Assembly (NCBI GenBank): GCA_013816585.1
Contig: JACDEE010000002.1
Location: forward strand, 62,001 to 126,000
Reading direction: 5' to 3'
From: Sphingosinicella sp.
GTDB lineage: Bacteria > Pseudomonadota > Alphaproteobacteria > Sphingomonadales > Sphingomonadaceae
Length of the DNA stretch: 64,000 nt
In this document: piece by piece, positions 1-64,000 of the stretch
Layout: each line of letters begins with the position of its first letter
How positions within the stretch are numbered: the stretch's first letter is position 1
Made by a program: the position numbers and the translations under genes
Notes under the pieces: generated by a model
What the model was told of the DNA's origin: nothing
The model's input: only the letters and a program-made list of their open reading frames with translations
Databases searched by the model: none

Positions 1-2847
1 GCCGAAGCCTTCTTGATGGCCGCCGCGCGCGCTCCAGCGGCCATGGATGAACTCGGCGCCCGCGAAGGTATCGAGGCCCGCCTTCGCCGGGCCTTCGACC
101 TGCCGGCAGGCGACATCGAGGAAGCGATCGTCGCCGCCTGCCATGACGAGGTTTTCGACCTCGCCACCCTCGGCAAGATAAATGAGGCCAATCGGAGCTG
201 GGCCACCACGACCGGATTGAATTACTGCGATATGATCGCCGCCTGGCAGGGGGGGGACGGAGCGCTGCGGAGTGCTACTCTCGCAGCGCTGGCCGACATC
301 GTGCTCAAGAAGGATGGCGAGCCCCGGGCGATCACCGCCGGCCTGCTCAAGGCCGCGCCCGATTATGCCGAACATGCCGGAAAACTGGCCGAATGCTGTC
401 GAAAGCTGCTCTCTATGCGCAAACTGGCGGCCCTGGTCGCCATCTTTGCCGCAGGCCTTCGATCAGGGCAAAGTTTCGCGCGCGCTTATTCAGACGCCAA
501 GCGCGCCCAGGGTGTGGTCGATTTTGACGACCTCATCCGCTGGGCGGAGGAACTGCTGATCCAGAAGGATATGGCGGAATGGGTGCGTTACAAATTGGAC
601 CAGCGCACCGATCATATATTGGTGGACGAGGCGCAGGACACCAACACCCGGCAATGGAATATCGTGCGGGCACTGGCCCTTGAATATTTCGCCGGCGAGG
701 GAGCATCCAGCCGTCATCGAACCATCTTCACCGTTGGTGACTACAAGCAGGCCATCTTCGGCTTCCAGGGAACCGATCCTAAAAGCTTCGACACCGCTCG
801 GGCCTGGTTCAGCCGGGGCGCCGAAGCGGTCGGCCGTGACTTTCTCGATCTGTCGATGGACCGCAGCTTCCGCTCCTCTCCGGCCATTCTGACCGTGGTC
901 GACCGGGTGATCGACGACCTCGGCCACGAGGCAATCGGCTTGCCGGCCCCGCCAAATCTTCATGAAAGCTTCCATGCCGGCCGTCCCGGATCGGTCACGC
1001 TCTGGCGGCCGTTCACCGACGAAATTCCGGAGGAGGAGAATGCGGGGGAGGAGGGGTGGATCAGCGACACCACCCGGCGCTATGCGGCGCGGCTGGCGCG
1101 GCAGATCCGTCTTTGGCTGGACCATCCGTTCGAAATTGGCGGAGTGGGCAAGAAAAGGCCGGTCCGTCCCGAGGACATACTCATTCTGGTTCGCCGCCGC
1201 GGAGACCTTGCCTCGTTGATCGTCGCCCGGCTTCATGCGGAGAATGTCCCAGTGGCAGGCGTGGACCGCCTGCTCCTTTCGGCCCCGTTGGCGGTCCAGG
1301 ATCTACTTGCCGCTGCGCGCTTCGCGGTCCAGCCGCTGGATGACCTCAATCTCGCGTCGCTGCTGGTATCGCCCTTGTTCGGATGGAGCCAGGACGAGCT
1401 TTTTGCCGCCGCGCACGGCCGGAAGGGCGATTTGTGGACCAATGTGCGATCCGCGCCGGCCAGCCAGGCCGAAACCGTGGACGGGCTGCTCGCAATCCTC
1501 GCCATGGCGGATTACGCCACACCACACCAATTTTTCGAAACCATTCTCTCAGGAATGAAGGGCCATTCAGCAAGGAGCGGACGCTTTAATCTGCTTGAAA
1601 GACTTGGCCCGGAAGCTCGTGATCCTATTGAGGAATTACTGGCCAGCGCGCTTGAATTTGAAACCGGTACTAGCCCTTCGCTGCAGCGCTTTCTCGACTG
1701 GTTCGCTCGCGGCGACGTAGAGATCGTGCGCGACCCCTCGGCGCCGCAAGACGCGGTAAGGGTGATGACCGTGCACGGATCGAAGGGCCTTCAATCGCCG
1801 ATTGTCATACTCGCCGACGCTTGTGCGGATCCTGATCGCAAGGGCGGCTTCGGCGCAGGTTCTTCCAAGTTCCAGCTTCCAGATGACGGCCCGAAAATTC
1901 CACTCTTCCGACCCCGGAAGGACGAGCTTGCCGAGCCGTTGAAGAGCCAGATCGAAGCGCAGGACAGGGCCGATCGCGAGGAACATTGGCGCCTTCTCTA
2001 CGTCGCGCTCACGCGCGCCGAAGAGCGGCTTTATGTCGGGGGCTCGCTGGGCTCGGCCGACCGGAACGGTCCGCCTGCCGCCAGCTGGTGCAATATAATC
2101 GAAGCGTCGCTCGCAGGTCTCGGCAGCGAATGGGGCGATGCTCCCGTTTGGGGCCGTTGCCGACAGTTCGGCGATGCTGAAAGTCCGGCAAAGCATCTGG
2201 CAAAAGTGAAGGAGCGGACGGCGGAAATGCCGGACTGGCTGAAGCAGCCCGCCCCGATTGAGGCCCGTCCGCCGCGCCCGCTTGCTCCGTCGTCGATCGG
2301 GGAGGATGACGTCGCCGACCCGCCCCCTTCGGCGGCGATGCGCGAAGCGGCAGCGCGGGGGCGGCTGCTTCACCAATTGTTCGAGCGACTTCCCGAAATC
2401 GAAGAGAGCGAACGGGCGCAGAGGGCCGACCGCTGGCTGGAAAAATCAGCGGGCGTCGCCGACCCGGCCATCCGTCAGGCCTTGGTCCGCGATGCCTGCC
2501 GCGTCATCGCCGACCCCCTGCATGCCGAACTTTTCGGTCCGGCGTCGCTGGCCGAAGCGCCCATTGCGGCGGTGCTGGAAGATGGGATCGTGGTTTCGGG
2601 TACCATCGACCGGCTACTGGTGACCGACGACCGGATCCTAGTGGCTGATTTCAAGACCGGCCGAAAGGCACCCGCCGATTTGTCCCAGATACCCGCCGCC
2701 CACTTGCGGCAGATGGCGGCCTATTCCGCCGCGCTTCAGGCGATCTTCCCGGGACGCCGCGTCGAGGCGGCTTTACTCTATACCGCGGGCCCCGCCTTCC
2801 ACCGGCTGCCCGACGCTTTGCTGGCAAGATACCAGGCTGGCGGTTGA
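1..2847 (+). CDS. addA: Double-strand break repair helicase-nuclease AddA (5' end cut by window)
   Basis: UvrD-type helicase and RecB-type nuclease subunit of the AddAB complex, which processes double-strand breaks for RecA loading in the cytoplasm. The frame is open from base 1, so the start and the Walker A motif lie outside the window; about 948 codons are visible. Seen in order: motif II (DEAQDT near base 622), motif III ([15 protein letters not shown]), motif IV (DRSFRS), motif V ([10 protein letters not shown] near 1768), motif VI ([13 protein letters not shown] near 2000) and a C-terminal nuclease region with GTIDRLLV...DFKTG near 2600-2665, the metal-binding Asp and Lys context of RecB nucleases. 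AddB would be expected just upstream. trxA follows 50 bases later on the same strand. Confidence 0.95.
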
Positions 2848-2897
2848 GCCGGGAGCAACTTGTTCCTACATCCCTTTCCAATCTTCAGGAGATTCTC

Positions 2898-3218
2898 ATG
2901 GCTACCAAGACCGTTACCGATGCTTCCTTCCAGAATGATGTGCTTGGCGCATCCGGACCCGTGCTGGTCGATTTCTGGGCGGAATGGTGCGGTCCCTGCC
3001 GGATGATCGGGCCTGCGCTTGAGGAACTCAGCACAGAGCTTGGAGAAAAAGTGACGATCGCCAAGCTCAATATCGACGACAGTCCGGACACTCCCGCCAA
3101 ATATGGGGTGCGGGGTATCCCGACGATGATCCTCTTCAAGAATGGCGAACCAGCCGCGACCAAGGTCGGAGCTGCTCCCAAAAGCGCGCTCCAAAGTTGG
3201 CTCGAAGCGCAGTTGTAA
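2898..3218 (+). CDS. trxA: Thioredoxin
   Basis: Cytoplasmic thioredoxin of 106 residues, the usual length. The redox-active site WCGPC lies at about residues 31-35 in the context [10 protein letters not shown], and the conserved cis-proline region is GIPTMILF. The frame is open further upstream into the end of addA, but the ATG at 2898 is preceded by an AGGAG-type site at 2887-2891 and gives a normal thioredoxin N-terminus. It sits directly behind addA and may share its transcript. Downstream, 192 bases separate it from secA; they hold a GC hairpin but no clear terminator. Confidence 0.97.
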
Positions 3219-3410
3219 CCCGCCGCGCGCCGCGCGGACGACGAGGTCCCTGTAATCCTTTGCCTATCGGGCTGGTGTCGGGCCCGGAAGGCCCGTGCGT
3301 CGATTGACTTGGATAGGCCTCAACCCTACATCGCCCGCGACCATTTCAGTGTGGGGCCGGCGGCTTTGGCCGCTTGAGGGCAGACACGCAATCTAACGAC
3401 AGGAACGCCC

Positions 3411-6125
3411 ATGATTGGCGGATTTGCCAAGGCCATTTTCGGATCGTCCAACGATCGTTACGTACGCTCGCTTCAGAAGATCGTCGAAAAGGTGGGAAGC
3501 TTTGAGCCGACCATCTCGGCGATGACCGACGACGAGCTGCGCAATCAGACGGCAATTTTCCGTGCGCGCGTGGCCGAAGGGCAGACGCTGGACGATATTC
3601 TGCCGGAGGCCTTCGCCACGGTTCGTGAAGCGGCGCTAAGGACCTTGGGTCAGCGTCATTATGACGTTCAGCTGATCGGCGGCATTGCCTTGCACCGGGG
3701 CGAGATTGCCGAAATGCGCACCGGCGAAGGCAAGACGCTGGTCGCCACGCTCGCTTGCTATCTGAACGCGATCGACGGCAAGGGCGTCCATGTCGTCACG
3801 GTCAACGATTATCTCGCCCGTCGCGATTCCGACTGGATGGGCCAGGTCTATCGCTTCCTGGGCATGAGCGTCGGCGTGATTGTCCCCAATCTGACCGATC
3901 AGATGCGCCGCGCCGCTTATACCTCCGACATTACCTACGGCACCAACAACGAATTCGGCTTCGACTATCTCCGCGACAATATGAAATACGAACGCTCGTC
4001 GATGGTGCAGCGTCCGTTCAATTTCGCGATTGTCGACGAGGTTGATTCCATCTTGATCGACGAAGCCCGAACGCCGCTGATCATTTCCGGCCCTACCGAC
4101 GATAAATCGGAACTCTACAAGTCCGTCGACATCATCGTGAAGCAGCTCGTTCCCGAAGATTATGAAGTCGACGAAAAGCAGAAATCGGTCGTGTTGACCG
4201 AAGATGGTACGGAGAAAATGGAACGCATCCTGGAGGATGCGGGCCTGCTGTTCGGAGCCAATCTGTATGATTTCGAAAATACACAGGTCGTTCATCACTT
4301 GAACCAGGCCCTGCGTGCCAACGTCATTTTCAAGCGCGACATCGATTACATCGTCAAGGATGACAAGGTCATTATCATCGACGAGTTTACGGGTCGAATG
4401 ATGGACGGGCGGCGCTGGTCCGACGGCCTGCATCAGGCCGTGGAAGCCAAGGAAGGCGCCAATATCGAGCCCGAGAACCAGACGCTCGCCTCGATCACCT
4501 TCCAGAATTATTTCCGCCTCTACCCAAAACTTGGCGGCATGACCGGTACAGCTTTGACCGAAGCTCCGGAATTTTACGACATCTACAAGATGAATGTCGT
4601 GACCATTCCGACCAACGTGCCGGCGAAGCGGGTCGATGAGGAAGACGAATTCTACAAGAACCAGGCCGACAAATTCGGAGCGATTGCGAAGTCGATCAAG
4701 GAAAAGCAGGAAATCGGTCAGCCTGTGCTGGTCGGCACCGTTTCGATCGAGAAATCGGAAATGCTTTCGGAATATCTCAATCGTGAAGGCGTGCGCCACG
4801 AAGTGCTGAACGCCCGATATCACGAACATGAAGCGCATATCGTGGCCCAGGCCGGCCGATTGGGCGCGGTCACCATCGCCACCAACATGGCTGGGCGTGG
4901 CACCGACATTCAGCTCGGAGGCAATGTCGAATTCCGAACCGAAGACGAACTCAGCCAGATGGAGCCGGGACCGGAGCGCGAGGCCGCGATCCAGAAGGTC
5001 AAGGGAGAGGTCGCGGCCGAGAGGCAAAAAGTTCTCGATGCGGGCGGTCTATTCGTGCTCGGTACCGAGCGCCATGAAAGCCGCCGTATCGACAATCAGC
5101 TTCGCGGCCGGTCGGGCCGCCAGGGTGATCCGGGCCTCAGCCGTTTCTACCTCAGCCTGGACGACGATCTGCTGCGCATCTTCGGCCCGCAGACCATGTT
5201 CGCCCGATTGATGAACAAGAATCTCGAGGATGGCGAGGCGATCGTCAGTCCCTGGATCTCCAAAGCGATCGAGACCGCGCAGAAGAAAGTCGAAGCGCGC
5301 AACTACGACATCCGCAAGCAGGTCGTCGAATATGACGACGTAATGAACGATCAGCGCAAGGTCATCTACGAACAGCGCGCCGATGTCATGGACGCTGATA
5401 CGATCGGTGACGTGGTGGAGGATATGCGCGCCGAAACCGTCAACACGATCGTTGGAGAAGCCTGCCCGCCCAATTCATATCCCGAACAATGGGACGTGCC
5501 GCTGCTGAAGGAACGGGTGGAAGAAGTGCTGGGCCTCAATCCGCCGATCGACGAGTGGCTGCAGGAAGAAGCGGTCGAGCCGGAAATGCTGGTCGACCGG
5601 ATCCGCGAGATGGCCGACGCGCATATCGCCGAAAAGAGCGCGATTCTTTCGCCCGAGGATTATATCCAGGTGGAAAAGAGCATCTTGCTTCAATCGCTCG
5701 ACCATCATTGGAAAGAGCATCTTTCGATGCTCGATGCCCTTCGCCAGGTTGTGCACCTTCGCGCCTATGCGCAGAAAAAGCCGATCGACGAATATAAGCA
5801 TGAAGCCTTTCAGATGTTCGAACGGATGCTGGCTTCGATCCGCGAGAATGTGACCCGGACACTAGCTCGAGCGCAATTCACGCTCGAGGCTCCGGAAATG
5901 CCGGAAATGCCGGACTTTATCACGCATCATATCGACCCGTTCACCGGCGAGGACGACAGCGCGGATGTCGATGCACAGACCGGGGCGATATTATCGCGCC
6001 TGCCTCCCTTGCAAATGCCTGAGCCGGCGATACCGGCAGGCGCGGAAAGCGAGCCGCTCAGCCGGAATGCGCCTTGCCCTTGTGGTTCGGGCCGCAAATA
6101 CAAGCATTGCCACGGCGCCCTCTAG
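3411..6125 (+). CDS. secA: Preprotein translocase ATPase SecA
   Basis: SecA, the motor ATPase that drives unfolded preproteins through SecYEG at the inner membrane; 904 residues, normal for the family. Visible motifs: Walker [14 protein letters not shown] near residue 102-114, Walker [18 protein letters not shown] near 205-221, the helicase motif [14 protein letters not shown] near 493-506, [13 protein letters not shown], and a C-terminal zinc-binding SEC-C tail [14 protein letters not shown] that binds SecB and phospholipids. The ATG at 3411 has an AGGAA site about 8 bases upstream. No secM-like leader is seen in the 192-base upstream region. Confidence 0.98.
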
Positions 6126-6170
6126 CAGGAAGGCCTTCGATCAGGCCGCGCTGTACTGGATAGCGTCCGG

Positions 6171-6223
6171 CGAACCCGCAGGGCAACTTTCTACCGCCTG
6201 AGCCTGATCAGTCTGCGGGTTCG
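6171..6223. repeat. 11-bp inverted repeat behind secA
   Basis: CGAACCCGCAG at 6171-6181 is perfectly repeated in inverted orientation as CTGCGGGTTCG at 6213-6223, separated by 31 bases. It lies 45 bases after the secA stop. There is no T-run after it, so it is not a standard intrinsic terminator; an mRNA 3' structure is possible. Confidence 0.4.
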
Positions 6224-6311
6224 GCCGAGACCAGGCCCCCAGCTTCATTATCGGGGTGGCGAACGTCCAAGGGGCGGGCTATCGTCCGCCTTGGTAAAAA
6301 GTGGGGCGACA

Positions 6312-6937
6312 ATGCAAGCGGACAAAGCGGGTGATCGCCCTGCGCGCGTCAAGCGGCGCAGCGGCAGGAAAAGCGACGGAGGCAGGGCATTCCTCCAGGC
6401 CCGCAGCACCGCGAAAGGCGTCGCGATTGTGATGGCGTTGCTGGCCATCGGTTATGCCGCCGTGGGGGCCGCATCCTTTTACGGGCAGATAGGCGGATAT
6501 TCCGACGTCCCGATGGGGGCCACCGGCGACGAAGTTCAGTATTTCGCAGGGAAACCAAGTCTGATCCGCGCGAATGACCGGGGTTCCTTTGGCTCTTATC
6601 AAAAGCTGACCGCTGACGGGCAGTGGCTCTATCGCCGAGAAGGATGTCTCGCAATGTCCGTTTCGCTAACGGGCGTGTCTCCCGCATTTCCTGCGCAGGT
6701 CCGAACTGCCCGACGGCGTTCGGGATAAGGGAGGGGCACCGGGAAGCGGCGGTGCTGGGTGCGCTTGGCACTCCAAGCAGCGAATTCGTGGCACCCGGCC
6801 GCAAGATCATGCGCTATTCGGACATCGGCTACGAGATAATGCTCGAAAATAGCGAAGTTCGGCAGATCGTCGCCGTCGAGCGCCGCCCCGGAATGTTCAG
6901 GCTGTTGGGTCGCCTGTTGTTGTGGTTGCTGCCGTAG
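6312..6937 (+). pseudogene. Frameshifted membrane-anchored hypothetical protein
   Basis: Two overlapping open frames read as one protein broken by a single-base shift. The first (from ATG 6312 to about 6650) has a basic N-terminus, one membrane segment (GVAIVMALLAIGYAAVGAA) and the text GATGDEVQYFAGKP...DGQWLYRREG; it then runs into low-quality sequence and stops at 6728. The second frame (about 6630-6937) carries what looks like the rest: VRFANGRVSRISC...CPTAFGI, then AAVLGALGTPSSEF and a C-terminal YEIMLENSEVRQIVAVER. The two G-x-x-x-V-x-x-x-x-G-x-P like stretches are reminiscent of BamE/SmpA repeats, which is an inference. The start at 6312 has GGGGCG before it. The shift is either a real mutation or a sequencing error near 6640-6655. 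The 3' end overlaps the convergent gene by 41 bases. Confidence 0.6.
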
Positions 6938-7241
6938 ACTGACTGCTGGAACGGCTCCGCGAACTTCGCGAAGAACTTGCTTTCGGTATTCTCAACATAT
7001 CGAACAGGAGCCACAAAGCCTGGGGCAGGAAATAGATCAAGCCGGCATCGATCATGAACGGATAATAAGCGTTCGACCGAAGCAGCCCCAGCAACAGTGC
7101 GATGATGACCCACGAAAAGAGATGCGCGCCCGCAACCTTCAAAATCGGGTTAGTCCGAATGATCAGGCTGAGAAGCGCCAGGGCTCCGCGGCTGACGAAA
7201 TAAGTCAGGATGAACGCGCCGAGTAAGTCCCACAGAAGCAT
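6897..7241 (-). CDS. Small inner-membrane protein of unknown function
   Basis: 114 residues with three hydrophobic segments (LLGAFILTYFVSRGALALLSL, FSWVIIALLLGLL and AGLIYFLPQALWLLFDML) followed by a Ser/Arg/Thr-rich tail (residues about 88-114). I do not recognise a family. The tail-coding part overlaps the end of the convergent frameshifted gene by 41 bases, so the low-complexity C-terminus may be a recent extension into that gene. The ATG at 7241 is preceded by AAAGGCGG. No operon partner is evident; the tRNA-Asn gene lies upstream on the same strand. Confidence 0.65.
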   Translation of the reverse strand: MLLWDLLGAFILTYFVSRGALALLSLIIRTNPILKVAGAHLFSWVIIALLLGLLRSNAYYPFMIDAGLIYFLPQALWLLFDMLRIPKASSSRSSRSRSSSQSTAATTTTGDPTA

Positions 7242-7430
7242 TCAGCCGCCTTTTTTCAGTCCGGGATGTTCAATAGCTAACAACAGTTTCGCTGTTCGCC
7301 TAGCGCTGCCGCAAAGTCCAACGAAGAATGGCGGCGGACACAGGCCTGGAAGGATCCGGCAGAGCCAGGAATAGTCCGGTGCTGAGCCGATCAATGTCCT
7401 GACAGCTGCGGATACAGGGCCTTGGAAAAG

Positions 7431-7505
7431 TGGCTCCCCGGGACGGATTCGAACCATCGGCCATCCGATTAACAGTCGGATGCTCTACCGCTGAGCTACC
7501 GGGGA
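7431..7505 (-). tRNA. tRNA-Asn (GTT)
   Basis: Cloverleaf read on the minus strand: acceptor TCCCCGG pairs with CCGGGGA, D-loop AGCTCAGCGGTAGAGC, anticodon loop CTGTTAA giving anticodon GTT, T-loop GGTTCGAATCC, discriminator G and encoded CCA (TGG on the plus strand at 7431). The 330-base stretch between the genes at 7241 and 7572 holds only this tRNA; I see nothing else in it. Confidence 0.97.
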
Positions 7506-7571
7506 GCAGCCATCAGGCGAGGCGGCCTATAGCAGCATATTTTTCAAGGGTGCAAGCGCCTCGTCGCCCAT

Positions 7572-8363
7572 TCAGACGGCAAATTGCTCCATCGTGATTC
7601 GCTCATCCAGCGCATGCTCAGGATCGAACAGCAAGGTGAGAGCCCGCGACCGGTCCACCCTGATCTCCACGGTCGAAACCTCGCGCACTTCGCGCTGATC
7701 GGCCACCGCCGAAACCGGGCGCTTCCGCGGGTCGAGTACCCGCAGGCTGATCTTTAAATCGTCGGGGATCAGGGCGCCCCTCCAGCGCCTGGGACGAAAA
7801 GGGCTGATCGGGGTCAGGGCCACCAGATTGGAGCCCAGGGGGAGGATCGGACCCTGCGCCGACAAATTATAAGCGGTGGAGCCTGCCGGCGTTGCCACCA
7901 GCACCCCGTCGCAGACCAGTTGCGGAAGCACCACGCGGCCGCTGACCGAGACTTCAATCCAGGCGGTTTGCCGCGTTTCGCGTAGCAGTGACACCTCGTT
8001 GATTGCAGGATAGAGCACGCGCTCGCCTTCGACCGTCACTGCCTCCATCGCAAGCGGAGCTACGGACACGGGCTTTGCCGCTGCAACCCGAGCCACGAGA
8101 TCCTGAATCCGCCATTCGTTCATCAGGAAACCGACCGTGCCGCGATTCATCCCAAAGATCGGGCAAATCGCCTGCCGCTCGAGCATTTCATGCAGGGTCT
8201 GGAGCATGAAACCGTCGCCGCCCAACGCAACCACCAGCTCGGCCTGGTCCAGCTCCACGAAATCATAGCGCTTGCGGAGCATCTTTTCGGCCGCGAGCGC
8301 CGCTTCGGCCGGGGATGCGACCAAGGCCATCGCTGTATCTGCGCGCTTCACCATCCCGATCAT
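7572..8363 (-). CDS. nadK: NAD kinase
   Basis: ATP-dependent NAD kinase (EC 2.7.1.23) producing NADP in the cytoplasm; 263 residues, in the short bacterial range. Seen: ELVVALGGDGFML (the GGDG catalytic motif, residues about 43-55), GMNRGTVGFLMN, NEVSLLRET, and the NAD-binding TPAGSTAYNLSAQGPIL. The start is uncertain: ATG codons at 8363 and 8354 are both possible and neither has a strong ribosome binding site. Divergent from the Sel1 lipoprotein gene, 120 bases away. Confidence 0.95.
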   Translation of the reverse strand: MIGMVKRADTAMALVASPAEAALAAEKMLRKRYDFVELDQAELVVALGGDGFMLQTLHEMLERQAICPIFGMNRGTVGFLMNEWRIQDLVARVAAAKPVSVAPLAMEAVTVEGERVLYPAINEVSLLRETRQTAWIEVSVSGRVVLPQLVCDGVLVATPAGSTAYNLSAQGPILPLGSNLVALTPISPFRPRRWRGALIPDDLKISLRVLDPRKRPVSAVADQREVREVSTVEIRVDRSRALTLLFDPEHALDERITMEQFAV

Positions 8364-8483
8364 TGCTAGGGCGGTTGCAGCGGCGCGGCAAGGGAGCTAG
8401 CCAAACAGAATTGGTCAGAGAGCGGGTGTGCCCGACGAAGGGGCCAGGGGCTGATGGGTCCGCCCTCCGATGAAAGGATATGA

Positions 8484-9401
8484 ATGCGCCTGCCTGCAAT
8501 AGCCTCATTCCCCGTCTTTCTTCTGGCGGGATGCACCAGCGGCTACACGCTGGACTATCTAAGGGCGGAAACGAGCCTGGTGGCGCCCAAACTTCCTCGA
8601 TACGGACTGGATCCGGCACAGACGCAGTGCGTCGCGGCGCGCCTCGCGGCCAATCTCACCGTGGTGCAGATGCGCCGATTGGGCGATGTCGCCGGCCTCG
8701 CCGTACGTCAGGGTGCGGCACCGTTGCCGCTCAACCTAAAAGACCTTTCCTGGGTCTCGACCCGGGTGAGGGACCCACAAATTCCCAGGGAATTGACCAA
8801 GGCGCTGGACGGCTGTGGACTACTCGAAGCCGAAAATTCCGGTGCGCCCCAGATCGCCGTTCGAGCCCCAGGAGGGGATGAAATCATTCCGTCGGTCGAG
8901 ATTATCACCGGTGATTTGCCCAAGTCAGGCGGAACCGCTTCGTCGCGGGTCAACGGTCCCCCAGATTATCAGCCTCACGCCGATCTGCTAAAGGCCCTGG
9001 ACGCCTATGAAGCGGGGAACAAGCCTGAAGCCGTGAGGCTGGCGAAAATCGCCGCGGAGAAAGGCGATAGCGGTGCTCAGCAATTTCTGGCGGGCCTCTA
9101 TTCCGCCGGAATTGGCGTTGCCGCCGATCCGATCGCGGCGGCGACTTATTATGCGCGGGCCGCCGAGCAGGGCTGGTCCGAGGCGATGAACAATCTGGGC
9201 CAGGCTTATGAGGCGGGGCAGGGAGTCCCGCGAGACAAGGTAATTGCGCTCAAATGGTATTTGCTGGCCTCGGCGCGGCCGACCGAAGATGCCGAAAAGG
9301 TCGCGCGCAACCTGGAAAACCTGGTCCGCGACATGAGCCCGGAGCAGATTCAAAAAGCGGCCGCTCTTGCCCGGGAATGGGAACGCAATTACGGATCCTA
9401 G
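8484..9401 (+). CDS. Sel1-repeat lipoprotein
   Basis: 305-residue predicted lipoprotein. The N-terminus MRLPAIASFPVFLLAGC is a type II signal peptide with lipobox LLAGC (Cys17). The C-terminal half holds Sel1-like repeats: GDSGAQQFLAGLYSAGIGVAADPIA and GWSEAMNNLGQAYEAGQGVPRDK show the A-x-x-x-L-G-x-x-Y-x-x-G-x-G pattern. Such repeats form a scaffold for protein contacts, here probably at the outer or inner membrane facing the periplasm. The middle region (about 30-160) matches nothing I know. The ATG at 8484 has AAAGGA 8 bases upstream. Convergent with mfd, 16 bases apart; a short GC hairpin (9403-9417) fills that gap. Confidence 0.85.
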   Translation: MRLPAIASFPVFLLAGCTSGYTLDYLRAETSLVAPKLPRYGLDPAQTQCVAARLAANLTVVQMRRLGDVAGLAVRQGAAPLPLNLKDLSWVSTRVRDPQIPRELTKALDGCGLLEAENSGAPQIAVRAPGGDEIIPSVEIITGDLPKSGGTASSRVNGPPDYQPHADLLKALDAYEAGNKPEAVRLAKIAAEKGDSGAQQFLAGLYSAGIGVAADPIAAATYYARAAEQGWSEAMNNLGQAYEAGQGVPRDKVIALKWYLLASARPTEDAEKVARNLENLVRDMSPEQIQKAAALAREWERNYGS

Positions 9402-9417
9402 GCGCCGCCCTTCGGCG

Positions 9418-12400
9418 TCAGGCCAGGATCTTTGCCAGCCCCTTTGAAAGTTGCAATGCGCCCTGGATCCGCGACCGCGGGTCCGGCCAGCTGCGGCTGA
9501 TCACCAGCTTGCTGTCCGGCCGTAATTTGGCCGTCCCCGGCAGCCGCTGAACGTAAGCGATCAACCCCTGCAAATCGGGGAAGCTGTCATTCTGGAAAGT
9601 GACCAATGCCCCCTTGGGGCCGACGTCGAGCTTCACGATTTGTGCCTGCCGGCAATTATTTTTGATCTCGATGATTTTGAGCAAATTGTCGGTGGCCTCC
9701 GGAAGCGCGCCGAATCGGTCGATCAGTTCTGCTGCGAAGGCGTCGATCTCCTGACGGTTTTCCAGCCCGTTCATGCGCCGGTAGAGACCCATGCGCAGAT
9801 CAAGGTCCGGCACATATTCGTCGGAAATGAGGATCGGTGCATCGACGCTGATCTGGGGCGAGAAGGCTTCGGCCGGACCGGCGAGACCCGAACCATCGGC
9901 CTTGGCCTGGACGATCGCCTCCTCCAGCATCGACTGATAGAGCTCGAAGCCCACTTCTCTAATGTGCCCCGACTGCTCATCGCCGAGCAGATTTCCCGCG
10001 CCGCGTATGTCGAGATCGTAAGTAGCGAGCTGAAAACCGGCGCCCAGCGTATCGAGATTGGCCAACACTTGCAGTCGCTTGTCCGCGCCTTCGGTCAGCA
10101 TGCGGTTAGGGGCGGTCGTAAGGTAAGCGTAAGCGCGTGTTTTGGCCCGCCCGACCCGGCCGCGAAGCTGGTAGAGTTGGGCGAGGCCGAAACGGTCGGC
10201 CCGGTGGATGATGAGGGTGTTCGCGCTTGGTATGTCGAGGCCGCTTTCGACGATGGTGGTGGACAGCAGGACGTCATATTTGCGGTCGTAAAAGGCCGAC
10301 ATTCGCTCCTCGACCGCCGTCGGCGCCATTTGCCCATGGGCGATCACGAAATTCACCTCGGGTACTTCATTGCGCAGGAATTGCTCGATGTCGGGGAGGT
10401 CTGCGACGCGCGGCGTTACGAAATAGCTCTGGCCGCCGCGATAATGTTCGCGAAGCAACGCTTCGCGAAGCACGACCGGGTCCCAGGGCATGACATAGGT
10501 GCGAACCGCCAGGCGATCGACCGGCGGAGTCTGAATGACCGAAAGTTCGCGAAGTCCCGACATTGCCATCTGCAAGGTCCTCGGGATCGGCGTCGCAGTG
10601 AGGGTCAGCACGTGAACGTCGGCCTTCATCCCCTTCAATCGTTCCTTGTGGGTCACCCCGAAGCGCTGTTCCTCGTCGACGATAACCAGCCCAAGCTTCC
10701 TGAATTCGACCGATTTGGCGAGGATCGCGTGCGTGCCGATCACAATGTCGACCTTGCCGGCAGCGAGGCCCTCACGTGTCGCCTTCGCCTCGGCAGGTGG
10801 CACGAGACGTGACAGGCGGCCAATCTCGACCGGAAAGCCCTGAAAGCGTTCGCGGAAATTATTGTAATGCTGCCGCGCGAGCAACGTGGTCGGGCAGACC
10901 AGGGCCACCTGTAATCCTGCCATGGCGGCAATGAAGGCCGCGCGAAGTGCCACCTCGGTCTTGCCGAAGCCGACGTCGCCGCAGATCAGTCGGTCCATCG
11001 GAATGCCCGCGCCGAGATCGTCGATCACATCGGAAATGGCCCGGTCCTGATCCTCGGTTTCCTCATAAGGGAAGCGGTCGACGAAAGCGGCATAGCCCGT
11101 GTCCGGCTGCGCAATCTCGCCCGACCGAAGGGCCCGCGTGGCGGCAGTGGCGATCAGTTCGCCCGCAATTTCGCGAATCCGCTCCTTCATGCGCGACTTG
11201 CGCCGCTGCCATGCCTCGCCGCCCAGGCGATCCAGCGCGACCCCGTCGCTCTCGCTTCCGTAGCGCGAGAGGATATCGATATTCTCGACCGGAACGTATA
11301 ATTTGTCGCCGCCGGCATATTCCAGCGCAACGCAATCATGCGGACTGGTGCCGACGGGAATTCGAGTCAGGCCGTCATACCGGCCGATCCCGTGATCGGC
11401 GTGTACCACGAGGTCGCCCGGCGTAAGCATCGCCAGTTCGTTCAGGAACGCGTCCGTGCTTTTCTTGCGCTTTCGGCGCCGGACCAGACGGTCGCCCAGC
11501 ATGTCCTGCTCGGTCAGCAAGGCGACGTCCGCTGTGGTGAACCCATGGTCGAGCTGGATGACGGTCAGTGCAACCTGACCCTTGCCCGCCGCGCCCAGGG
11601 CCTCCTGCCAATTGTTGGCTTCTGCGATCTTGGTGAGGCCATGATCGGCCAGCAGTCCTTTCAACCGCTCCCGCGCCCCTCCCGAATAGCTGGCGAGCAC
11701 GATCTTTCTCTTGTCGCGGCGCAGCTTGGCGATGTGATCGACCACAGCTTCATACACATTGGCGTTCTGCGTGCGCTCCGGCGCGAAATCGCGCGGCGCG
11801 TCGACTTCGAAATCGATCACGGTGGCGCTTTCGGGCACGTGAAAAGGTGTGGCGAGGTGAAGCGGGCGGGCCGCGATCAGCGATTCCCATTCTTCGCGGC
11901 CGAGATAGAGCGAGGCGGGCTCAAGCGGCCGATAGCTTCCGGGATCCCCGGACTGCGCCCGGGTCCTGTTCTGATAATAATCGGCGATGGCCTCGAAACG
12001 GGCGTCGGCCGCGCCGGCGTCGCCCGCATCGCGCACGATGATGTCGTCGTCGCCCAGATGGTCGAACAAAGTCGCCAATTTCTCTTCGAACAGCGGAAGC
12101 CAATGGTCCATTCCCGCCAGGCGGCGCCCGTCGGATACGGCCTGATAGAGAGGATCGCCGGTGGCCGTGGCGCCGAAAGTCTCCCGATAGCGCGAGCGGA
12201 AACGCTTGATGCTGTCCTCGTCGAGCAGCGCTTCCGACGCCGGCAGCAGGGTGAAGCCGCCGATCGTGCCGATCGTCCGCTGCGTCGCGGGATCGAACTG
12301 GCGAACGCTTTCAACCTCGTCGCCGAAGAAGTCGAGGCGCAGCCCCTGTTCCTCGCCGGAAGGGTATAGATCCACCAGGCCGCCGCGAACCGCATATTCG

Positions 12401-12879
12401 CCGGCGTCCGCAACGCTGTCGGTCCGCGAATAACCATTGGCCTGCAAGAGCGCCGTCAGCTTGCCAAGGTCGATCCGTTCGCCCGGCGCCAGATGCGCGA
12501 CGAGCTGACGGATTCGGAACGGGGTAAGCGACCGTTGCGTGGCGGCATTGACCGTGGTGACCAGCAATTGCGGCCCTTTGGCCTTGCGCTGGAGCGCATG
12601 CAAAGTCGCCAGCCTCTCGGACGAAGACCGAAGCGACGGCGAGCTTCGGTCATAGGGTAAGCAATCCCAGGCCGGAAAGCTGAGCGTTTCCAGTTCCGGC
12701 GCAAAATAATGCGCTGCATCGACGATATGCCGCATCGCGGCCTCGTCAGGCGCGATGAACACCGCCCGGCCCTTGGCGGCGCGAGCGAGGTCAGCCGCCA
12801 GCCACGGAATGAAACCCTGCGGCGCGCCTGCCAGGGTCATCGGCTTGTTCGCCGAGAGGATTTTGGGGAGATCGGTCAT
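9418..12879 (-). CDS. mfd: Transcription-repair coupling factor Mfd
   Basis: Mfd, the DNA translocase that removes stalled RNA polymerase and recruits UvrA; 1153 residues, typical. N-terminal UvrB-like module without ATPase motifs (FPAWDCLPYDRSSPS), an RNA polymerase-interacting region (MLTPGDLVVHADHGIGRYDGL), then a RecG-like helicase: Walker A LICGDVGFGKTEVALRAA, VDEEQRF (DEEQ box), TATPIPRTLQMA, and the motif VI region QLYQLRGRVGR, followed by a TRCF C-terminal domain. The frame is open to 13215, but the extra upstream part overlaps sdhE in another frame; the ATG at 12879 gives the normal N-terminus and overlaps the sdhE stop by one base (TAATG), suggesting translational coupling. Confidence 0.97.
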   Translation of the reverse strand: MTDLPKILSANKPMTLAGAPQGFIPWLAADLARAAKGRAVFIAPDEAAMRHIVDAAHYFAPELETLSFPAWDCLPYDRSSPSLRSSSERLATLHALQRKAKGPQLLVTTVNAATQRSLTPFRIRQLVAHLAPGERIDLGKLTALLQANGYSRTDSVADAGEYAVRGGLVDLYPSGEEQGLRLDFFGDEVESVRQFDPATQRTIGTIGGFTLLPASEALLDEDSIKRFRSRYRETFGATATGDPLYQAVSDGRRLAGMDHWLPLFEEKLATLFDHLGDDDIIVRDAGDAGAADARFEAIADYYQNRTRAQSGDPGSYRPLEPASLYLGREEWESLIAARPLHLATPFHVPESATVIDFEVDAPRDFAPERTQNANVYEAVVDHIAKLRRDKRKIVLASYSGGARERLKGLLADHGLTKIAEANNWQEALGAAGKGQVALTVIQLDHGFTTADVALLTEQDMLGDRLVRRRKRKKSTDAFLNELAMLTPGDLVVHADHGIGRYDGLTRIPVGTSPHDCVALEYAGGDKLYVPVENIDILSRYGSESDGVALDRLGGEAWQRRKSRMKERIREIAGELIATAATRALRSGEIAQPDTGYAAFVDRFPYEETEDQDRAISDVIDDLGAGIPMDRLICGDVGFGKTEVALRAAFIAAMAGLQVALVCPTTLLARQHYNNFRERFQGFPVEIGRLSRLVPPAEAKATREGLAAGKVDIVIGTHAILAKSVEFRKLGLVIVDEEQRFGVTHKERLKGMKADVHVLTLTATPIPRTLQMAMSGLRELSVIQTPPVDRLAVRTYVMPWDPVVLREALLREHYRGGQSYFVTPRVADLPDIEQFLRNEVPEVNFVIAHGQMAPTAVEERMSAFYDRKYDVLLSTTIVESGLDIPSANTLIIHRADRFGLAQLYQLRGRVGRAKTRAYAYLTTAPNRMLTEGADKRLQVLANLDTLGAGFQLATYDLDIRGAGNLLGDEQSGHIREVGFELYQSMLEEAIVQAKADGSGLAGPAEAFSPQISVDAPILISDEYVPDLDLRMGLYRRMNGLENRQEIDAFAAELIDRFGALPEATDNLLKIIEIKNNCRQAQIVKLDVGPKGALVTFQNDSFPDLQGLIAYVQRLPGTAKLRPDSKLVISRSWPDPRSRIQGALQLSKGLAKILA

Positions 12880-13145
12880 TATTCGGGATGCTTGATATAA
12901 TCGAGGGCCTGGAGATCGCACATCATCGGACCCTCGTAGCGTATTGGAGGCGCCTCGGTTCCAATCGCCCAGGCCATGATTTCTACGTCTTCCTCCTGCA
13001 GCAGCGCCTCGAACCATTTGATCTGCGCATCGTCCCACCGGAGCGAATGGCGATCGAAATAGCCGCCGATCAGGATGTCGGCTTCCTTGGTTCCGCGGTG
13101 CCAGGCACGAAAGCGGAGGCGTTTCAGGCGATCGTCCGGGTTCAT
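12879..13145 (-). CDS. sdhE: FAD assembly factor SdhE (succinate dehydrogenase assembly factor 2)
   Basis: 88-residue SdhE/YgfY/SDHAF2-type protein that helps attach FAD covalently to SdhA. The family signature RLRFRAWHRGTKEADILIGGYFD (R-x-x-x-R-G-x-x-E-x-D) is at residues about 9-31. The ATG at 13145 is chosen over an upstream in-frame TTG at 13163 because it gives the family N-terminus (MNPDDRLKRLRFR). The stop codon overlaps the mfd start by one base. No sdh genes are in the window. Divergent from recG with 76 bases between the two starts, which must hold both promoters. Confidence 0.93.
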   Translation of the reverse strand: MNPDDRLKRLRFRAWHRGTKEADILIGGYFDRHSLRWDDAQIKWFEALLQEEDVEIMAWAIGTEAPPIRYEGPMMCDLQALDYIKHPE

Positions 13146-13221
13146 TGGCTTGCTTCGTTCCAACAGAAAATAGCCGCGCTGGCGAAACCAGGCGGCTTTG
13201 AATAGGAATGCTCATCTAGTT

Positions 13222-15279
13222 ATGCGGCCTGACATACTCAATCCGTTGTTCGCCGAGGTCGAAGTGCTGAAAGGCATCGGACCAGGCCTTGCCAAGCCGC
13301 TCAACCGGCTGGGGCTCGGCCGCGTCGTCGACATATTGTTTCACCTGCCGGTCAGCTGGATCGAGCGGAAGCGGGTCGAAACGCTGGAGGCGGGGGATGC
13401 GGGACGGGTGATCGCGGTGGAGGTCACGCCCACTGACTATCGCCAGGGAGGTCCGCGAAGCCCTTTCCGGGTGCAAGCCGTGGATCGCGCGGGCAATCGC
13501 CTCAGCATCACTTATTTCAACAATCCCGGCTGGGCGAAGAAGCAGCTTCCCTTGGGCGAGACGAGGCTGGTTTCAGGGAAGCTGGAGCTTTACGGCCAGG
13601 AATTGCAAATGGTGCACCCGGATTATGTGATCGACCCTGCGGAGGCGGCCACGCTTCCGGTGATCGAACCGGTCTATGCCTTGTCCGAGGGCCTCACCAA
13701 TAATCGGCTGCGCGAACTTGCCGGTCAGGCGCTGGCACGCGTACCCGAGCTTGGCGAGTGGGTCGAGCCGAGCGTGCTACAAAAGCGCGGCTGGGCCGGT
13801 TGGATGCCCTCCCTGCTGAAGGCGCATCGCGATCCTGAGGGAGATGGAGCCCGCGAACGCCTGGCTTATGACGAGATCTTCGCCAATCAATTAGCGTTGA
13901 TGCTGGTCCGGGCCTCGTCGCGCCGCCGCAGGGGCGTTCCGTCGAAAGGCGATGGGCGCCTGAGGGATGCGCTCAAATTGCCCTACGCACCCACCGGGGC
14001 GCAGTCCCGCGCCATCTCGGAGATTGAGGGTGATTTGCAGCAGGAGGTGCCGATGCTCCGGCTGCTGCAAGGCGATGTAGGGTCCGGCAAGACCCTGGTG
14101 GCGCTCAACGCCTTGCTAATCGCGGTTGAATCGGGTGCGCAGGGAGCCTTGCTCGCCCCGACCGAGATATTGGCGCGTCAGCATTTCGAAACGCTATCGC
14201 GGCAATTGGCCGGGCTGCCGGTAAACCTTTCCATTCTCACCGGCCGCGACAAAGGCCGTGCGCGCGAGGCCACTCTGATGGGCCTCGCCGATGGCTCGAT
14301 TCACATCCTGGTCGGCACCCACGCCATATTCCAGGAAGCGGTGGCCTACAAAAATCTGGGGCTTGCGGTGGTGGACGAGCAGCATCGCTTCGGCGTCGCT
14401 CAGCGCATGATGCTGGCGCAGAAAGCCGAAAAGCCGCCGCATTTGCTGGTTATGACGGCGACTCCGATCCCGCGCACCCTCACACTGACTCATTATGGCG
14501 AGATGGACGTCAGCCGATTGGACGAGATGCCGCCAGGCCGCCAGCCGATCGAGACGCGGGTGATGAGCTGCGACCGCCTGGACGAGGTGGCGGAGGCCCT
14601 GGGGCGGCACATGGCGCGGGGCGGGCAGGCTTATTGGGTCTGCCCTTTGGTAGAAGAAAGCGAGGTTTCCGACCAGGCGGCGGCGGAAGAGCGTGCTCGT
14701 ATGCTGCAATCTCGCTTCGGCGACAAAGTTGGCCTCGTCCATGGGCGTATGAAGGGGCCGGAAAAGGATGCGGTGATGCAGGCCTTCCAGCGGGCGGAAA
14801 TTTCGGTGCTGGTTGCCACCACCGTGATCGAGGTGGGCGTGGACGTTCCCAACGCGACTTTGATGGTCGTCGAGGGCGCCGACCGATTCGGCCTGGCCCA
14901 GCTCCATCAGTTAAGGGGCAGAGTGGGGCGGGGCGACCAGCGGTCCACCTGCCTGCTGCTTCGCGGTAATGCGCTCAGCGAGACCGCCCGGACCCGCCTC
15001 GCCTTGATGCGCGAGACCAATGACGGCTTCCGTATTGCCGAGGAGGATCTGCGTCTGCGCGGCGGCGGCGAGATATTGGGCACGAAACAGTCGGGCGAGG
15101 CCGAGTTCCGCCTCGCCAGTGTCGAACAGATTGGCGACCTGATCCAGCTTGCCAGCGACGATGCGCGGCTGCTGGTTGACCGGGATGGCGGGCTGGAAGG
15201 GCCGAGGGGGCAGGCGGCGCGGACCCTGCTCTATCTGATGGAGCGAGACGCCGCAGTAGGCCTGCTTCGCTCGGGCTAG
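13222..15279 (+). CDS. recG: ATP-dependent DNA helicase RecG
   Basis: RecG branch-migration helicase, which remodels stalled forks and recombination intermediates; 685 residues. N-terminal wedge/OB domain (IGPGLAKPLNRLG helix-hairpin-like segment, SPFRVQAVDRAGNRLSITYFNNPGW), Walker A LLQGDVGSGKTLVALNA near residue 275-291, DEQHRFGVAQR, MTATPIPRTL, and C-terminal motifs VIEVGVDVPNATLM and QLHQLRGRVGRG. The frame extends to a TTG at 13198, but the ATG at 13222 gives the typical N-terminus. A weak AGGAA lies 14 bases upstream. Confidence 0.97.
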   Translation: MRPDILNPLFAEVEVLKGIGPGLAKPLNRLGLGRVVDILFHLPVSWIERKRVETLEAGDAGRVIAVEVTPTDYRQGGPRSPFRVQAVDRAGNRLSITYFNNPGWAKKQLPLGETRLVSGKLELYGQELQMVHPDYVIDPAEAATLPVIEPVYALSEGLTNNRLRELAGQALARVPELGEWVEPSVLQKRGWAGWMPSLLKAHRDPEGDGARERLAYDEIFANQLALMLVRASSRRRRGVPSKGDGRLRDALKLPYAPTGAQSRAISEIEGDLQQEVPMLRLLQGDVGSGKTLVALNALLIAVESGAQGALLAPTEILARQHFETLSRQLAGLPVNLSILTGRDKGRAREATLMGLADGSIHILVGTHAIFQEAVAYKNLGLAVVDEQHRFGVAQRMMLAQKAEKPPHLLVMTATPIPRTLTLTHYGEMDVSRLDEMPPGRQPIETRVMSCDRLDEVAEALGRHMARGGQAYWVCPLVEESEVSDQAAAEERARMLQSRFGDKVGLVHGRMKGPEKDAVMQAFQRAEISVLVATTVIEVGVDVPNATLMVVEGADRFGLAQLHQLRGRVGRGDQRSTCLLLRGNALSETARTRLALMRETNDGFRIAEEDLRLRGGGEILGTKQSGEAEFRLASVEQIGDLIQLASDDARLLVDRDGGLEGPRGQAARTLLYLMERDAAVGLLRSG

Positions 15280-15342
15280 TTAAACACTTCAATCGAAACG
15301 GTGAATCGTTTAAAGTCAATGCCGCTACTGGGAGGCCGAAAA

Positions 15343-15915
15343 GTGTTTAGACGATTGTTGCTTAGCTTCAGCCTTGTGCTGATTTTCGTTTCATCACCGC
15401 TACATGCGGCGGTCACCTTGACCTTCTATTCGAAGGAGCTTGGCAATAGTTTTCCGCACGCCTTCATTGAATTGAGCGGCACCACCGGCCCCCAGCAAGT
15501 CCCCGTTCAATCCACCGTGGGCTTTACCGCCAAGCACATCAGCCCTGCCATCCTGACCGGAAGCGTCGAAGGCGAGGTCCAGCCCGTGACCGATGGATAT
15601 AAAAGGGGCAGCAACCGCCATTTCTCGATCCTCCTCACCGACGACCAATATGCGCGTGTGGCGGCCGAGGTGGAGAGATGGCGCACGATGCCGGGCAAAT
15701 CCTACAACCTCAACAAGCGCAATTGCGTGTTCTTCGTCGGCGATGTGGCAAAGGCCGCGGGCCTGATCGTGGTCGAGAATCCCAAGCTGATGAAGAAACC
15801 GCGCTCGTTCACGCAGAGCATCATGGAAATGAATCCGTGGGTGGCCAGCGCCGACCCGGCGGCCCCGCCGATGGTGATGGCCGTTGCACCGACCGCTTCC
15901 GCTACGGCGCAATAG
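15343..15915 (+). CDS. Exported protein, possible permuted papain-fold hydrolase
   Basis: 190 residues. The GTG at 15343 is chosen because GGGAGG at 15330-15335 sits 7 bases upstream and because it gives a clean signal peptide (VFRRLLLSFSLVLIFVSS...LHA-AV); ATG 15319 and GTG 15301 are less well supported. The mature part has FPHAFIELSG (His39) and, about 90 residues later, YNLNKRNCVFFVGDVAKAAGL (Cys128). A His in a strand followed much later by an N-C-x-x-F helix start is the order seen in circularly permuted NlpC/P60-type folds (LRAT, YiiX, PPPDE), so a periplasmic cysteine hydrolase is possible; this is an inference from the motif order only. The C-terminal 25 residues are Ala/Pro/Met-rich. 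Lies between recG and convergent tyrS (6-base gap). Confidence 0.6.
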   Translation: MFRRLLLSFSLVLIFVSSPLHAAVTLTFYSKELGNSFPHAFIELSGTTGPQQVPVQSTVGFTAKHISPAILTGSVEGEVQPVTDGYKRGSNRHFSILLTDDQYARVAAEVERWRTMPGKSYNLNKRNCVFFVGDVAKAAGLIVVENPKLMKKPRSFTQSIMEMNPWVASADPAAPPMVMAVAPTASATAQ

Positions 15916-15921
15916 AATTTC

Positions 15922-17142
15922 CTAAGGGAAGAGCGTCCCGTGCTTCTTCTTTCCCGCTGAAAGCCGAACCTCGCCGGCAACGTTGATCCGCTGATTTTCA
16001 TCGTCGGCTTTTTCGCCGTCTATGCGGGCACCGCCGCCCGAGATCAGGCGGCGCGCTTCTCCTTTTGAAGCGACCAAACCAAGCCCCAGAAGGGCGTCCA
16101 CCAGGTTTATTTCGCCGTTTACCTGCAAGGTCGGGAGATCGCCTCCGGATGATCCTTCTTCAAATGTTTTTCTCGCGGTTTCAGCGGCTTGTAACGCACT
16201 GCTCTCACCATGCGCCATGCTGGTGGCGGCATCGGCCAGGACCTTCTTGGCTTCGTTAATCTCGCTGCCCCGCAGGCCTTCCAGCCGTCCGATCTCATCA
16301 AGGGGAAGGTCGGTGAACAGACGAAGGAACCGGCCAACGTCGCCGTCCTGCGTATTCCGCCAGAATTGCCAATAATCATAGGGGCTCAGCTGATCGGCGT
16401 TCAGCCAGACCGCGCCGGCTGCCGTCTTGCCCATCTTGCCGCCGTCGGCGGTGGTGATGAGCGGTGTGGTCGCGCCGAAAACCTGCGCACCATCGACACG
16501 GCGGGTCAGTTCCACGCCATTGACGATATTGCCCCACTGATCGGATCCGCCCATCTGCAGCCCGCACCCCGCAATGCGCGAGAGTTCCAGAAAATCATAG
16601 GCCTGGAGGATCATGTAGTTGAATTCCAGAAAGGTAAGGGGCTGTTCGCGCTCCAGCCGAAGCTTCACCGAATCGAAGGTCAGCATCCGGTTGATCGTGA
16701 AGTGCGGGCCGATGTCGCGCAGGAACGGAATATATTCGAGTCTCGACAGCCAATCGTCGTTATTGACCATGACAGCGTCGGTGGGGCCGTCGCCAAAGGT
16801 CAGGAAATGTTCGAAAATCCGCCGGATAGAAGCGATATTGCCCTCGATATCCTGATGGCTCAGCATCTTGCGGCTTTCGTCCTTGCCGGATGGGTCGCCG
16901 ATCTTGGTGGTGCCTCCGCCCATCAGCACGATCGGCTTGTGTCCTGCCTGCTGAAGCCGTCGCAGCATCATGATCTGGACCAGGCTTCCGACATGGAGCG
17001 AGGGCGCGGTCGCGTCGAAACCGATATAGCCCGGCACGATCTGCTGCGCCGCCAGGGCGTCGAGCCCCGCCGCGTCGGTCATCTGATGAATATAGCCGCG
17101 CTCGTCGAGCAGGCGGAGCAGGGTGGATTTATATTCGGTCAT
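15922..17142 (-). CDS. tyrS: Tyrosyl-tRNA synthetase
   Basis: Class I tyrosine-tRNA ligase (EC 6.1.1.1), 406 residues. The HIGH-like motif is LHVGSL (residues about 49-54), the substrate-binding segment is [14 protein letters not shown]...[11 protein letters not shown], and the KMSKS loop is [12 protein letters not shown]-terminal S4 RNA-binding domain is present ([23 protein letters not shown]). ATG at 17142. Divergent from the DOMON-like gene with 99 bases between the starts. Confidence 0.97.
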
Positions 17143-17241
17143 GGTGTGTGGCGGTTAGCACGCACTTTATGAGGCACCAACAGGGTTCGTCTTGCTGAAA
17201 TCGCGCCATTCCCTAGAAGGCGCTACGAAGGGAGAGGGTGA

Positions 17242-17829
17242 TTGGCAACGCGCATATCCTTGTGGCCGCACATCGGCACCCCGCGCGGCGCGCTGACCGG
17301 GATCGACGTCGAGATGGCCCGCTCCGGCTGCGGCAAGATCGCGCTCCGCTTCATAGCTTTCGGTAATATTGACGCGGTCGAGACTCCCGTTTCCCCGAGC
17401 CCGGGAGCAGGACGCAAGGACGGGCTTTGGCGACATACCTGTTTCGAAGCATTCGTCCGCGTGGGCGAGTGCAGCGCCTATCATGAGTTCAATCTGGCCC
17501 CGTCGGGGGATTGGGCCTGCTATCGGTTCGACGATTATCGTCAAGGGATGACCGCCGAGCAACAGGTCGGGGATCCTCGTGTCGAGACACGAAGGGGTCT
17601 CGGCACGCTCGACTTACCTGAAACGCCGTTCCTGGAACTCTCGGCCACCCTCGAATTGGCTGGGGCTATGCTGCCGGTGGACGCTCCCTGGCACCTGGGC
17701 CTGTCGGCAGTGATCGAGGAAAAGGGCGGAAATAAATCCTATTGGGCGGCGAAGCACCCGCCAGGTAAGCCGGATTTCCATCATCCCGATTGCTTTGCGC
17801 TCGAACTCGCGGCAGCAAGGCCGGCATGA
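17242..17829 (+). CDS. DOMON-like (murB-type) domain protein
   Basis: 195 residues without signal peptide. The text LWRHTCFEAFVRVGE...YHEFNLAPSGDWACYRFDDYR matches what I know of the cytosolic murB-like DOMON proteins of alphaproteobacteria, which are beta-sandwich domains of unknown ligand. The start is a TTG at 17242 with GGAGAGGG at 17231-17238. The stop overlaps the namZ start (ATGA at 17826-17829), so the two are translationally coupled and probably act in the same process, i.e. handling of cell-wall sugars. The family assignment is from recall of the pattern, not from a search. Confidence 0.7.
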   Translation: MATRISLWPHIGTPRGALTGIDVEMARSGCGKIALRFIAFGNIDAVETPVSPSPGAGRKDGLWRHTCFEAFVRVGECSAYHEFNLAPSGDWACYRFDDYRQGMTAEQQVGDPRVETRRGLGTLDLPETPFLELSATLELAGAMLPVDAPWHLGLSAVIEEKGGNKSYWAAKHPPGKPDFHHPDCFALELAAARPA

Positions 17830-19028
17830 AATTCGGTATCGACAGGCTTCTTGCCGACCCTTCGCTGCGTGCCCCGTTGAAGGGCAAGCGTGTCGCGCTT
17901 CTCGCCCATCCGGCCTCGGTGACGGCGGATCTCACCCACTCGCTGGATGCGCTCGCCGCCTGCAACGATCTGAAGGTAACGGCCGCCTTCGGTCCGCAGC
18001 ATGGTCTTCGCGGCGATAAGCAGGACAATATGGTCGAGACGGAGGATTTCACCGACCCCGCCCACGGCATTCCCGTCTTCAGCCTTTACGGCGAGGTCCG
18101 GCGGCCCACGGGCCAGTCGATGGGCACGTTCGATGTCCTTCTGGTCGATCTCCAGGATCTCGGCTGCCGGATCTACACCTTCATCACGACCTTGCTGTAT
18201 GTGCTGGAAGCGGCGGCGGAGCAGGGGAAAGCGGTCTGGGTGCTGGACCGACCCAATCCCGCGGGCCGCCCGATCGAAGGGCTCACGCTTCGCCCTGGAT
18301 GGGAGAGTTTCGTCGGCGCCGGTCCGATGCCGATGCGCCACGGCCTGACCCTGGGCGAACTCGGACTCTGGTTCATCGAGACCCGGAAGCTCGACGTCGA
18401 TTATCACGTCGTCGAGATGGAGGGGTACGAACCCGATTCCTCACCCGGCTTCGGCTGGCCCCTGGAGGAGCGCCTCTGGATCAATCCCAGCCCCAATGCC
18501 GCCAACCTCTGGATGGCAAGAGCTTATGCCGGGACGGTGATGCTCGAAGGGACGACCCTTTCAGAGGGCCGCGGCACGACCCGCCCGTTGGAATTGTTCG
18601 GCGCTCCCGATATCGAAGCACGCGAAGTGATGGCCAGGATGTGGAAACTTGCGCCGCACTGGCTGGAAGGCTGCGCGCTTCGTGAAGTCTCGTTCGAGCC
18701 GACCTTCCACAAGCATGTGGGCAAGCTTTGCAGCGGTGTGCAGATCCATCCGGAAGGCCGTTTCTACGATCATCGGTCCTTCAAGCCGTGGCGTCTTCAA
18801 TCGCTCGCCTTCAAGGCCATTCGTGATCTCTATCCTGATTATGATCTCTGGCGCGATTTCCCGTACGAATATGAATTCGGAAAACTTGCCATCGACGTCA
18901 TCAACGGCGGACCTGCTTTGAGGGAATGGGTCGATAACCCCGCGTCCGCGCCGGACGATCTGGATGCGCTGACAAGGCCCGACGAAGCGGCCTGGGAATC
19001 CGAACGTCAGCCTTATCTACGTTACTGA
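17826..19028 (+). CDS. namZ: DUF1343 protein, NamZ-type exo-beta-N-acetylmuramidase
   Basis: 400 residues of the DUF1343 family, whose characterised member NamZ cleaves terminal beta-linked N-acetylmuramic acid from peptidoglycan fragments. Diagnostic segments: LLAHPASVTADLTHSLDAL, FGPQHGLRGDKQDNM, PVFSLYGEVRRPT, VDLQDLGCRIYTFITT, LDRPNPAGR, WINPSPNA and GTTLSEGRGTTRPLELFGAP. The ATG at 17826 overlaps the upstream stop. No signal peptide is visible, so the enzyme would act in the cytoplasm on imported muropeptides, unlike secreted NamZ proteins. Its 3' end overlaps the convergent sigma-factor gene by 7 bases. Confidence 0.85.
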   Translation: MKFGIDRLLADPSLRAPLKGKRVALLAHPASVTADLTHSLDALAACNDLKVTAAFGPQHGLRGDKQDNMVETEDFTDPAHGIPVFSLYGEVRRPTGQSMGTFDVLLVDLQDLGCRIYTFITTLLYVLEAAAEQGKAVWVLDRPNPAGRPIEGLTLRPGWESFVGAGPMPMRHGLTLGELGLWFIETRKLDVDYHVVEMEGYEPDSSPGFGWPLEERLWINPSPNAANLWMARAYAGTVMLEGTTLSEGRGTTRPLELFGAPDIEAREVMARMWKLAPHWLEGCALREVSFEPTFHKHVGKLCSGVQIHPEGRFYDHRSFKPWRLQSLAFKAIRDLYPDYDLWRDFPYEYEFGKLAIDVINGGPALREWVDNPASAPDDLDALTRPDEAAWESERQPYLRY

Positions 19029-20293
19029 CTGAGCTTAGCTGCGGCGGCATCCACCTCCGCGGCCCGCGCCAGCAGCAAGCCGCGTTCGCGCTCATTATGG
19101 GTCATTGCAGCGGCGCGTTCGAACTCCAGCCGCGCTTCAAGGCCCCGGCCAAGCTTTTCCAGTAGGTCGCCGCGAACGCTTGGAAGCAAATGATAGCGGG
19201 CGAGCGCGGGATCGGCGCCGATCCTGTCGATCAGCTCAAGCGCGGCCTGGGGCCCCTCGGCCATGGAAATCGCAACAGCACGGTTTAGCTCGATCACCGA
19301 CGAATCGATCAACTTTGCCAGCCGTCCGTAAAGCGTCGCGATAAGCGCCCAGTCCGTTTCCGAGGCAGTTCGCGCCCGTGCATGACAGGCGGCCAGGGCG
19401 GCCTGCAATTGATAGGACCCTTCAGGACTTTCAATCGCCTCGGCCCGGGCCAGCGCGGCGAGACCGCGCCGAAGGAGGATCTGGTCCCACCGTGCGCGAT
19501 CCTGGTCCTGGAGCCGGATCGGTTCGCCCGTGGGCCCCACGCGGGCGGCAAAGCGCGACGCTTGCAGCTCCATCAACGCCACCAGGCCATGCACTTCGGG
19601 CTCATCCGGCACCAGTTCGGCCAGAATGCGGCCAAGCCGCATCGCCTCGTCGCATAGCTGCGGCCTCATCCAGCTGTCGCCCGCGGTGGCGCTATAACCC
19701 TCGTTGAAGACCAGATAGAGGATCTCCAGCACCGAAGTCAGCCGCTCGGTACGATCCTCGCGGCTCGGCATTTCGAATGCGGCCCCGGCATCCGCCAGCA
19801 TCTTCTTGGCGCGGAAGATACGCTGACCCACGGTCGCATCCGGCAACAGGAAGGCCCGCGCAATCTCCTGCGTGGTGAGGCCGCCCAGAAGGCGCAGGGT
19901 CAACGCCACCCGGGCCTCGCGGGGCAATATGGGATGGCAGGAAATGAAAATCAGGCGGAGCAGATCGTCGCCGACATCCTCATCGATCCGTTCTTCGATC
20001 GTTGGCGTGATCATTTTCTGGTCTGTCTCCAGATCGCGCGCAATCTCCTCGTGCTTTCCGGCGATTCGGGCCTGGCGACGCAAATGGTCGATCGCCCGGT
20101 TCTTGGCGGCTGCGGTCAGCCAAGCGCCAGGATTGTCTGGGACGCCGCTTTCAGGCCATTGCTGAAGGGCGGCAAGCAGGACATCCTGCGCAACCTCCTC
20201 GGCAAGGCCGATGTCGCGAAGGGTGCGAGCGGTGGCGGCGATTATGCGCGCCGATTCCATTCGCCAGACGGTTTCGATAATGCGCTGCGTCAT
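19022..20293 (-). CDS. ECF sigma factor of the ECF42 type with C-terminal TPR-like domain
   Basis: 423-residue RNA polymerase sigma factor. Sigma region 2 at about residues 10-75 (AEEVAQDVLLAALQQWP, NPGAWLTAAAKNRAIDHLRR), region 4 at about 125-175 (RLLGGLTTQEIARAFLLPDATVGQRIFRAKKML), then a long C-terminal helical extension of about 240 residues (DUF6596/TPR-like; FNEGYSATAGDSW, ELNRAVAISMAEGPQAAL) typical of ECF42. There is no anti-sigma gene; the upstream partner is a DGPF/YCII-domain protein, which is the known ECF42 arrangement. The C-terminal extension is required for activity in studied members. It probably transcribes the DGPF gene from the promoter at 20900-20926. Confidence 0.9.
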   Translation of the reverse strand: MTQRIIETVWRMESARIIAATARTLRDIGLAEEVAQDVLLAALQQWPESGVPDNPGAWLTAAAKNRAIDHLRRQARIAGKHEEIARDLETDQKMITPTIEERIDEDVGDDLLRLIFISCHPILPREARVALTLRLLGGLTTQEIARAFLLPDATVGQRIFRAKKMLADAGAAFEMPSREDRTERLTSVLEILYLVFNEGYSATAGDSWMRPQLCDEAMRLGRILAELVPDEPEVHGLVALMELQASRFAARVGPTGEPIRLQDQDRARWDQILLRRGLAALARAEAIESPEGSYQLQAALAACHARARTASETDWALIATLYGRLAKLIDSSVIELNRAVAISMAEGPQAALELIDRIGADPALARYHLLPSVRGDLLEKLGRGLEARLEFERAAAMTHNERERGLLLARAAEVDAAAAKLSQ

Positions 20294-20407
20294 GGCGCTG
20301 ATACACCATCATCGCAAGCCTGGTGCAAGGCGGACACGGACGGAAAATGGCGCACCGGCCGGCCACTTGGGCAGGACGGCGCGCCTGGTCGAAATAAGTG
20401 AAGCGGG

Positions 20408-20833
20408 CTAGCTCCCCGGCGTCAGTTGAGCGCGTAGCTGTTCTTCCTGCTCCCGAACTGCGGCGGTGGCCGCACAGTGGAAATCCTCCATCTCGGAGAC
20501 CTGGCGGATTTCGATCGTCGTGTCGTCATCCTCCGGGAAAGGCGCCCGCTTGATCCATTCGACCGCCTCATCCATCGAATTGACCTGGAGCAGCCAGAAG
20601 CCCGCAACCAATTCCTTGGTTTCCGCGAAAGGACCGTCAATCACTTCGCGTTTGCCGGGCAGGAAGCGAACTCGTTTGCCCTTGGAACTGTCCCGCAGGC
20701 CTTCGCCGGCCAACATTACGCCCGCTTTCACCAGCTCTTCGTTGAACTGGCCCATGGCGACGAGCATATCCTCGCTGGGCATTACGCCGGCTTCAGATTG
20801 CTCACTTGCCTTTACGATCACCATCACACGCAT
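20408..20833 (-). CDS. YCII-related / DGPF-domain protein, ECF42 partner
   Basis: 141 residues with a ferredoxin-like YCII fold: MRVMVIVKASEQSEAG at the start, then the hallmark DGPFAETKELVAGFWLLQV, and a charged C-terminal tail with AAVREQEEQLRAQL. The function of DGPF proteins is not established; genes for them are consistently next to ECF42 sigma factors and are their usual targets. The ATG at 20833 is preceded by a purine-rich AAGAGGGAGA. The sigma gene follows on the same strand after 114 bases. The promoter-like element at 20900-20926 lies 66 bases upstream of the start. Confidence 0.9.
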   Translation of the reverse strand: MRVMVIVKASEQSEAGVMPSEDMLVAMGQFNEELVKAGVMLAGEGLRDSSKGKRVRFLPGKREVIDGPFAETKELVAGFWLLQVNSMDEAVEWIKRAPFPEDDDTTIEIRQVSEMEDFHCAATAAVREQEEQLRAQLTPGS

Positions 20834-20899
20834 TGTCTGTCTCCCTCTTACGTTTCAGGAGGCGAAAGCCGGTTGTTGCTTCCTGTCCCTCAAACAAGC

Positions 20900-20926
20900 G
20901 TCGAACCAGGATTGTCCTTTTCGACA
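20900..20926 (-). promoter_or_regulatory. Candidate ECF42-dependent promoter
   Basis: Read on the minus strand: TGTCGA (20926-20921), a 17-base spacer, then CGAC (20903-20900), 66 bases before the DGPF gene start. TGTCGA at -35 and CGA/TC at -10 is the motif reported for ECF42 sigma factors, so the module is probably autoregulated. Match by eye only. Confidence 0.6.
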
Positions 20927-20955
20927 GCGAGTTGAAATTTTTTTCAAAAAAAACT

Positions 20956-22323
20956 TCATCCAGGCAGCATCACCGTCTTCAAGTTCATGAATTCGTGCAG
21001 CCCGACTTCTGAAAGTTCGCGGCCATGGCCCGATTTCTTGATCCCGCCAAAAGGCACTTCGGGCGACGAAGCGAGCATCTGATTGACCGCCGTCATTCCG
21101 GCCTCGATGTCGCGAACCAACCGTTCCTGCTCTTTGGCGTCGTTCGTCCACACCGACGAACCGAGACCGAAGGGGATAGCGTTGGCCAGCCGAACCGCGT
21201 CGTCGAGATCATCTGCCCTGAACAGCATGGCGACCGGGCCGAATATTTCTTCGTGCATCAGGTCGCTGTCCAGCGGCACGTCGGTGATGATCCCGGCGGA
21301 CAAATAAGCGCCTTCTTCACCCATGGCTTCGCCGCCCAGCAGCAACTTCGCTCCAGCCGCCTGGAATTTTTCGATTTGTTCCAGCACCGTGTCGCGCTGT
21401 TCGAAACTCGACAAGGGTCCCATGTCGGTGCCCTCGGCCATGGGATCACCGGCATTTACCGCCTTCATGCCGGCCGAGAATTTTTCCAGAAACGGCTCGT
21501 ACACGTCGGTATGGACGATTATCCTTTTGGCGCAGATGCACGATTGGCCGCTATTCTGGATCCGTGCCTTGACCGCCGCGTCCGCCGCGGCGTCGAGATC
21601 GGCCGACGGCATGACGATGAATGGGTCGGAACCGCCCAGCTCCAGCACGACTTTCTTCAGCTCGCGTCCCGCGCGCTCCGCCACCGCCGCCCCCGCCGCC
21701 TCGCTGCCCGTGAGGGTGACGGCAGCAACGCGGTCGTCGGCGATTATGTCTCCCACTGCGGGGGATTTGATCCGTAAATTCTGGAACAAACCTTTCGGCG
21801 CGCCTGCTTCGCGCACCATGTCCTCGATCAGTCCCGCCACGCCCTGGACGTTGCTGGCATGTTTGAGCAGCACGACATTACCCGCGAGAAGGGTGGGGGC
21901 GAGAAACCGTATCACCTGCCAATAAGGGAAATTCCAGGGCATTACCGCCAGCACCGGACCCAAGGGCAGGTAACGCGTCTCCGCTGAGCCGCCATTGGCG
22001 AGCTTCACCTGGCGGGGCTCCAGCATCGCGGGTCCATCTTCGGCATAATACCTGAATCCGGTGATGCATTTTTCGACCTCGGCGAGCGCGCTTTTATAGG
22101 TCTTGCCCATTTCCTCGGTTGCGACCCGCGCCAGCCGCTCCTTGTCGGCCTCGAACCGGTCAGCGATCGCGCGCAATAACGCGACGCGTTCGATCAACGG
22201 CGTTTCGCGCCAGGAAACAAAGGCCGCCGCCGCCGCCGCAAGCTTGGCCTCGATCTCACTCGGGGTCAGCTCTTCATAGGATGCGATCTGGACTCCGGTG
22301 GCGGGGTTGACGCTCTTGAACAT
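20956..22323 (-). CDS. NAD(P)-dependent aldehyde dehydrogenase, succinate-semialdehyde type
   Basis: 455-residue aldehyde dehydrogenase. Catalytic Cys262 lies in NSGQSCICAKRI and the general-base Glu in VLELGGSDPFIVM; the cofactor-site text is PLGPVLAVMPWNFPYWQV. The N-terminal MFKSVNPATG and length resemble the short succinate-semialdehyde dehydrogenases (GabD/Sad group), which oxidise succinate semialdehyde to succinate; the exact substrate cannot be told from sequence. It starts 16 bases behind the VWA gene on the same strand and probably shares its transcript. No gabT or gabP is nearby. Confidence 0.88.
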   Translation of the reverse strand: MFKSVNPATGVQIASYEELTPSEIEAKLAAAAAAFVSWRETPLIERVALLRAIADRFEADKERLARVATEEMGKTYKSALAEVEKCITGFRYYAEDGPAMLEPRQVKLANGGSAETRYLPLGPVLAVMPWNFPYWQVIRFLAPTLLAGNVVLLKHASNVQGVAGLIEDMVREAGAPKGLFQNLRIKSPAVGDIIADDRVAAVTLTGSEAAGAAVAERAGRELKKVVLELGGSDPFIVMPSADLDAAADAAVKARIQNSGQSCICAKRIIVHTDVYEPFLEKFSAGMKAVNAGDPMAEGTDMGPLSSFEQRDTVLEQIEKFQAAGAKLLLGGEAMGEEGAYLSAGIITDVPLDSDLMHEEIFGPVAMLFRADDLDDAVRLANAIPFGLGSSVWTNDAKEQERLVRDIEAGMTAVNQMLASSPEVPFGGIKKSGHGRELSEVGLHEFMNLKTVMLPG

Positions 22324-22339
22324 GATTTTCGACGGCTCC

Positions 22340-23518
22340 TTAATTTTTCCGGCTGAGACTACGCATGGCGTCGTCCAGGCCTTCCAGTGTCAGTGGATAC
22401 ATCCGATCCTGCATCAATTGGCGGGTCAGCATGATCGATTGGGAATGGCCCCAATATTGCTCTTTCATCGGATTGAGCCAGACGGCGCTGGGATAAGTGC
22501 GCGCCATCCTCTGCATCCAGACCAGGCCGGCTTCCTCGTTATAATGTTCGACCGACCCCCCTGGATGCGTGATTTCATAGGGACTCATCGACGCGTCCCC
22601 GACGAAGATCAGTTTATAATCATGCCCATATTTGTGGAGTATGTCCCAAGTCGGGGTCCGTTCGGTGAAGCGGCGCCGATTATCCTTCCACACCCCTTCA
22701 TAGACGCAATTGTGGAAGTAGAAGAATTCCAGCTTTTTGAATTCGCTGGTCGCGGCCGAGAATAGTTCTTCGCAAACCCGGATATGCGGGTCCATCGATC
22801 CCCCGGCATCAAGGAACAGCAGCAATTTAACCGCATTGTGGCGCTCGGGCCGCATCTGGATGTCCAGCCAGCCCTGGCGCGCGGTGCCGTCGATCGTCCC
22901 GTCCATGTCCAGCTCGTCCGCCGCGCCTTCGCGCGCAAACCTTCTAAGTCGCCTGAGACCCACCTTGATGTTGCGCGTGCCGAGTTCGCGGCTGCTGTCC
23001 AGGTTCCGATATTCGCGCTTGTCCCAGACCTTGATGGCGCTGCCCTTGCCGCCTTCGCCGCCAATTCTGATACCTTCCGGATTATAGCCCGAATTACCGA
23101 ACGGAGAGGTCCCGCCGGTACCGATCCACTTGCTGCCGCCCTCATGGCGTCCCTGTTGCTCTTCCAGCCGCTTCTTCAGCGTCTCCATTATCTCTTCCCA
23201 GGAACCGAGCGATTTGATCTCGGCCATCTGTTCGGGAGTCAGATAAAGTTCGGCTACCTTGCGCAGCCAATCGGCGGGGATTTGCGCATCTTGCTCGCCA
23301 TAAGTGGTTTCAAGTCCCTTGAAGATCTTGCCGAACACCTGGTCGAACCGGTCGATCAGCGCTTCGTCCTTCACGAACGTGGCGCGCGCGAGATAGTAAA
23401 ATTCTTCCGGGCTGGCCGCGATTACCTCGGCATCGAGTGCCGCCAGCAAGGTGAGATGCTCCTTCATCGAGGCGGATATGCCCGCGGCGCGCAGCTCGTC
23501 GACGAAGGAGAAGAACAT
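22340..23518 (-). CDS. CoxE-like VWA-domain protein
   Basis: 392-residue cytoplasmic protein with an N-terminal helical region ([18 protein letters not shown], typical of CoxE/YehP-like proteins) and a C-terminal von Willebrand A domain. The MIDAS site reads [13 protein letters not shown], i.e. D-x-G-x-S in place of the usual D-x-S-x-S. These proteins work with MoxR AAA+ ATPases as chaperone or metal-insertion pairs; the matching MoxR gene is at 25073-25918 on the same strand, but a divergently oriented chemoreceptor gene lies between them. The ATG at 23518 gives the family N-terminus [10 protein letters not shown]. The aldehyde dehydrogenase gene follows after 16 bases. Confidence 0.88.
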
Positions 23519-23651
23519 GGCCGCTTCCTACGCCAGCTTGTCCGCCGTTACCAGAAGCGGGCTGCGCGCTGGTCTCGAAGCGCGCTGGTTAACGGGCTTT
23601 CAACCTATCGCCCCTACATCCGCTTCTCGAAGACCAGATAAGAGGCGCAGC

Positions 23652-25067
23652 GTGGCAAGTTCAGCGATCGATCAGACCGACGGCAATGCAATCAACATCG
23701 TCGCCCGCAATTGCGGTTCGCTGGCGATGGAATGCAGCGATGTGTCGGGTTATGTCAGCGGTGTTTCGGACCGCATCTCCGCCAATCTGAAGACGCTGGA
23801 CGCGCTGGAGGACGTCACCACTCGTCTGCTGGCGGATCAGGCGCGCGTCGCAGATTCCACTGATGAAGCGCGCGTATTGGCCGAACAAGCCCGCGAGAAG
23901 CTGGGGCAGGGGCGCGCCGCGATCGAGGATACGATCCGCGTATTCAGTGGGCTTACCGACCTGGTCGTCCAGTTGGGCGACCGGATGGCGGGATTTGCCG
24001 AGGCCATGTCCCAGGTCCAGAAAGTATCGGCCAGCATCGAAAGCATTGCAAACAAGACCAATATGCTGGCGCTCAACGCCACGATCGAGGCGGCGCGGGC
24101 GGGCGAGGCCGGGCGCAGCTTCGCGGTGGTTGCGGCGGAAGTGAAGAAATTGGCGCATGACACGCGCGGCGCCACCAGCCAGATCGCCTCGACCGTCGCT
24201 TCGCTGACCCGCGAGGCAGAACTGGTCACGTCAGAGATCAAGGCCGGCGTCGACAAGAGCCGCATCGCCCAATCAAGCTTCAACGCCATCAACGACACGG
24301 TGCGCGACGTGGCTGACATCGTTGCCATGGTCGACCGGCAGACCGACGGAATCGCTCAGTCGACCGCGCTCATCCAGCAGAGCGTCGATAGTGTCAAAGG
24401 GGGCCTGAGCCATTTCGCCGCCGACGCGCGCGCCAATGGCGGCCAGTTGCATGCCGCGCAGGACCGTCTCGCCAAATTGGAATTGCTCTCCAACGACATG
24501 CTCGACCGCCTTGCGACTTGCGGCGTTCGCATCGACGACACCCAGTTTATCGAGCGAACCCAGGCGGCGAGCCGCGAGCTCGTGCGATTGATAGAGAAGG
24601 CGATCGAGCGCGGAGAAATCAGCGAGGCGGCCGTGTTCGACACCCATTATGTGCCGATGTCCGGCACCAATCCCACCCAATATACGACCTTGTTTGTCGA
24701 TTTCGCCGACGAGCATGTCCGCCCCGTGCTGGACCGGCTGAAAGGGGCCGATGCATGCCATATCGCCGCCGCGATGAGCGATATTAACGGTTATCTGCCG
24801 ACCCACATCACCGAGCGGTCAAAGCCGCAGACGTCCGATCCCAAATGGAATGCCGAACATTGCCGCAACCGCCGCAACTTCATTGACGATGCCACCAGGC
24901 GAGCAATCGAAAGCGAGAATGAGGCGATGCTCTACACTTACCGCATGAACCTGGGGGACGGGCGCTACCTGCCGGTCAAGACCGTGTTCGTGCCCATGTT
25001 CATTGCCGGGCGCCGCTGGGGCAATCTGGAACTCGCCTATCGCGACGAGGCAATCAGCCAGGCCTAG
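23652..25067 (+). CDS. Soluble methyl-accepting chemoreceptor with C-terminal sensory domain
   Basis: 471 residues with no membrane segment. The MCP signalling hairpin comes first: [33 protein letters not shown] at about residues 128-160, flanked by coiled coil. The sensory part is at the C-terminus (about 290-471): [42 protein letters not shown], and a closing [13 protein letters not shown], resembling the Cache/PAS-like module found behind the signal domain in some alpha- and betaproteobacterial receptors. The GTG at 23652 has AGAGG 6 bases upstream; an ATG at 23517 has a good AAGGAG but overlaps the start of the VWA gene and adds sequence unlike a receptor. No che genes are near. It is convergent with moxR (5-base gap). 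Confidence 0.85.
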
Positions 25068-25072
25068 GGGCC

Positions 25073-25918
25073 TCAGGCTCCCTGGCGGCGGCTCATAAAG
25101 GCCAGCCGCTCGAACAGCATCACGTCCTGCTCATTCTTCAGAAGCGCACCGTGCAGCGGCGGAATGGCCTTGGACGGGTCGCGCGACTGGAGCACTTCCA
25201 GCGGCATATCCTCGTGCAGCAGCAGTTTCAGCCAGTCGATCAATTCGCTGGTCGAAGGCTTTTTCTTGAGGCCGGGGACGTCGCGCACTTCGTAAAAGAT
25301 GTCCATCGCCTTGGAGACGAGGATCTTCTGGATGCCGGGGAAATGAACGTCGATGATCGCCTGCATCGTCTCCCGGTCGGGGAATTTGATATAATGGAAG
25401 AAGCAGCGGCGAAGGAACGCGTCGGGTAGCTCCTTTTCATTGTTCGACGTGATGATCACGATCGGGCGTTCGGCCGCCTTCACGGTCTCACGGGTTTCGT
25501 AGACGTGGAACTCCATTCGATCGAGTTCCTGCAAAAGGTCGTTGGGGAATTCGATATCGGCTTTGTCGATCTCGTCGATCAGCAGGACGGGTAATTCGGG
25601 CGACGTAAACGCCTCCCACAATTTCCCCTTGCGGATATAATTGGAGATATCGTGCACGCGCTCGTCCCCGAGCTGACCGTCGCGGAGGCGCGCCACGGCG
25701 TCATATTCGTACAGGCCCTGCTGGGCCTTGGTGGTCGATTTGATATTCCATTCGATCAGGGGAGCGCCCACGGCGTCCGCTATCTCCTGCGCCAGCACGG
25801 TCTTGCCCGTGCCCGGTTCGCCCTTCACCAACAATGGGCGCCTCAATCTGACCGCGGCATTGACCGCTACCTTCAGATCGTCGGTCGCCACATAGCTTTT
25901 GGTGCCCTCGAAACGCAT
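25073..25918 (-). CDS. MoxR-family AAA+ ATPase
   Basis: 281-residue AAA+ ATPase. Walker A GEPGTGKTVLAQEIA at about residues 37-51, Walker B LLIDEIDKAD at about 113-122, sensor 1 IVIITSNNEKELPDAFLRRC with the arginine finger, and a C-terminal lid domain. MoxR proteins act with VWA partners in maturation of enzymes or complexes; the partner here is the CoxE-like gene at 22340-23518. The gene order on this strand is unknown protein (25995-26666), moxR, then VWA, interrupted by the chemoreceptor on the other strand. Confidence 0.93.
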   Translation of the reverse strand: MRFEGTKSYVATDDLKVAVNAAVRLRRPLLVKGEPGTGKTVLAQEIADAVGAPLIEWNIKSTTKAQQGLYEYDAVARLRDGQLGDERVHDISNYIRKGKLWEAFTSPELPVLLIDEIDKADIEFPNDLLQELDRMEFHVYETRETVKAAERPIVIITSNNEKELPDAFLRRCFFHYIKFPDRETMQAIIDVHFPGIQKILVSKAMDIFYEVRDVPGLKKKPSTSELIDWLKLLLHEDMPLEVLQSRDPSKAIPPLHGALLKNEQDVMLFERLAFMSRRQGA

Positions 25919-25994
25919 TGAGACCCTTTCCGTGCACGTAAGGCCTCAGCGGATAGGTGAGGGATGGGACCTGCGCAAGCGCGGGGCAAGGGGA

Positions 25995-26666
25995 TTAACG
26001 GTCGCTTCGGGCCATCTGACGGGCTTCCAGCAGATCCCACAGGCCATGATGCTGGAGCATGATCTGTTCCGCGCCGAACAACATGGCGCGTTCGACCAGA
26101 GGCGCCGATCCTATGCTATCGGCAAGACTTCGGATCGCTGCAATATCGGTCAGGCGATAGCTTGGCGGTTCCACGCCCATCCGATTGCCCGCGACGTTGA
26201 GTATGCCCCTTATCCGCCCCCAATCGAGTATCAGCGCCATTGCCGCCCCGAGAGCACAGCCATTCCGTTCGGATTGTGCCAGCATGTCGAGTGCGTGGCG
26301 CTGCGAAAGCAAAGCGGACTGAGCATTGGCGGCGCCGGGAGTGCTGGGAATCGGCCCGGCCTCGACCGTCAGGCGGGCGAGGAAAGCTCGTTCCTGGGAA
26401 AATCCTTCCAGCACTGTGGCGAACCATGCCCGCGCGGCCGGATCGGTCGAACGCGCCGCGGCATGATCCATCACGCCCGGATACCGGCCATGAATCGAGC
26501 AAAAAAAATGAATCGCATCCGCCAGGTTGCGGGTGGATTGCGGACCTTTGAGAAGCGAGGGCCTGGAATGATAAGCGTGCGCCAGCGTCCCATTTTCCGC
26601 CACGCTGGCGAGCAGGCGGGTTCCCGCAAGGGTGCCTAATGGCCTTTCAAAGGGTGCCGCAGCCAT
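25995..26666 (-). CDS. Conserved protein of unknown function upstream of moxR
   Basis: 223 residues, mostly helical, no signal peptide or membrane segment. Text includes STRNLADAIHFFCSIHGRYPGVMDHAAARS, PGAANAQSALLSQRHALDMLAQSERNGCALGAAMALILDW and RLTDIAAIRSLADSI. It resembles a sphingomonad-restricted family I would place near DUF6975, but I am not certain of the number. It precedes moxR on the same strand by 76 bases and may belong to that module. The ATG at 26666 faces the ECF41 module across 223 bases. Confidence 0.65.
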   Translation of the reverse strand: MAAAPFERPLGTLAGTRLLASVAENGTLAHAYHSRPSLLKGPQSTRNLADAIHFFCSIHGRYPGVMDHAAARSTDPAARAWFATVLEGFSQERAFLARLTVEAGPIPSTPGAANAQSALLSQRHALDMLAQSERNGCALGAAMALILDWGRIRGILNVAGNRMGVEPPSYRLTDIAAIRSLADSIGSAPLVERAMLFGAEQIMLQHHGLWDLLEARQMARSDR

Positions 26667-26832
26667 TCAAATTCTCCGCGATGCGTGAGACGAGACCCGC
26701 GCTATCCATCCCGGACCCTAGCCCAATCCCGTAAAGACGAGGTTTACGTCGCGCACACTCAAACAAAAGCTGTGGAAAAAATGGGAAAAATTTGGGGATA
26801 TCGGCCCCTTCGCCCAGAAAGTGAGCTACCGA

Positions 26833-26860
26833 TGTCACATTTTGACCTGCGCATCTCGTC
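26833..26860 (+). promoter_or_regulatory. Candidate ECF41-dependent promoter
   Basis: TGTCACA at 26833-26839, a 17-base spacer, then CGTC at 26857-26860, ending 29 bases before the carboxymuconolactone decarboxylase-like gene. TGTCACA / CGTC is the promoter motif described for ECF41 sigma factors, and the sigma gene is the second gene downstream, so this is a likely autoregulated promoter. Confidence 0.75.
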
Positions 26861-26889
26861 TGTGATCGGAAACTGGAAAGGAACCGATC

Positions 26890-27351
26890 ATGACACCCAA
26901 GCTCAACCCCTTCGCCGCCGCCCCCGACCTGATGAAGCACTGGTTGCAGATCTCGCAGGCTATCGCGGGCAGCATGGAACCGAACCTCGTCAGCCTGGTC
27001 GAAGTCCGCGCCTCGCAGCTGAATGGCTGCGCGAATTGCCTGAACATGCACACCGCTGAAGCACGGGCCAGGGGAGAGAGCGAGCAGCGCCTCTATTTGC
27101 TTTCCGCCTGGCGGGGAGCTCCCTGTTATTCGGACCGCGAACGAGCTGCCCTCGCGTGGACCGACAGCTTGACGCGGCTCTCGCAGGAACACAGTCATGC
27201 AGCGGCCTACCAGGCGCTCAAGGACGAATTCTCCGAGGAGGACCAAGTGAAGCTTACTTTGCTGATCAATGTCATCAACGGCTGGAATCGATTGGCGGTG
27301 GGCTTCGACCTTTGGGCCGACAAAGTTACCACGGACAAGGAGGCGGCGTGA
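26890..27351 (+). CDS. Carboxymuconolactone decarboxylase / AhpD-like protein, ECF41 partner
   Basis: 153 residues of the CMD/AhpD family. The redox motif is NGCANCLNMHTAEARARGE (C-x-x-C followed by H), at about residues 44-54, which in AhpD supports peroxidase or disulfide chemistry. The remainder (CYSDRERAALAWTDSLTRL, LINVINGWNRLAVGF) fits the family. A good AAAGGAA precedes the ATG at 26890. The stop overlaps the GTG start of the ECF41 sigma gene by four bases (GTGA). CMD-like proteins are one of the standard partners of ECF41 sigma factors. Confidence 0.93.
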   Translation: MTPKLNPFAAAPDLMKHWLQISQAIAGSMEPNLVSLVEVRASQLNGCANCLNMHTAEARARGESEQRLYLLSAWRGAPCYSDRERAALAWTDSLTRLSQEHSHAAAYQALKDEFSEEDQVKLTLLINVINGWNRLAVGFDLWADKVTTDKEAA

Positions 27352-28220
27352 CTGGGGAAGCTTCGCATGAGGAGGCCGCGGCCAGCTTCAATCCGCTGCG
27401 GCGACGTCTGACCAGAATTGCCTATCGTATGCTTGGGTCGGTCGCCGATGCGGAGGATGTGCTGCAGGAGGCGTTCCTGCGGTGGATGACGGTGGACCGT
27501 AGCGAAGTTCGAGTGCCCGAAGCCTTTCTCCGCCGGACTGTGACGCGGCTGTGCCTCGACCAGCTCAAGTCAGCGAGACATCAGCGGGAAAATTACGTCG
27601 GGGAGTGGCTGCCCGAGCCCGTCATCGAGGAAGACGAGGAAGACGAGGAAGAGGATGCGGACGTCACCCTGCCGCTCATGATCGCCCTTGAACGATTGTC
27701 GCCGCTAGAACGTGCCGCGTTCCTGCTGCACGACCTATTCGGGGTCGGATTTGGTGAAATCTCCGCGACTATAAACCGGGAGCCCGCCACTTGCCGTCAG
27801 CTTGCCGCCCGCGCCCGGGCTCACGTTCGGGAGGAACGGCCACGTTTCAGGGTGCAGAAGGAACGGGGACTGGAGATTGCCAGTGCGTTCTTTGCGGCGT
27901 CGCGCAGCGGGGACATGTCTATTCTCGGAGGCATGCTCGCCGAGGATGTCAGCATGCATTCGGACGGCGGCGGCAAGCGGCCCGCGGCTTCGCGTCCGAT
28001 TCTTGGCTTCCAACAGGTCATGAAGCTTCACGAGTCTCTAGCAGGCTTGTTCGCGAAACTAGGCTCGAAGCTTGTCCGCACTGGCATGATCAACGGGTTG
28101 CCGGGCTTTGTTAGCCTGGAGGCTGATGGAATTCAGACGACCGCGCTGGAGATAGAAGATGGCAAGGTCGTGGCCATCTATATCATGCGCAATCCCGAGA
28201 AGCTGAAGCATCTGCACTAA
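27348..28220 (+). CDS. ECF41-type sigma factor with fused SnoaL-like regulatory domain
   Basis: 290 residues from GTG 27348, which overlaps the upstream stop. Region 2: RRLTRIAYRMLGSVADAEDVLQEAFLRW; region 4: RLSPLERAAFLLHDLFGVGFGEISATINREPATCRQLAARAR. The three ECF41 hallmarks are present: WLPEP in the linker (followed by an unusually acidic stretch EEDEEDEEEDAD), DGGGK in the C-terminal SnoaL-like domain, and NPEKL at the very end. In ECF41 the fused C-terminal domain replaces an anti-sigma factor, and the last residues modulate activity. The frame is open further 5' but that part is the shadow of the CMD gene. Confidence 0.95.
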   Translation: MTGEASHEEAAASFNPLRRRLTRIAYRMLGSVADAEDVLQEAFLRWMTVDRSEVRVPEAFLRRTVTRLCLDQLKSARHQRENYVGEWLPEPVIEEDEEDEEEDADVTLPLMIALERLSPLERAAFLLHDLFGVGFGEISATINREPATCRQLAARARAHVREERPRFRVQKERGLEIASAFFAASRSGDMSILGGMLAEDVSMHSDGGGKRPAASRPILGFQQVMKLHESLAGLFAKLGSKLVRTGMINGLPGFVSLEADGIQTTALEIEDGKVVAIYIMRNPEKLKHLH

Positions 28221-28245
28221 ATGAATGCAGCCAGCCCGGCCGGCA

Positions 28246-29490
28246 TCACAGAGTCGAAAAAGCGGGTAATTGATGATGGTCGAGAATTTTCGACTGGTCC
28301 ACAAGCGGATATTTGAGCCCGGTCGCGCAATTGAAGAGGACAGCTCGTTCGTCCGGCTGGACCTTGCCCTCCGCGAGAGCTTTTTCATAGGCGGCGAGGG
28401 CCGCGCCCCCTTCGGGACAAAGCAACAAGCCGTCCGCGGCGCCGGCCTCGGCCACCGCCCTGGTGATTTCCTCATCGCTCACGGAGATGGCGAAGCCCTG
28501 GCTCTCCCTGACCGCTCGCAGGATCAGAAAATCTCCGATAGCCTTGGGAACCCTGATTCCCCATGCGAGCGTAGAAGCGCCCTCCCAGCGCGGCGCATGT
28601 TCCTCGCCATCCTCGAACGCCTTGACGATGGGCGCGCATCCTTCCGCCTGGACGGAGACCATCCGCGGACGTTCGGATCCTATCAGACCCAATTCTTCCA
28701 TTTCGGCAAAGGCCTTCCACATGCCGATCAGGCCGGTTCCGCCGCCGGTCGGGTAGAAGATGACGTCCGGCAACTGCCAGCCAAGCTGTTCGGCGAGGTC
28801 CAGCCCCATCGTTTTCTTGCCCTCGATCCGATAGGGCTCCTTAAGCGTCGAAAAATCGAACCAATGCCCCTGCGCGGCGCCTTCCCCGACGATCTTTCCG
28901 CAATCGTCGATCAGGCCGTTGACCCGGTAGACCCGCGCTCCCTGCGCGGCGATCTCACGCACATTCACTTCGGGCGTGTCGTCGGGGCACAAGACGATCG
29001 CCTCGATCCCGGCGCGAGTGGCATAAGCGGCGAGGGCGGCGCCGGCATTGCCATTGGTCGGCATGGCGATCCGCTTGATGCCAAGCTCCTTGGCCATGGA
29101 AACCGCCATGGCGATACCGCGGGCCTTGAACGATCCGGTCGGAAGCCGTCCTTCATCCTTCACCAGCAATATGCGGGCGCCAAGGCGCCGGGCCATGGCG
29201 GGCAAGGGAATAAGCGGAGTGGTGTTTTCCCCCAGGCTGACGATGTTGCTTGCCCTGCGCACGGGCAAGATTTCGCGGTAGCGCCAGAGATCCATCGGCC
29301 GCTGCGCCAGGGTATCGAGGTTCATGTGTCGGCGGGCGGCGGCGAGGTCGTATCGGACCAACAGCGGCTTTCCGGCGGGTGAAAGATTGTACGGCTTGTC
29401 GGCTTCGAAGGTCTTGCCAGTTTCAGAGCATTCGAGATGGGTGACGAAGGTCGGGCGTTCCTCGGTCTGGTTCAGGCTCCAAACGGGCAT
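28246..29490 (-). CDS. thrC: Threonine synthase
   Basis: PLP-dependent threonine synthase (EC 4.2.3.1), 414 residues, converting O-phosphohomoserine to threonine. The PLP lysine lies in RLPTGSFKARG, the phosphate-binding glycine loop in YPTGGGTGLIG, and NGNAGAALAAYATRAG covers the fold-type II substrate loop. The N-terminal CSETGKTFEADKPYNL resembles the short metal-ribbon-like start of plant-type threonine synthases. ATG at 29490. The gene follows rpoD on the same strand but two hairpins lie between them, so it probably has its own promoter. Confidence 0.92.
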   Translation of the reverse strand: MPVWSLNQTEERPTFVTHLECSETGKTFEADKPYNLSPAGKPLLVRYDLAAARRHMNLDTLAQRPMDLWRYREILPVRRASNIVSLGENTTPLIPLPAMARRLGARILLVKDEGRLPTGSFKARGIAMAVSMAKELGIKRIAMPTNGNAGAALAAYATRAGIEAIVLCPDDTPEVNVREIAAQGARVYRVNGLIDDCGKIVGEGAAQGHWFDFSTLKEPYRIEGKKTMGLDLAEQLGWQLPDVIFYPTGGGTGLIGMWKAFAEMEELGLIGSERPRMVSVQAEGCAPIVKAFEDGEEHAPRWEGASTLAWGIRVPKAIGDFLILRAVRESQGFAISVSDEEITRAVAEAGAADGLLLCPEGGAALAAYEKALAEGKVQPDERAVLFNCATGLKYPLVDQSKILDHHQLPAFSTL

Positions 29491-29522
29491 TTTAGGACTC
29501 CGGGGGCTGTTTACCGGTGAAA

Positions 29523-29551
29523 GACGTCACGGGAGTTAATCCCGTGACGTC
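29523..29551 (-). terminator. 12-bp perfect hairpin behind rpoD
   Basis: GACGTCACGGGA (29523-29534) and TCCCGTGACGTC (29540-29551) form a 12-bp perfect stem with a 5-base loop. On the minus strand it lies 100 bases after the rpoD stop and is followed by TTTC only, so it would be a weak intrinsic terminator. It also ends 32 bases before the thrC start, leaving room for a leader structure or operator role. Confidence 0.5.
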
Positions 29552-29554
29552 GGA

Positions 29555-29575
29555 CGGGTTCGGCTTGCCGACCCG
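29555..29575 (-). terminator. Second GC hairpin between rpoD and thrC
   Basis: CGGGTTCGGC (29555-29564) pairs with GCCGACCCG (29567-29575) with one bulged T, adjacent to the 12-bp hairpin. Together the two give a strong stop for transcription leaving rpoD; no T-run follows this one. Confidence 0.35.
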
Positions 29576-29653
29576 CCGGCCGGCTAAAGGTGCTCTCTTC
29601 GCGCTATTCGACGATTGCTGCGCAATCCTCTCATTACGCTCGGGCGCTTTCGC

Positions 29654-31693
29654 TTACTGATCCAAAAAGCTTCGCATCTTCCGGCTGCGGCTCGGGTGCT
29701 TGAGTTTCCTCAGCGCCTTGGCTTCGATCTGACGGATACGTTCGCGGGTGACCGAGAATTGCTGGCCCACTTCCTCGAGCGTGTGGTCGGTGTTCATACC
29801 GATGCCGAAGCGCATGCGCAGCACCCGTTCTTCGCGGGGCGTGAGCGAGGCCAGCACGCGGGTTACAGTTTCCTTGAGGTTGGCCTGGATCGCTGCATCC
29901 ACGGGGATGACCGCATTCTTGTCCTCGATGAAGTCACCCAGATGGCTGTCTTCCTCGTCGCCGATCGGGGTTTCGAGGCTGATCGGCTCCTTGGCGATCT
30001 TCATCACCTTGCGAACCTTTTCGAGCGGCATGGATAGGCGCTCGGCAAGCTCTTCCGGGGTAGGCTCGCGGCCGATCTCATGCAGGATCTGGCGGCTCGT
30101 TCGGACCAGCTTGTTGATCGTCTCGATCATATGGACCGGGATACGGATCGTACGGGCCTGATCGGCGATCGAACGGGTGATCGCCTGACGGATCCACCAG
30201 GTCGCATAGGTGCTGAATTTATAGCCGCGGCGATATTCGAATTTATCGACCGCTTTCATCAGGCCGATATTACCTTCCTGAATAAGATCAAGGAATTGCA
30301 GGCCGCGGTTCGTATATTTTTTAGCAATGGAGATAACCAAGCGCAGATTGGCCTCGACCATTTCCTTCTTGGCGATACGCGCTTCTCGCTCACCCTTCTG
30401 AACCTGGTTCACGATTCGGCGGAATTCGGTAAGCGACATTCCGGTCGCTTGCGCGATTTCACTGATTTCGGTGCGGATTCGCTCGATCGGATCGGCTTCC
30501 TGGGTACAGAAGGCAGACCATTTCTTGTCGAGCTTGCAGACCCGCTCGGACCAATTTTCGTCCAGCTCGTGGCCCATGTAGGATTCGAGGAAGGCCTTGC
30601 GGGGCACTTTGTGACGCTCGGCAAGCCGAAGCATCTGGCCGCCCAAAGCAGTCAGACGGCGATTGTAGCTGTAAAGCTGGTCGACCAGATATTCGATCTT
30701 CGCGCCATGGAACTGGACGCTCTCGACCTCCGCGGTCAGCTGTTCGCGCAGCTTCTGATATTTATTCTCTTCCGACTTGGCGAATTCCTGCATGCTGCTC
30801 AGCGCCTCGATGCGAGCGACCTGCAGCTTCGAGAATTTCTTGAACAAGGCGGTGATGGTGGCGAATTTCTCCAGCGCCTGCGGCTTTAATTGCTCTTCCA
30901 TCTGGGCGAGCGAAAGCGTGTTGTCCTCTTCCTCGTCATCGCTCTGGCGAGGCGTCCGGCGCTCGACAAGGCTATCTTCCTCATCCTCTTCTTCCTGGAC
31001 CTCTTCGACGTCTTCCTCTTCCTTGAAAGAGGGGCCGGCGGTCTTTTCGGAAATGTCGCCATCTTCCCCGGCTTCAGCGCTTTCGACCTGCTCGGGGGTC
31101 GGGCCTTTGGAAAGCATTGCGTCGAGATCGAGGATTTCGCGAAGCTGCATTTCGCCTTCATTGAGCGCTGTCGACCATTGGATGATCGCGTTGAACGTGA
31201 TCGGGCTTTCGCACAGGCCCCAGATCATCGTGTCGCGGCCGGCCTCGATGCGCTTGGCGATGGCGATTTCGCCTTCGCGGGACAGCAGTTCGACCGCGCC
31301 CATTTCGCGCAAATACATGCGGACCGGATCGTCCGTACGGTCGACCGTTTCCTTCTTCTTTTCCAGAACGAAGCGCTGCGACCCGTCGCCTTCGTCCGGC
31401 GCGTCGTCCAGCGCGCCCTCGGGCTCTGCTTCACCCTCGGCCTCGTCATCGTCGGCTTCTTCATTCTCGACGATATTGACGCCCATCTCCGACAGCGCCG
31501 ACATCACGTCTTCGATCTGCTCGGACGTCATCTGGTCCTGGGGGAGCGCGCTGTTAAGCTCGTCATACGTGATGTAGCCGCGCTTTTTGGCGCGGGTGAC
31601 GAGCTTTTTCAGGGAGGCTTCGTTGAGGTCGATCAGGGGCGCATCGCCACCTTCGGTTTTTTCCGTCGTCTCAGCATTATTCGTCTTTGCCAT
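29654..31693 (-). CDS. rpoD: Housekeeping sigma factor RpoD (sigma-70)
   Basis: 679-residue primary sigma factor. Region 1.1 ([20 protein letters not shown]) at about 24-43, region 1.2 ([21 protein letters not shown]), a long acidic non-conserved region ([16 protein letters not shown]), region 2 ([36 protein letters not shown]), region 3 ([14 protein letters not shown]) and region 4.2 ([31 protein letters not shown]). The ATG at 31693 is preferred to an in-frame GTG two codons upstream. It starts 9 bases behind dnaG, the usual macromolecular synthesis arrangement. Confidence 0.98.
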
Positions 31694-31702
31694 TCGCACG
31701 CC

Positions 31703-33574
31703 TTAATCTGTCTGTCCGGCGTCGCTCTCCAGGAGCGCCGCAAGCTGCCTATCCGCCTCATCCCTTGCCGCCCGGAGCCTTTGCTGCTCCTGAAATGCGG
31801 CTTCGTCGCCTGCTTCCTTCAACCTTGCGGTCGCCGCCTCCATGGCCGCGTCCAGACCCGGCCTTGCCGCCAAAGTCTCGATGACCAGAACGAGATCGCG
31901 GCAAGCGCGTTCCGGGTCGGCATCGCGTCGGGTGAAGGAAAAAGCCAGTCCCTGTTGCAGGTTTAGCTCCTCGATCAGAGTAGCCGCGCCCCTGTGCGCC
32001 AATATGGTATTTAGCTGCTGTTGATCAAGTTCGCTGTGATTCATCGCGGATTCGAGCAAAATGTCCCGCAAATGCGCGGCATTATGCTCACCGAGCGGAA
32101 GCGCGGCGACCGCTTCCGAATGCGAGGCTATGATTTCCGGATAGCGCAGCAGCCCTCCCAACACGGCACGCGCAGTATGGGGCGCAAGTCCCCCCGATCC
32201 GACCGCTTTGGCTTCGGCCGAAAGGCTCCTTTGAGGTATGAACTGTCCGCCTTTGGCGCCGGGACCCTTTTTCCACACGCCTTTCTGGGCGCTGCGGGGC
32301 GCCCATGCCTGCTGCCTTGGCCGGGTAAGCGTGTTGAACCGGTCGACCATTTCTTGGCGATACTGGTCGCGAACGTGCGGATCGCCGATCGTCGCGACAT
32401 GGTCCAGCAGCCGGCGGCGAAGGCCAGCGCGCTGTTCAGGCGTTGCCAGAGGTTCGGCGTGGCTTTCATGCCGCCAGAGATGGTCCACCAGAGCTTCGGG
32501 CGCCTCCAGCAGCTTTTCGAGCGCCTGGCGGCCGCCGGAGCGAACCACATCGTCGGGATCCTGGCCGGCGGGCAGGGTGATGAAGGAGAGCGAGCGTCCC
32601 GGCGCCACATGGGGCAAGGCGCGAAGAGCCGCGCGCATAGCCGCTTTCTGTCCCGCCGAATCTCCGTCGAAACAGAGGATAGGATCGGCGCCCATTCGCC
32701 AGAGCCGTTCCAGCTGGCCCTCGGTCACGGCGGTTCCAAGCGGAGCGACCGCTTCGCCGATGCCGACCTGATCGAGCGCGATCACATCCATATAGCCTTC
32801 GACGACGATCACCCGGCGGCTATCGCGGCTGGCAGGACCGGCGCGGTCTAGATTGTAAAGCGTCCGCCCCTTGTCGAAGAGCGGTGTTTCGGGCGAGTTC
32901 AGATATTTGGGCTCGCCATCGCCCAATATCCGCCCGCCAAAGGCAATTACCCGGCCGCGCTGGTCGCGGATCGGGATCATCAGCCGCCCGCGAAAGCGAT
33001 CATAAGGCTCCTTTTCCTCGGGTTCGATCAGGAGCCCCGATTCGATCAGTTTTTCCGGGCCGAATTCCTTGAGCGCGATCTTCAGCTTGCTTCGAGAATC
33101 CGGAGCGTAACCAAAGCCAAAGCACTTGCGCGTTACATCGGTAATGCCGCGCTGTTGCAGATAATCGCGCGCTGCGCCGCCCTCTATCCCCCCATATTGT
33201 TCTTCGAACCAGCCAGCGGCCGCCTCCATCACATCGTACAGGTCTTTCGCGCGCTCGGCGCGTTGCTGGGCGCGCGGGTCCGGCGCCGGCACTTCCATGT
33301 CCGCGGCATCCGCAAGCTCCTTCACCGCATCCATGAAGGGGAGCCCGCGCGCATCGGTAAGGAACCGGATAGCGTCGCCGTGCGCCCCGCATCCGAAGCA
33401 ATGGTAGAAACCTTTCTCGTCATTGATGGTGAAGCTCGGCGTCTTCTCCTTGTGAAACGGACAACAAGCCTTCCACTCGCGCCCCGCCCGCTGCAGCTTC
33501 ACCTGCCGCCCGATCACCCCCGAAAGCAAAGTACGGGCGCGAATCTCATCCAGAAATTGGGGAGAAAGGCTCAA
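31703..33574 (-). CDS. dnaG: DNA primase DnaG
   Basis: 623-residue primase that makes RNA primers at the replication fork. N-terminal CHC2 zinc finger (ACCPFHKEKTPSFTI...FYHCFGCGAHGD, residues about 38-65), catalytic core with YLNSPETPLFDKGRTLYNL, and TOPRIM motif VIVVEGYMDVIAL followed by CFDGDSAGQKAA. The frame runs on to 33778, but the upstream part lacks family similarity; the start is a TTG at 33574 with AGGAGGGG (33580-33587 on the plus strand) 5 bases upstream. The TTG overlaps the stop of the GIY-YIG gene (TTGA), so primase translation may depend on that gene. rpoD follows. Confidence 0.96.
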   Translation of the reverse strand: MSLSPQFLDEIRARTLLSGVIGRQVKLQRAGREWKACCPFHKEKTPSFTINDEKGFYHCFGCGAHGDAIRFLTDARGLPFMDAVKELADAADMEVPAPDPRAQQRAERAKDLYDVMEAAAGWFEEQYGGIEGGAARDYLQQRGITDVTRKCFGFGYAPDSRSKLKIALKEFGPEKLIESGLLIEPEEKEPYDRFRGRLMIPIRDQRGRVIAFGGRILGDGEPKYLNSPETPLFDKGRTLYNLDRAGPASRDSRRVIVVEGYMDVIALDQVGIGEAVAPLGTAVTEGQLERLWRMGADPILCFDGDSAGQKAAMRAALRALPHVAPGRSLSFITLPAGQDPDDVVRSGGRQALEKLLEAPEALVDHLWRHESHAEPLATPEQRAGLRRRLLDHVATIGDPHVRDQYRQEMVDRFNTLTRPRQQAWAPRSAQKGVWKKGPGAKGGQFIPQRSLSAEAKAVGSGGLAPHTARAVLGGLLRYPEIIASHSEAVAALPLGEHNAAHLRDILLESAMNHSELDQQQLNTILAHRGAATLIEELNLQQGLAFSFTRRDADPERACRDLVLVIETLAARPGLDAAMEAATARLKEAGDEAAFQEQQRLRAARDEADRQLAALLESDAGQTD

Positions 33575-33981
33575 GCGCTCCCCTCCTGCGGGCGGGACGA
33601 CGAACACCCTTCGACTTCGCTCAGGATGGGCGAAGGGGCTGTCTCGCTCGTTTGAGAATTGTCGATGAGCCCGTTCGTCCCGAGCGAAGTCGAGGGGCGT
33701 TCGTGAGGAGGCCGGGCGAAATAGCCTATCTGCCGCCAATCTTCCCGAAACAAAGCCTCCTTTTTCGCCCGCGACCAATTCTTTACGCGGCGCTCAGACG
33801 CAAACGCTTCATCACGCGTGGGCGCGCTCTCACACCAGGCCAGTTCAACGGGCCTTCGCCTCCGCGTCCAATCCGCTCCCAGACCGCTTTGATGTTCTGC
33901 CAAACGCTTTCCCAGATTGTCCGTGTGCCCGGTATAATAGGATCCGTCTCGGCAGCGGAGGATGTAGACCCAGAACTGCAT
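33571..33981 (-). CDS. GIY-YIG nuclease-domain protein flanked by inverted repeats
   Basis: 136 residues; the first about 93 form a compact UPF0213/YhbQ-type GIY-YIG domain: VYILRCRDGSYYTGHT (the GIY-YIG core variant), LGKRLAEHQSG with the catalytic Arg, and EAFASERRVKNWSRAKKEALF with the conserved Glu. Residues 94-136 (RPSTSLGTNG, SPILSEVEGC) are not protein-like; they are the translation of a REP-like repeat copy, spacer and second repeat copy. A 27-bp perfect inverted repeat brackets the domain-coding part (33675-33701 and 33993-34019). The stop overlaps the dnaG TTG start. The ATG at 33981 has no good ribosome binding site; the upstream repeat ends 11 bases before it. Function of YhbQ-like proteins is poorly known. 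Confidence 0.85.
   Translation of the reverse strand: MQFWVYILRCRDGSYYTGHTDNLGKRLAEHQSGLGADWTRRRRPVELAWCESAPTRDEAFASERRVKNWSRAKKEALFREDWRQIGYFARPPHERPSTSLGTNGLIDNSQTSETAPSPILSEVEGCSSSRPQEGSA
33608..33637 (+). repeat. REP-like hairpin copy 1
   Basis: CCCTTCG (33608-33614) and CGAAGGG (33631-33637) form a 7-bp stem around ACTTCGCTCAGGATGGG. It contains the shared core TCGACTTCGCTC (33611-33622) in plus orientation. It lies in the 3' tail of the GIY-YIG gene, about 20 bases from the dnaG ribosome binding site, so its hairpin in the mRNA could influence dnaG translation. Confidence 0.75.
33675..33701 (-). repeat. REP-like copy 2, left arm of the 27-bp inverted repeat
   Basis: This 27-base segment is the exact reverse complement of 33993-34019 and contains the core as GAGCGAAGTCGA (33682-33693). 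It is inverted relative to copy 1, giving a REPIN-like pair 37 bases apart. It codes for residues 94-102 of the GIY-YIG reading frame. Confidence 0.85.
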
Positions 33982-33992
33982 ATCAGGTGTTC

Positions 33993-34019
33993 AACGCCCC
34001 TCGACTTCGCTCGGGACGA
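33993..34019 (+). repeat. REP-like copy 3, right arm of the 27-bp inverted repeat
   Basis: Perfect inverted copy of 33675-33701. It ends 11 bases upstream of the GIY-YIG start codon. It overlaps an internal hairpin GCTCG-GGA-CGAGC at 34009-34021. It lies in the 57 bases between the GIY-YIG start and the yqeY stop. Confidence 0.85.
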
Positions 34020-34038
34020 GCGAGGTACGCCGCAGGCA

Positions 34039-34491
34039 TCAGGAAAGCCGTGCTTTCACCAGTCCGCTGGCCTTGCTCATATCGAGCTGCTGGCCATGGC
34101 GCTCTTTCAGCAAAGCCATGACCCGGCCCATATCCTTGGGCGAGGCCGCCCCCGTTTCCACGACGATCGCGTCTATCGCCGCCTTGGTTTCAGCCTCATC
34201 CATCTGGCTCGGTAGGAATTCCTCGATCACCGAAACTTCGGCCTGCTCCGCCGCCGCGAGTTCCGCGCGGCCGCCGCTTTCATACATGGCGATCGATTCC
34301 CGGCGCTGCTTGATCATCTTTTGCAGGACTTCGGTTGCCAGCAGATCGTCGTCGGGCGCCTTGTCGGAGGTCCGAAGCTCGATATCGCGATTTTTGAGCG
34401 CGGAGAGGATCAGGCGCGTCGCGGCCGTGCGCTGCTTGTCGCCGGACTTCATCGCCGCGATCTGGGCGGCCTTGATATCGTCACGAATCAT
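34039..34491 (-). CDS. yqeY: GatB/YqeY domain protein
   Basis: 150-residue YqeY-type protein related to the tRNA-binding tail of GatB. Characteristic text: MIRDDIKAAQIAAMKSGDKQRTAATRLILSALKN, LQKMIKQRRESIAMYESGGR and VIEEFLPSQMDEAE, with the closing GRVMALLKERHGQQLDMSKASGLVK. It probably binds tRNA, but its role in cells without a GatCAB context is unsettled. It precedes the GIY-YIG/dnaG/rpoD genes on the same strand, close to the usual rpsU-yqeY-dnaG-rpoD order. Divergent from carA. Confidence 0.95.
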   Translation of the reverse strand: MIRDDIKAAQIAAMKSGDKQRTAATRLILSALKNRDIELRTSDKAPDDDLLATEVLQKMIKQRRESIAMYESGGRAELAAAEQAEVSVIEEFLPSQMDEAETKAAIDAIVVETGAASPKDMGRVMALLKERHGQQLDMSKASGLVKARLS

Positions 34492-34632
34492 GGGTTTTTG
34501 GGTCCTGCTTGAGGGAGGTAGGCATCATAAAGGAGCGATCGGTCTTTTAATAGATTGACGCTGCCCGCCCCGTTCACTAGCCGACGAGCCTTAGCGACAT
34601 CGTCAGATCTATCGAACAGGGAGTGCCTGCTC

Positions 34633-35802
34633 ATGGCTCACGCCAAGCATATGTCCGCGCCGGATGGGGCGACGGGTATATTGGTATTGGCGGACGGCAC
34701 GATCATCTGGGGCAAGGGATTCGGGGCCGAAGGCGAAGCAGTCGGCGAAGTCTGCTTCAACACCGCGATGACAGGATATCAGGAGGTGATGACCGATCCC
34801 TCCTATGCGGCGCAAATCATCAATTTCACCTTCCCGCATATCGGCAATGTCGGCGCCAATCACGATGATGTCGAAGCCGACAACCCCCATGCTTTGGGCT
34901 GCATCGTCCGCGAGGAAGTGACGGCGCCCAGCAATTTCCGCTCCGCGCAGGATTTCAGGCTCTGGCTTAGAAATAATGGCCGCATCGGTCTTTCGGGAGT
35001 CGATACGCGTGCGCTGACGCGGATGATCCGGGAGAAGGGCGCTCCGAATGGAGTCATCGCCCACAATGCGGCTGGTGAGTTCGATGTGGACGCCTTGCTG
35101 CAAAAGGCGCGCGAATGGCCGGGGCTGGAGGGCATGGACCTCGCCAAGGAAGTATCCTGCCGCCAGATGTACCGCTGGACCGGCGGCCGCTGGAATTTGA
35201 AAGAAGGCTACGCCCGCCCCGGCGAGGCCGATGAAAGCCTGCCGCACGTGGTGGCGATCGATTATGGCTCCAAGCGCAATATCTTCCGTAATCTGGCCGA
35301 TGCCGGCGCGCGGGTGACCGTGCTTCCCGCCACCACCACGTTTGAAGAGGTGATGGCGCACGAGCCCGACGGGATATTCCTGTCCAACGGCCCCGGAGAT
35401 CCCGCCGCGACCGGCGTCTATGCGGTTCCGGTGATCCAGAAGCTGCTCGAGACGAACAAACCTCTGTTCGGCATCTGTCTCGGCCACCAATTGCTCGGCC
35501 TCGCGGTGGGCGCGCAGACGGTAAAGATGCACCAGGGCCATCGCGGCGCCAATCATCCGGTCAAGCGGCTCGCCGATGGCAGGGTCGAGATAACCAGCAT
35601 GAACCACGGCTTCGCGGTCGAGCGTGAAACGCTCCCGGCCAATGCGCGCGAAACGCATATCAGCCTGTTCGACGGCTCCAATTGCGGCTTCGAATTGACC
35701 GACCGCCCGGCCTTCAGCGTGCAATATCATCCAGAAGCGAGCCCGGGCCCGCAGGATAGCACCTACTTATTCGAGAAATTTGTGGATCAGCTGCCGAAAT
35801 GA
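34633..35802 (+). CDS. carA: Carbamoyl-phosphate synthase small (glutaminase) chain
   Basis: 389-residue glutamine amidotransferase subunit supplying ammonia to CarB for pyrimidine and arginine synthesis. N-terminal CPSase small-chain domain ([28 protein letters not shown]), and a class I glutaminase domain with the nucleophile in [16 protein letters not shown] and the His/Glu pair in [11 protein letters not shown]. The ATG at 34633 has AGGGA about 12 bases upstream; the frame is open further 5' but without family similarity. A TTGACG at 34555 may be part of the promoter. carB follows after 40 bases. Confidence 0.97.
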
Positions 35803-35842
35803 AGCTTGCCCTTCAGAAACCTGGCCGGAGAGCCGTTCGATA

Positions 35843-38800
35843 ATGCCCAAGCGCACCGACATATCTTCCATCCTCATCATCGGCGCCGGCCCGATCGTCA
35901 TCGGGCAGGCGGCGGAGTTCGATTATTCGGGGACGCAGGCGGCCAAGGCGCTGAAGGAGGAGGGGTACCGGATCATCCTGGTCAATTCCAATCCGGCGAC
36001 GATCATGACCGACCCGGAGCTTGCGGACGCGACCTACGTCGAGCCGATCACTCCTGAATTCGTCCGCCTGATCATCGAGAAGGAGCGGCCCGACGCCGTG
36101 CTTCCGACGATGGGCGGGCAGACCGCGCTCAATACCGCTTTGGCCTTGTTCAAGGACGGAACGCTCGAAAAATTTGGCGTCAGAATGATCGGCGCCGACG
36201 CCGACGCGATCGAAATGGCGGAGGATCGCCTGAAATTCCGCCAGGCGATGGACCGGATCGGCCTCGAAAGCCCGCGATCGGCGATTGCCCATTCGCTGGA
36301 GGAGGCCATCAAGGGGCTCGATGTGACCGGCCTTCCGGCCATCGTCCGTCCCAGCTTCACGCTCGGCGGCACCGGCGGAGGGATCGCCTATAATCGCGAA
36401 GAATTCATCGAAATCGTCACCGGCGGCCTCGAAGCCTCGCCGACCTCCGAAGTGCTGATCGAGGAATCGGTGCTGGGTTGGAAAGAATATGAGATGGAGG
36501 TGGTGCGCGACAAGAACGACAATTGCATCATCATCTGCTCGATCGAAAATGTGGACCCGATGGGTATCCATACGGGTGACTCGATCACTGTCGCCCCGGC
36601 CATGACTTTGACCGACAAGGAATATCAGATCATGCGCAATGCATCGATCGCGGTGCTCCGGGAAATCGGTGTAGAAACAGGCGGTTCCAACGTCCAGTTC
36701 GCGGTCAATCCGAAGGATGGACGCCTGGTCGTGATCGAGATGAACCCGCGCGTGTCACGTTCCTCCGCGCTCGCCTCCAAGGCCACCGGCTTTCCGATCG
36801 CGAAGGTCGCCGCCAAACTGGCGGTCGGCTATACGCTGGACGAGATCGACAACGACATTACCGGGGCGACGCCGGCAAGCTTCGAGCCGACCATCGATTA
36901 TGTCGTCACCAAAATCCCGCGCTTCACCTTCGAGAAGTTTCGCGGATCGCAGGCCTTGCTTTCGACCGCGATGAAGTCGGTCGGCGAGGTCATGGCGATC
37001 GGCCGCAATTTCCACGAAAGCCTGCAAAAGGCGCTGCGCGGGCTCGAAACCGGCCTGATCGGCCTCGATGGGGTGAAAAAGCTCTACGGCGCGCCCCGCG
37101 CCGAGATCGAGGCGGCACTGGCGACGCCGACGCCCGACCGCCTGCTGGTGGCCGCCCAGGCGCTTCGCGAGGGTTTCACCATCGCCGAGGTCCACGCCAT
37201 CGCCAAATATGATCCATGGTTCCTCGAACGGATCAAGGAAATCGTCGATGCCGAGGAGGCCATCTGTATCGATGGCCTGCCCAACGATGCAGTCGGCCTC
37301 AGGCGGTTCAAAGCCATGGGCTTTTCCGACAAGAGGCTTGCCGAGCTCGCCGTTAAATCGGCGGGGCTTCGAGCGGGCATGGGCAAGGTCCAGGCGCGCA
37401 GCAGCGGGCTCATCCACGAAACGATGAAAGCGCTGACCGGCGCCACCACCGAAGACGAAGTGAGGGCGCTTCGGCACAAATTGGGCGTTCGCCCGGTCTA
37501 CAAGCGGATCGACACCTGCGCCGCGGAATTCGAAGCGAAAACGCCTTACATGTATTCGACCTATGAGGCGCCGAGCTTTGGCCTGCCCGAGGATGAAAGC
37601 CAGCCGAGCGACCGCCGCAAGATCGTCATCCTGGGCGGTGGCCCGAACCGGATCGGGCAGGGGATCGAATTCGATTATTGCTGCTGCCACGCCACTTATT
37701 CTCTGCGCGAAGCCGGTTTCGAAACAATCATGATCAATTGCAATCCGGAGACGGTGTCGACCGACTACGACACTTCCGACCGGCTCTATTTCGAACCTTT
37801 GACGGCCGAAGACGTGCTTGAAATCCTCCATGTCGAGCAGTCCCGGGGCGAGCTGGTCGGCGTGATCGTCCAATTGGGCGGCCAGACGCCGCTGAAGCTC
37901 GCCGCCGCGCTCGAAAAGGAAGGCATTCCGATCCTTGGCACTTCGCCCGACGCGATCGATCTGGCCGAGGACCGCGAACGTTTCGCGCAGTTGGTCGACA
38001 AATTGGGCCTGAAGCAGCCCCGGAACGGAATGGCGCGCAGCCGTGAGGAGGCGCTCGCGATCGCGGAACGGATCGGATACCCGATCCTGACCCGCCCCAG
38101 CTATGTGCTTGGCGGGCGGGCGATGGAAGTGGTCGATGGTCCGGCCCAGCTTGAGGATTATATCGTCACGGCCGTGCAGATTTCAAACGAAAGCCCGGTC
38201 CTTATCGATCAATATCTTCGCGACGCGATCGAGGTCGATGTCGACGCCATTTGCGACGGGGAGCAGGTGGTTATTGCCGGCGTCATGCAGCATATCGAGG
38301 AAGCCGGCGTCCATTCGGGCGATAGCGCCTGCTCGTTGCCTCCTTACAGCCTCGACCAGGCGATCGTGGAAGAGATCGAACGACAGGCGAAAATGCTCGC
38401 GCTCGCCTTGGGCGTCGTCGGCCTGATGAACATCCAGTTCGCGGTCAAGGAAGGCGAAGTCTACCTGATCGAGGTGAACCCGCGGGCCAGCCGCACGGTG
38501 CCGTTCGTCGCCAAGGCGATCGGAACCCCGATCGCCAAGATCGCCGCGCGGGTGATGGCGGGCGAGAAGCTGGCCGCTTTCCCACCGATCCGCCGCGACA
38601 TAGAGCATGTCGCGGTCAAGGAAGCGGTCTTCCCGTTCGCGCGGTTTCCCGGCGTGGATCCGGTATTGTCTCCGGAAATGAAATCGACCGGCGAAGTCAT
38701 GGGAATAGACGTCAATTTCGCCAGCGCCTTCTACAAATCGCAGCTGGGCGGCGGCGTCGAGCTCCCGTCCGCCGGCACCTTGTTCGTGTCGGTCAAGGAT

Positions 38801-39178
38801 AGCGACAAATCGATCATCGTGCCGCCGGTCCGGGCCTTGCTGGAATTCGGCTTCACCGTGATCGCCACCGGAGGAACGGCCGAATTCCTACAGGGGGAGG
38901 GCCTGGATGTGGGCGAGGTCAACAAGGTTGCGCAGGGTCGCCCCCACATCGTCGATCGGATCAAGGATGGAGGGGTCGATCTGATCTTCAACACCACCGA
39001 AGGTTGGCAGTCACACAAGGATTCGGCGTCCATCCGCGGGTCGGCCCTGATGGCTAAAGTTCCCTATTTCACTACCGCCGCTTCAAGCGTTGCGGTGGTG
39101 AGGGCGATAGCCGCCTTGCGCGAGCATAGCCTTGAAGTCCGGTCGCTTCAGGACTATTATTCCGCCTCCAGGGCATAA
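35843..39178 (+). CDS. carB: Carbamoyl-phosphate synthase large chain
   Basis: 1111 residues with the duplicated ATP-grasp architecture. First half begins [24 protein letters not shown] and has [16 protein letters not shown]; second half begins [20 protein letters not shown] and has [15 protein letters not shown]. Metal-binding [12 protein letters not shown] and [12 protein letters not shown] are present in the two halves. The C-terminal MGS-like allosteric domain ([32 protein letters not shown]-type end) covers about the last 140 residues. The ATG at 35843 follows CCGGAGAG. The frame is open 21 codons further upstream into the end of carA. Confidence 0.98.
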
Positions 39179-39202
39179 TCCTCGAACAACATGGTTTAGA
39201 TC

Positions 39203-39226
39203 AGCGTTCTTTTGAAAAAGGGCGCT
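39203..39226 (+). repeat. Hairpin between carB and greA
   Basis: AGCGTTCTTTT (39203-39213) can pair with AAAAGGGCGCT (39216-39226), 11 pairs including two G-U pairs, loop GA. It lies 25 bases after the carB stop and 28 bases before greA. It could be a partial terminator or a processing site; there is no downstream T-run. Confidence 0.35.
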
Positions 39227-39253
39227 TAAACAGAGTTTTGAAAGGCGAATAGG

Positions 39254-39730
39254 ATGGCGACGGTAGACAAGATGCCGATGCTGGTTGAGGGCTATGAGAA
39301 GCTCCAGAGCGACGTGCGGCTGCTGAAAAGCGAGCGCCCGGCCATCATAGACTCCATCGAAGAAGCGCGCGCCCATGGCGACCTTTCGGAAAATGCCGAA
39401 TATCATGCCGCCAAGGAGCGCCAGGGCCAGGTGGAGGCCATGATCTCCGATATCGAGGATCGCCTGAGCCGCGCGGTGGTGATCGATCCCAAGACTCTGT
39501 CGGGCGACAAGGCGGTGTTCGGAGCGACGGTCCACCTGCTGGACGAAAATGGAAAGAAAATAGTCTATCAGATTGTCGGCCAGACAGAGGCGGACGCGAA
39601 GATCGGGAGGATCAGCTATTCCTCACCGCTTGGCCGCGCGCTGATCGGCCGCAGCGTCGGCGAGGACGTGGAAGTCACCGCGCCTTCGGGCGACAAATAT
39701 TATGCGATCGAGAAGATCGAGTTCATCTAG
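39254..39730 (+). CDS. greA: Transcription elongation factor GreA
   Basis: 158-residue GreA, which stimulates transcript cleavage in backtracked RNA polymerase. The N-terminal coiled coil carries the acidic tip [21 protein letters not shown] (residues about 36-56) that coordinates the second metal in the polymerase secondary channel; the C-terminal FKBP-like domain includes [25 protein letters not shown] at 39254 with AAAGGCG upstream. The rhomboid gene starts two bases after the stop. Confidence 0.98.
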
Positions 39731-39732
39731 AG

Positions 39733-40374
39733 GTGCGTCCGCCTGAAAGCTGGCGGCGGGCGCGCCTCACGCTCGCCATTGCCGCGATCACTTCCATCGC
39801 CTGGCTGATCCCCAACTTACTGGGTTGGAGCGAGATTGCCGCCATATGGGGCGGCTTCATCCCCGCGCGGATCGGCGGAATGGAAGGGGACGCCCTTCTG
39901 GCGCCGGCCCTGCTGACGCCGTTCACCGCGACCTTGGTCCATGCCAGCCTCGCCCATCTCGCCTTCAACGTGCTGATCCTGCTCTTCTGCGGCCGAGCGA
40001 CGGAAAACATCATCGGCGGCCCGGGGCTTTTGATCCTGTATCTGGTGGGCGCACTCGTTGCCGCGGCCGCCCATTATGCGATGGATCCATTCGATCGGAC
40101 GCCGATGGTCGGGGCGAGCGGCGCCATCTCGGCGGTAATCGGTACCTATGCGATCCTGTTCGGGCGAAATCGCGTGAAGGTCGCCAATCCCACTTTGGCC
40201 TTGTGGGTCAACGCATTGTGGCTGGCGGCCGCCTGGGTGGGAATTCAGCTTATCACCGGGCTCACCTTTGAAACCGCAGGAGTAAGGGTTGCCATCGCGG
40301 CGCATATCGGCGGGTTCCTGACCGGGCTTCTATTGGCCAAGCCGTTGCTGATGCTGCGCTACCGCAAAGCCTGA
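39733..40374 (+). CDS. Rhomboid-family intramembrane serine protease
   Basis: 213 residues with about six membrane segments. Catalytic serine in MVGASGAISAVIG, catalytic histidine in AAHIGGFLTGLLL, and the conserved HASLAHLAFNVLILL segment of the rhomboid core. Start is GTG at 39733, two bases after the greA stop, so it is probably cotranscribed with greA. The substrate is unknown. Convergent with the DUF4170 gene, 15 bases apart. Confidence 0.92.
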   Translation: MRPPESWRRARLTLAIAAITSIAWLIPNLLGWSEIAAIWGGFIPARIGGMEGDALLAPALLTPFTATLVHASLAHLAFNVLILLFCGRATENIIGGPGLLILYLVGALVAAAAHYAMDPFDRTPMVGASGAISAVIGTYAILFGRNRVKVANPTLALWVNALWLAAAWVGIQLITGLTFETAGVRVAIAAHIGGFLTGLLLAKPLLMLRYRKA

Positions 40375-40389
40375 CCGGCTGCCCTTTCC

Positions 40390-40614
40390 TCAGGTTTTTG
40401 ACGAAAGGTCCGGTTCCAGCAGCCGGTGCAGGTGAACCACCACATATTTCATCTCGGCATCGTCGACCGTTCGCTGAGCATTGGCGCGCCACGCGTCCAG
40501 CGCGTTGGCATAATCGGGAAACAGGCCGACCAGATGAACCGAGGGAAGGTCCACGAAATCAAGCCCTTGCGGGTCGCTGACCCTGCCGCCGAACACCAGA
40601 TGCAATTTGCTCAC
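40390..40614 (-). CDS. DUF4170 domain protein
   Basis: 74 residues of the alphaproteobacterial DUF4170 family: LHLVFGGRVSDPQGLDFVD, HLVGLFPDYANALDAWRANAQRTVDDAEMKY and VVHLHRLLEP. Function unknown. The start is not settled: GTG at 40614 gives the family length but AAGGAG lies only one base before it, whereas a TTG at 40605 is 10 bases from AAGGAG and would begin the protein at LHLVFGG. Upstream in-frame codons reach 40704 across a terminator hairpin and are not coding. Confidence 0.85.
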   Translation of the reverse strand: MSKLHLVFGGRVSDPQGLDFVDLPSVHLVGLFPDYANALDAWRANAQRTVDDAEMKYVVVHLHRLLEPDLSSKT

Positions 40615-40629
40615 TCCTTGAGACCTCGG

Positions 40630-40658
40630 AAAAAATAGGGGCGCCCAAAATGGGCGCC
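40630..40658 (-). terminator. Rho-independent terminator of the membrane-protein operon
   Basis: On the minus strand GGCGCCCA, loop TTT, TGGGCGCC (40658-40640) is followed by CCTATTTTTT (40639-40630). It lies 82 bases after the stop of the gene at 40741-41223, closing that four-gene operon just before the DUF4170 gene. Confidence 0.88.
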
Positions 40659-40740
40659 GCCAACGATGTCGGCAGCGCCCTATCATGATCGTCGTGCCAG
40701 GCAAGCTCTGCGCCTGCCGGCCGGTCAGCGGCCCGCTGGA

Positions 40741-41223
40741 CTAGCTTTGCGGCCGCGATGAAGAACGGGCGCGCTCGGCAGCGGCCCGGGCGACTTCGGC
40801 AGCATCACTCTTCAGCGACTCGATCTTGTCCTTGGCCATGTCGCGATTATAGCCAAGCTCGTCGAGCTTGCTGGTGCCGGCATCGCGGGCCGCGCGGGCC
40901 GCCTCGCGCGCCTTCTCGTTGATCCGCCGTCCATAATCTCCCAGCAATTCCTCCTCGCGATTGGTCTTGGGGAGGATCGCGGCGATTAGGCCGCCGAGCG
41001 CCAATCCGCCGATCAGCGCAGCGACGGGATTGGAGTTGATGCCGTCCGAGGTCCTTTGCTTTGCCCGACCAGCGCCTTCGCGCGCGCTTTCATAGGCCGC
41101 GCTGGTCCGCTCGCGGGCAGCCTCATAGGCCTCGCTGGCGCGGTCGCGCGCCGCGCTCGCTTTGTCCTTCAGGCTATTTGCACCGCCAGTGCCCGTTTCA
41201 TTGTCGATTTCAGTCATGGTCAT
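40741..41223 (-). CDS. Membrane-anchored ElaB/YqjD-like protein
   Basis: 160 residues. The N-terminal half is a charged Ala-rich helix with heptad character (ASAARDRASEAYEAARERTSAAYESAREG), followed by a single Gly-rich membrane segment (NPVAALIGGLALGGLIAAILP) and a second charged helix ending in AAERARSSS. This resembles DUF883/ElaB/YqjD proteins of Escherichia coli, membrane-bound proteins linked to stationary-phase ribosome inhibition; assignment is by layout, not a search. The start overlaps the stop of the DUF3618 gene (ATGA at 41220-41223). Last gene of the operon. Confidence 0.75.
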   Translation of the reverse strand: MTMTEIDNETGTGGANSLKDKASAARDRASEAYEAARERTSAAYESAREGAGRAKQRTSDGINSNPVAALIGGLALGGLIAAILPKTNREEELLGDYGRRINEKAREAARAARDAGTSKLDELGYNRDMAKDKIESLKSDAAEVARAAAERARSSSRPQS

Positions 41224-41624
41224 GCGTTCGCTCCTTCATGCACGGATTTGGCCACCACGGGAGTGGCCAGGTCGTAATTGTCGTCTTTCTTGGAAAGGTC
41301 TGCCTTGATCAGATCCTGGTCATTCTCGTCCCGCAACAAGCCAGAAACCACGGCCCGGATGGGGTCCCGGGCCAGGAACACGATCAGGGCGGCGAGGATA
41401 CCCGAAGTCGCCACTGGCCGGTCCTTGACCGCCTGCAGGGCATCGTCCGCCATCGCTCCGCTTTTCTCCTTCACCCCGCTCCAGGCGTCATTGGCGAGAT
41501 TCCCAGGGCGAAGCCTGTATTGAAGCGCGCCCATGGTCGACGAAAGCCGGCCTTTGGCACGCTCGGCATCCAGCTTGGCTTGCTGAAGGCGGGCGAGGCC
41601 CGGATCCTGTTTCGATTTATCCAT
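41220..41624 (-). CDS. DUF3618 domain protein
   Basis: 134 residues. The N-terminal KLDAERAKGRLSSTMGALQYRLRPGNLANDAW is the DUF3618 signature, followed by a membrane segment (VATSGILAALIVFLA) and a charged C-terminus. Function unknown. Starts at ATG 41624, whose A overlaps the upstream stop by one base (TGATG); a GTG one codon upstream is possible. Its stop overlaps the next gene, so all members of this operon are translationally linked. Confidence 0.85.
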   Translation of the reverse strand: MDKSKQDPGLARLQQAKLDAERAKGRLSSTMGALQYRLRPGNLANDAWSGVKEKSGAMADDALQAVKDRPVATSGILAALIVFLARDPIRAVVSGLLRDENDQDLIKADLSKKDDNYDLATPVVAKSVHEGANA

Positions 41625-42010
41625 CACGCTGAGCGCTCCCCGACTGCCAGAGCAGCCTTTTCGTCCGTGTCTCCCGAAAGCGCCGCCATCTTGCCGGCGC
41701 CATAGCGGATCAGCAGGAACCCGGTCGCTCCGGCGACCGCCAGGACGATCAGGCCGCTGAGGACAGGGCCGACAAAATCGGCAAGGCCCAGCACGATCCC
41801 GACCAGGGCGGCGATTAGCCCCGCATAGGCAATCAGGCCGCCGGCCACCATGGCGAGGGCTCCGGTCTTGGCCTTGCCCGCCCGGTAGAGGGCGACCTCC
41901 TTATAGAGATCGACCTCCGCCCGGACGAGAGTACGGCCATCATCAACCAGCTGGCCGAACAGGTCGCCAATCGACGTGTCGGTGGTAGGATTTTGAGTCC
42001 TTGCGTCCAA
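41624..42010 (-). CDS. Phage holin superfamily / YqjE-like membrane protein
   Basis: 128 residues with two pairs of hydrophobic segments (GALAMVAGGLIAYAGLIAALVGIVLGLADF and VGPVLSGLIVLAVAGATGFLLIRYG) after an N-terminal DDGRTLVRAEVDLYKEVALYRAG helix. This is the putative actinobacterial holin-X / YqjE group, chromosomal membrane proteins that are not phage genes. The start is a TTG at 42010 with GGGAG about 8 bases upstream, two bases after the upstream stop. Confidence 0.82.
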   Translation of the reverse strand: MDARTQNPTTDTSIGDLFGQLVDDGRTLVRAEVDLYKEVALYRAGKAKTGALAMVAGGLIAYAGLIAALVGIVLGLADFVGPVLSGLIVLAVAGATGFLLIRYGAGKMAALSGDTDEKAALAVGERSA

Positions 42011-42012
42011 GG

Positions 42013-42669
42013 TCAGACTCCCGTGCCCATGCCGCCGGTGGGGCTCGAAGCATTGGTGCTAATCGACCTAGACGGACCATCAAGATCAGGCTCGAACTCG
42101 ATCTCGCGCTCGCCGGTCCGACGACCATTGTCCATGCCGGCCTTGAGCAGGCGAATAAGTGTGAACCCGACGACGGCGGCGACACCGATCGCGACACCGG
42201 GGCTCTTGCGCACCAGTTCGCGTCCATCGTCGAACAATTCGTCGACCTCCTTGTTGCGGAGCGTATCGGCAAATCCCGACACGGCGTCGGCAGCGCGGCG
42301 GGCATATTCGCCATATTCTGATCCGAGCCGTTCATCGATCGTCGTAGCGGCATCGCTCACGACCTGCGAAAATTCATCTAGGGCGCCGGTCGCCTTGCTC
42401 TTGCCCGTTTCGGCATAAGCGCGAACCTTGTCGCCCGCTTGGCTTTGCAAGCCCGAAACACCGTCGCGCAGTTGAGCCTTGATGTCGCTGCCTGCGACTG
42501 ATCTTCCTTCGACCATGCTGGTTCCTCCCGTATCGTCGCCAACGCCGCTTCCCACGAAGCCCGTTCCGGAGGCGCCGCCGAAATCGCTGTCTATGCCGCC
42601 ATTGGTTTCCATGGCGCCGTTGATGATGTGATCGGTTCCTTCGGGCAGTTCAGGATTGCGTGGGGGCAT
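42013..42669 (-). CDS. Membrane-anchored hypothetical protein, first gene of stress operon
   Basis: 218 residues. A Gly/Asp-rich N-terminal 60 residues (NGGIDSDFGGASGTGFVGSGVGDD) is followed by a long helix (QLRDGVSGLQSQAGDKVRAYAETGKSKATGALDEF), then VRKSPGVAIGVAAVVGFTLIRLLKAG, a C-terminal membrane anchor of the ElaB/YqjD kind, and a polar tail. The ATG at 42669 has GGAGAG 5 bases upstream; the frame continues 70 codons further 5' without coding character. It heads the four-gene operon ending at 40741. An EcfG-like promoter lies 46 bases upstream. Confidence 0.8.
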   Translation of the reverse strand: MPPRNPELPEGTDHIINGAMETNGGIDSDFGGASGTGFVGSGVGDDTGGTSMVEGRSVAGSDIKAQLRDGVSGLQSQAGDKVRAYAETGKSKATGALDEFSQVVSDAATTIDERLGSEYGEYARRAADAVSGFADTLRNKEVDELFDDGRELVRKSPGVAIGVAAVVGFTLIRLLKAGMDNGRRTGEREIEFEPDLDGPSRSISTNASSPTGGMGTGV

Positions 42670-42714
42670 GGGGCTCTCTCCAATTAGAAAAGGACTAAAA
42701 CACTCATAAGCGCA

Positions 42715-42740
42715 AACACCTGCGCGCGGCCTTCCGTTCC
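42715..42740 (-). promoter_or_regulatory. Candidate EcfG (general stress response) promoter
   Basis: Minus strand: GGAAC (42740-42736), 17-base spacer, TGTT (42718-42715), 46 bases before the first gene of the membrane-protein operon. The alphaproteobacterial EcfG consensus is GGAAC-N16-17-CGTT; one mismatch here in the -10 element. Confidence 0.55.
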
Positions 42741-42823
42741 GCTTCGGGACAGGAAAGTTGCGTCGCCAGGGCGCTCCCGATAAGCGCCAGTGATAGTCAA
42801 TATAGCTCATAACGAGGCCGTAA

Positions 42824-44113
<1,290 letters not shown>

Positions 44114-44142
44114 TTCAAGGGCGTTTTACTGATTCTGTGACC

Positions 44143-44475
44143 ATGATGACGACCAACGGAAACACGATAGGCGGAAACACGATCGGATTGATCAGGCGGG
44201 CAGCGCTTCCGGCGCTGGCAGTGCTGATCATCGTCAATTTTCTCGGCTATGCGATCGTGGGTTCCAACGGCCTGCTGTCGCTCGGCGATTATCGGCGACT
44301 GAAGACCGAACGGAGCGTCGAACTGGCGCAGCTCAATGACGAACGCGCCCGCCTCGCGCATCGCGCCAAATTGCTCGATCCGCGCCGCGCCGATCCTGAT
44401 CTCGCCGACGAGATGGTGCGTAGCGAGCTTGGTCTGGTTCGCCCCGACGAAGTGATCATCCAGATCAAGCCTTAA
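44143..44475 (+). CDS. ftsB: Septum formation initiator FtsB/DivIC-like protein
   Basis: 110 residues: short cytoplasmic N-terminus, one membrane helix (ALPALAVLIIVNFLGYAIVG), then a coiled coil (DYRRLKTERSVELAQLNDERARLAHRAKLL) and the conserved DPDLADEMVRSELGLVRPDEVII end. Such proteins link early and late divisome parts in the FtsQBL complex. Position between eno and pdhA is common in alphaproteobacteria. Start ATG 44143 (or 44146) is chosen; a TTG at 44110 overlapping the eno stop would add 11 residues without a clear purpose. Confidence 0.9.
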   Translation: MMTTNGNTIGGNTIGLIRRAALPALAVLIIVNFLGYAIVGSNGLLSLGDYRRLKTERSVELAQLNDERARLAHRAKLLDPRRADPDLADEMVRSELGLVRPDEVIIQIKP

Positions 44476-44566
44476 ATCCGGTACGGCACCATGTTGCGTG
44501 GTTGGCCGTTTGCCGCCATAGAGCCGCCTTCAATTCAAAGAGCTTTGGAAGGGAAGGGCCTTCATC

Positions 44567-45634
44567 TTGGCCAAGCCATCGACGTCCAAGCGTGCGCCGG
44601 AACAGGCTGCCGCAGCGCAGCCCGCCACCCCTAACCGGGAACGACCGCCCGAGCCTAAGCGGCATGTGGCCGACAAGGCCGAATTGCTCGAATATTATCG
44701 GCAGATGCTGCTCATTCGGCGATTCGAAGAGCGCGCAGGCCAGCTTTACGGCCTCGGCCTGATCGGCGGTTTCTGCCATCTCTATATTGGCCAGGAAGCG
44801 GTCGCCGTGGGCCTGCAATCAGCGCTCGAGATCGGCAAGGACAGCGTCATCACCGGTTATCGCGACCATGGCCATATGCTCGCCTACGGGATCGACCCCA
44901 AAGTGATCATGGCGGAACTTACGGGCCGTCAGGCGGGCATTTCCAAGGGCAAGGGCGGTTCGATGCACATGTTCAGCGTCGAACACCGCTTCTATGGCGG
45001 CCACGGTATCGTCGGCGCGCAGGTCAGCCTCGGCACCGGCCTCGCCTTCAAGCACAAATATAGCAATGATGGCGGCGTCTGCCTCGCTTATTTCGGCGAT
45101 GGCGCGACCAATCAGGGCCAGGTCTATGAAAGCTTCAACATGGCCGAGCTTTGGAAGCTTCCGATCATCTATGTGATCGAAAACAACCAATATGCCATGG
45201 GGACGAGCGTCAATCGGTCGAGCGCCGAAGATCAGCTCTACAAGCGCGGCGAAAGCTTTCGCATTCCGGGCATCCAGGTCGACGGGATGGACGTCCTCGC
45301 GGTACGCGGCGCGGCCGCGACCGCGCTCGAATGGGTGCGGGCCGGCAAGGGACCGATCCTGCTGGAGCTCAAGACCTACCGCTATCGCGGCCATTCCATG
45401 TCCGACCCGGCCAAATATCGTTCGCGCGATGAAGTGCAGGCGGTGCGCGACAAGTCAGACCCGATCGAAGCCGTGAAGCGTGAGCTGGCTGCCGTGGGTG
45501 TGTCGGAGGCGGAGATCAAGAAGATCGACAATGACATAAAGGCGATCGTGGTCGAGGCGGCGGACTTTGCCGAACAATCGCCCGAACCGGACGCTTCCGA
45601 GCTTTATACCGACGTGCTGGTAGAGACTTACTGA
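44567..45634 (+). CDS. pdhA: Pyruvate dehydrogenase E1 component, alpha subunit
   Basis: 355-residue E1-alpha, which with E1-beta decarboxylates pyruvate using thiamine diphosphate. TPP/Mg motif [17 protein letters not shown] (near residues 172-188), substrate region GKGGSMHMF and the phosphorylation-loop equivalent [15 protein letters not shown]. The first 35 residues are Ala/Pro-rich and variable. The start is TTG 44567, the only candidate before the conserved domain, with GAAGGG upstream. The stop overlaps the pdhB start by one base (TGATG). Confidence 0.96.
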
Positions 45635-47010
45635 TGTCCATCGAACTGAAGATGCCCGCGCTTTCGCCGACCATGGAAGAAGGCACGCTCGCCAAATGGC
45701 TGGTCAAGGTCGGGGACGAGGTCAAATCGGGCGACATCCTCGCCGAGATCGAAACCGACAAGGCGACGATGGAATTCGAAGCGGTCGATGAGGGCAGGAT
45801 CACCGAAATCCTGGTGGCCGAGGGAACAGACGAGGTAAAGGTCGGCACGGTCATCGCCTTGATTGTCGGCGAAAACGATGCCGCCGGCGATGCAAAGGCC
45901 AAACCTGAGGCGGCCGCCCCTGTCGTCGAGGAAGCAAGCGAGCAGCAAGCCACCGCAGCGGTGGCTCCGAAGTCTGAAAAGGCGCCTGCCAGTCTCAAGA
46001 TCGAGCCCGACGTTCCGGCAGGAACCGAACTCGTCCGCACCACGGTGCGCGAAGCACTTCGCGACGCGATGGCGGAGGAGATGCGCGCCGACGACCGGAT
46101 TTTTGTGATGGGCGAGGAAGTCGCCGAATATCAGGGCGCGTACAAGGTGACCCAGGGTTTGCTGGAAGAATTTGGCGGGCGGCGCGTGATCGACACGCCG
46201 ATCACCGAATATGGCTTTGCTGGTGTCGGTACCGGCGCGGCGATGGGGGGTCTGAGGCCAATCATCGAATTCATGACCTTCAATTTCGCCATGCAGGCGA
46301 TTGACCACATCATCAATTCGGCGGCCAAGACCAATTATATGTCAGGCGGGCAGATGCGCTGCCCGATCGTATTCCGCGGGCCTAACGGTGCGGCTTCGCG
46401 CGTTGGCGCCCAACACAGCCAGAATTATGCGCCCTGGTATGCCAGCGTTCCCGGCCTGGTGGTGATCGCGCCTTATTCCGCGGCCGACGCCAAGGGGCTG
46501 CTCAAGGCCGCGATCCGGTCCGAGGATCCGGTCGTGTTCCTCGAAAACGAATTGCTTTACGGCCAGAGCTTCGACGTTCCCAAGCTGGACGATTATGTCC
46601 TTCCGATCGGCAAGGCCAATGTGGTCCGTGAAGGAACGGACGTGACCCTGGTCAGCTATTCGATCGGGGTTGGCGTGGCGCTCGATGCGGCCGCCGAACT
46701 CTCCGCACAGGGGATCGAGGCCGAAGTCGTGGACCTTCGCACGCTTCGTCCGCTTGATACCGACACGGTGCTGAAGAGCCTCGCCAAGACCAATCGCCTG
46801 GTCTGCGTGGAAGAAGGCTGGCCGGTCTGCTCGGTTTCGAGCGAGATCATGGCGGTAGTGATGGAACACGGGTTCGACGACCTCGACGCTCCGGTGCTGC
46901 GAGTCACCAACGAAGACGTACCGCTTCCTTATGCCGCCAATCTGGAAAAACTGGCGCTGATCAGGGTCGCCGATGTGGTCGAGGCGGCCAAGAAGGTCAC
47001 CTACCGCTGA
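45634..47010 (+). CDS. pdhB: Pyruvate dehydrogenase E1 beta subunit with N-terminal lipoyl domain
   Basis: 458 residues. Residues 1-80 are a lipoyl domain ([19 protein letters not shown]...[12 protein letters not shown]) with the lipoylated Lys43; an Ala/Pro/Glu linker (about 85-125) follows, then the transketolase-type E1-beta domain ([54 protein letters not shown]). The lipoyl fusion on E1-beta is known in alphaproteobacteria. No E2 or E3 gene follows, but lipA, needed to make the cofactor, is in the same window at 62181-63101. Confidence 0.96.
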
Positions 47011-47032
47011 TCGCCGCAGCGGATCCCTCCTG

Positions 47033-47698
47033 ATGCAAGAGGGAGCGCCTTCACTAGACCCGGACCGCATTCTGGCGCTGAGTTATGTTTCGTCCTCCCG
47101 GCGCAGCGCGGTAACGGCACTTTGGCAAATGGACGCGGCGTTGGGCGCGGTACTGACCGGTGGCCGCGAACCGGCTATCAGCCAGATCAAGCTCGCCTGG
47201 TGGCGTGAGGCGCTGGAGGCGCTTGATCGCGGGCCCGCTCCTTCCCAACCCATCCTGCAGGCGCTCGAACGCAAAGTTCTGCCCCTGGGTATCAGCGGCG
47301 CGGAAATGGCGGCGATCGAGGAGGGATGGGCAATTCTCCTCACCCAGACGGCGCTCGAAGCCTCGGAGCTTCAATCCTATGCCTCGGCGCGCGGAGCGGC
47401 CCTTTTCGCGCTGACCGCCCGGATGCTCGGGGTCGAGGCCGCGCCGGCCCATTTGCAAGCGGGGGAGGGATGGGCGCTGTCCGACCTCGCCCGGCACAGC
47501 GGCGAGCCCGACGCAGAGGCAGCGAGGGAATGTGCCAAGGACAAATTCACTGAAAGTGCATGGCCTCGGGCTTTGCGCCCGCTGGGAATGCTAGCGATAC
47601 TAGCCGAGCGGGACGTCCTGCGGGGATCCGATATAGAGATTCAGGGTGCACCGGCGCGGATATTTCGAATGTTTCGCCACCGGCTGACCGGCCGCTAG
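47033..47698 (+). CDS. Squalene/phytoene synthase-like protein
   Basis: 221 residues, shorter than true squalene or phytoene synthases (about 280-300). Visible: LSYVSSSRRSAVTALWQMDAALGAVL, the QIKLAWWREALEAL helix typical of the family, and SDLARHSGEPDAE. The two Asp-rich substrate motifs (DxxxD) are not intact, so it may resemble the non-catalytic NDUFAF6-like branch rather than a terpene enzyme; this is inference. ATG at 47033, 22 bases after pdhB; the frame is open into the end of pdhB, but that part is a shadow. Confidence 0.75.
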   Translation: MQEGAPSLDPDRILALSYVSSSRRSAVTALWQMDAALGAVLTGGREPAISQIKLAWWREALEALDRGPAPSQPILQALERKVLPLGISGAEMAAIEEGWAILLTQTALEASELQSYASARGAALFALTARMLGVEAAPAHLQAGEGWALSDLARHSGEPDAEAARECAKDKFTESAWPRALRPLGMLAILAERDVLRGSDIEIQGAPARIFRMFRHRLTGR

Positions 47699-47750
47699 AA
47701 AAATCCGGCTTGTGATTGTCGCTTCGGCGGCTAGCCTTCGACAGGTGAAT

Positions 47751-48191
47751 ATGGGGGCAAATATGCTGAGGTTCGTCGCGGGAGTAGTCTCGTCCTTGCT
47801 GCTGGTGGCAGCGGGCTTCTTCATCTGGAAAGGCCAGGCGGAGAGCGAACCCTTGGTGCCGACGGCGCCGCGCGCCGACTATATCTCCACCCAGCCCGGG
47901 CTCGTCATGCCGCCCGCCGCGACGGAAAAGAGCAAGGAAGAGAAACGCTTCGCCCGGGCCGACAAGGATGATGACGGACGTATCACCCGCGCCGAGTTGA
48001 TGGCGCCGCGGCTGAAGGCATTCGCCAAATTGGATAAAAATGGCGACGGCCGCCTCTCGTTCGACGAATGGGCGGTGAAGACGGTAGACAAATTTGCCGG
48101 GGCCGATGCCGATAAAAGCGCGTGGCTGAGCCCCGCGGAATATGAAACCACCAGGCCCAAGCCGGCGAAACCGAAGAAATGCGCCTGCTAA
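47751..48191 (+). CDS. EF-hand domain protein with N-terminal membrane anchor
   Basis: 146 residues. A hydrophobic N-terminal segment ([21 protein letters not shown]) acts as signal anchor, so the rest faces the periplasm. Two EF-hand loops, [12 protein letters not shown] and [12 protein letters not shown], have the full calcium-ligand pattern; a third weaker [12 protein letters not shown] follows. The tail [10 protein letters not shown] is Lys/Pro-rich and ends with two cysteines. Start ATG 47751 (AGGTG upstream) or ATG 47763. The stop overlaps the convergent trmFO stop by four bases. Confidence 0.85.
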
Positions 48192-49516
48192 AGCGCAGCC
48201 TGCCAGGTCTCGAGCGCTTCGCGAGCGCGTGAAGTATAGGCCGCCTTGCGGTCGGCCTTGCGCGCCTTGGTCTCAAGCGGCGGAAACAGGCCGAAATTGA
48301 CGTTCATCGGTTGATAATTGTCCGCCTCCGCCCCACCGGTAATGTGGCCGAGCAAGGCGCCCAGGGCAGTTTCGGGCGGGGGAGGGGCGATCTCGCCGCC
48401 GGCGATTTCCGCCGCCGCAAAACGCCCGGCCAATAGCCCCATGGCCGCCGATTCCACATAGCCTTCGCAGCCGGTGATCTGGCCCGCGAAACGAATGTGG
48501 GGCGCGTTGCGAAGCCGAAGCGTCGGGTCCAGCAATTGGGGCGAGTTGATGAAAGTATTGCGGTGCAGGCCGCCGAGCCTCGCAAATTCCGCATTCTGAA
48601 GTCCCGGGATGGTCCGGAAGAGGCGGACCTGATCGGCATATTTCAATTTGGTCTGAAACCCGACCATGTTCCACAAGGTGCCCAGCGCATTATCCTGCCG
48701 AAGCTGCACCACCGCATGCGGCCAGCGCCCGGTCCTTGGATTGTCCAGCCCCACCGGCTTCATCGGGCCGAAGCGAAGCGTGTCGACGCCGCGCTCCGCC
48801 ATCACCTCGATCGGCATGCAGCCTTCGAAATAGGGAGTATTCTTTTCCCATTCGCGAAATTCGGTCTTCTCGCCATCCAGCAGGCCCTGGTGGAAGGCGA
48901 GATATTCGTCCTTGGTCATCGGGCAATTGATGTAATCCTTGCCGTCGCCCTCGGGCCCGACCTTGTCCCAGCGCGAAGCCATCCAGCAAATATCCATGTC
49001 GATGCTGTCGCGGTGGACGATCGGAGCGATCGCGTCGAAAAAGGCGAGCGCGTCGCCCCCGGTCGCGGTCCCGATAGATTCCGCCAGTTTCGCCGCGGTC
49101 AATGGTCCGGTCGCGATGATCGTCAGGCCTTCGGAAGGGAGGGTGTCGACCCGCTCGCGCACGATCTCGATATTGGTATGAGCCATTAGCCTGGCGGTCA
49201 CTTCGGCCGAAAAGCCCTCGCGGTCGACCGCCAATGCGGATCCTGCGGGCACTTTGTGCGCATCGGCGGACGCCATGATGATCGAGCCCAGCGCCCGCAT
49301 CTCGGCATGGAGCAGGCCGACCGCATTGCTCACCGCATCGTCCGACCGGAAACTGTTCGAACATACCAATTCGGCCAGTCCATCCGTCTGGTGCGCTGGC
49401 GTGGCCTCGATCCCGCGCATTTCGGACAGGCGCACGCTGATGCCGACCTCGGCCAATTGCCAGGCAGCTTCCGACCCGGCGAGACCCCCGCCGATTATAT
49501 GTATTTGATGTTTCAT
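48188..49516 (-). CDS. trmFO: Folate/FAD-dependent tRNA m5U54 methyltransferase TrmFO
   Basis: 442-residue flavoprotein making 5-methyluridine at tRNA position 54 with methylene-tetrahydrofolate as donor (EC 2.1.1.74). FAD-binding [19 protein letters not shown] at the N-terminus, then [58 protein letters not shown] and FGPMKPVGL. The start at 49516 gives the canonical N-terminus; the frame is open to 49771 through the divergent VOC gene. Divergent from the VOC gene with 48 bases between the starts. Confidence 0.96.
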
Positions 49517-49564
49517 CGCCGCGTCCGATAAACGGTCGGGCTTCAGGATGCGAGGAGGATTAAG

Positions 49565-49954
49565 ATGCTCGATCATATTGCGCTTCGGGTGTCGGACATC
49601 GAACGCTCGCGAACTTTCTACGAAGCCGCGCTGGCGCCGCTCGGAATGAAGGTGCTGCGCGAATATTCGCCAAGCCAGACCGACAGTGGCGGCACCTCCA
49701 TCGGATTCGGCACCGGCATGAAGCCCTTTTTCTGGATCGGGGACGGCGGGCCGCCGACCCCTGGCGTCCATGTCGCGCTGGATGCGGGATCACGCGATCT
49801 GGTCGATGCCTGTTATCAGGCCGCGATCACGGCAGGCGGCCGCGACAATGGCGCGCCCGGCCTTCGCCCCAATTATCACCCCAATTATTATGGGGCCTTC
49901 GTTCTGGACCCTGACGGAATCAACCTGGAGGCGGTCTGTCACGGGCCAGCCTAA
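49565..49954 (+). CDS. VOC-family (glyoxalase-fold) protein
   Basis: 129-residue single-domain vicinal oxygen chelate protein: [27 protein letters not shown] at the start (His4 as first metal-ligand candidate), VHVALDA, and [19 protein letters not shown] at the end (Glu as last ligand). The substrate cannot be inferred. Very good ribosome binding site GAGGAGGA before ATG 49565. Convergent with gyrA, 24 bases apart. Confidence 0.92.
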
Positions 49955-49978
49955 GCCGGGCCGCGCGCAGTCTGAGCC

Positions 49979-52732
49979 TTATTCTTCCGTAGCGGTGCCG
50001 ATGACCGCGTCGCTCGCCTGAAGCGTCTGGTCCTCGACGTCGACCACGACTTCGGCTTCTTCCTCACTCTCCTCGATCCGCGCGGCCGAGACGACATGCT
50101 CGTTCTCGGCTACGTGGAACAACCGGACACCAGCGCTGTTGCGGCCGATCACCCGCGTGTCGCCTACGCTCATCCGGATCATCTTGGCCTGGTCGGTAAC
50201 CAGCATCAATTGTTCGCCCTTATGCGCCGGGAAGCTCGCCACCACGGGACCGTTGCGGTCCAGATTGTCGATGTTGGTGATGCCCTGGCCGCCGCGATTG
50301 GTGCGGCGATATTCATAGGCGGAGCTGCGCTTGCCATAGCCATTGGCGCAGACGGTGAGGATGAATTCCTCGGCGTCGGCAAATTCGGCCATACGTTCGG
50401 CCGACAGGGTCGGCTCTGGCCGGGGCTGGCCTTCGCGCGCTTCCTTCCAAGGGGCGGCGCGCAGATATTCCTCGCGTTCCTCGGTCGTGGCGTCGAACCG
50501 GCCGAGGATCGACAGCGAGATGACCTCGTCGCCCTCCATCAGGCGCGCGCCGCGTACCCCGGTAGCCGTGCGGCTCTGGAACTCGCGCACATCGGTGGCG
50601 GCAAAACGGATCGCCTTGCCGCATTTGGTCGCCAGCAGCACGTCGTCATCTTCATGCAGCAGGGACACGCCGATCAACTGGTCGGTGGCATCGCCTTCGT
50701 CATCCGTGCCGAACCGCATGGCGATCTTTCCGTTCGAAGGCACATTGGTGAACGCATCCATGCTGTTGCGCCGTACCGTCCCATGGGCGGTAGCGAACAT
50801 GATGTGGAGCTTGCCCCAGTCGGCCTCATCCTCGGGCAAGGGCAAGACGGTGGCGATCGTTTCGCCTTCCGCCAGCGGCAGCAGATTGACCATCGGCCTT
50901 CCGCGCGCCTGCGGAAGCCCTTCGGGCAGCCGCCAGACCTTGAGGCGATAGACCTTGCCCAGGGTCGAAAAGAACAGGACCGGCGTGTGGGTCGAGGTCA
51001 CGAACAATTTGATGACCGCGTCCTCATCCTTGGTCCCCATGCCCGCGCGGCCCTTGCCGCCGCGCGCCTGGGTGCGGAAGGCGTCGAGCGGCGTTCGCTT
51101 GATGTAACCGCCATGGGTGACGGTCACGACCATGTCCTCGCGCTCGATCAGGGCCTCATCCTCGATCCCATCCCAGGCGGGGGCGATCTCGGTCGTGCGC
51201 GGCTTGGCATAGAGTTCGTAAATCTCGTCGAATTCCGCCTGCATCACTTCGTACAGGCGAACTCGGTTACCGAGGATTTCAAGCAACTCGCCGATCGATG
51301 TGGCCAGGACCTTCAGCTCGCCTGCGATTTCGTCGCGGCCAAGCCCGGTCAGGCGGTGGAGGCGAAGCTCCAATATCGCGCGGACCTGCGTCTCGCTCAA
51401 TTGATAGGTGGCGCCACCGACTTCATGCTCGACCGCTTCAACCAGGGCGATGTAGGACGCGATCTCTGCCACCGGCCATTCGCGCGCGAGGAGGGTCGCG
51501 CGGGCTTCGGCGGGCGAGGCGGAGGCCCGAATCAGGCGCACGACCTCGTCCAGATTGGTGACGGCGATCACCAGGCCAAGCAAGATGTGCGCGCGTTCAC
51601 GCGCCTTGTTCAGTTCGAATTTGGCGCGGCGGGTGATAACTTCCTCGCGGAAGCGCACAAAGGCTTCGATGATGTCGCGTAGGTTCAGTGTTTCCGGACG
51701 CCCGCCGCGAATGGCGAGTATATTGGCCGGAAAGGAGGATTGCGCAGGCGTGTGCCGCCAAAGCTGGTTGAGCACGACTTCCGGTGTGGCGTCGCGTTTC
51801 AATTCGATCACGACCCGCACGCCGTCACGATTGGATTCATCGCGTATGTCGGAAACGCCCTCGATGCGTTTTTCCTTGGCGGCCTCGGCGATCTTTTCGA
51901 CGAGCCCGTTCTTGCCGACCTGGAATGGAATAGCCGTCAGTACGATTGAAACGCGGTCGCCGCGGCCTTCCTCGATCACATGGCGGGCGCGCATGATGAT
52001 CGATCCACGCCCCGTATGATAGGCGCTGCGCGCGCCGGTTTGGCCCAGGATCAGAGGACCGGTCGGAAAATCGGGGGCGGGCACGATCTCGATCAACTCG
52101 TCGATCGTAATCGCCGGATTCTCGATATAGGCTTTGCAGGCCTTCAACACCTCGCCCAGATTGTGCGGGGGGATGTTGGTGGCCATGCCGACCGCGATCC
52201 CGCCGGCGCCGTTCACCAGGATGTTGGGAAAACGGGCTGGAAGAACCTGCGGCTCGCTTTCCGATCCATCATAATTGGGCTGAAAGTCGACCGTATCTTT
52301 GTCGATATCGTCGAGCAAAGCGCTGGCCACCTTGGCAAGGCGCGCCTCCGTATAGCGCATCGCCGCCGGCGGATCGGGATCCATTGATCCGAAATTGCCC
52401 TGGCCGTCGATCAGCGGAACGCGCATCGACCAGTCCTGCGTCATTCGCGCCATCGCGTCGTAGATCGCGCTATCGCCATGCGGGTGATATTTACCCATGA
52501 CTTCACCGACCAGGCGGGCGGATTTGCGGTAGGGGCGTCCGGCGATGAACCCCGCCTCCAGCGCGGCGAACAGAATCCGCCTGTGGACCGGCTTCAGGCC
52601 GTCGCGAACGTCCGGCAGCGCGCGGCTGACGATCACCGACATGGCGTAGTCGAGATAGGAAGTCTTCATCTCCTCGACAATCGAAATGGGGGAGATATCG
52701 TTGGTGTCGATGGTCGGCGGGGCGCTGGCCAA
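49979..52732 (-). CDS. gyrA: DNA gyrase subunit A
   Basis: 917-residue DNA breakage-reunion subunit. N-terminal [39 protein letters not shown], the quinolone region [17 protein letters not shown] in which both the Ser and Asp positions associated with resistance are wild type, and the catalytic Tyr in [12 protein letters not shown]. The C-terminal beta-pinwheel shows the GyrA-box QARGGKG. The start is uncertain: TTG 52732 has AGGAAA about 6 bases upstream and gives a normal N-terminus, while ATG 52789 adds 19 residues (SCETHSLHRSQ...) unlike GyrA. Transcribed away from the TPR genes. Confidence 0.96.
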
Positions 52733-53202
52733 TGTCGTTTCCTGAAGCTGTGAGCGGTGGAGCGAGTGGGTCTCGCAGGATGTTGGCAAACTCTAAACGA
52801 TAAGGACCGGCAAGGCCACCCCGCGCGTACGCGTACGCGCGTGCGCGAGGACCACAAAATGGGGGATCGCCCGATTGGCGGGGCCAGACGGAGGTAAGCC
52901 TCCGCGCGCATCTTTCTCGTCGAATCGCTGCCGGGCCGCGCCGAATGGCGGGCGGGGCGCTTGTAATCGGGCCCGATTGCGGTGGATAGGAGCCAAATTG
53001 GCGGCGGGCAGTCTGTGTTGCCGAGGCGGTGGCACGGCTTTTCGGGGGCGGAATTCCTTGATTTTTCGCGTAGTTGCAGTTCAAGCAGCATTCAGCGCCC
53101 GGTCCCTAGAAAGCGTCAGGGTTTGGCGATAATAGACTTCGCTTGCCGGCAACACCTTGCACAGAGTCGTCCGGAAAAGGCGATCATCGGGAGAGAATGC
53201 AG
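52733..53202. other. 470-base region between gyrA and the TPR genes
   Basis: Divergent intergenic region; must hold the promoters of gyrA and of the first TPR gene. It contains the alternating tract at 52822-52847 but no convincing ORF, tRNA or small RNA that I can recognise. Short frames through it lack ribosome binding sites and family similarity. Confidence 0.6.
52822..52847. repeat. 26-nt alternating purine-pyrimidine tract with 18-bp palindrome
   Basis: Every position from 52822 to 52847 alternates pyrimidine and purine (CG, TA and TG steps). Within it 52823-52840 is a perfect 18-bp palindrome. Such sequence can adopt Z-DNA or a cruciform under negative supercoiling. It lies 90 bases upstream of the gyrA start. 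Confidence 0.8.
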
Positions 53203-54441
53203 ATGAATTCGGGTTCCAGGATCGCGCTTATCGCAGCGTTGGCATTGAGCGGGGCCGTCTTGGCCGCGGCGCCGTCGTCGGCTCAGGCTCAGGCTGCGGC
53301 GCAGGGCCGTGAATTCACACTCAGCAAGGAAGAGCGCGCGGGAATCCTTCCCCTGCAGTCGGCCATTCTGGCCAGCAATTTCGGCGCGGCGGCGGCCGCG
53401 CTTCCGGCGGCTCAGTCCGCAGCAAGGAGCGCCGATGCGCGTTATTTCGTCGCTCAATATCAGTTGCGCCTCGGGATCGGCACAAACAATGACGCCATGC
53501 AGGCCCAAGCGATCGATCAGATCATCGCTTCCGGCGCCGCTCCGGCGGCCGACCTTCCTCAATTATATGCCAACCAGGGCGCGCATGCCGCCGGCACCGG
53601 CAACCTGAAAAAGGCCGAGGCGGCTTATGCCCGCCTGGCCGACATCACCCCCAACGATCCGGAAGCGCTGGCCATGTATGCGGAGGTCAAAAATGACTTG
53701 GGCAAGATCCCGGAGGCCGCCACTTTGTTCGATCGCGCCATTACCCTGAGGCAGGCGGCGGGGCAGCCAGTGCCGCAAAGCTGGTATAAAAGGGCTTTCA
53801 AGATCGCCTATGATGGACGTATCGCTCCCCTCGGGCTGAAATTCGGTCGCCAGATGGTGACTGCCTATTCAAACAGCGAGAATTGGCGCGATGTGATTCT
53901 TGCCCACCGCGATCTCGGCGTGCCCGATGCGGAAGCGAAGCTGGACCTCTACCGCCTGATGCGTTCTTCCAACGCGCTGCACGGCGAACGCGATTACCAG
54001 GAATTCGCGACCACGTTTAATAATGCGGGCCTCTCGGGCGAAGCGAAAGCAGTGCTGGACGAAGGTGTTTCGCGGAAAATGGTCGATCCCGCTAAATCCG
54101 TCTTCAAGGAATTGATAGCCAGTACGTCAAAGCGGGCCACTACCGCCAAGGCCGGTCTTGGTAGCCTGCAGACCAAGGCGATGGCTTCCGCCACCGGTAC
54201 CCTGGCGCTCGGCGCGGGCGATGCCTTGCTTGGCCAGGGCGATCCTTCGAAGGCAGCCGAGCTTTATGCCGCAGCACTTCAAAAAGGTTCGGTCGATGCC
54301 AATCTGGCCAATAACCGGCTTGGAATCGCGCTGGCGGTTGCCGGGAGACGGGCCGAGGCGGAAGCAGCGTTGCGCGCCGTCACCGGCCCGCGCGCCAATC
54401 TCGCCGCCTTATGGCTCGCATGGCTCGCCAGCCGCGCCTGA
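53203..54441 (+). CDS. Periplasmic TPR-like protein, paralogue 1
   Basis: 412 residues. Signal peptide MNSGSRIALIAALALSGAVLAAAPSSAQA. The mature protein is helical with TPR-like repeats (AADLPQLYANQGAHAAGTGNLKKAEAAYARLADITPNDPEAL; NRLGIALAVAGRRAEAEAALRAV) and ends in LWLAWLASR. ATG 53203 is preferred over ATG 53197 because CGGGAGAG is then 7 bases away. It shares the pattern KLDLYRLMRS and the closing helix pair with the next gene, so the two arose by tandem duplication. Function unknown; probably a periplasmic scaffold. Confidence 0.8.
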   Translation: MNSGSRIALIAALALSGAVLAAAPSSAQAQAAAQGREFTLSKEERAGILPLQSAILASNFGAAAAALPAAQSAARSADARYFVAQYQLRLGIGTNNDAMQAQAIDQIIASGAAPAADLPQLYANQGAHAAGTGNLKKAEAAYARLADITPNDPEALAMYAEVKNDLGKIPEAATLFDRAITLRQAAGQPVPQSWYKRAFKIAYDGRIAPLGLKFGRQMVTAYSNSENWRDVILAHRDLGVPDAEAKLDLYRLMRSSNALHGERDYQEFATTFNNAGLSGEAKAVLDEGVSRKMVDPAKSVFKELIASTSKRATTAKAGLGSLQTKAMASATGTLALGAGDALLGQGDPSKAAELYAAALQKGSVDANLANNRLGIALAVAGRRAEAEAALRAVTGPRANLAALWLAWLASRA

Positions 54442-54483
54442 TCCCTGTTTGAATAACTATTGATCCTGCACAGGAGAGTTTGA

Positions 54484-55713
54484 ATGAAGTTCATTTCCAT
54501 GTTCGCGGTTGCGGCGGCTTTGGCAGCGAGCCCGGCTTCGGCTCAGAAGGCGGCTCCAGCAGCCGCGGCGCCGGCAGTAGCCCAGATCAAGATCAGCAAG
54601 GCCGCGGACAAGTCGATTCGGGCGCTCAATGCGGTCGTTGCCGCGAAGGATGCCGCCGGCTACCCGGCCGCGCTCGCCGCCGCCCAGGCCGCGGCGCAGA
54701 CCGATGAGGATCGCTACGCCATCGTCCGTGCACAGCTCAATCACAACCTCAATGTAAGCGATGTACCCGGCCAGATCGCCGCAGTGGAGGCGATGCTGGC
54801 GAGCCCGGTGACCCGGCCTGAGGACAAGCCGAGATTGTATCGGGGCATCGCCGGCCTCTACAAAAGTGCCAATAATCCCGATCAACAGGTCGCCACGCTG
54901 GAAAAACTTCGCGTGCTCGATCCGAACGATACCGATGTCATTTGGGAGCTTGCAGAAGCTCGCGAGAAACAGAAAAAGTCAGCCGAGGCCGTCACGCTCG
55001 CCGAACTGGCGATAAAGACCGCGAAGGATGCGGGCCAGCCGGTCGATGTCACCTGGTATCGGCGCGCCTTGAGCCTCGCTTATGCGGGCAAGCTGCAACC
55101 GCAGAGCGTAAAGCTGGCGCGCGAGCTGTTCGGAGTTAGCACGGTGGCCAAGGATCGGTCCAATGCGCTCCTCATCTTGCGGCAATATGGCAATATGGAC
55201 GTTCAGGGAAAGCTGGACCTGTTCCGCCTCATGCGAAGTGCCAAGGCGCTTAACGATCCGATCAACGTCTTGTCTTTTGCCGACGCACTTTCGCTGATGC
55301 ATTATCCCGCCGAAGCGCAGTCGGTGCTGAATGAAGCCATCGCTGCCGGCGTGGTCAAGTCCGGCGACCCGCAGGCGGGCGAAATCCTGCGCAGCTCGGG
55401 CGCCAAGATTGCCGAGGATAAGGCGGTGCTTCCGGGGCTGGTGGGCAAGGCCCAAACCGCCGCGGACGGTCGTCTCGCCTACCAGGTCGCGAACGGTTAT
55501 TTTGGACACGCCGATTACGCGAAGGCTTCAGAACTCTATCAGCTCGCGATCCAGAAGGGCGGCGCTGACAAGGAAAATTCGAAGCTCCGCCTGGGAATCG
55601 CGCTCGCCATGGCAGGAAAGAATGCCGAGGCCGAAGCCGCCTTTAAATCGGTGTCGGGCAATCGCGCCGATCTGGCCGGTTACTGGCTGCTCTGGCTCGC
55701 CAATCGCGGCTGA
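54484..55713 (+). CDS. Periplasmic TPR-like protein, paralogue 2
   Basis: 409 residues with signal peptide MKFISMFAVAAALAASPASA. Paralogue of the preceding gene: KLDLFRLMRSAKALND versus KLDLYRLMRSSNALHG, and a C-terminal LRLGIALAMAGKNAEAEAAFKSVSGNRADLAGYWLLWLANR versus the equivalent there. Repeats of TPR type run through the mature part (IAGLYKSANNPDQQVATLEKL; ELYQLAIQKGG). Ribosome binding site AGGAGAG. It is 42 bases behind paralogue 1, same strand, probably one transcript. Confidence 0.8.
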   Translation: MKFISMFAVAAALAASPASAQKAAPAAAAPAVAQIKISKAADKSIRALNAVVAAKDAAGYPAALAAAQAAAQTDEDRYAIVRAQLNHNLNVSDVPGQIAAVEAMLASPVTRPEDKPRLYRGIAGLYKSANNPDQQVATLEKLRVLDPNDTDVIWELAEAREKQKKSAEAVTLAELAIKTAKDAGQPVDVTWYRRALSLAYAGKLQPQSVKLARELFGVSTVAKDRSNALLILRQYGNMDVQGKLDLFRLMRSAKALNDPINVLSFADALSLMHYPAEAQSVLNEAIAAGVVKSGDPQAGEILRSSGAKIAEDKAVLPGLVGKAQTAADGRLAYQVANGYFGHADYAKASELYQLAIQKGGADKENSKLRLGIALAMAGKNAEAEAAFKSVSGNRADLAGYWLLWLANRG

Positions 55714-55862
55714 TTTTTCTCAGGATGTGAAGGAAGGCGTCGCGGGAAACGGCGCCTTTTTCATGACTTCGTCCCAAAATGGGGCCGCGACCAATTGCCG
55801 CTTTCAGCAGTGCCGTTAAGCAGTTAACCCTGTTTTTCAACTTATCGACTGTTGGGGGCGGC

Positions 55863-57293
55863 GTGCGTTTCGATGACAGGATCGCGACCGTATTGGCTCA
55901 GCCTGAAACGGACCCGCTTGCGCTACGGGCCAAGTGGCATCAGCTCGCCGATCTTGTTGCCCAACATCCTGAACACCCCGGTCCCGAACTCGAACAAGCG
56001 CTTGCTTTTCTCGAACGGCACCGGGGCGAAGTCGATCCAGAAGTCCGCGGCCAAATCGCCGCTTATCTGGCCGGGCACATGCCTTCCCGCCTTTCGGCTT
56101 TCTTCCAACCCGAACCTTCCGCCAAACCGTTGCGCATGAGCCCATCGTCGCAAAAGGCGGAGACGCATATCCGCGATCTCGTTGCGCGCCTCGATTCGTT
56201 TCGAAAGGACCGGCCCGGACCACCGGGCGCTGGCCCGAAGGCGCTAAGCTTCCGCTGGGAATCAGGAGACGACGGAGTCTTAACATGGGTGGAGGGGGTT
56301 CATCGGGGGCCCCTGATCGGCCAGACGATCGCCAGCCCTGCGCCCAGAGACGGACCTGGCGCGGATGCCACGGCGGCAGAAGCGTTCAAGCGGCGCCAGC
56401 CCTTCCGGGACGTGGCATTCCTCGTCGCGGGCTCCGGCCCGGCATCGGGTGACTGGCGGATTTCCGGTGTGCCCTTTTTTGATGCACGGCAGGATCGCTT
56501 TCTCGGGTTCCGCGGGAGCGCTCGCCGCCTTCGGGCCGACGAGGTGGGCGCTTCTGCCTTATCGCCGGCGCTGGGCCTGTTCGGGACCGATCTCCATCCT
56601 GATTCACTTCGCCAACTGATTCACGAGATCAAGACCCCGCTCAATGCGATCATAGGTTTTGCCGAGATGATCGACGGCCAATATCTGGGCCCCGCCGCGG
56701 ATGGATATCGAGCGCGGGCCGGTGCCATCCGGCAAGAGGCGGCGCGGCTTCTTTCGGCGGTCGACGATCTCGACACGGCCGCACGAATCGAAACCAGTCG
56801 GTTCCCGGCCCAGGAGAGCATGGTCGATCTGCAGAGTCTGCTCCGCCGGCTTCATGGCGATTATGCGGAAGTCGCCAAGGCCCGCGGCGCGATATTGGAC
56901 CTGGGCTTCGGACCCGGGCTCCCCGCCGCGAAGGTCGAACCGGAATCAGCGGAGCGAATGATCGCGCGGATGTTGGCAGCGACCCTGGGTCTCGCGGTGA
57001 AGGACGAGATATTGTCGGCGAGCATGCTCCTGGAGAAAGGCGAGGGGGGAAATATCCTCTGCCTCTCTATCAGCCGTCCCCGGGCCATTGCCGGTCGGCA
57101 CGAAGAAGAATTGCTCGACCCAGGCTTCACGCCCGACGGCAACTGGCCGGAGGCCCCGGCCTTGGGCCTGGGCTTCGCCCTCCGCCTGGTGCGAAATCTT
57201 GCTGAAGCGGTGGGCGGGAGCCTCGTCATCGCCGCTGACCGCTTCTTGCTTAATCTTCCCGCTGCGGGGACGTTGTCCCAGCGCGGCAGATAA
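55863..57293 (+). CDS. Histidine kinase-like protein with degenerate ATPase domain
   Basis: 476 residues from GTG 55863 (GGGGGCG upstream). An N-terminal helical region (about 1-230, no membrane segment) precedes a HisKA dimerisation domain with His254 in SLRQLIHEIKTPLNAIIGFAEM. The following HATPase region keeps the late glycine motif (ALGLGFALRLVRNLAEAVGGSLVI) but the N-box position reads ERMIARMLAATLGLAV with no Asn, and the D-x-G-x-G (G1) box is not recognisable in LCLSISRPRAIAGRHEE. It may therefore not autophosphorylate, acting as a phosphotransfer or adaptor protein. No response regulator is adjacent. Confidence 0.8.
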   Translation: MRFDDRIATVLAQPETDPLALRAKWHQLADLVAQHPEHPGPELEQALAFLERHRGEVDPEVRGQIAAYLAGHMPSRLSAFFQPEPSAKPLRMSPSSQKAETHIRDLVARLDSFRKDRPGPPGAGPKALSFRWESGDDGVLTWVEGVHRGPLIGQTIASPAPRDGPGADATAAEAFKRRQPFRDVAFLVAGSGPASGDWRISGVPFFDARQDRFLGFRGSARRLRADEVGASALSPALGLFGTDLHPDSLRQLIHEIKTPLNAIIGFAEMIDGQYLGPAADGYRARAGAIRQEAARLLSAVDDLDTAARIETSRFPAQESMVDLQSLLRRLHGDYAEVAKARGAILDLGFGPGLPAAKVEPESAERMIARMLAATLGLAVKDEILSASMLLEKGEGGNILCLSISRPRAIAGRHEEELLDPGFTPDGNWPEAPALGLGFALRLVRNLAEAVGGSLVIAADRFLLNLPAAGTLSQRGR

Positions 57294-57355
57294 GCCGATC
57301 AGCCGGCTTGCCAAGCGCTCGGGCGCTCCGCTATCGGCGGTCCAGTTCAGATTGT

Positions 57356-57430
57356 GGGCCTGTAGCTCAATGGTAGAGCCGGCCGCTCATAACGGCTTGG
57401 TTGGGGGTTCGAGTCCCTCCGGGCCCACCA
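57356..57430 (+). tRNA. tRNA with CAT anticodon (elongator Met or Ile2)
   Basis: Cloverleaf: acceptor GGGCCTG with CGGGCCC, D-loop AGCTCAATGGTAGAGC, anticodon loop CTCATAA, T-loop GGTTCGAGTCC, discriminator A and encoded CCA. The first base pair is a normal G-C pair, so it is not the initiator. Whether it is elongator Met or the lysidine-modified Ile2 cannot be settled by eye. Confidence 0.93.
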
Positions 57431-57481
57431 ATCTGAAATCTGTCTTTGACCCCGGCGAGTTTTAGCCTAGGGGGATCGTGT

Positions 57482-57557
<76 letters not shown>

Positions 57558-57558
<1 letters not shown>

Positions 57559-57603
57559 TCAACCGCATAGAAATTGATCCGGGGGATCAATTTTGCGGTT
57601 GAT
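57558..57603. terminator. Long hairpin immediately behind tRNA-Pro
   Basis: ATCAACCGCA (57558-57567) pairs with TGCGGTTGAT (57594-57603), and inside it AAATTGATCC (57571-57580) pairs with GGATCAATTT (57584-57593), with a TAG bulge and a GGG loop: 20 base pairs. It separates the tRNA pair from the convergent M28 peptidase gene (stop at 57635) and probably terminates in both directions, although no T-run follows on the plus strand. Confidence 0.6.
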
Positions 57604-57634
57604 CCGCCGGATGGCGTTACGAGAATCGTTAGAT

Positions 57635-59017
57635 TTATTCCCCAGCTATCGGCACTGGACCGAATTCCACCGGATCATTCGCAACAATCGCTATCATGGT
57701 CGTCCAGGCGGCCACATTTTGGCGGAGCTGTTCCAAATCCACCTTGTCGAGTGTGTCATCCGGCGTGTGGTGAAGGTCGAAATAGCGCGTGCCGTCCTGG
57801 CTCAGTTCCATGGTCGGGAACCCAATGGCGGTCAGGACCTCGATATCTGAACCGTCGGCCTCGTCGGTCACGCCCTTGACGATGCCCAGAGGTGCCAGCG
57901 CCGCGGCGATGCGGTCCACCACTGGTTGAGCGGCAGTGGAGACCTTGCTCTTGAATCGCCATACTCGATCCGCGCCAAGATCGCTTTCAGCGACGACCGA
58001 ATGCTTTTCGTCCTTGTGTCGGTCGCGATAGGCCTTGCCGCCGAACAGGCCGACTTCTTCGGCTCCAAACCACACGATTCGGATCGTGCGCAACGGCCGT
58101 CCGGCATCTCCGACCAGCTTGGCCGCCGCGGTGGTGATGGCAAGGCCGGCAGCGTCATCGATTGCGCCCGTGCCGAGGTCCCAGCTATCCAGATGGCCGC
58201 CGACCAGCACGACGCCCGCTTTTGGATCGCGGCCAGGTATTTCGGCGATGACATTGCCGGACTGGCGGGTGCCGATGTTGCGGGGCGTCAGTGTCAGGTG
58301 CATCGTGACTGGCTTCCCCCTGTCCAATATCCGATCCAGCTGCTCCGCGTCCGGAATCGAAAGCGCGCCGGCCGGGATTGGCGCCACACCCTCGGCGAAT
58401 AGCTGCACGCCGGTATGCGGATTGCGGTGATAGTCGGTACCGATCGATCGAATGACTATCGCGGCGGCCCCCTTGCGGCTGGCTATGCTGGGACCCTGGC
58501 GACGTGGCGCACCAAATTGCCCGTAGCCGCTTGCATCCTGGGTCGCGATCATCTTGTGCGTAACGAACACGATCTTCCCACGCACAGCAGAGTCGCTGGC
58601 CGCCTCCAGGTCCTCGACACTGTCGAACTTGACGATCTCGCCCGTAATTCCGGCTGGCGGAGTGGAGCCGCTATTGCCCAAGGCGGTGATGACCAATTTT
58701 TGGGGGAAGGGGGCTAATATTTCGGCCTTTTCCTCTCCGCGGACCCAGACCGACATGTCGAAGGGTTCGACCCTCACATTGGCAAAGCCCAGTGACTTGA
58801 GCTTCTTGACCGCCCAGGCGCGGCCGCGTTCCTCGGCTTCCGTGCCAGCAAGACGTTGCCCAACCTCGGTCGTGAGCCCCTCGGTAATATCCCACGCGAC
58901 ATCGTCCTTTAGCGCCGCCTTTTGAAGGCGTTCGACCAAGTCCGGAGCAGGCCGGCTGTCGGCAGGAGCCAGTGCGAGGAGTGGAAGGGCGGCGGCGGTG
59001 AGGAAAAGCTTTTTCAT
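57635..59017 (-). CDS. Exported M28-family zinc aminopeptidase
   Basis: 460 residues. Signal peptide MKKLFLTAAALPLLALAPADS. A PA-type insert (about 130-230, SDSAVRGKIVFVTHKM, GAAAIVIRSIG) precedes the catalytic M28 domain: zinc ligands in GGHLDSWDLGTGAIDDAAG (His and Asp), GAEEVGLFGG (catalytic and metal Glu) and a closing HHTPDDTLDK. It probably trims peptides in the periplasm or outside. ATG 59017. Divergent from ettA by 114 bases. Confidence 0.93.
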   Translation of the reverse strand: MKKLFLTAAALPLLALAPADSRPAPDLVERLQKAALKDDVAWDITEGLTTEVGQRLAGTEAEERGRAWAVKKLKSLGFANVRVEPFDMSVWVRGEEKAEILAPFPQKLVITALGNSGSTPPAGITGEIVKFDSVEDLEAASDSAVRGKIVFVTHKMIATQDASGYGQFGAPRRQGPSIASRKGAAAIVIRSIGTDYHRNPHTGVQLFAEGVAPIPAGALSIPDAEQLDRILDRGKPVTMHLTLTPRNIGTRQSGNVIAEIPGRDPKAGVVLVGGHLDSWDLGTGAIDDAAGLAITTAAAKLVGDAGRPLRTIRIVWFGAEEVGLFGGKAYRDRHKDEKHSVVAESDLGADRVWRFKSKVSTAAQPVVDRIAAALAPLGIVKGVTDEADGSDIEVLTAIGFPTMELSQDGTRYFDLHHTPDDTLDKVDLEQLRQNVAAWTTMIAIVANDPVEFGPVPIAGE

Positions 59018-59131
59018 GGCGCTCGATTAAGCTGCCATAAGCGGGATGACAAGGCGGCGCGCGCGCATTAGGAAGGCGCCCAAATCAACCCACCCAAAAC
59101 CCTGCATTTTATCTTCGGAGAAAGCGCCGCC

Positions 59132-60811
59132 ATGGCCGCCCAATATAGCTACGTCATGAAGAACATGACCAAGACCTTTCCGGGCGCGCCCAAGCCCGTG
59201 CTCAACAACATCAACCTGCAATTCTATCCCGACGCGAAGATCGCGATCATCGGTCCTAACGGGTCAGGCAAATCGACCCTGATGAAGATCATGGCCGGGC
59301 AGGATAAGGAATTTACGGGCGAAGCATGGCCCGGCGAACATGTTCGCGTCGGCTATCTGGCGCAGGAACCGCAGCTCGATCCTTCAAAGACGGTTCGCGA
59401 AAACGTGATGGACGGCGTCCGCCCTGTGGCTGACCTGGTCGACCGGTTCAACGCGATATCGAATCTGATGGGAGATCCTCCCGCCGACGCCGATTTCGAC
59501 GCCCTGATGACCGAAATGGGCGAGCTTCAGGAAAAGATCGACGCGGTCGACGGCTGGACCCTCGACAATCAGCTCGAAATCGCGATGGACGCATTGCGCT
59601 GTCCTCCAGGAGAGAGTCCGGTCGATAACCTGTCGGGGGGCGAGAAGCGTCGCGTGGCCTTGTGCAAGCTGCTGCTCGAAAAGCCGGACATCCTGCTGCT
59701 CGACGAACCGACCAACCATCTCGACGCCGAAAGCGTCCAATGGCTGGAAAAGCATCTGGTCGATTATGCCGGCAACGTGATCCTGGTCACCCATGACCGC
59801 TACTTCCTCGACAACGTGGTCAATTGGGTGCTCGAGCTCGATCGCGGCCGCTATTATATCTACCAGAGCAATTATTCCGGCTATCTCGAGACCAAGGCGA
59901 AGCGCCTGGCACAGGAAGAGCGCGAGGATGAGGGCAAGCAAAAGGCGATTAACGAAGAGCTGGAATGGATCCGGCGTTCGCCCAAGGCTCGCCAAACCAA
60001 GTCCAAGGCGCGTATCCGGGCATTCGACGAACTGGTCGAAGCGCAGGAAAACAGGACACCGGGCAAGGCCCAGATCCTGATCCAGGTGCCTGAACGGCTC
60101 GGCGGAAACGTGATCGAAGCCAGTGGCCTGACCAAGGCTTATGGCGACAAATTGCTGTTCGAGGATCTGACCTTCAGTCTTCCTCCCGGCGGGATCGTCG
60201 GCGTGATCGGCCCCAATGGCGCCGGCAAGACCACCTTGTTCAAGCTGATCCGCGGCGACGAAGAGCCCGACGGCGGAAGCATCAAGATCGGCGAGACGGT
60301 GCGGCTCGGCTATGTCGACCAATCGCGCGACGCGCTCGATCCCAAGAAGAATGTCTGGGAAGAGGTTTCGGGCGGGCACGACATTTTCCGCTTCGGCAAG
60401 CATGAAGTGGCGACCCGCGCCTATGTCGGCGCCTTCAACTTCAAGGGCCAGGACCAACAAAAGAAGGTCGGGCAATTGTCGGGCGGTGAGCGCAACCGGG
60501 TCCACATGGCCAAGATGCTGAAGGAGGGAGGCAACGTCCTTTTGCTTGACGAGCCGACCAACGATCTGGACGTCGAGACTTTGCGTGCTTTGGAAGACGC
60601 GCTGGAGAATTTCGCCGGTTGCGCCGTGGTGATAAGCCATGATCGCTTCTTCCTCGATCGCCTCGCCACGCACATCCTCGCTTTCGAGGGCGACAGCCAT
60701 GTCGAATGGTTCGAAGGTAATTTCGAAAGCTATGAAGAGGATAAGAGGCGGCGCTTGGGCGATGAAGCGGATCGTCCGCATCGAATGACCTACAAGAAGC
60801 TCAAGCGCTAA
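59132..60811 (+). CDS. ettA: Energy-dependent translational throttle protein EttA (ABC-F)
   Basis: 559-residue ABC-F ATPase that binds the ribosomal E site and gates entry into elongation. Two ABC domains: Walker A GPNGSGKST and GPNGAGKTT; signatures LSGGEKRRVALCKLL and LSGGERNRVHMAKML; Walker B LLLDEPTNHLD and LLLDEPTNDLD. The linker PtIM region (LETKAKRLAQEEREDEGKQKAINEELEWIRRSPKARQTKSKARI) and the arm insert typical of EttA are present. Good AGAAAGC upstream of ATG 59132. Confidence 0.96.
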   Translation: MAAQYSYVMKNMTKTFPGAPKPVLNNINLQFYPDAKIAIIGPNGSGKSTLMKIMAGQDKEFTGEAWPGEHVRVGYLAQEPQLDPSKTVRENVMDGVRPVADLVDRFNAISNLMGDPPADADFDALMTEMGELQEKIDAVDGWTLDNQLEIAMDALRCPPGESPVDNLSGGEKRRVALCKLLLEKPDILLLDEPTNHLDAESVQWLEKHLVDYAGNVILVTHDRYFLDNVVNWVLELDRGRYYIYQSNYSGYLETKAKRLAQEEREDEGKQKAINEELEWIRRSPKARQTKSKARIRAFDELVEAQENRTPGKAQILIQVPERLGGNVIEASGLTKAYGDKLLFEDLTFSLPPGGIVGVIGPNGAGKTTLFKLIRGDEEPDGGSIKIGETVRLGYVDQSRDALDPKKNVWEEVSGGHDIFRFGKHEVATRAYVGAFNFKGQDQQKKVGQLSGGERNRVHMAKMLKEGGNVLLLDEPTNDLDVETLRALEDALENFAGCAVVISHDRFFLDRLATHILAFEGDSHVEWFEGNFESYEEDKRRRLGDEADRPHRMTYKKLKR

Positions 60812-60880
60812 TCCGTCCGCCCCCGGCGGGATCATATAGCGCCGCCTTCCGTTGTGCCCCAACCACAGGAGGAAATGGGC

Positions 60881-61447
60881 ATGAAGCAAAGGACAGGAGT
60901 TCTGGTGGCCTTGCTGCTCGCCGGCTGTTCGACGGCGGAAAGCCCGGCATTGTCCGGGGGACCTAGGCTGCGGGGGGCGCGTTCGGCGCCGTGGGGTCCG
61001 CAGAAGCTAGACGATATGGCAGCCCGCCTGCTGGCGCTGCACAATCGGGAGCGGGCCGCGGTGGGCGCGGCGCCGCTTGTCTGGGACCCAAAGCTCGCCG
61101 CCGCGGCTGCTTCCTACGGACCATCGCTCGCCGCGATCGAGCGACTGGAACATTCCGCGCCCGCTTCACGCCCGGAACAGGGAGAGAATCTCTGGATGGG
61201 AACCAAGGGCGCCTATTCGATCGAGGCGATGGCCGGATCCTGGGCGGCCGAACGGTCGCTTTTTCGCGCGGGTATCTTCCCGGATATCGCTCGTACCGGC
61301 AATTGGGCTGCGGTCGGACATTATACGCAGATGATCTGGCCAGGCACGACGGCTGTTGGCTGCGCCCTCCACAAATCCGGGCGCTGGGATTATCTGATCT
61401 GCCGCTACGCGCCCGCCGGGAACGTACGAGGAGGAAGGCTTCCTTAA
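60881..61447 (+). CDS. CAP/SCP-domain lipoprotein
   Basis: 188 residues. The start ATG 60881 is 8 bases after AGGAGG; an ATG 9 codons upstream would place that site inside the coding region. MKQRTGVLVALLLAGC is a type II signal peptide (lipobox LLAGC, Cys16). The CAP domain: LALHNRERAAVGAAPLVWDPKLAAAAASY, RPEQGENLWMGT, VGHYTQMIWPGTTAVGCAL and WDYLICRYAPAGN, with the two His/Glu pairs of the CAP cavity retained. Bacterial CAP lipoproteins are of unknown function. Convergent with the carbonic anhydrase gene. Confidence 0.93.
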   Translation: MKQRTGVLVALLLAGCSTAESPALSGGPRLRGARSAPWGPQKLDDMAARLLALHNRERAAVGAAPLVWDPKLAAAAASYGPSLAAIERLEHSAPASRPEQGENLWMGTKGAYSIEAMAGSWAAERSLFRAGIFPDIARTGNWAAVGHYTQMIWPGTTAVGCALHKSGRWDYLICRYAPAGNVRGGRLP

Positions 61448-61455
61448 GCCGGAAC

Positions 61456-62091
61456 CTAAGCCGGCGCGAAGCGCCCGCTAGCCTCGTCGAGGACGTGAAG
61501 CACGCCGTCCGAAATAGCGAAGAAGGCGCCGTGCAGCGCGAGAAACCCGCTCTCCTCGCGTTCGCGGACCCAGGGGAAAGTCCGGAGGTTACGCAGGGAA
61601 ACCATGACGCTTTCCTGCTCCATGTCGGCAAAGGCGGCGCGGTTCAGCTCCGTGTGGCGCGATCGGACGGCTTCTCGCGCCTCGGCCAGCAAATCGATCC
61701 AGCGGTCGATGAAATGACCTTCGCCATGATCGGCATCGTCGAACTGCCCGGTAAGCGCGGCGGCGCAGCCTCCACAAAAGCCGTGGCCCATGACGATCAC
61801 TTCTTCGACCTGCAACTGGGTCACAGCAAATTCCAGCGCTGCCGACACACCATGATGGCCGCCGCCGGTTTCGAACGGCGGGACCAGATTGGCGACATTG
61901 CGGACGACGAACATTTCGCCCGGACTGGCGTCGAAGATCTGGGCGGGATCGACCCTGCTGTCGGAACAGGCAATCACCATCACCCTGGGACTTTGCCCCT
62001 CGGCCAATTCCGACCAGCGTTCGCGCTCCTGCTGCCATCCGCGGCTGCGGAAGCGGCGATAGCCTTCGACGAGTGCGTTGAAATCGGCCAA
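61456..62091 (-). CDS. Beta-class carbonic anhydrase
   Basis: 211-residue enzyme interconverting CO2 and bicarbonate (EC 4.2.1.1). Zinc ligands: Cys in [11 protein letters not shown], and His and Cys in [12 protein letters not shown]; the Asp-Arg dyad of CSDSR is intact. [13 protein letters not shown] is also typical. Start TTG 62091 with GGGGA about 8 bases upstream. Divergent from lipA (89 bases between the starts). Confidence 0.95.
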
Positions 62092-62180
62092 GACCAGTTC
62101 CCCATATCTGCAACTGGTCGTGGCCTAATCGCAAGCGGGGAGGGGTGGCAAGTCGCCTCCGACATCGCTATCTGGCCCGC

Positions 62181-63101
62181 ATGAGCGAAATCGCCCCGAT
62201 CGTAGCGCCGAAGCAGCGCAAGCCCGACTGGATCCGCGTCAAGGCGCCTACCAGCACGGGCTTTGCCGAAACCAGGAAGCTGATGCGAAGCTTGAACCTT
62301 GCCACCGTGTGCGAGGAAGCAGCCTGTCCCAATATCGGCGAATGCTGGACCAAGAAGCATGCGACGGTGATGATCCTGGGCGACACCTGCACCAGGGCGT
62401 GCGCATTCTGCAACGTCAAGACCGGCATGCCTCGGGCCGTAGATCCGCTCGAACCCGAACATGTCGCCACTGCCGCAGCCGAGCTGGGGCTGGAACATAT
62501 TGTCGTTACCTCGGTCGACCGGGACGATTTGCCCGACGGCGGAGCGATGCAGTTCGTCCGGGTGATCGAGGCGCTTCGCCGCAACACTCCGTCGACCACC
62601 ATCGAGATTCTGACGCCAGACTTCCGCAACAAGGCGCAGGCCGCGGTCGAACAGATCATCGAGGCGCGCCCCGACGTCTATAATCACAATCTGGAAACGG
62701 TGCCGCGACTTTACCCGACGATCCGCCCAGGCGCGCGTTATTATGCCTCGCTCCGCCTGCTGGAGAGCGTGAAGCGGCACGACCCGTCCATCTTCACCAA
62801 ATCGGGTGTGATGGTCGGCCTTGGCGAAGAGCGGCTGGAAGTCCATCAGGTGATGGATGACATGCGCTCCGCCGACATCGATTTCCTGACGATGGGCCAA
62901 TATCTGCAACCAACGCCCCGTCACGCCAAAGTGGCGGATTTCATCACGCCGGCGGCTTTCAATGCTTATGCGGCGATCGCGCGCGCCAAGGGCTTCCTGC
63001 TGGTGGCGGCATCCCCGCTGACCCGGTCGAGCTATCATGCCGGGGACGATTTTGCGAAGATGAGGTCGGCGCGCGAAGCCAAGCTGGCGGCAGCGCGTTA
63101 G
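62181..63101 (+). CDS. lipA: Lipoyl synthase
   Basis: 306-residue radical-SAM enzyme inserting two sulfurs into protein-bound octanoyl groups (EC 2.8.1.8). Auxiliary cluster cysteines in [14 protein letters not shown] (C-x4-C-x5-C) and radical-SAM cluster in [16 protein letters not shown] (C-x3-C-x2-C), plus the C-terminal [11 protein letters not shown] with the closing Ser ligand of the auxiliary cluster. ATG 62181 gives the family N-terminus ([17 protein letters not shown]); a GTG at 62145 with GGGGAGGGG would add 12 residues. The coq10-like gene follows by 5 bases. Its product would modify PdhB. Confidence 0.97.
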
Positions 63102-63106
63102 AGGCG

Positions 63107-63577
63107 ATGCCGCGCCACAGCGAAACACGGAACATGCCTTACACGCCCCAGCAGATGTTCGATCTGGTGGCGGACGTGAAGCGTTACCAGGAATTCCTGC
63201 CCTGGGTTGCCGCTACCCGCATCCGGTCGGACAGCGAAACCCAGATGGTCGCCGATCTGGTCGTGGGTTTCCGTTCGCTCAAGGAAACCTTCACTTCGCA
63301 GGTGAACAAGCGTCGGCCGGACAATATCACCATTGATTATATCGAAGGGCCGCTGAAGCATCTTCACAATAGCTGGAAATTCAAATCGGACGGGCAGGGG
63401 GGGACCGAGGTGGATTTCTGCGTCGATTTCGCCTTCCGCTCCCGCCTGTTCGAAACCCTGGCGGGGCAGATGTTCGACCGCGCGCTGCGCAAGATGATCG
63501 GCGCGTTCGAGGCGCGGGCGCAGGAGCTTTACGGGTCTACCGGCATCAATAGTTCGAGCGCGCACAGCGCCGCCTGA
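63107..63577 (+). CDS. COQ10/RatA-type START-domain protein
   Basis: 156-residue ubiquinone-binding-type protein: MPRHSETRNMPYTPQQMFDLVADVKRYQEFLPWVAATRI, LKETFTSQVNKRRP, and the closing FRSRLFETLAGQMFDRALRKMIGAFEARAQELYG. Supports respiratory ubiquinone function in yeast COQ10; bacterial RatA has been described as a ribosome-binding toxin, but there is no antitoxin-like partner here, so the COQ10 role is preferred. Directly behind lipA (5 bases), probably same transcript. Overlaps the convergent cinA gene by 49 bases. Confidence 0.92.
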   Translation: MPRHSETRNMPYTPQQMFDLVADVKRYQEFLPWVAATRIRSDSETQMVADLVVGFRSLKETFTSQVNKRRPDNITIDYIEGPLKHLHNSWKFKSDGQGGTEVDFCVDFAFRSRLFETLAGQMFDRALRKMIGAFEARAQELYGSTGINSSSAHSAA

Positions 63578-64000
63578 AGCCTGACGCCGCCCCGGCCCAG
63601 ATCGCCAAATTCGCGGCGATCCGCCACTATTTCGGTCGGATCTGCACCGCGTCGGGCTCTTGAAAAGACCACCGTGCCGACCGGTTTCCGATCACTTCCG
63701 CCGCCCGGCCCGGCTATCCCGGTCACCGCAACGGCGGTGTCGGCACGTGTCCGGGCAAGCGTGCCCTGTGCCATTCCCCAGGCGACGGCGATGGAAACCG
63801 CGCCGAAAGTCTCCAGCACATCGAGACTTACGCCGAGCAAGTCCATCTTCGCTTCGTTCGAATAGGTGACGAAGCCTGCCTCGAAAACGTCGGAAGATCC
63901 GGGTATCTCGGTCAGCGCCGCCGCGACGAGCCCGGCGGTGCAGCTTTCTGCCACTGCTATCTTCGTCCCGCGCTCGCGATTGGCCTCGATCACTCGGCGC
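63529..64000 (-). CDS. pncC: CinA C-terminal-domain nicotinamide-nucleotide amidohydrolase (5' end at window edge)
   Basis: PncC/CinA-C family deamidase acting on nicotinamide mononucleotide in NAD recycling. Visible: IAVAESCTAGLVAAALTEIPGSSDVFEAGFVTYSN, AWGMAQGTLARTRADTAVAVTGIAGPGGGSDRKPVGTVVFS. A GTG at 63991-63993 is the only start inside the window and the frame stays open to the edge, so the true start may lie beyond it. The last 17 residues are encoded over the end of the coq10-like gene. Confidence 0.9.
   Translation of the reverse strand, partial: RRVIEANRERGTKIAVAESCTAGLVAAALTEIPGSSDVFEAGFVTYSNEAKMDLLGVSLDVLETFGAVSIAVAWGMAQGTLARTRADTAVAVTGIAGPGGGSDRKPVGTVVFSRARRGADPTEIVADRREFGDLGRGGVRLQAALCALELLMPVDP

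Follow-up and report, generated by a model that had tools for sequence, protein, structure and literature searches.

Two overlapping genes in the 64,000-nucleotide stretch of Sphingosinicella DNA analyzed here (the window) raise the question of whether a CMD gene and a sigma factor gene form a self-activating operon of group ECF41 and, if so, how far the sigma factor reaches and what it answers to. We conclude that the locus very probably belongs to the group ECF41 operons with the published gene order >COE> >ECF> and is probably self-activating, on the strength of sequence, a predicted structure and analogy with characterized systems. The layout, promoter, single target and truncation effect of such systems, and the fact that their signal is not known, have already been published (PMC3426412, PMC6180224, PMC8999054 and PMC7730460), and the window operon is a sound further example and no new type of system. 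The features of the locus are as follows.

26833..26860, plus strand: ECF41-type promoter (from the sequence, a genome-wide search for exact sites, relatives' loci and the published motif, PMC3426412)
26868..26868, plus strand: putative start of transcription at a G that lies 22 bases 5' of the ATG (by analogy with mapped starts in Rhodobacter sphaeroides and Bacillus licheniformis)
26890..27351, plus strand: CMD/AhpD-like protein, 153 aa (from PF02627, TIGR00778, solved relatives and relay columns)
27348..28220, plus strand: ECF41 sigma factor of 290 aa that begins with GTG (from profiles, a search of solved structures and a predicted fold)

Promoter, layout and proteins of the operon

The -35 element TGTCACA (26833-26839) is followed by a 17-base spacer (26840-26856) and the -10 element CGTC (26857-26860), the latter lying within CTCGTC and ending 29 bases before the CMD start codon, an ATG at 26890. 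A sequence-only reading of the window had proposed TGTCACA-N17-CGTC ahead of the CMD gene, and this holds to the base, with a placement that matches that at relatives' ECF41 loci. The published motif has a spacer of 16 +/- 1 (PMC3426412), and the N17 site before this COE gene falls within it. For the start of transcription, the running text of that source gives a G with leaders of 22 and 23 bases, whereas its Table 5 gives 31 and 32 for the same genes. The exact motif has no second copy in the window and just one more in the 2.82 Mb genome; matches with up to two mismatches are uninformative, as nine were found in the window versus 10.9 expected.

The CMD stop codon (TGA, 27349-27351) and the sigma factor's GTG (27348-27350) overlap, and both reading frames bear out the four-base overlap that had been reported. 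Profile searches of the flanking genes, all on the minus strand, gave threonine synthase for one side and, for the other, a DUF6975 protein and an AAA/MoxR-type ATPase; none of these neighbors is an anti-sigma gene. The sigma gene thus adjoins a COE gene upstream with no obvious anti-sigma gene, as in ECF41, and layout, profiles and predicted fold together support the idea of an operon in which a fused domain stands in for a neighboring anti-sigma gene.

The sigma protein comprises sigma2 (approximately residues 16-77; PF04542, E 2.8e-14), a linker that holds WLPEP and a stretch of acidic residues, sigma4 (approximately 113-159; PF08281, E 5.1e-10) and a C-terminal SnoaL/NTF2-like domain (approximately 171-290) that carries DGGGK and NPEKL. 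The Pfam pair is that of ECF41, and the linker reads GEWLPEP, WLPEP in this position being an ECF41 hallmark (PMC3426412). The C-terminal extension of about 100 residues is recognized on two of its three conserved motifs, NPEKL and DGGGK, whose regions are conserved across 26 aligned sequences. NPDKL is described as a motif of ECF41 in PMC7730460; neither it nor DGGGK is spelled out in the available text of Wecke (PMC3426412), and DGGGK is treated as a hallmark here on the basis of the sequence-only reading and the 26-sequence alignment. At 404.7 bits the protein cleared the 271-bit cut-off of the SigJ profile NF007214, and TIGR02957 (SigX4) scored 293.3 bits, below its cut-off of 323.25. SigJ of Mycobacterium tuberculosis (5xe7) was the best solved relative by sequence (residues 11-286, E 4.2e-48).

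Pfam did not detect the SnoaL domain, either in the whole protein at E up to 0.001 or in residues 115-290 at E up to 0.1. An AlphaFold2 model, for which the window protein was aligned with 25 relatives, reached a mean pLDDT of 86.0 and a pTM of 0.76, and a fold search with it returned 5xe7 as the best match (E 2.1e-18, 34% identity), so that SigJ leads by both sequence and fold, yet is only about a third identical. SigG1 of Streptomyces tsukubaensis, an ECF56 factor with a fused SnoaL_2-type domain (7qh5), came second (E 2.4e-14), followed by other sigma factors, ketosteroid isomerases and SnoaL-like proteins. These matches indicate that a fused SnoaL-like domain was correctly proposed, and the predicted model has the SnoaL/NTF2-like fold that Pfam misses. 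As described in PMC7730460, SigG1 is without NPDKL and is paired with an anti-sigma factor of its own, RsfG, whereas the window protein has NPEKL and no adjoining anti-sigma gene. With WLPEP, DGGGK and NPEKL all present and the SigJ profile and fold in agreement, the assignment to ECF41 stands. A run of Glu/Asp codons follows WLPEP (window 27627-27662: EEDEEDEEEDAD). This linker segment is the most acidic of 40 ECF41 proteins (15 Asp/Glu versus 5-11); we no longer regard an acidic linker as an oddity in itself, since relatives' linkers are acidic too, only shorter.

The CMD protein matched PF02627 (E 5.5e-20) and TIGR00778 (ahpD_dom, E 2.6e-14), and among solved structures it is closest to 7xw1 and 2ijc (each E 1.1e-32) and PA0269 of Pseudomonas aeruginosa (2o4d, E 1.8e-32). 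Its CxxC is CANC, and a downstream His is kept in the His55 column, as in AhpD-like proteins. The relay of PA0269 consists of Glu36, Cys48, Tyr50, Cys51 and His55 (PMC3141380); the window protein shares both Cys and the His, but has Ser for Glu36 and Asn for Tyr50. Asn in the latter column is usual (36 of 57 CMDs, counting proteins of at least 85 bits), and Ser in the Glu36 column was found in 2 of the 57, each with a Glu three residues on, as in the window protein. The relay acid may thus have shifted by one helix turn, with the later Glu taking over, and one family member is reported to have His at this position (PMC3141380). An earlier count, based on 30 CMDs that fitted a simple motif, with 10 others set apart for not fitting it, had made the Ser look unique (1/30); the larger set led us to drop that point.

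ECF41 loci in relatives and origin of the module

The survey covered 199 genomes of the window's family, with ECF41 genes called at E up to 1e-30. It returned 41 genes in 36 genomes, and in 34 of the 36 an exact motif lay within 3.5 kb of an ECF41 gene, G004 and G083 having none within that distance. Forty of the 41 sigma ORFs were readable, the last running off its contig; WLP[ED]P and DGGG were present in 40/40 and NP[ED]KL in 39/40, NPEKL being the less common form (four of those 39). In 35 of the 40 loci, the gene immediately 5' of the sigma gene and in the same orientation was a CMD gene, the remaining five lacking it there, and it overlapped the sigma gene in 22 of the 35, by four bases in 11 and by one base in 11. 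A motif search within 2.5 kb, with the -10 relaxed to [CT]GT[CT], gave a motif-type site at 25 of 46 named loci in other genomes from Acidobacteriota to Actinomycetota, with a CMD match at 17 of the 46 (hand counts); at 12 further loci of the same genus it gave 12 motifs, with 11 CMD matches.

With spacers of 15-18, there were 140 exact sites in the 36 genomes: 40 at a distance of up to 3.5 kb from an ECF41 gene, and 100 elsewhere. A reversed-pattern control gave 73 matches in the same genomes (summed by hand), so most of the sites elsewhere are expected by chance. The spacer was 16 or 17 in 39 of the near sites; among the 37 on the strand of the sigma gene it was 16 in 28, 17 in eight (the rarer length, which the window promoter shares) and 18 in one. 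A T preceded CGTC in 37/40 near sites versus 30/100 elsewhere. Flanking bases and spacer were then combined in a matrix-based flank score for 39 near sites, the fortieth, with an 18-base spacer and 3.3 kb past its sigma gene, being excluded. Locus sites scored between 1.5 and 13.6, with a median of 7.4 compared with -10.9 for the 100 others, where the locus sites also served to train the score, with a site's own row omitted for the flanks and kept for the spacer term, and the genomes are related by descent, such that the sites have common ancestry. Flanking bases separated the locus sites from 95 of the 100 sites elsewhere. The window promoter scored 2.9, low among locus sites.

Three of the five other sites that scored at least 1.5 precede COE-type genes. 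The G011:C36 site lies 27 bases before an NAD-binding/epimerase-type gene and the G144 site 48 bases before a CMD gene with CxxC, both far from their genomes' ECF41 genes. The third (G125:C14; L072, minus strand) lies 45 bases (hand count) before a CMD-like stretch whose frame is apparently broken; being 3.6 kb from an ECF41 gene, it counts as elsewhere by the 3.5 kb limit and is not truly unlinked. The remaining two were unconvincing, one being inside an ORF and the other having no downstream ORF of at least 90 aa.

The survey also brought up two unusual sigma genes. In Sphingomonas deserti (L097/L167; G591:C3), an ECF41 gene with an internal TGA stands beside an exact promoter and a CMD gene, possibly as a dying copy or through a sequencing error. 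In G032:C13 (L078:1298-2989), a CMD gene that has an exact ECF41 motif is followed by a 563-aa ORF joining an ECF41 sigma factor in frame with an alpha/beta hydrolase (PF00561, residues 331-440), and in G115:C10 the two halves of such a fusion lie at opposite contig ends, as in a circular replicon cut within the gene. Among the 52 matches listed from a class sample of 385 genomes, with at most three first-look candidates scored per genome, none extended past residue 313. The hydrolase may hint at the type of compound that ECF41 factors sense.

Within the genus, 12 of 26 genomes, including that of the window, have an ECF41 gene. In a tree of 96 sigma factors (omitting L079, whose ORF runs off its contig, and L131 and L132, which are shorter than 220 aa), the window protein paired with one from another genus (G168; support 98/62), and grouped with Acidicapsa dinghuensis and two Mesorhizobium proteins at a starred support of 99/88. 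The 13 ECF41 proteins of genus mates all fell elsewhere, three at other positions of its 23-row clade and 10 outside that clade (read by hand). As the nearest relatives of the sigma factor lie outside the genus, the module was likely acquired horizontally, although paralogy with losses may be an alternative origin. A MoxR match accompanied 25 of the genus's 26 DUF6975 loci, and the module was found only at that of the window: within at most 1.5 kb of the other 25 (less at contig ends, e.g. L136), neither the module nor threonine synthase gave a match, and no empty site or insertion scar could be demonstrated within that distance.

Reach of the sigma factor and its possible signals

That the motif is a chance match is extremely improbable. 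Exact matches are admittedly common away from ECF41 genes, with 100 of the 140 in the survey more than 3.5 kb from those found, but the window site has both the position and the CTCGTC extension seen at relatives' locus sites. The question of a wider regulon is posed by the only other exact site. A genome search for further TGTCACA-N16-17-CGTC sites had been suggested for defining the regulon; carried out over 2,824,289 bases with spacers of 14-19, it found the window promoter and C40:29207-29233 (minus strand), the latter 45 bases upstream of an orphan MAPEG gene (L008:4509-5162, minus strand, 217 aa). A looser pattern, with the seventh -35 base free and TCGTC required, added one site, on C29. 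We consider it quite improbable that the sigma factor also drives this membrane protein gene. The MAPEG site is the genome's only other exact one and stands close before an ORF start, but it scored -2.6, whereas the lowest locus site scored 1.5, and lying below all 39 it is probably due to chance. The reversed pattern likewise gave one match in this genome. The geometry is not rare, since 10 of 24 non-locus sites including this one (taken from the 100, some picked for high score) had an ORF start 15-60 bases downstream; five of the 10 were outside a same-strand ORF, a weak test because 28 of 37 locus sites are also inside some ORF. No orthologue was available to gauge conservation of the site, MAPEG matches being confined to two of 199 family genomes (its own and one weak homologue) and one of 385 class genomes (its own). 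The search thus turned up one further exact site, and the simplest reading is that the operon is the sole target of its sigma factor. One target each, the CMD gene or operon, is also reported for R. sphaeroides, B. licheniformis and Sinorhizobium meliloti (PMC3426412, PMC6180224). An Azospirillum ECF41 factor is cited for motility and lateral flagella (title of a reference in PMC8999054), so that a single target is not universal for ECF41. It would nevertheless be a long shot to suppose that a horizontally acquired module escaped the one-target rule here and recruited an unlinked, non-COE MAPEG output found in no close relative sampled.

A further reading is that the module, once acquired horizontally, is now decaying or drifting apart from its relatives under new conditions in this host, which we judge unlikely. 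In keeping with it are the grouping of the sigma factor with another genus, Acidicapsa and Mesorhizobium, an end branch of 0.24 versus 0.086 for its sister, the low promoter score, the replaced relay Glu and the exceptionally acidic linker segment; both frames, the overlap, the promoter core, WLPEP, DGGGK, NPEKL, CxxC and the His are, however, intact. A link to redox or peroxide stress had been suggested from the CxxC of the CMD partner, and this fared less well than the assignment to ECF41. A module with the CMD protein as an AhpD-like peroxidase and a sigma factor that answers oxidants appears rather doubtful. The CANC motif and His are kept, PA0269 has weak cysteine-dependent H2O2 reduction (PMC3141380), and a sigJ mutant of M. 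tuberculosis is cited as slightly H2O2-sensitive (PMC3426412, PMC7730460), with sigJ mRNA reported not to respond to H2O2 (PMC7730460). Furthermore, CxxC is reported in all ECF41-linked CMDs (PMC3426412), and the AhpD-like RclX of P. aeruginosa guards against HOCl and HOSCN (PMC7950407). Against this, spot tests covering H2O2, cumene hydroperoxide, t-butyl hydroperoxide and paraquat are described as giving no phenotype for ECF41/COE mutants of R. sphaeroides and B. licheniformis, and arrays as giving no reproducible one (PMC3426412); RclX is under a different regulator, RclR (PMC7950407); and two of the five relay residues are changed in the window protein, one of them to a rarely seen Ser. 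A general peroxidase role is doubtful for the window protein. A role against chlorine oxidants, as for RclX, would be a hypothesis, these lying outside the oxidants that Wecke spot-tested (PMC3426412, PMC7950407).

Two more sigma factors of this genome have SnoaL-type C-terminal matches (L008:2827-4538 on G000:C40 and L009:3083-4751 on G000:C8, the match of the latter below the Pfam cut-off), and no WLPEP was seen in either. Each lies directly 3' of an overlapping short-chain dehydrogenase ORF (by four bases, as listed, on C40), and the pairs follow an ECF41-like logic of redox enzyme and fused sigma factor.

Proposed working and significance

Having set these alternatives aside, we return to the self-activating ECF41 operon. 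RNA polymerase carrying the sigma factor would recognize TGTCACA-N17-CGTC and transcribe the CMD gene together with the sigma factor's own gene, which would create a positive feedback loop, and the four-base overlap probably couples translation of the two. In place of an anti-sigma protein, the SnoaL/NTF2-like domain would set sigma activity, its NPEKL end contacting the WLPEP linker between sigma2 and sigma4. The trigger is likely a small ligand in the NTF2-like pocket, and the CMD protein, a thiol protein of AhpD-like fold, would act as the effector. We infer that the window copy works like the published ECF41 systems, in which promoter use, the single target, the effect of truncation and the contact between domain and linker were shown in species other than Sphingosinicella. 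Promoter activity with C-terminally trimmed sigma variants, which had been proposed as a check, has been reported for two other ECF41 factors, where partial truncation of the extension activates and full removal inactivates (PMC3426412); for the window protein the same would hold by analogy.

The closest parallels, by description, are two. Ecf41Rsp/RSP_0606 of R. sphaeroides (PMC3426412) shares the CMD partner and target, the gene overlap, the TGTCACA...CGTC promoter, the fused C-terminal domain and the absence of an anti-sigma gene, but unlike the window locus it has a tested promoter and tested truncations. RpoE9/SMb20029 of S. meliloti (PMC6180224) likewise has a CxxC CMD upstream, which is its single target there, and CTCGTC, although its promoter is TGTCACA-N16-CGTC whereas the window spacer is 17.

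The window operon is thus a clean further example of the ECF41 group. To the published picture the comparison adds that the -10 at the family's ECF41 loci is usually CTCGTC, and that three of the five strongest off-locus sites stand before COE-type genes. The ECF41 module, for its part, seems to move between genera.
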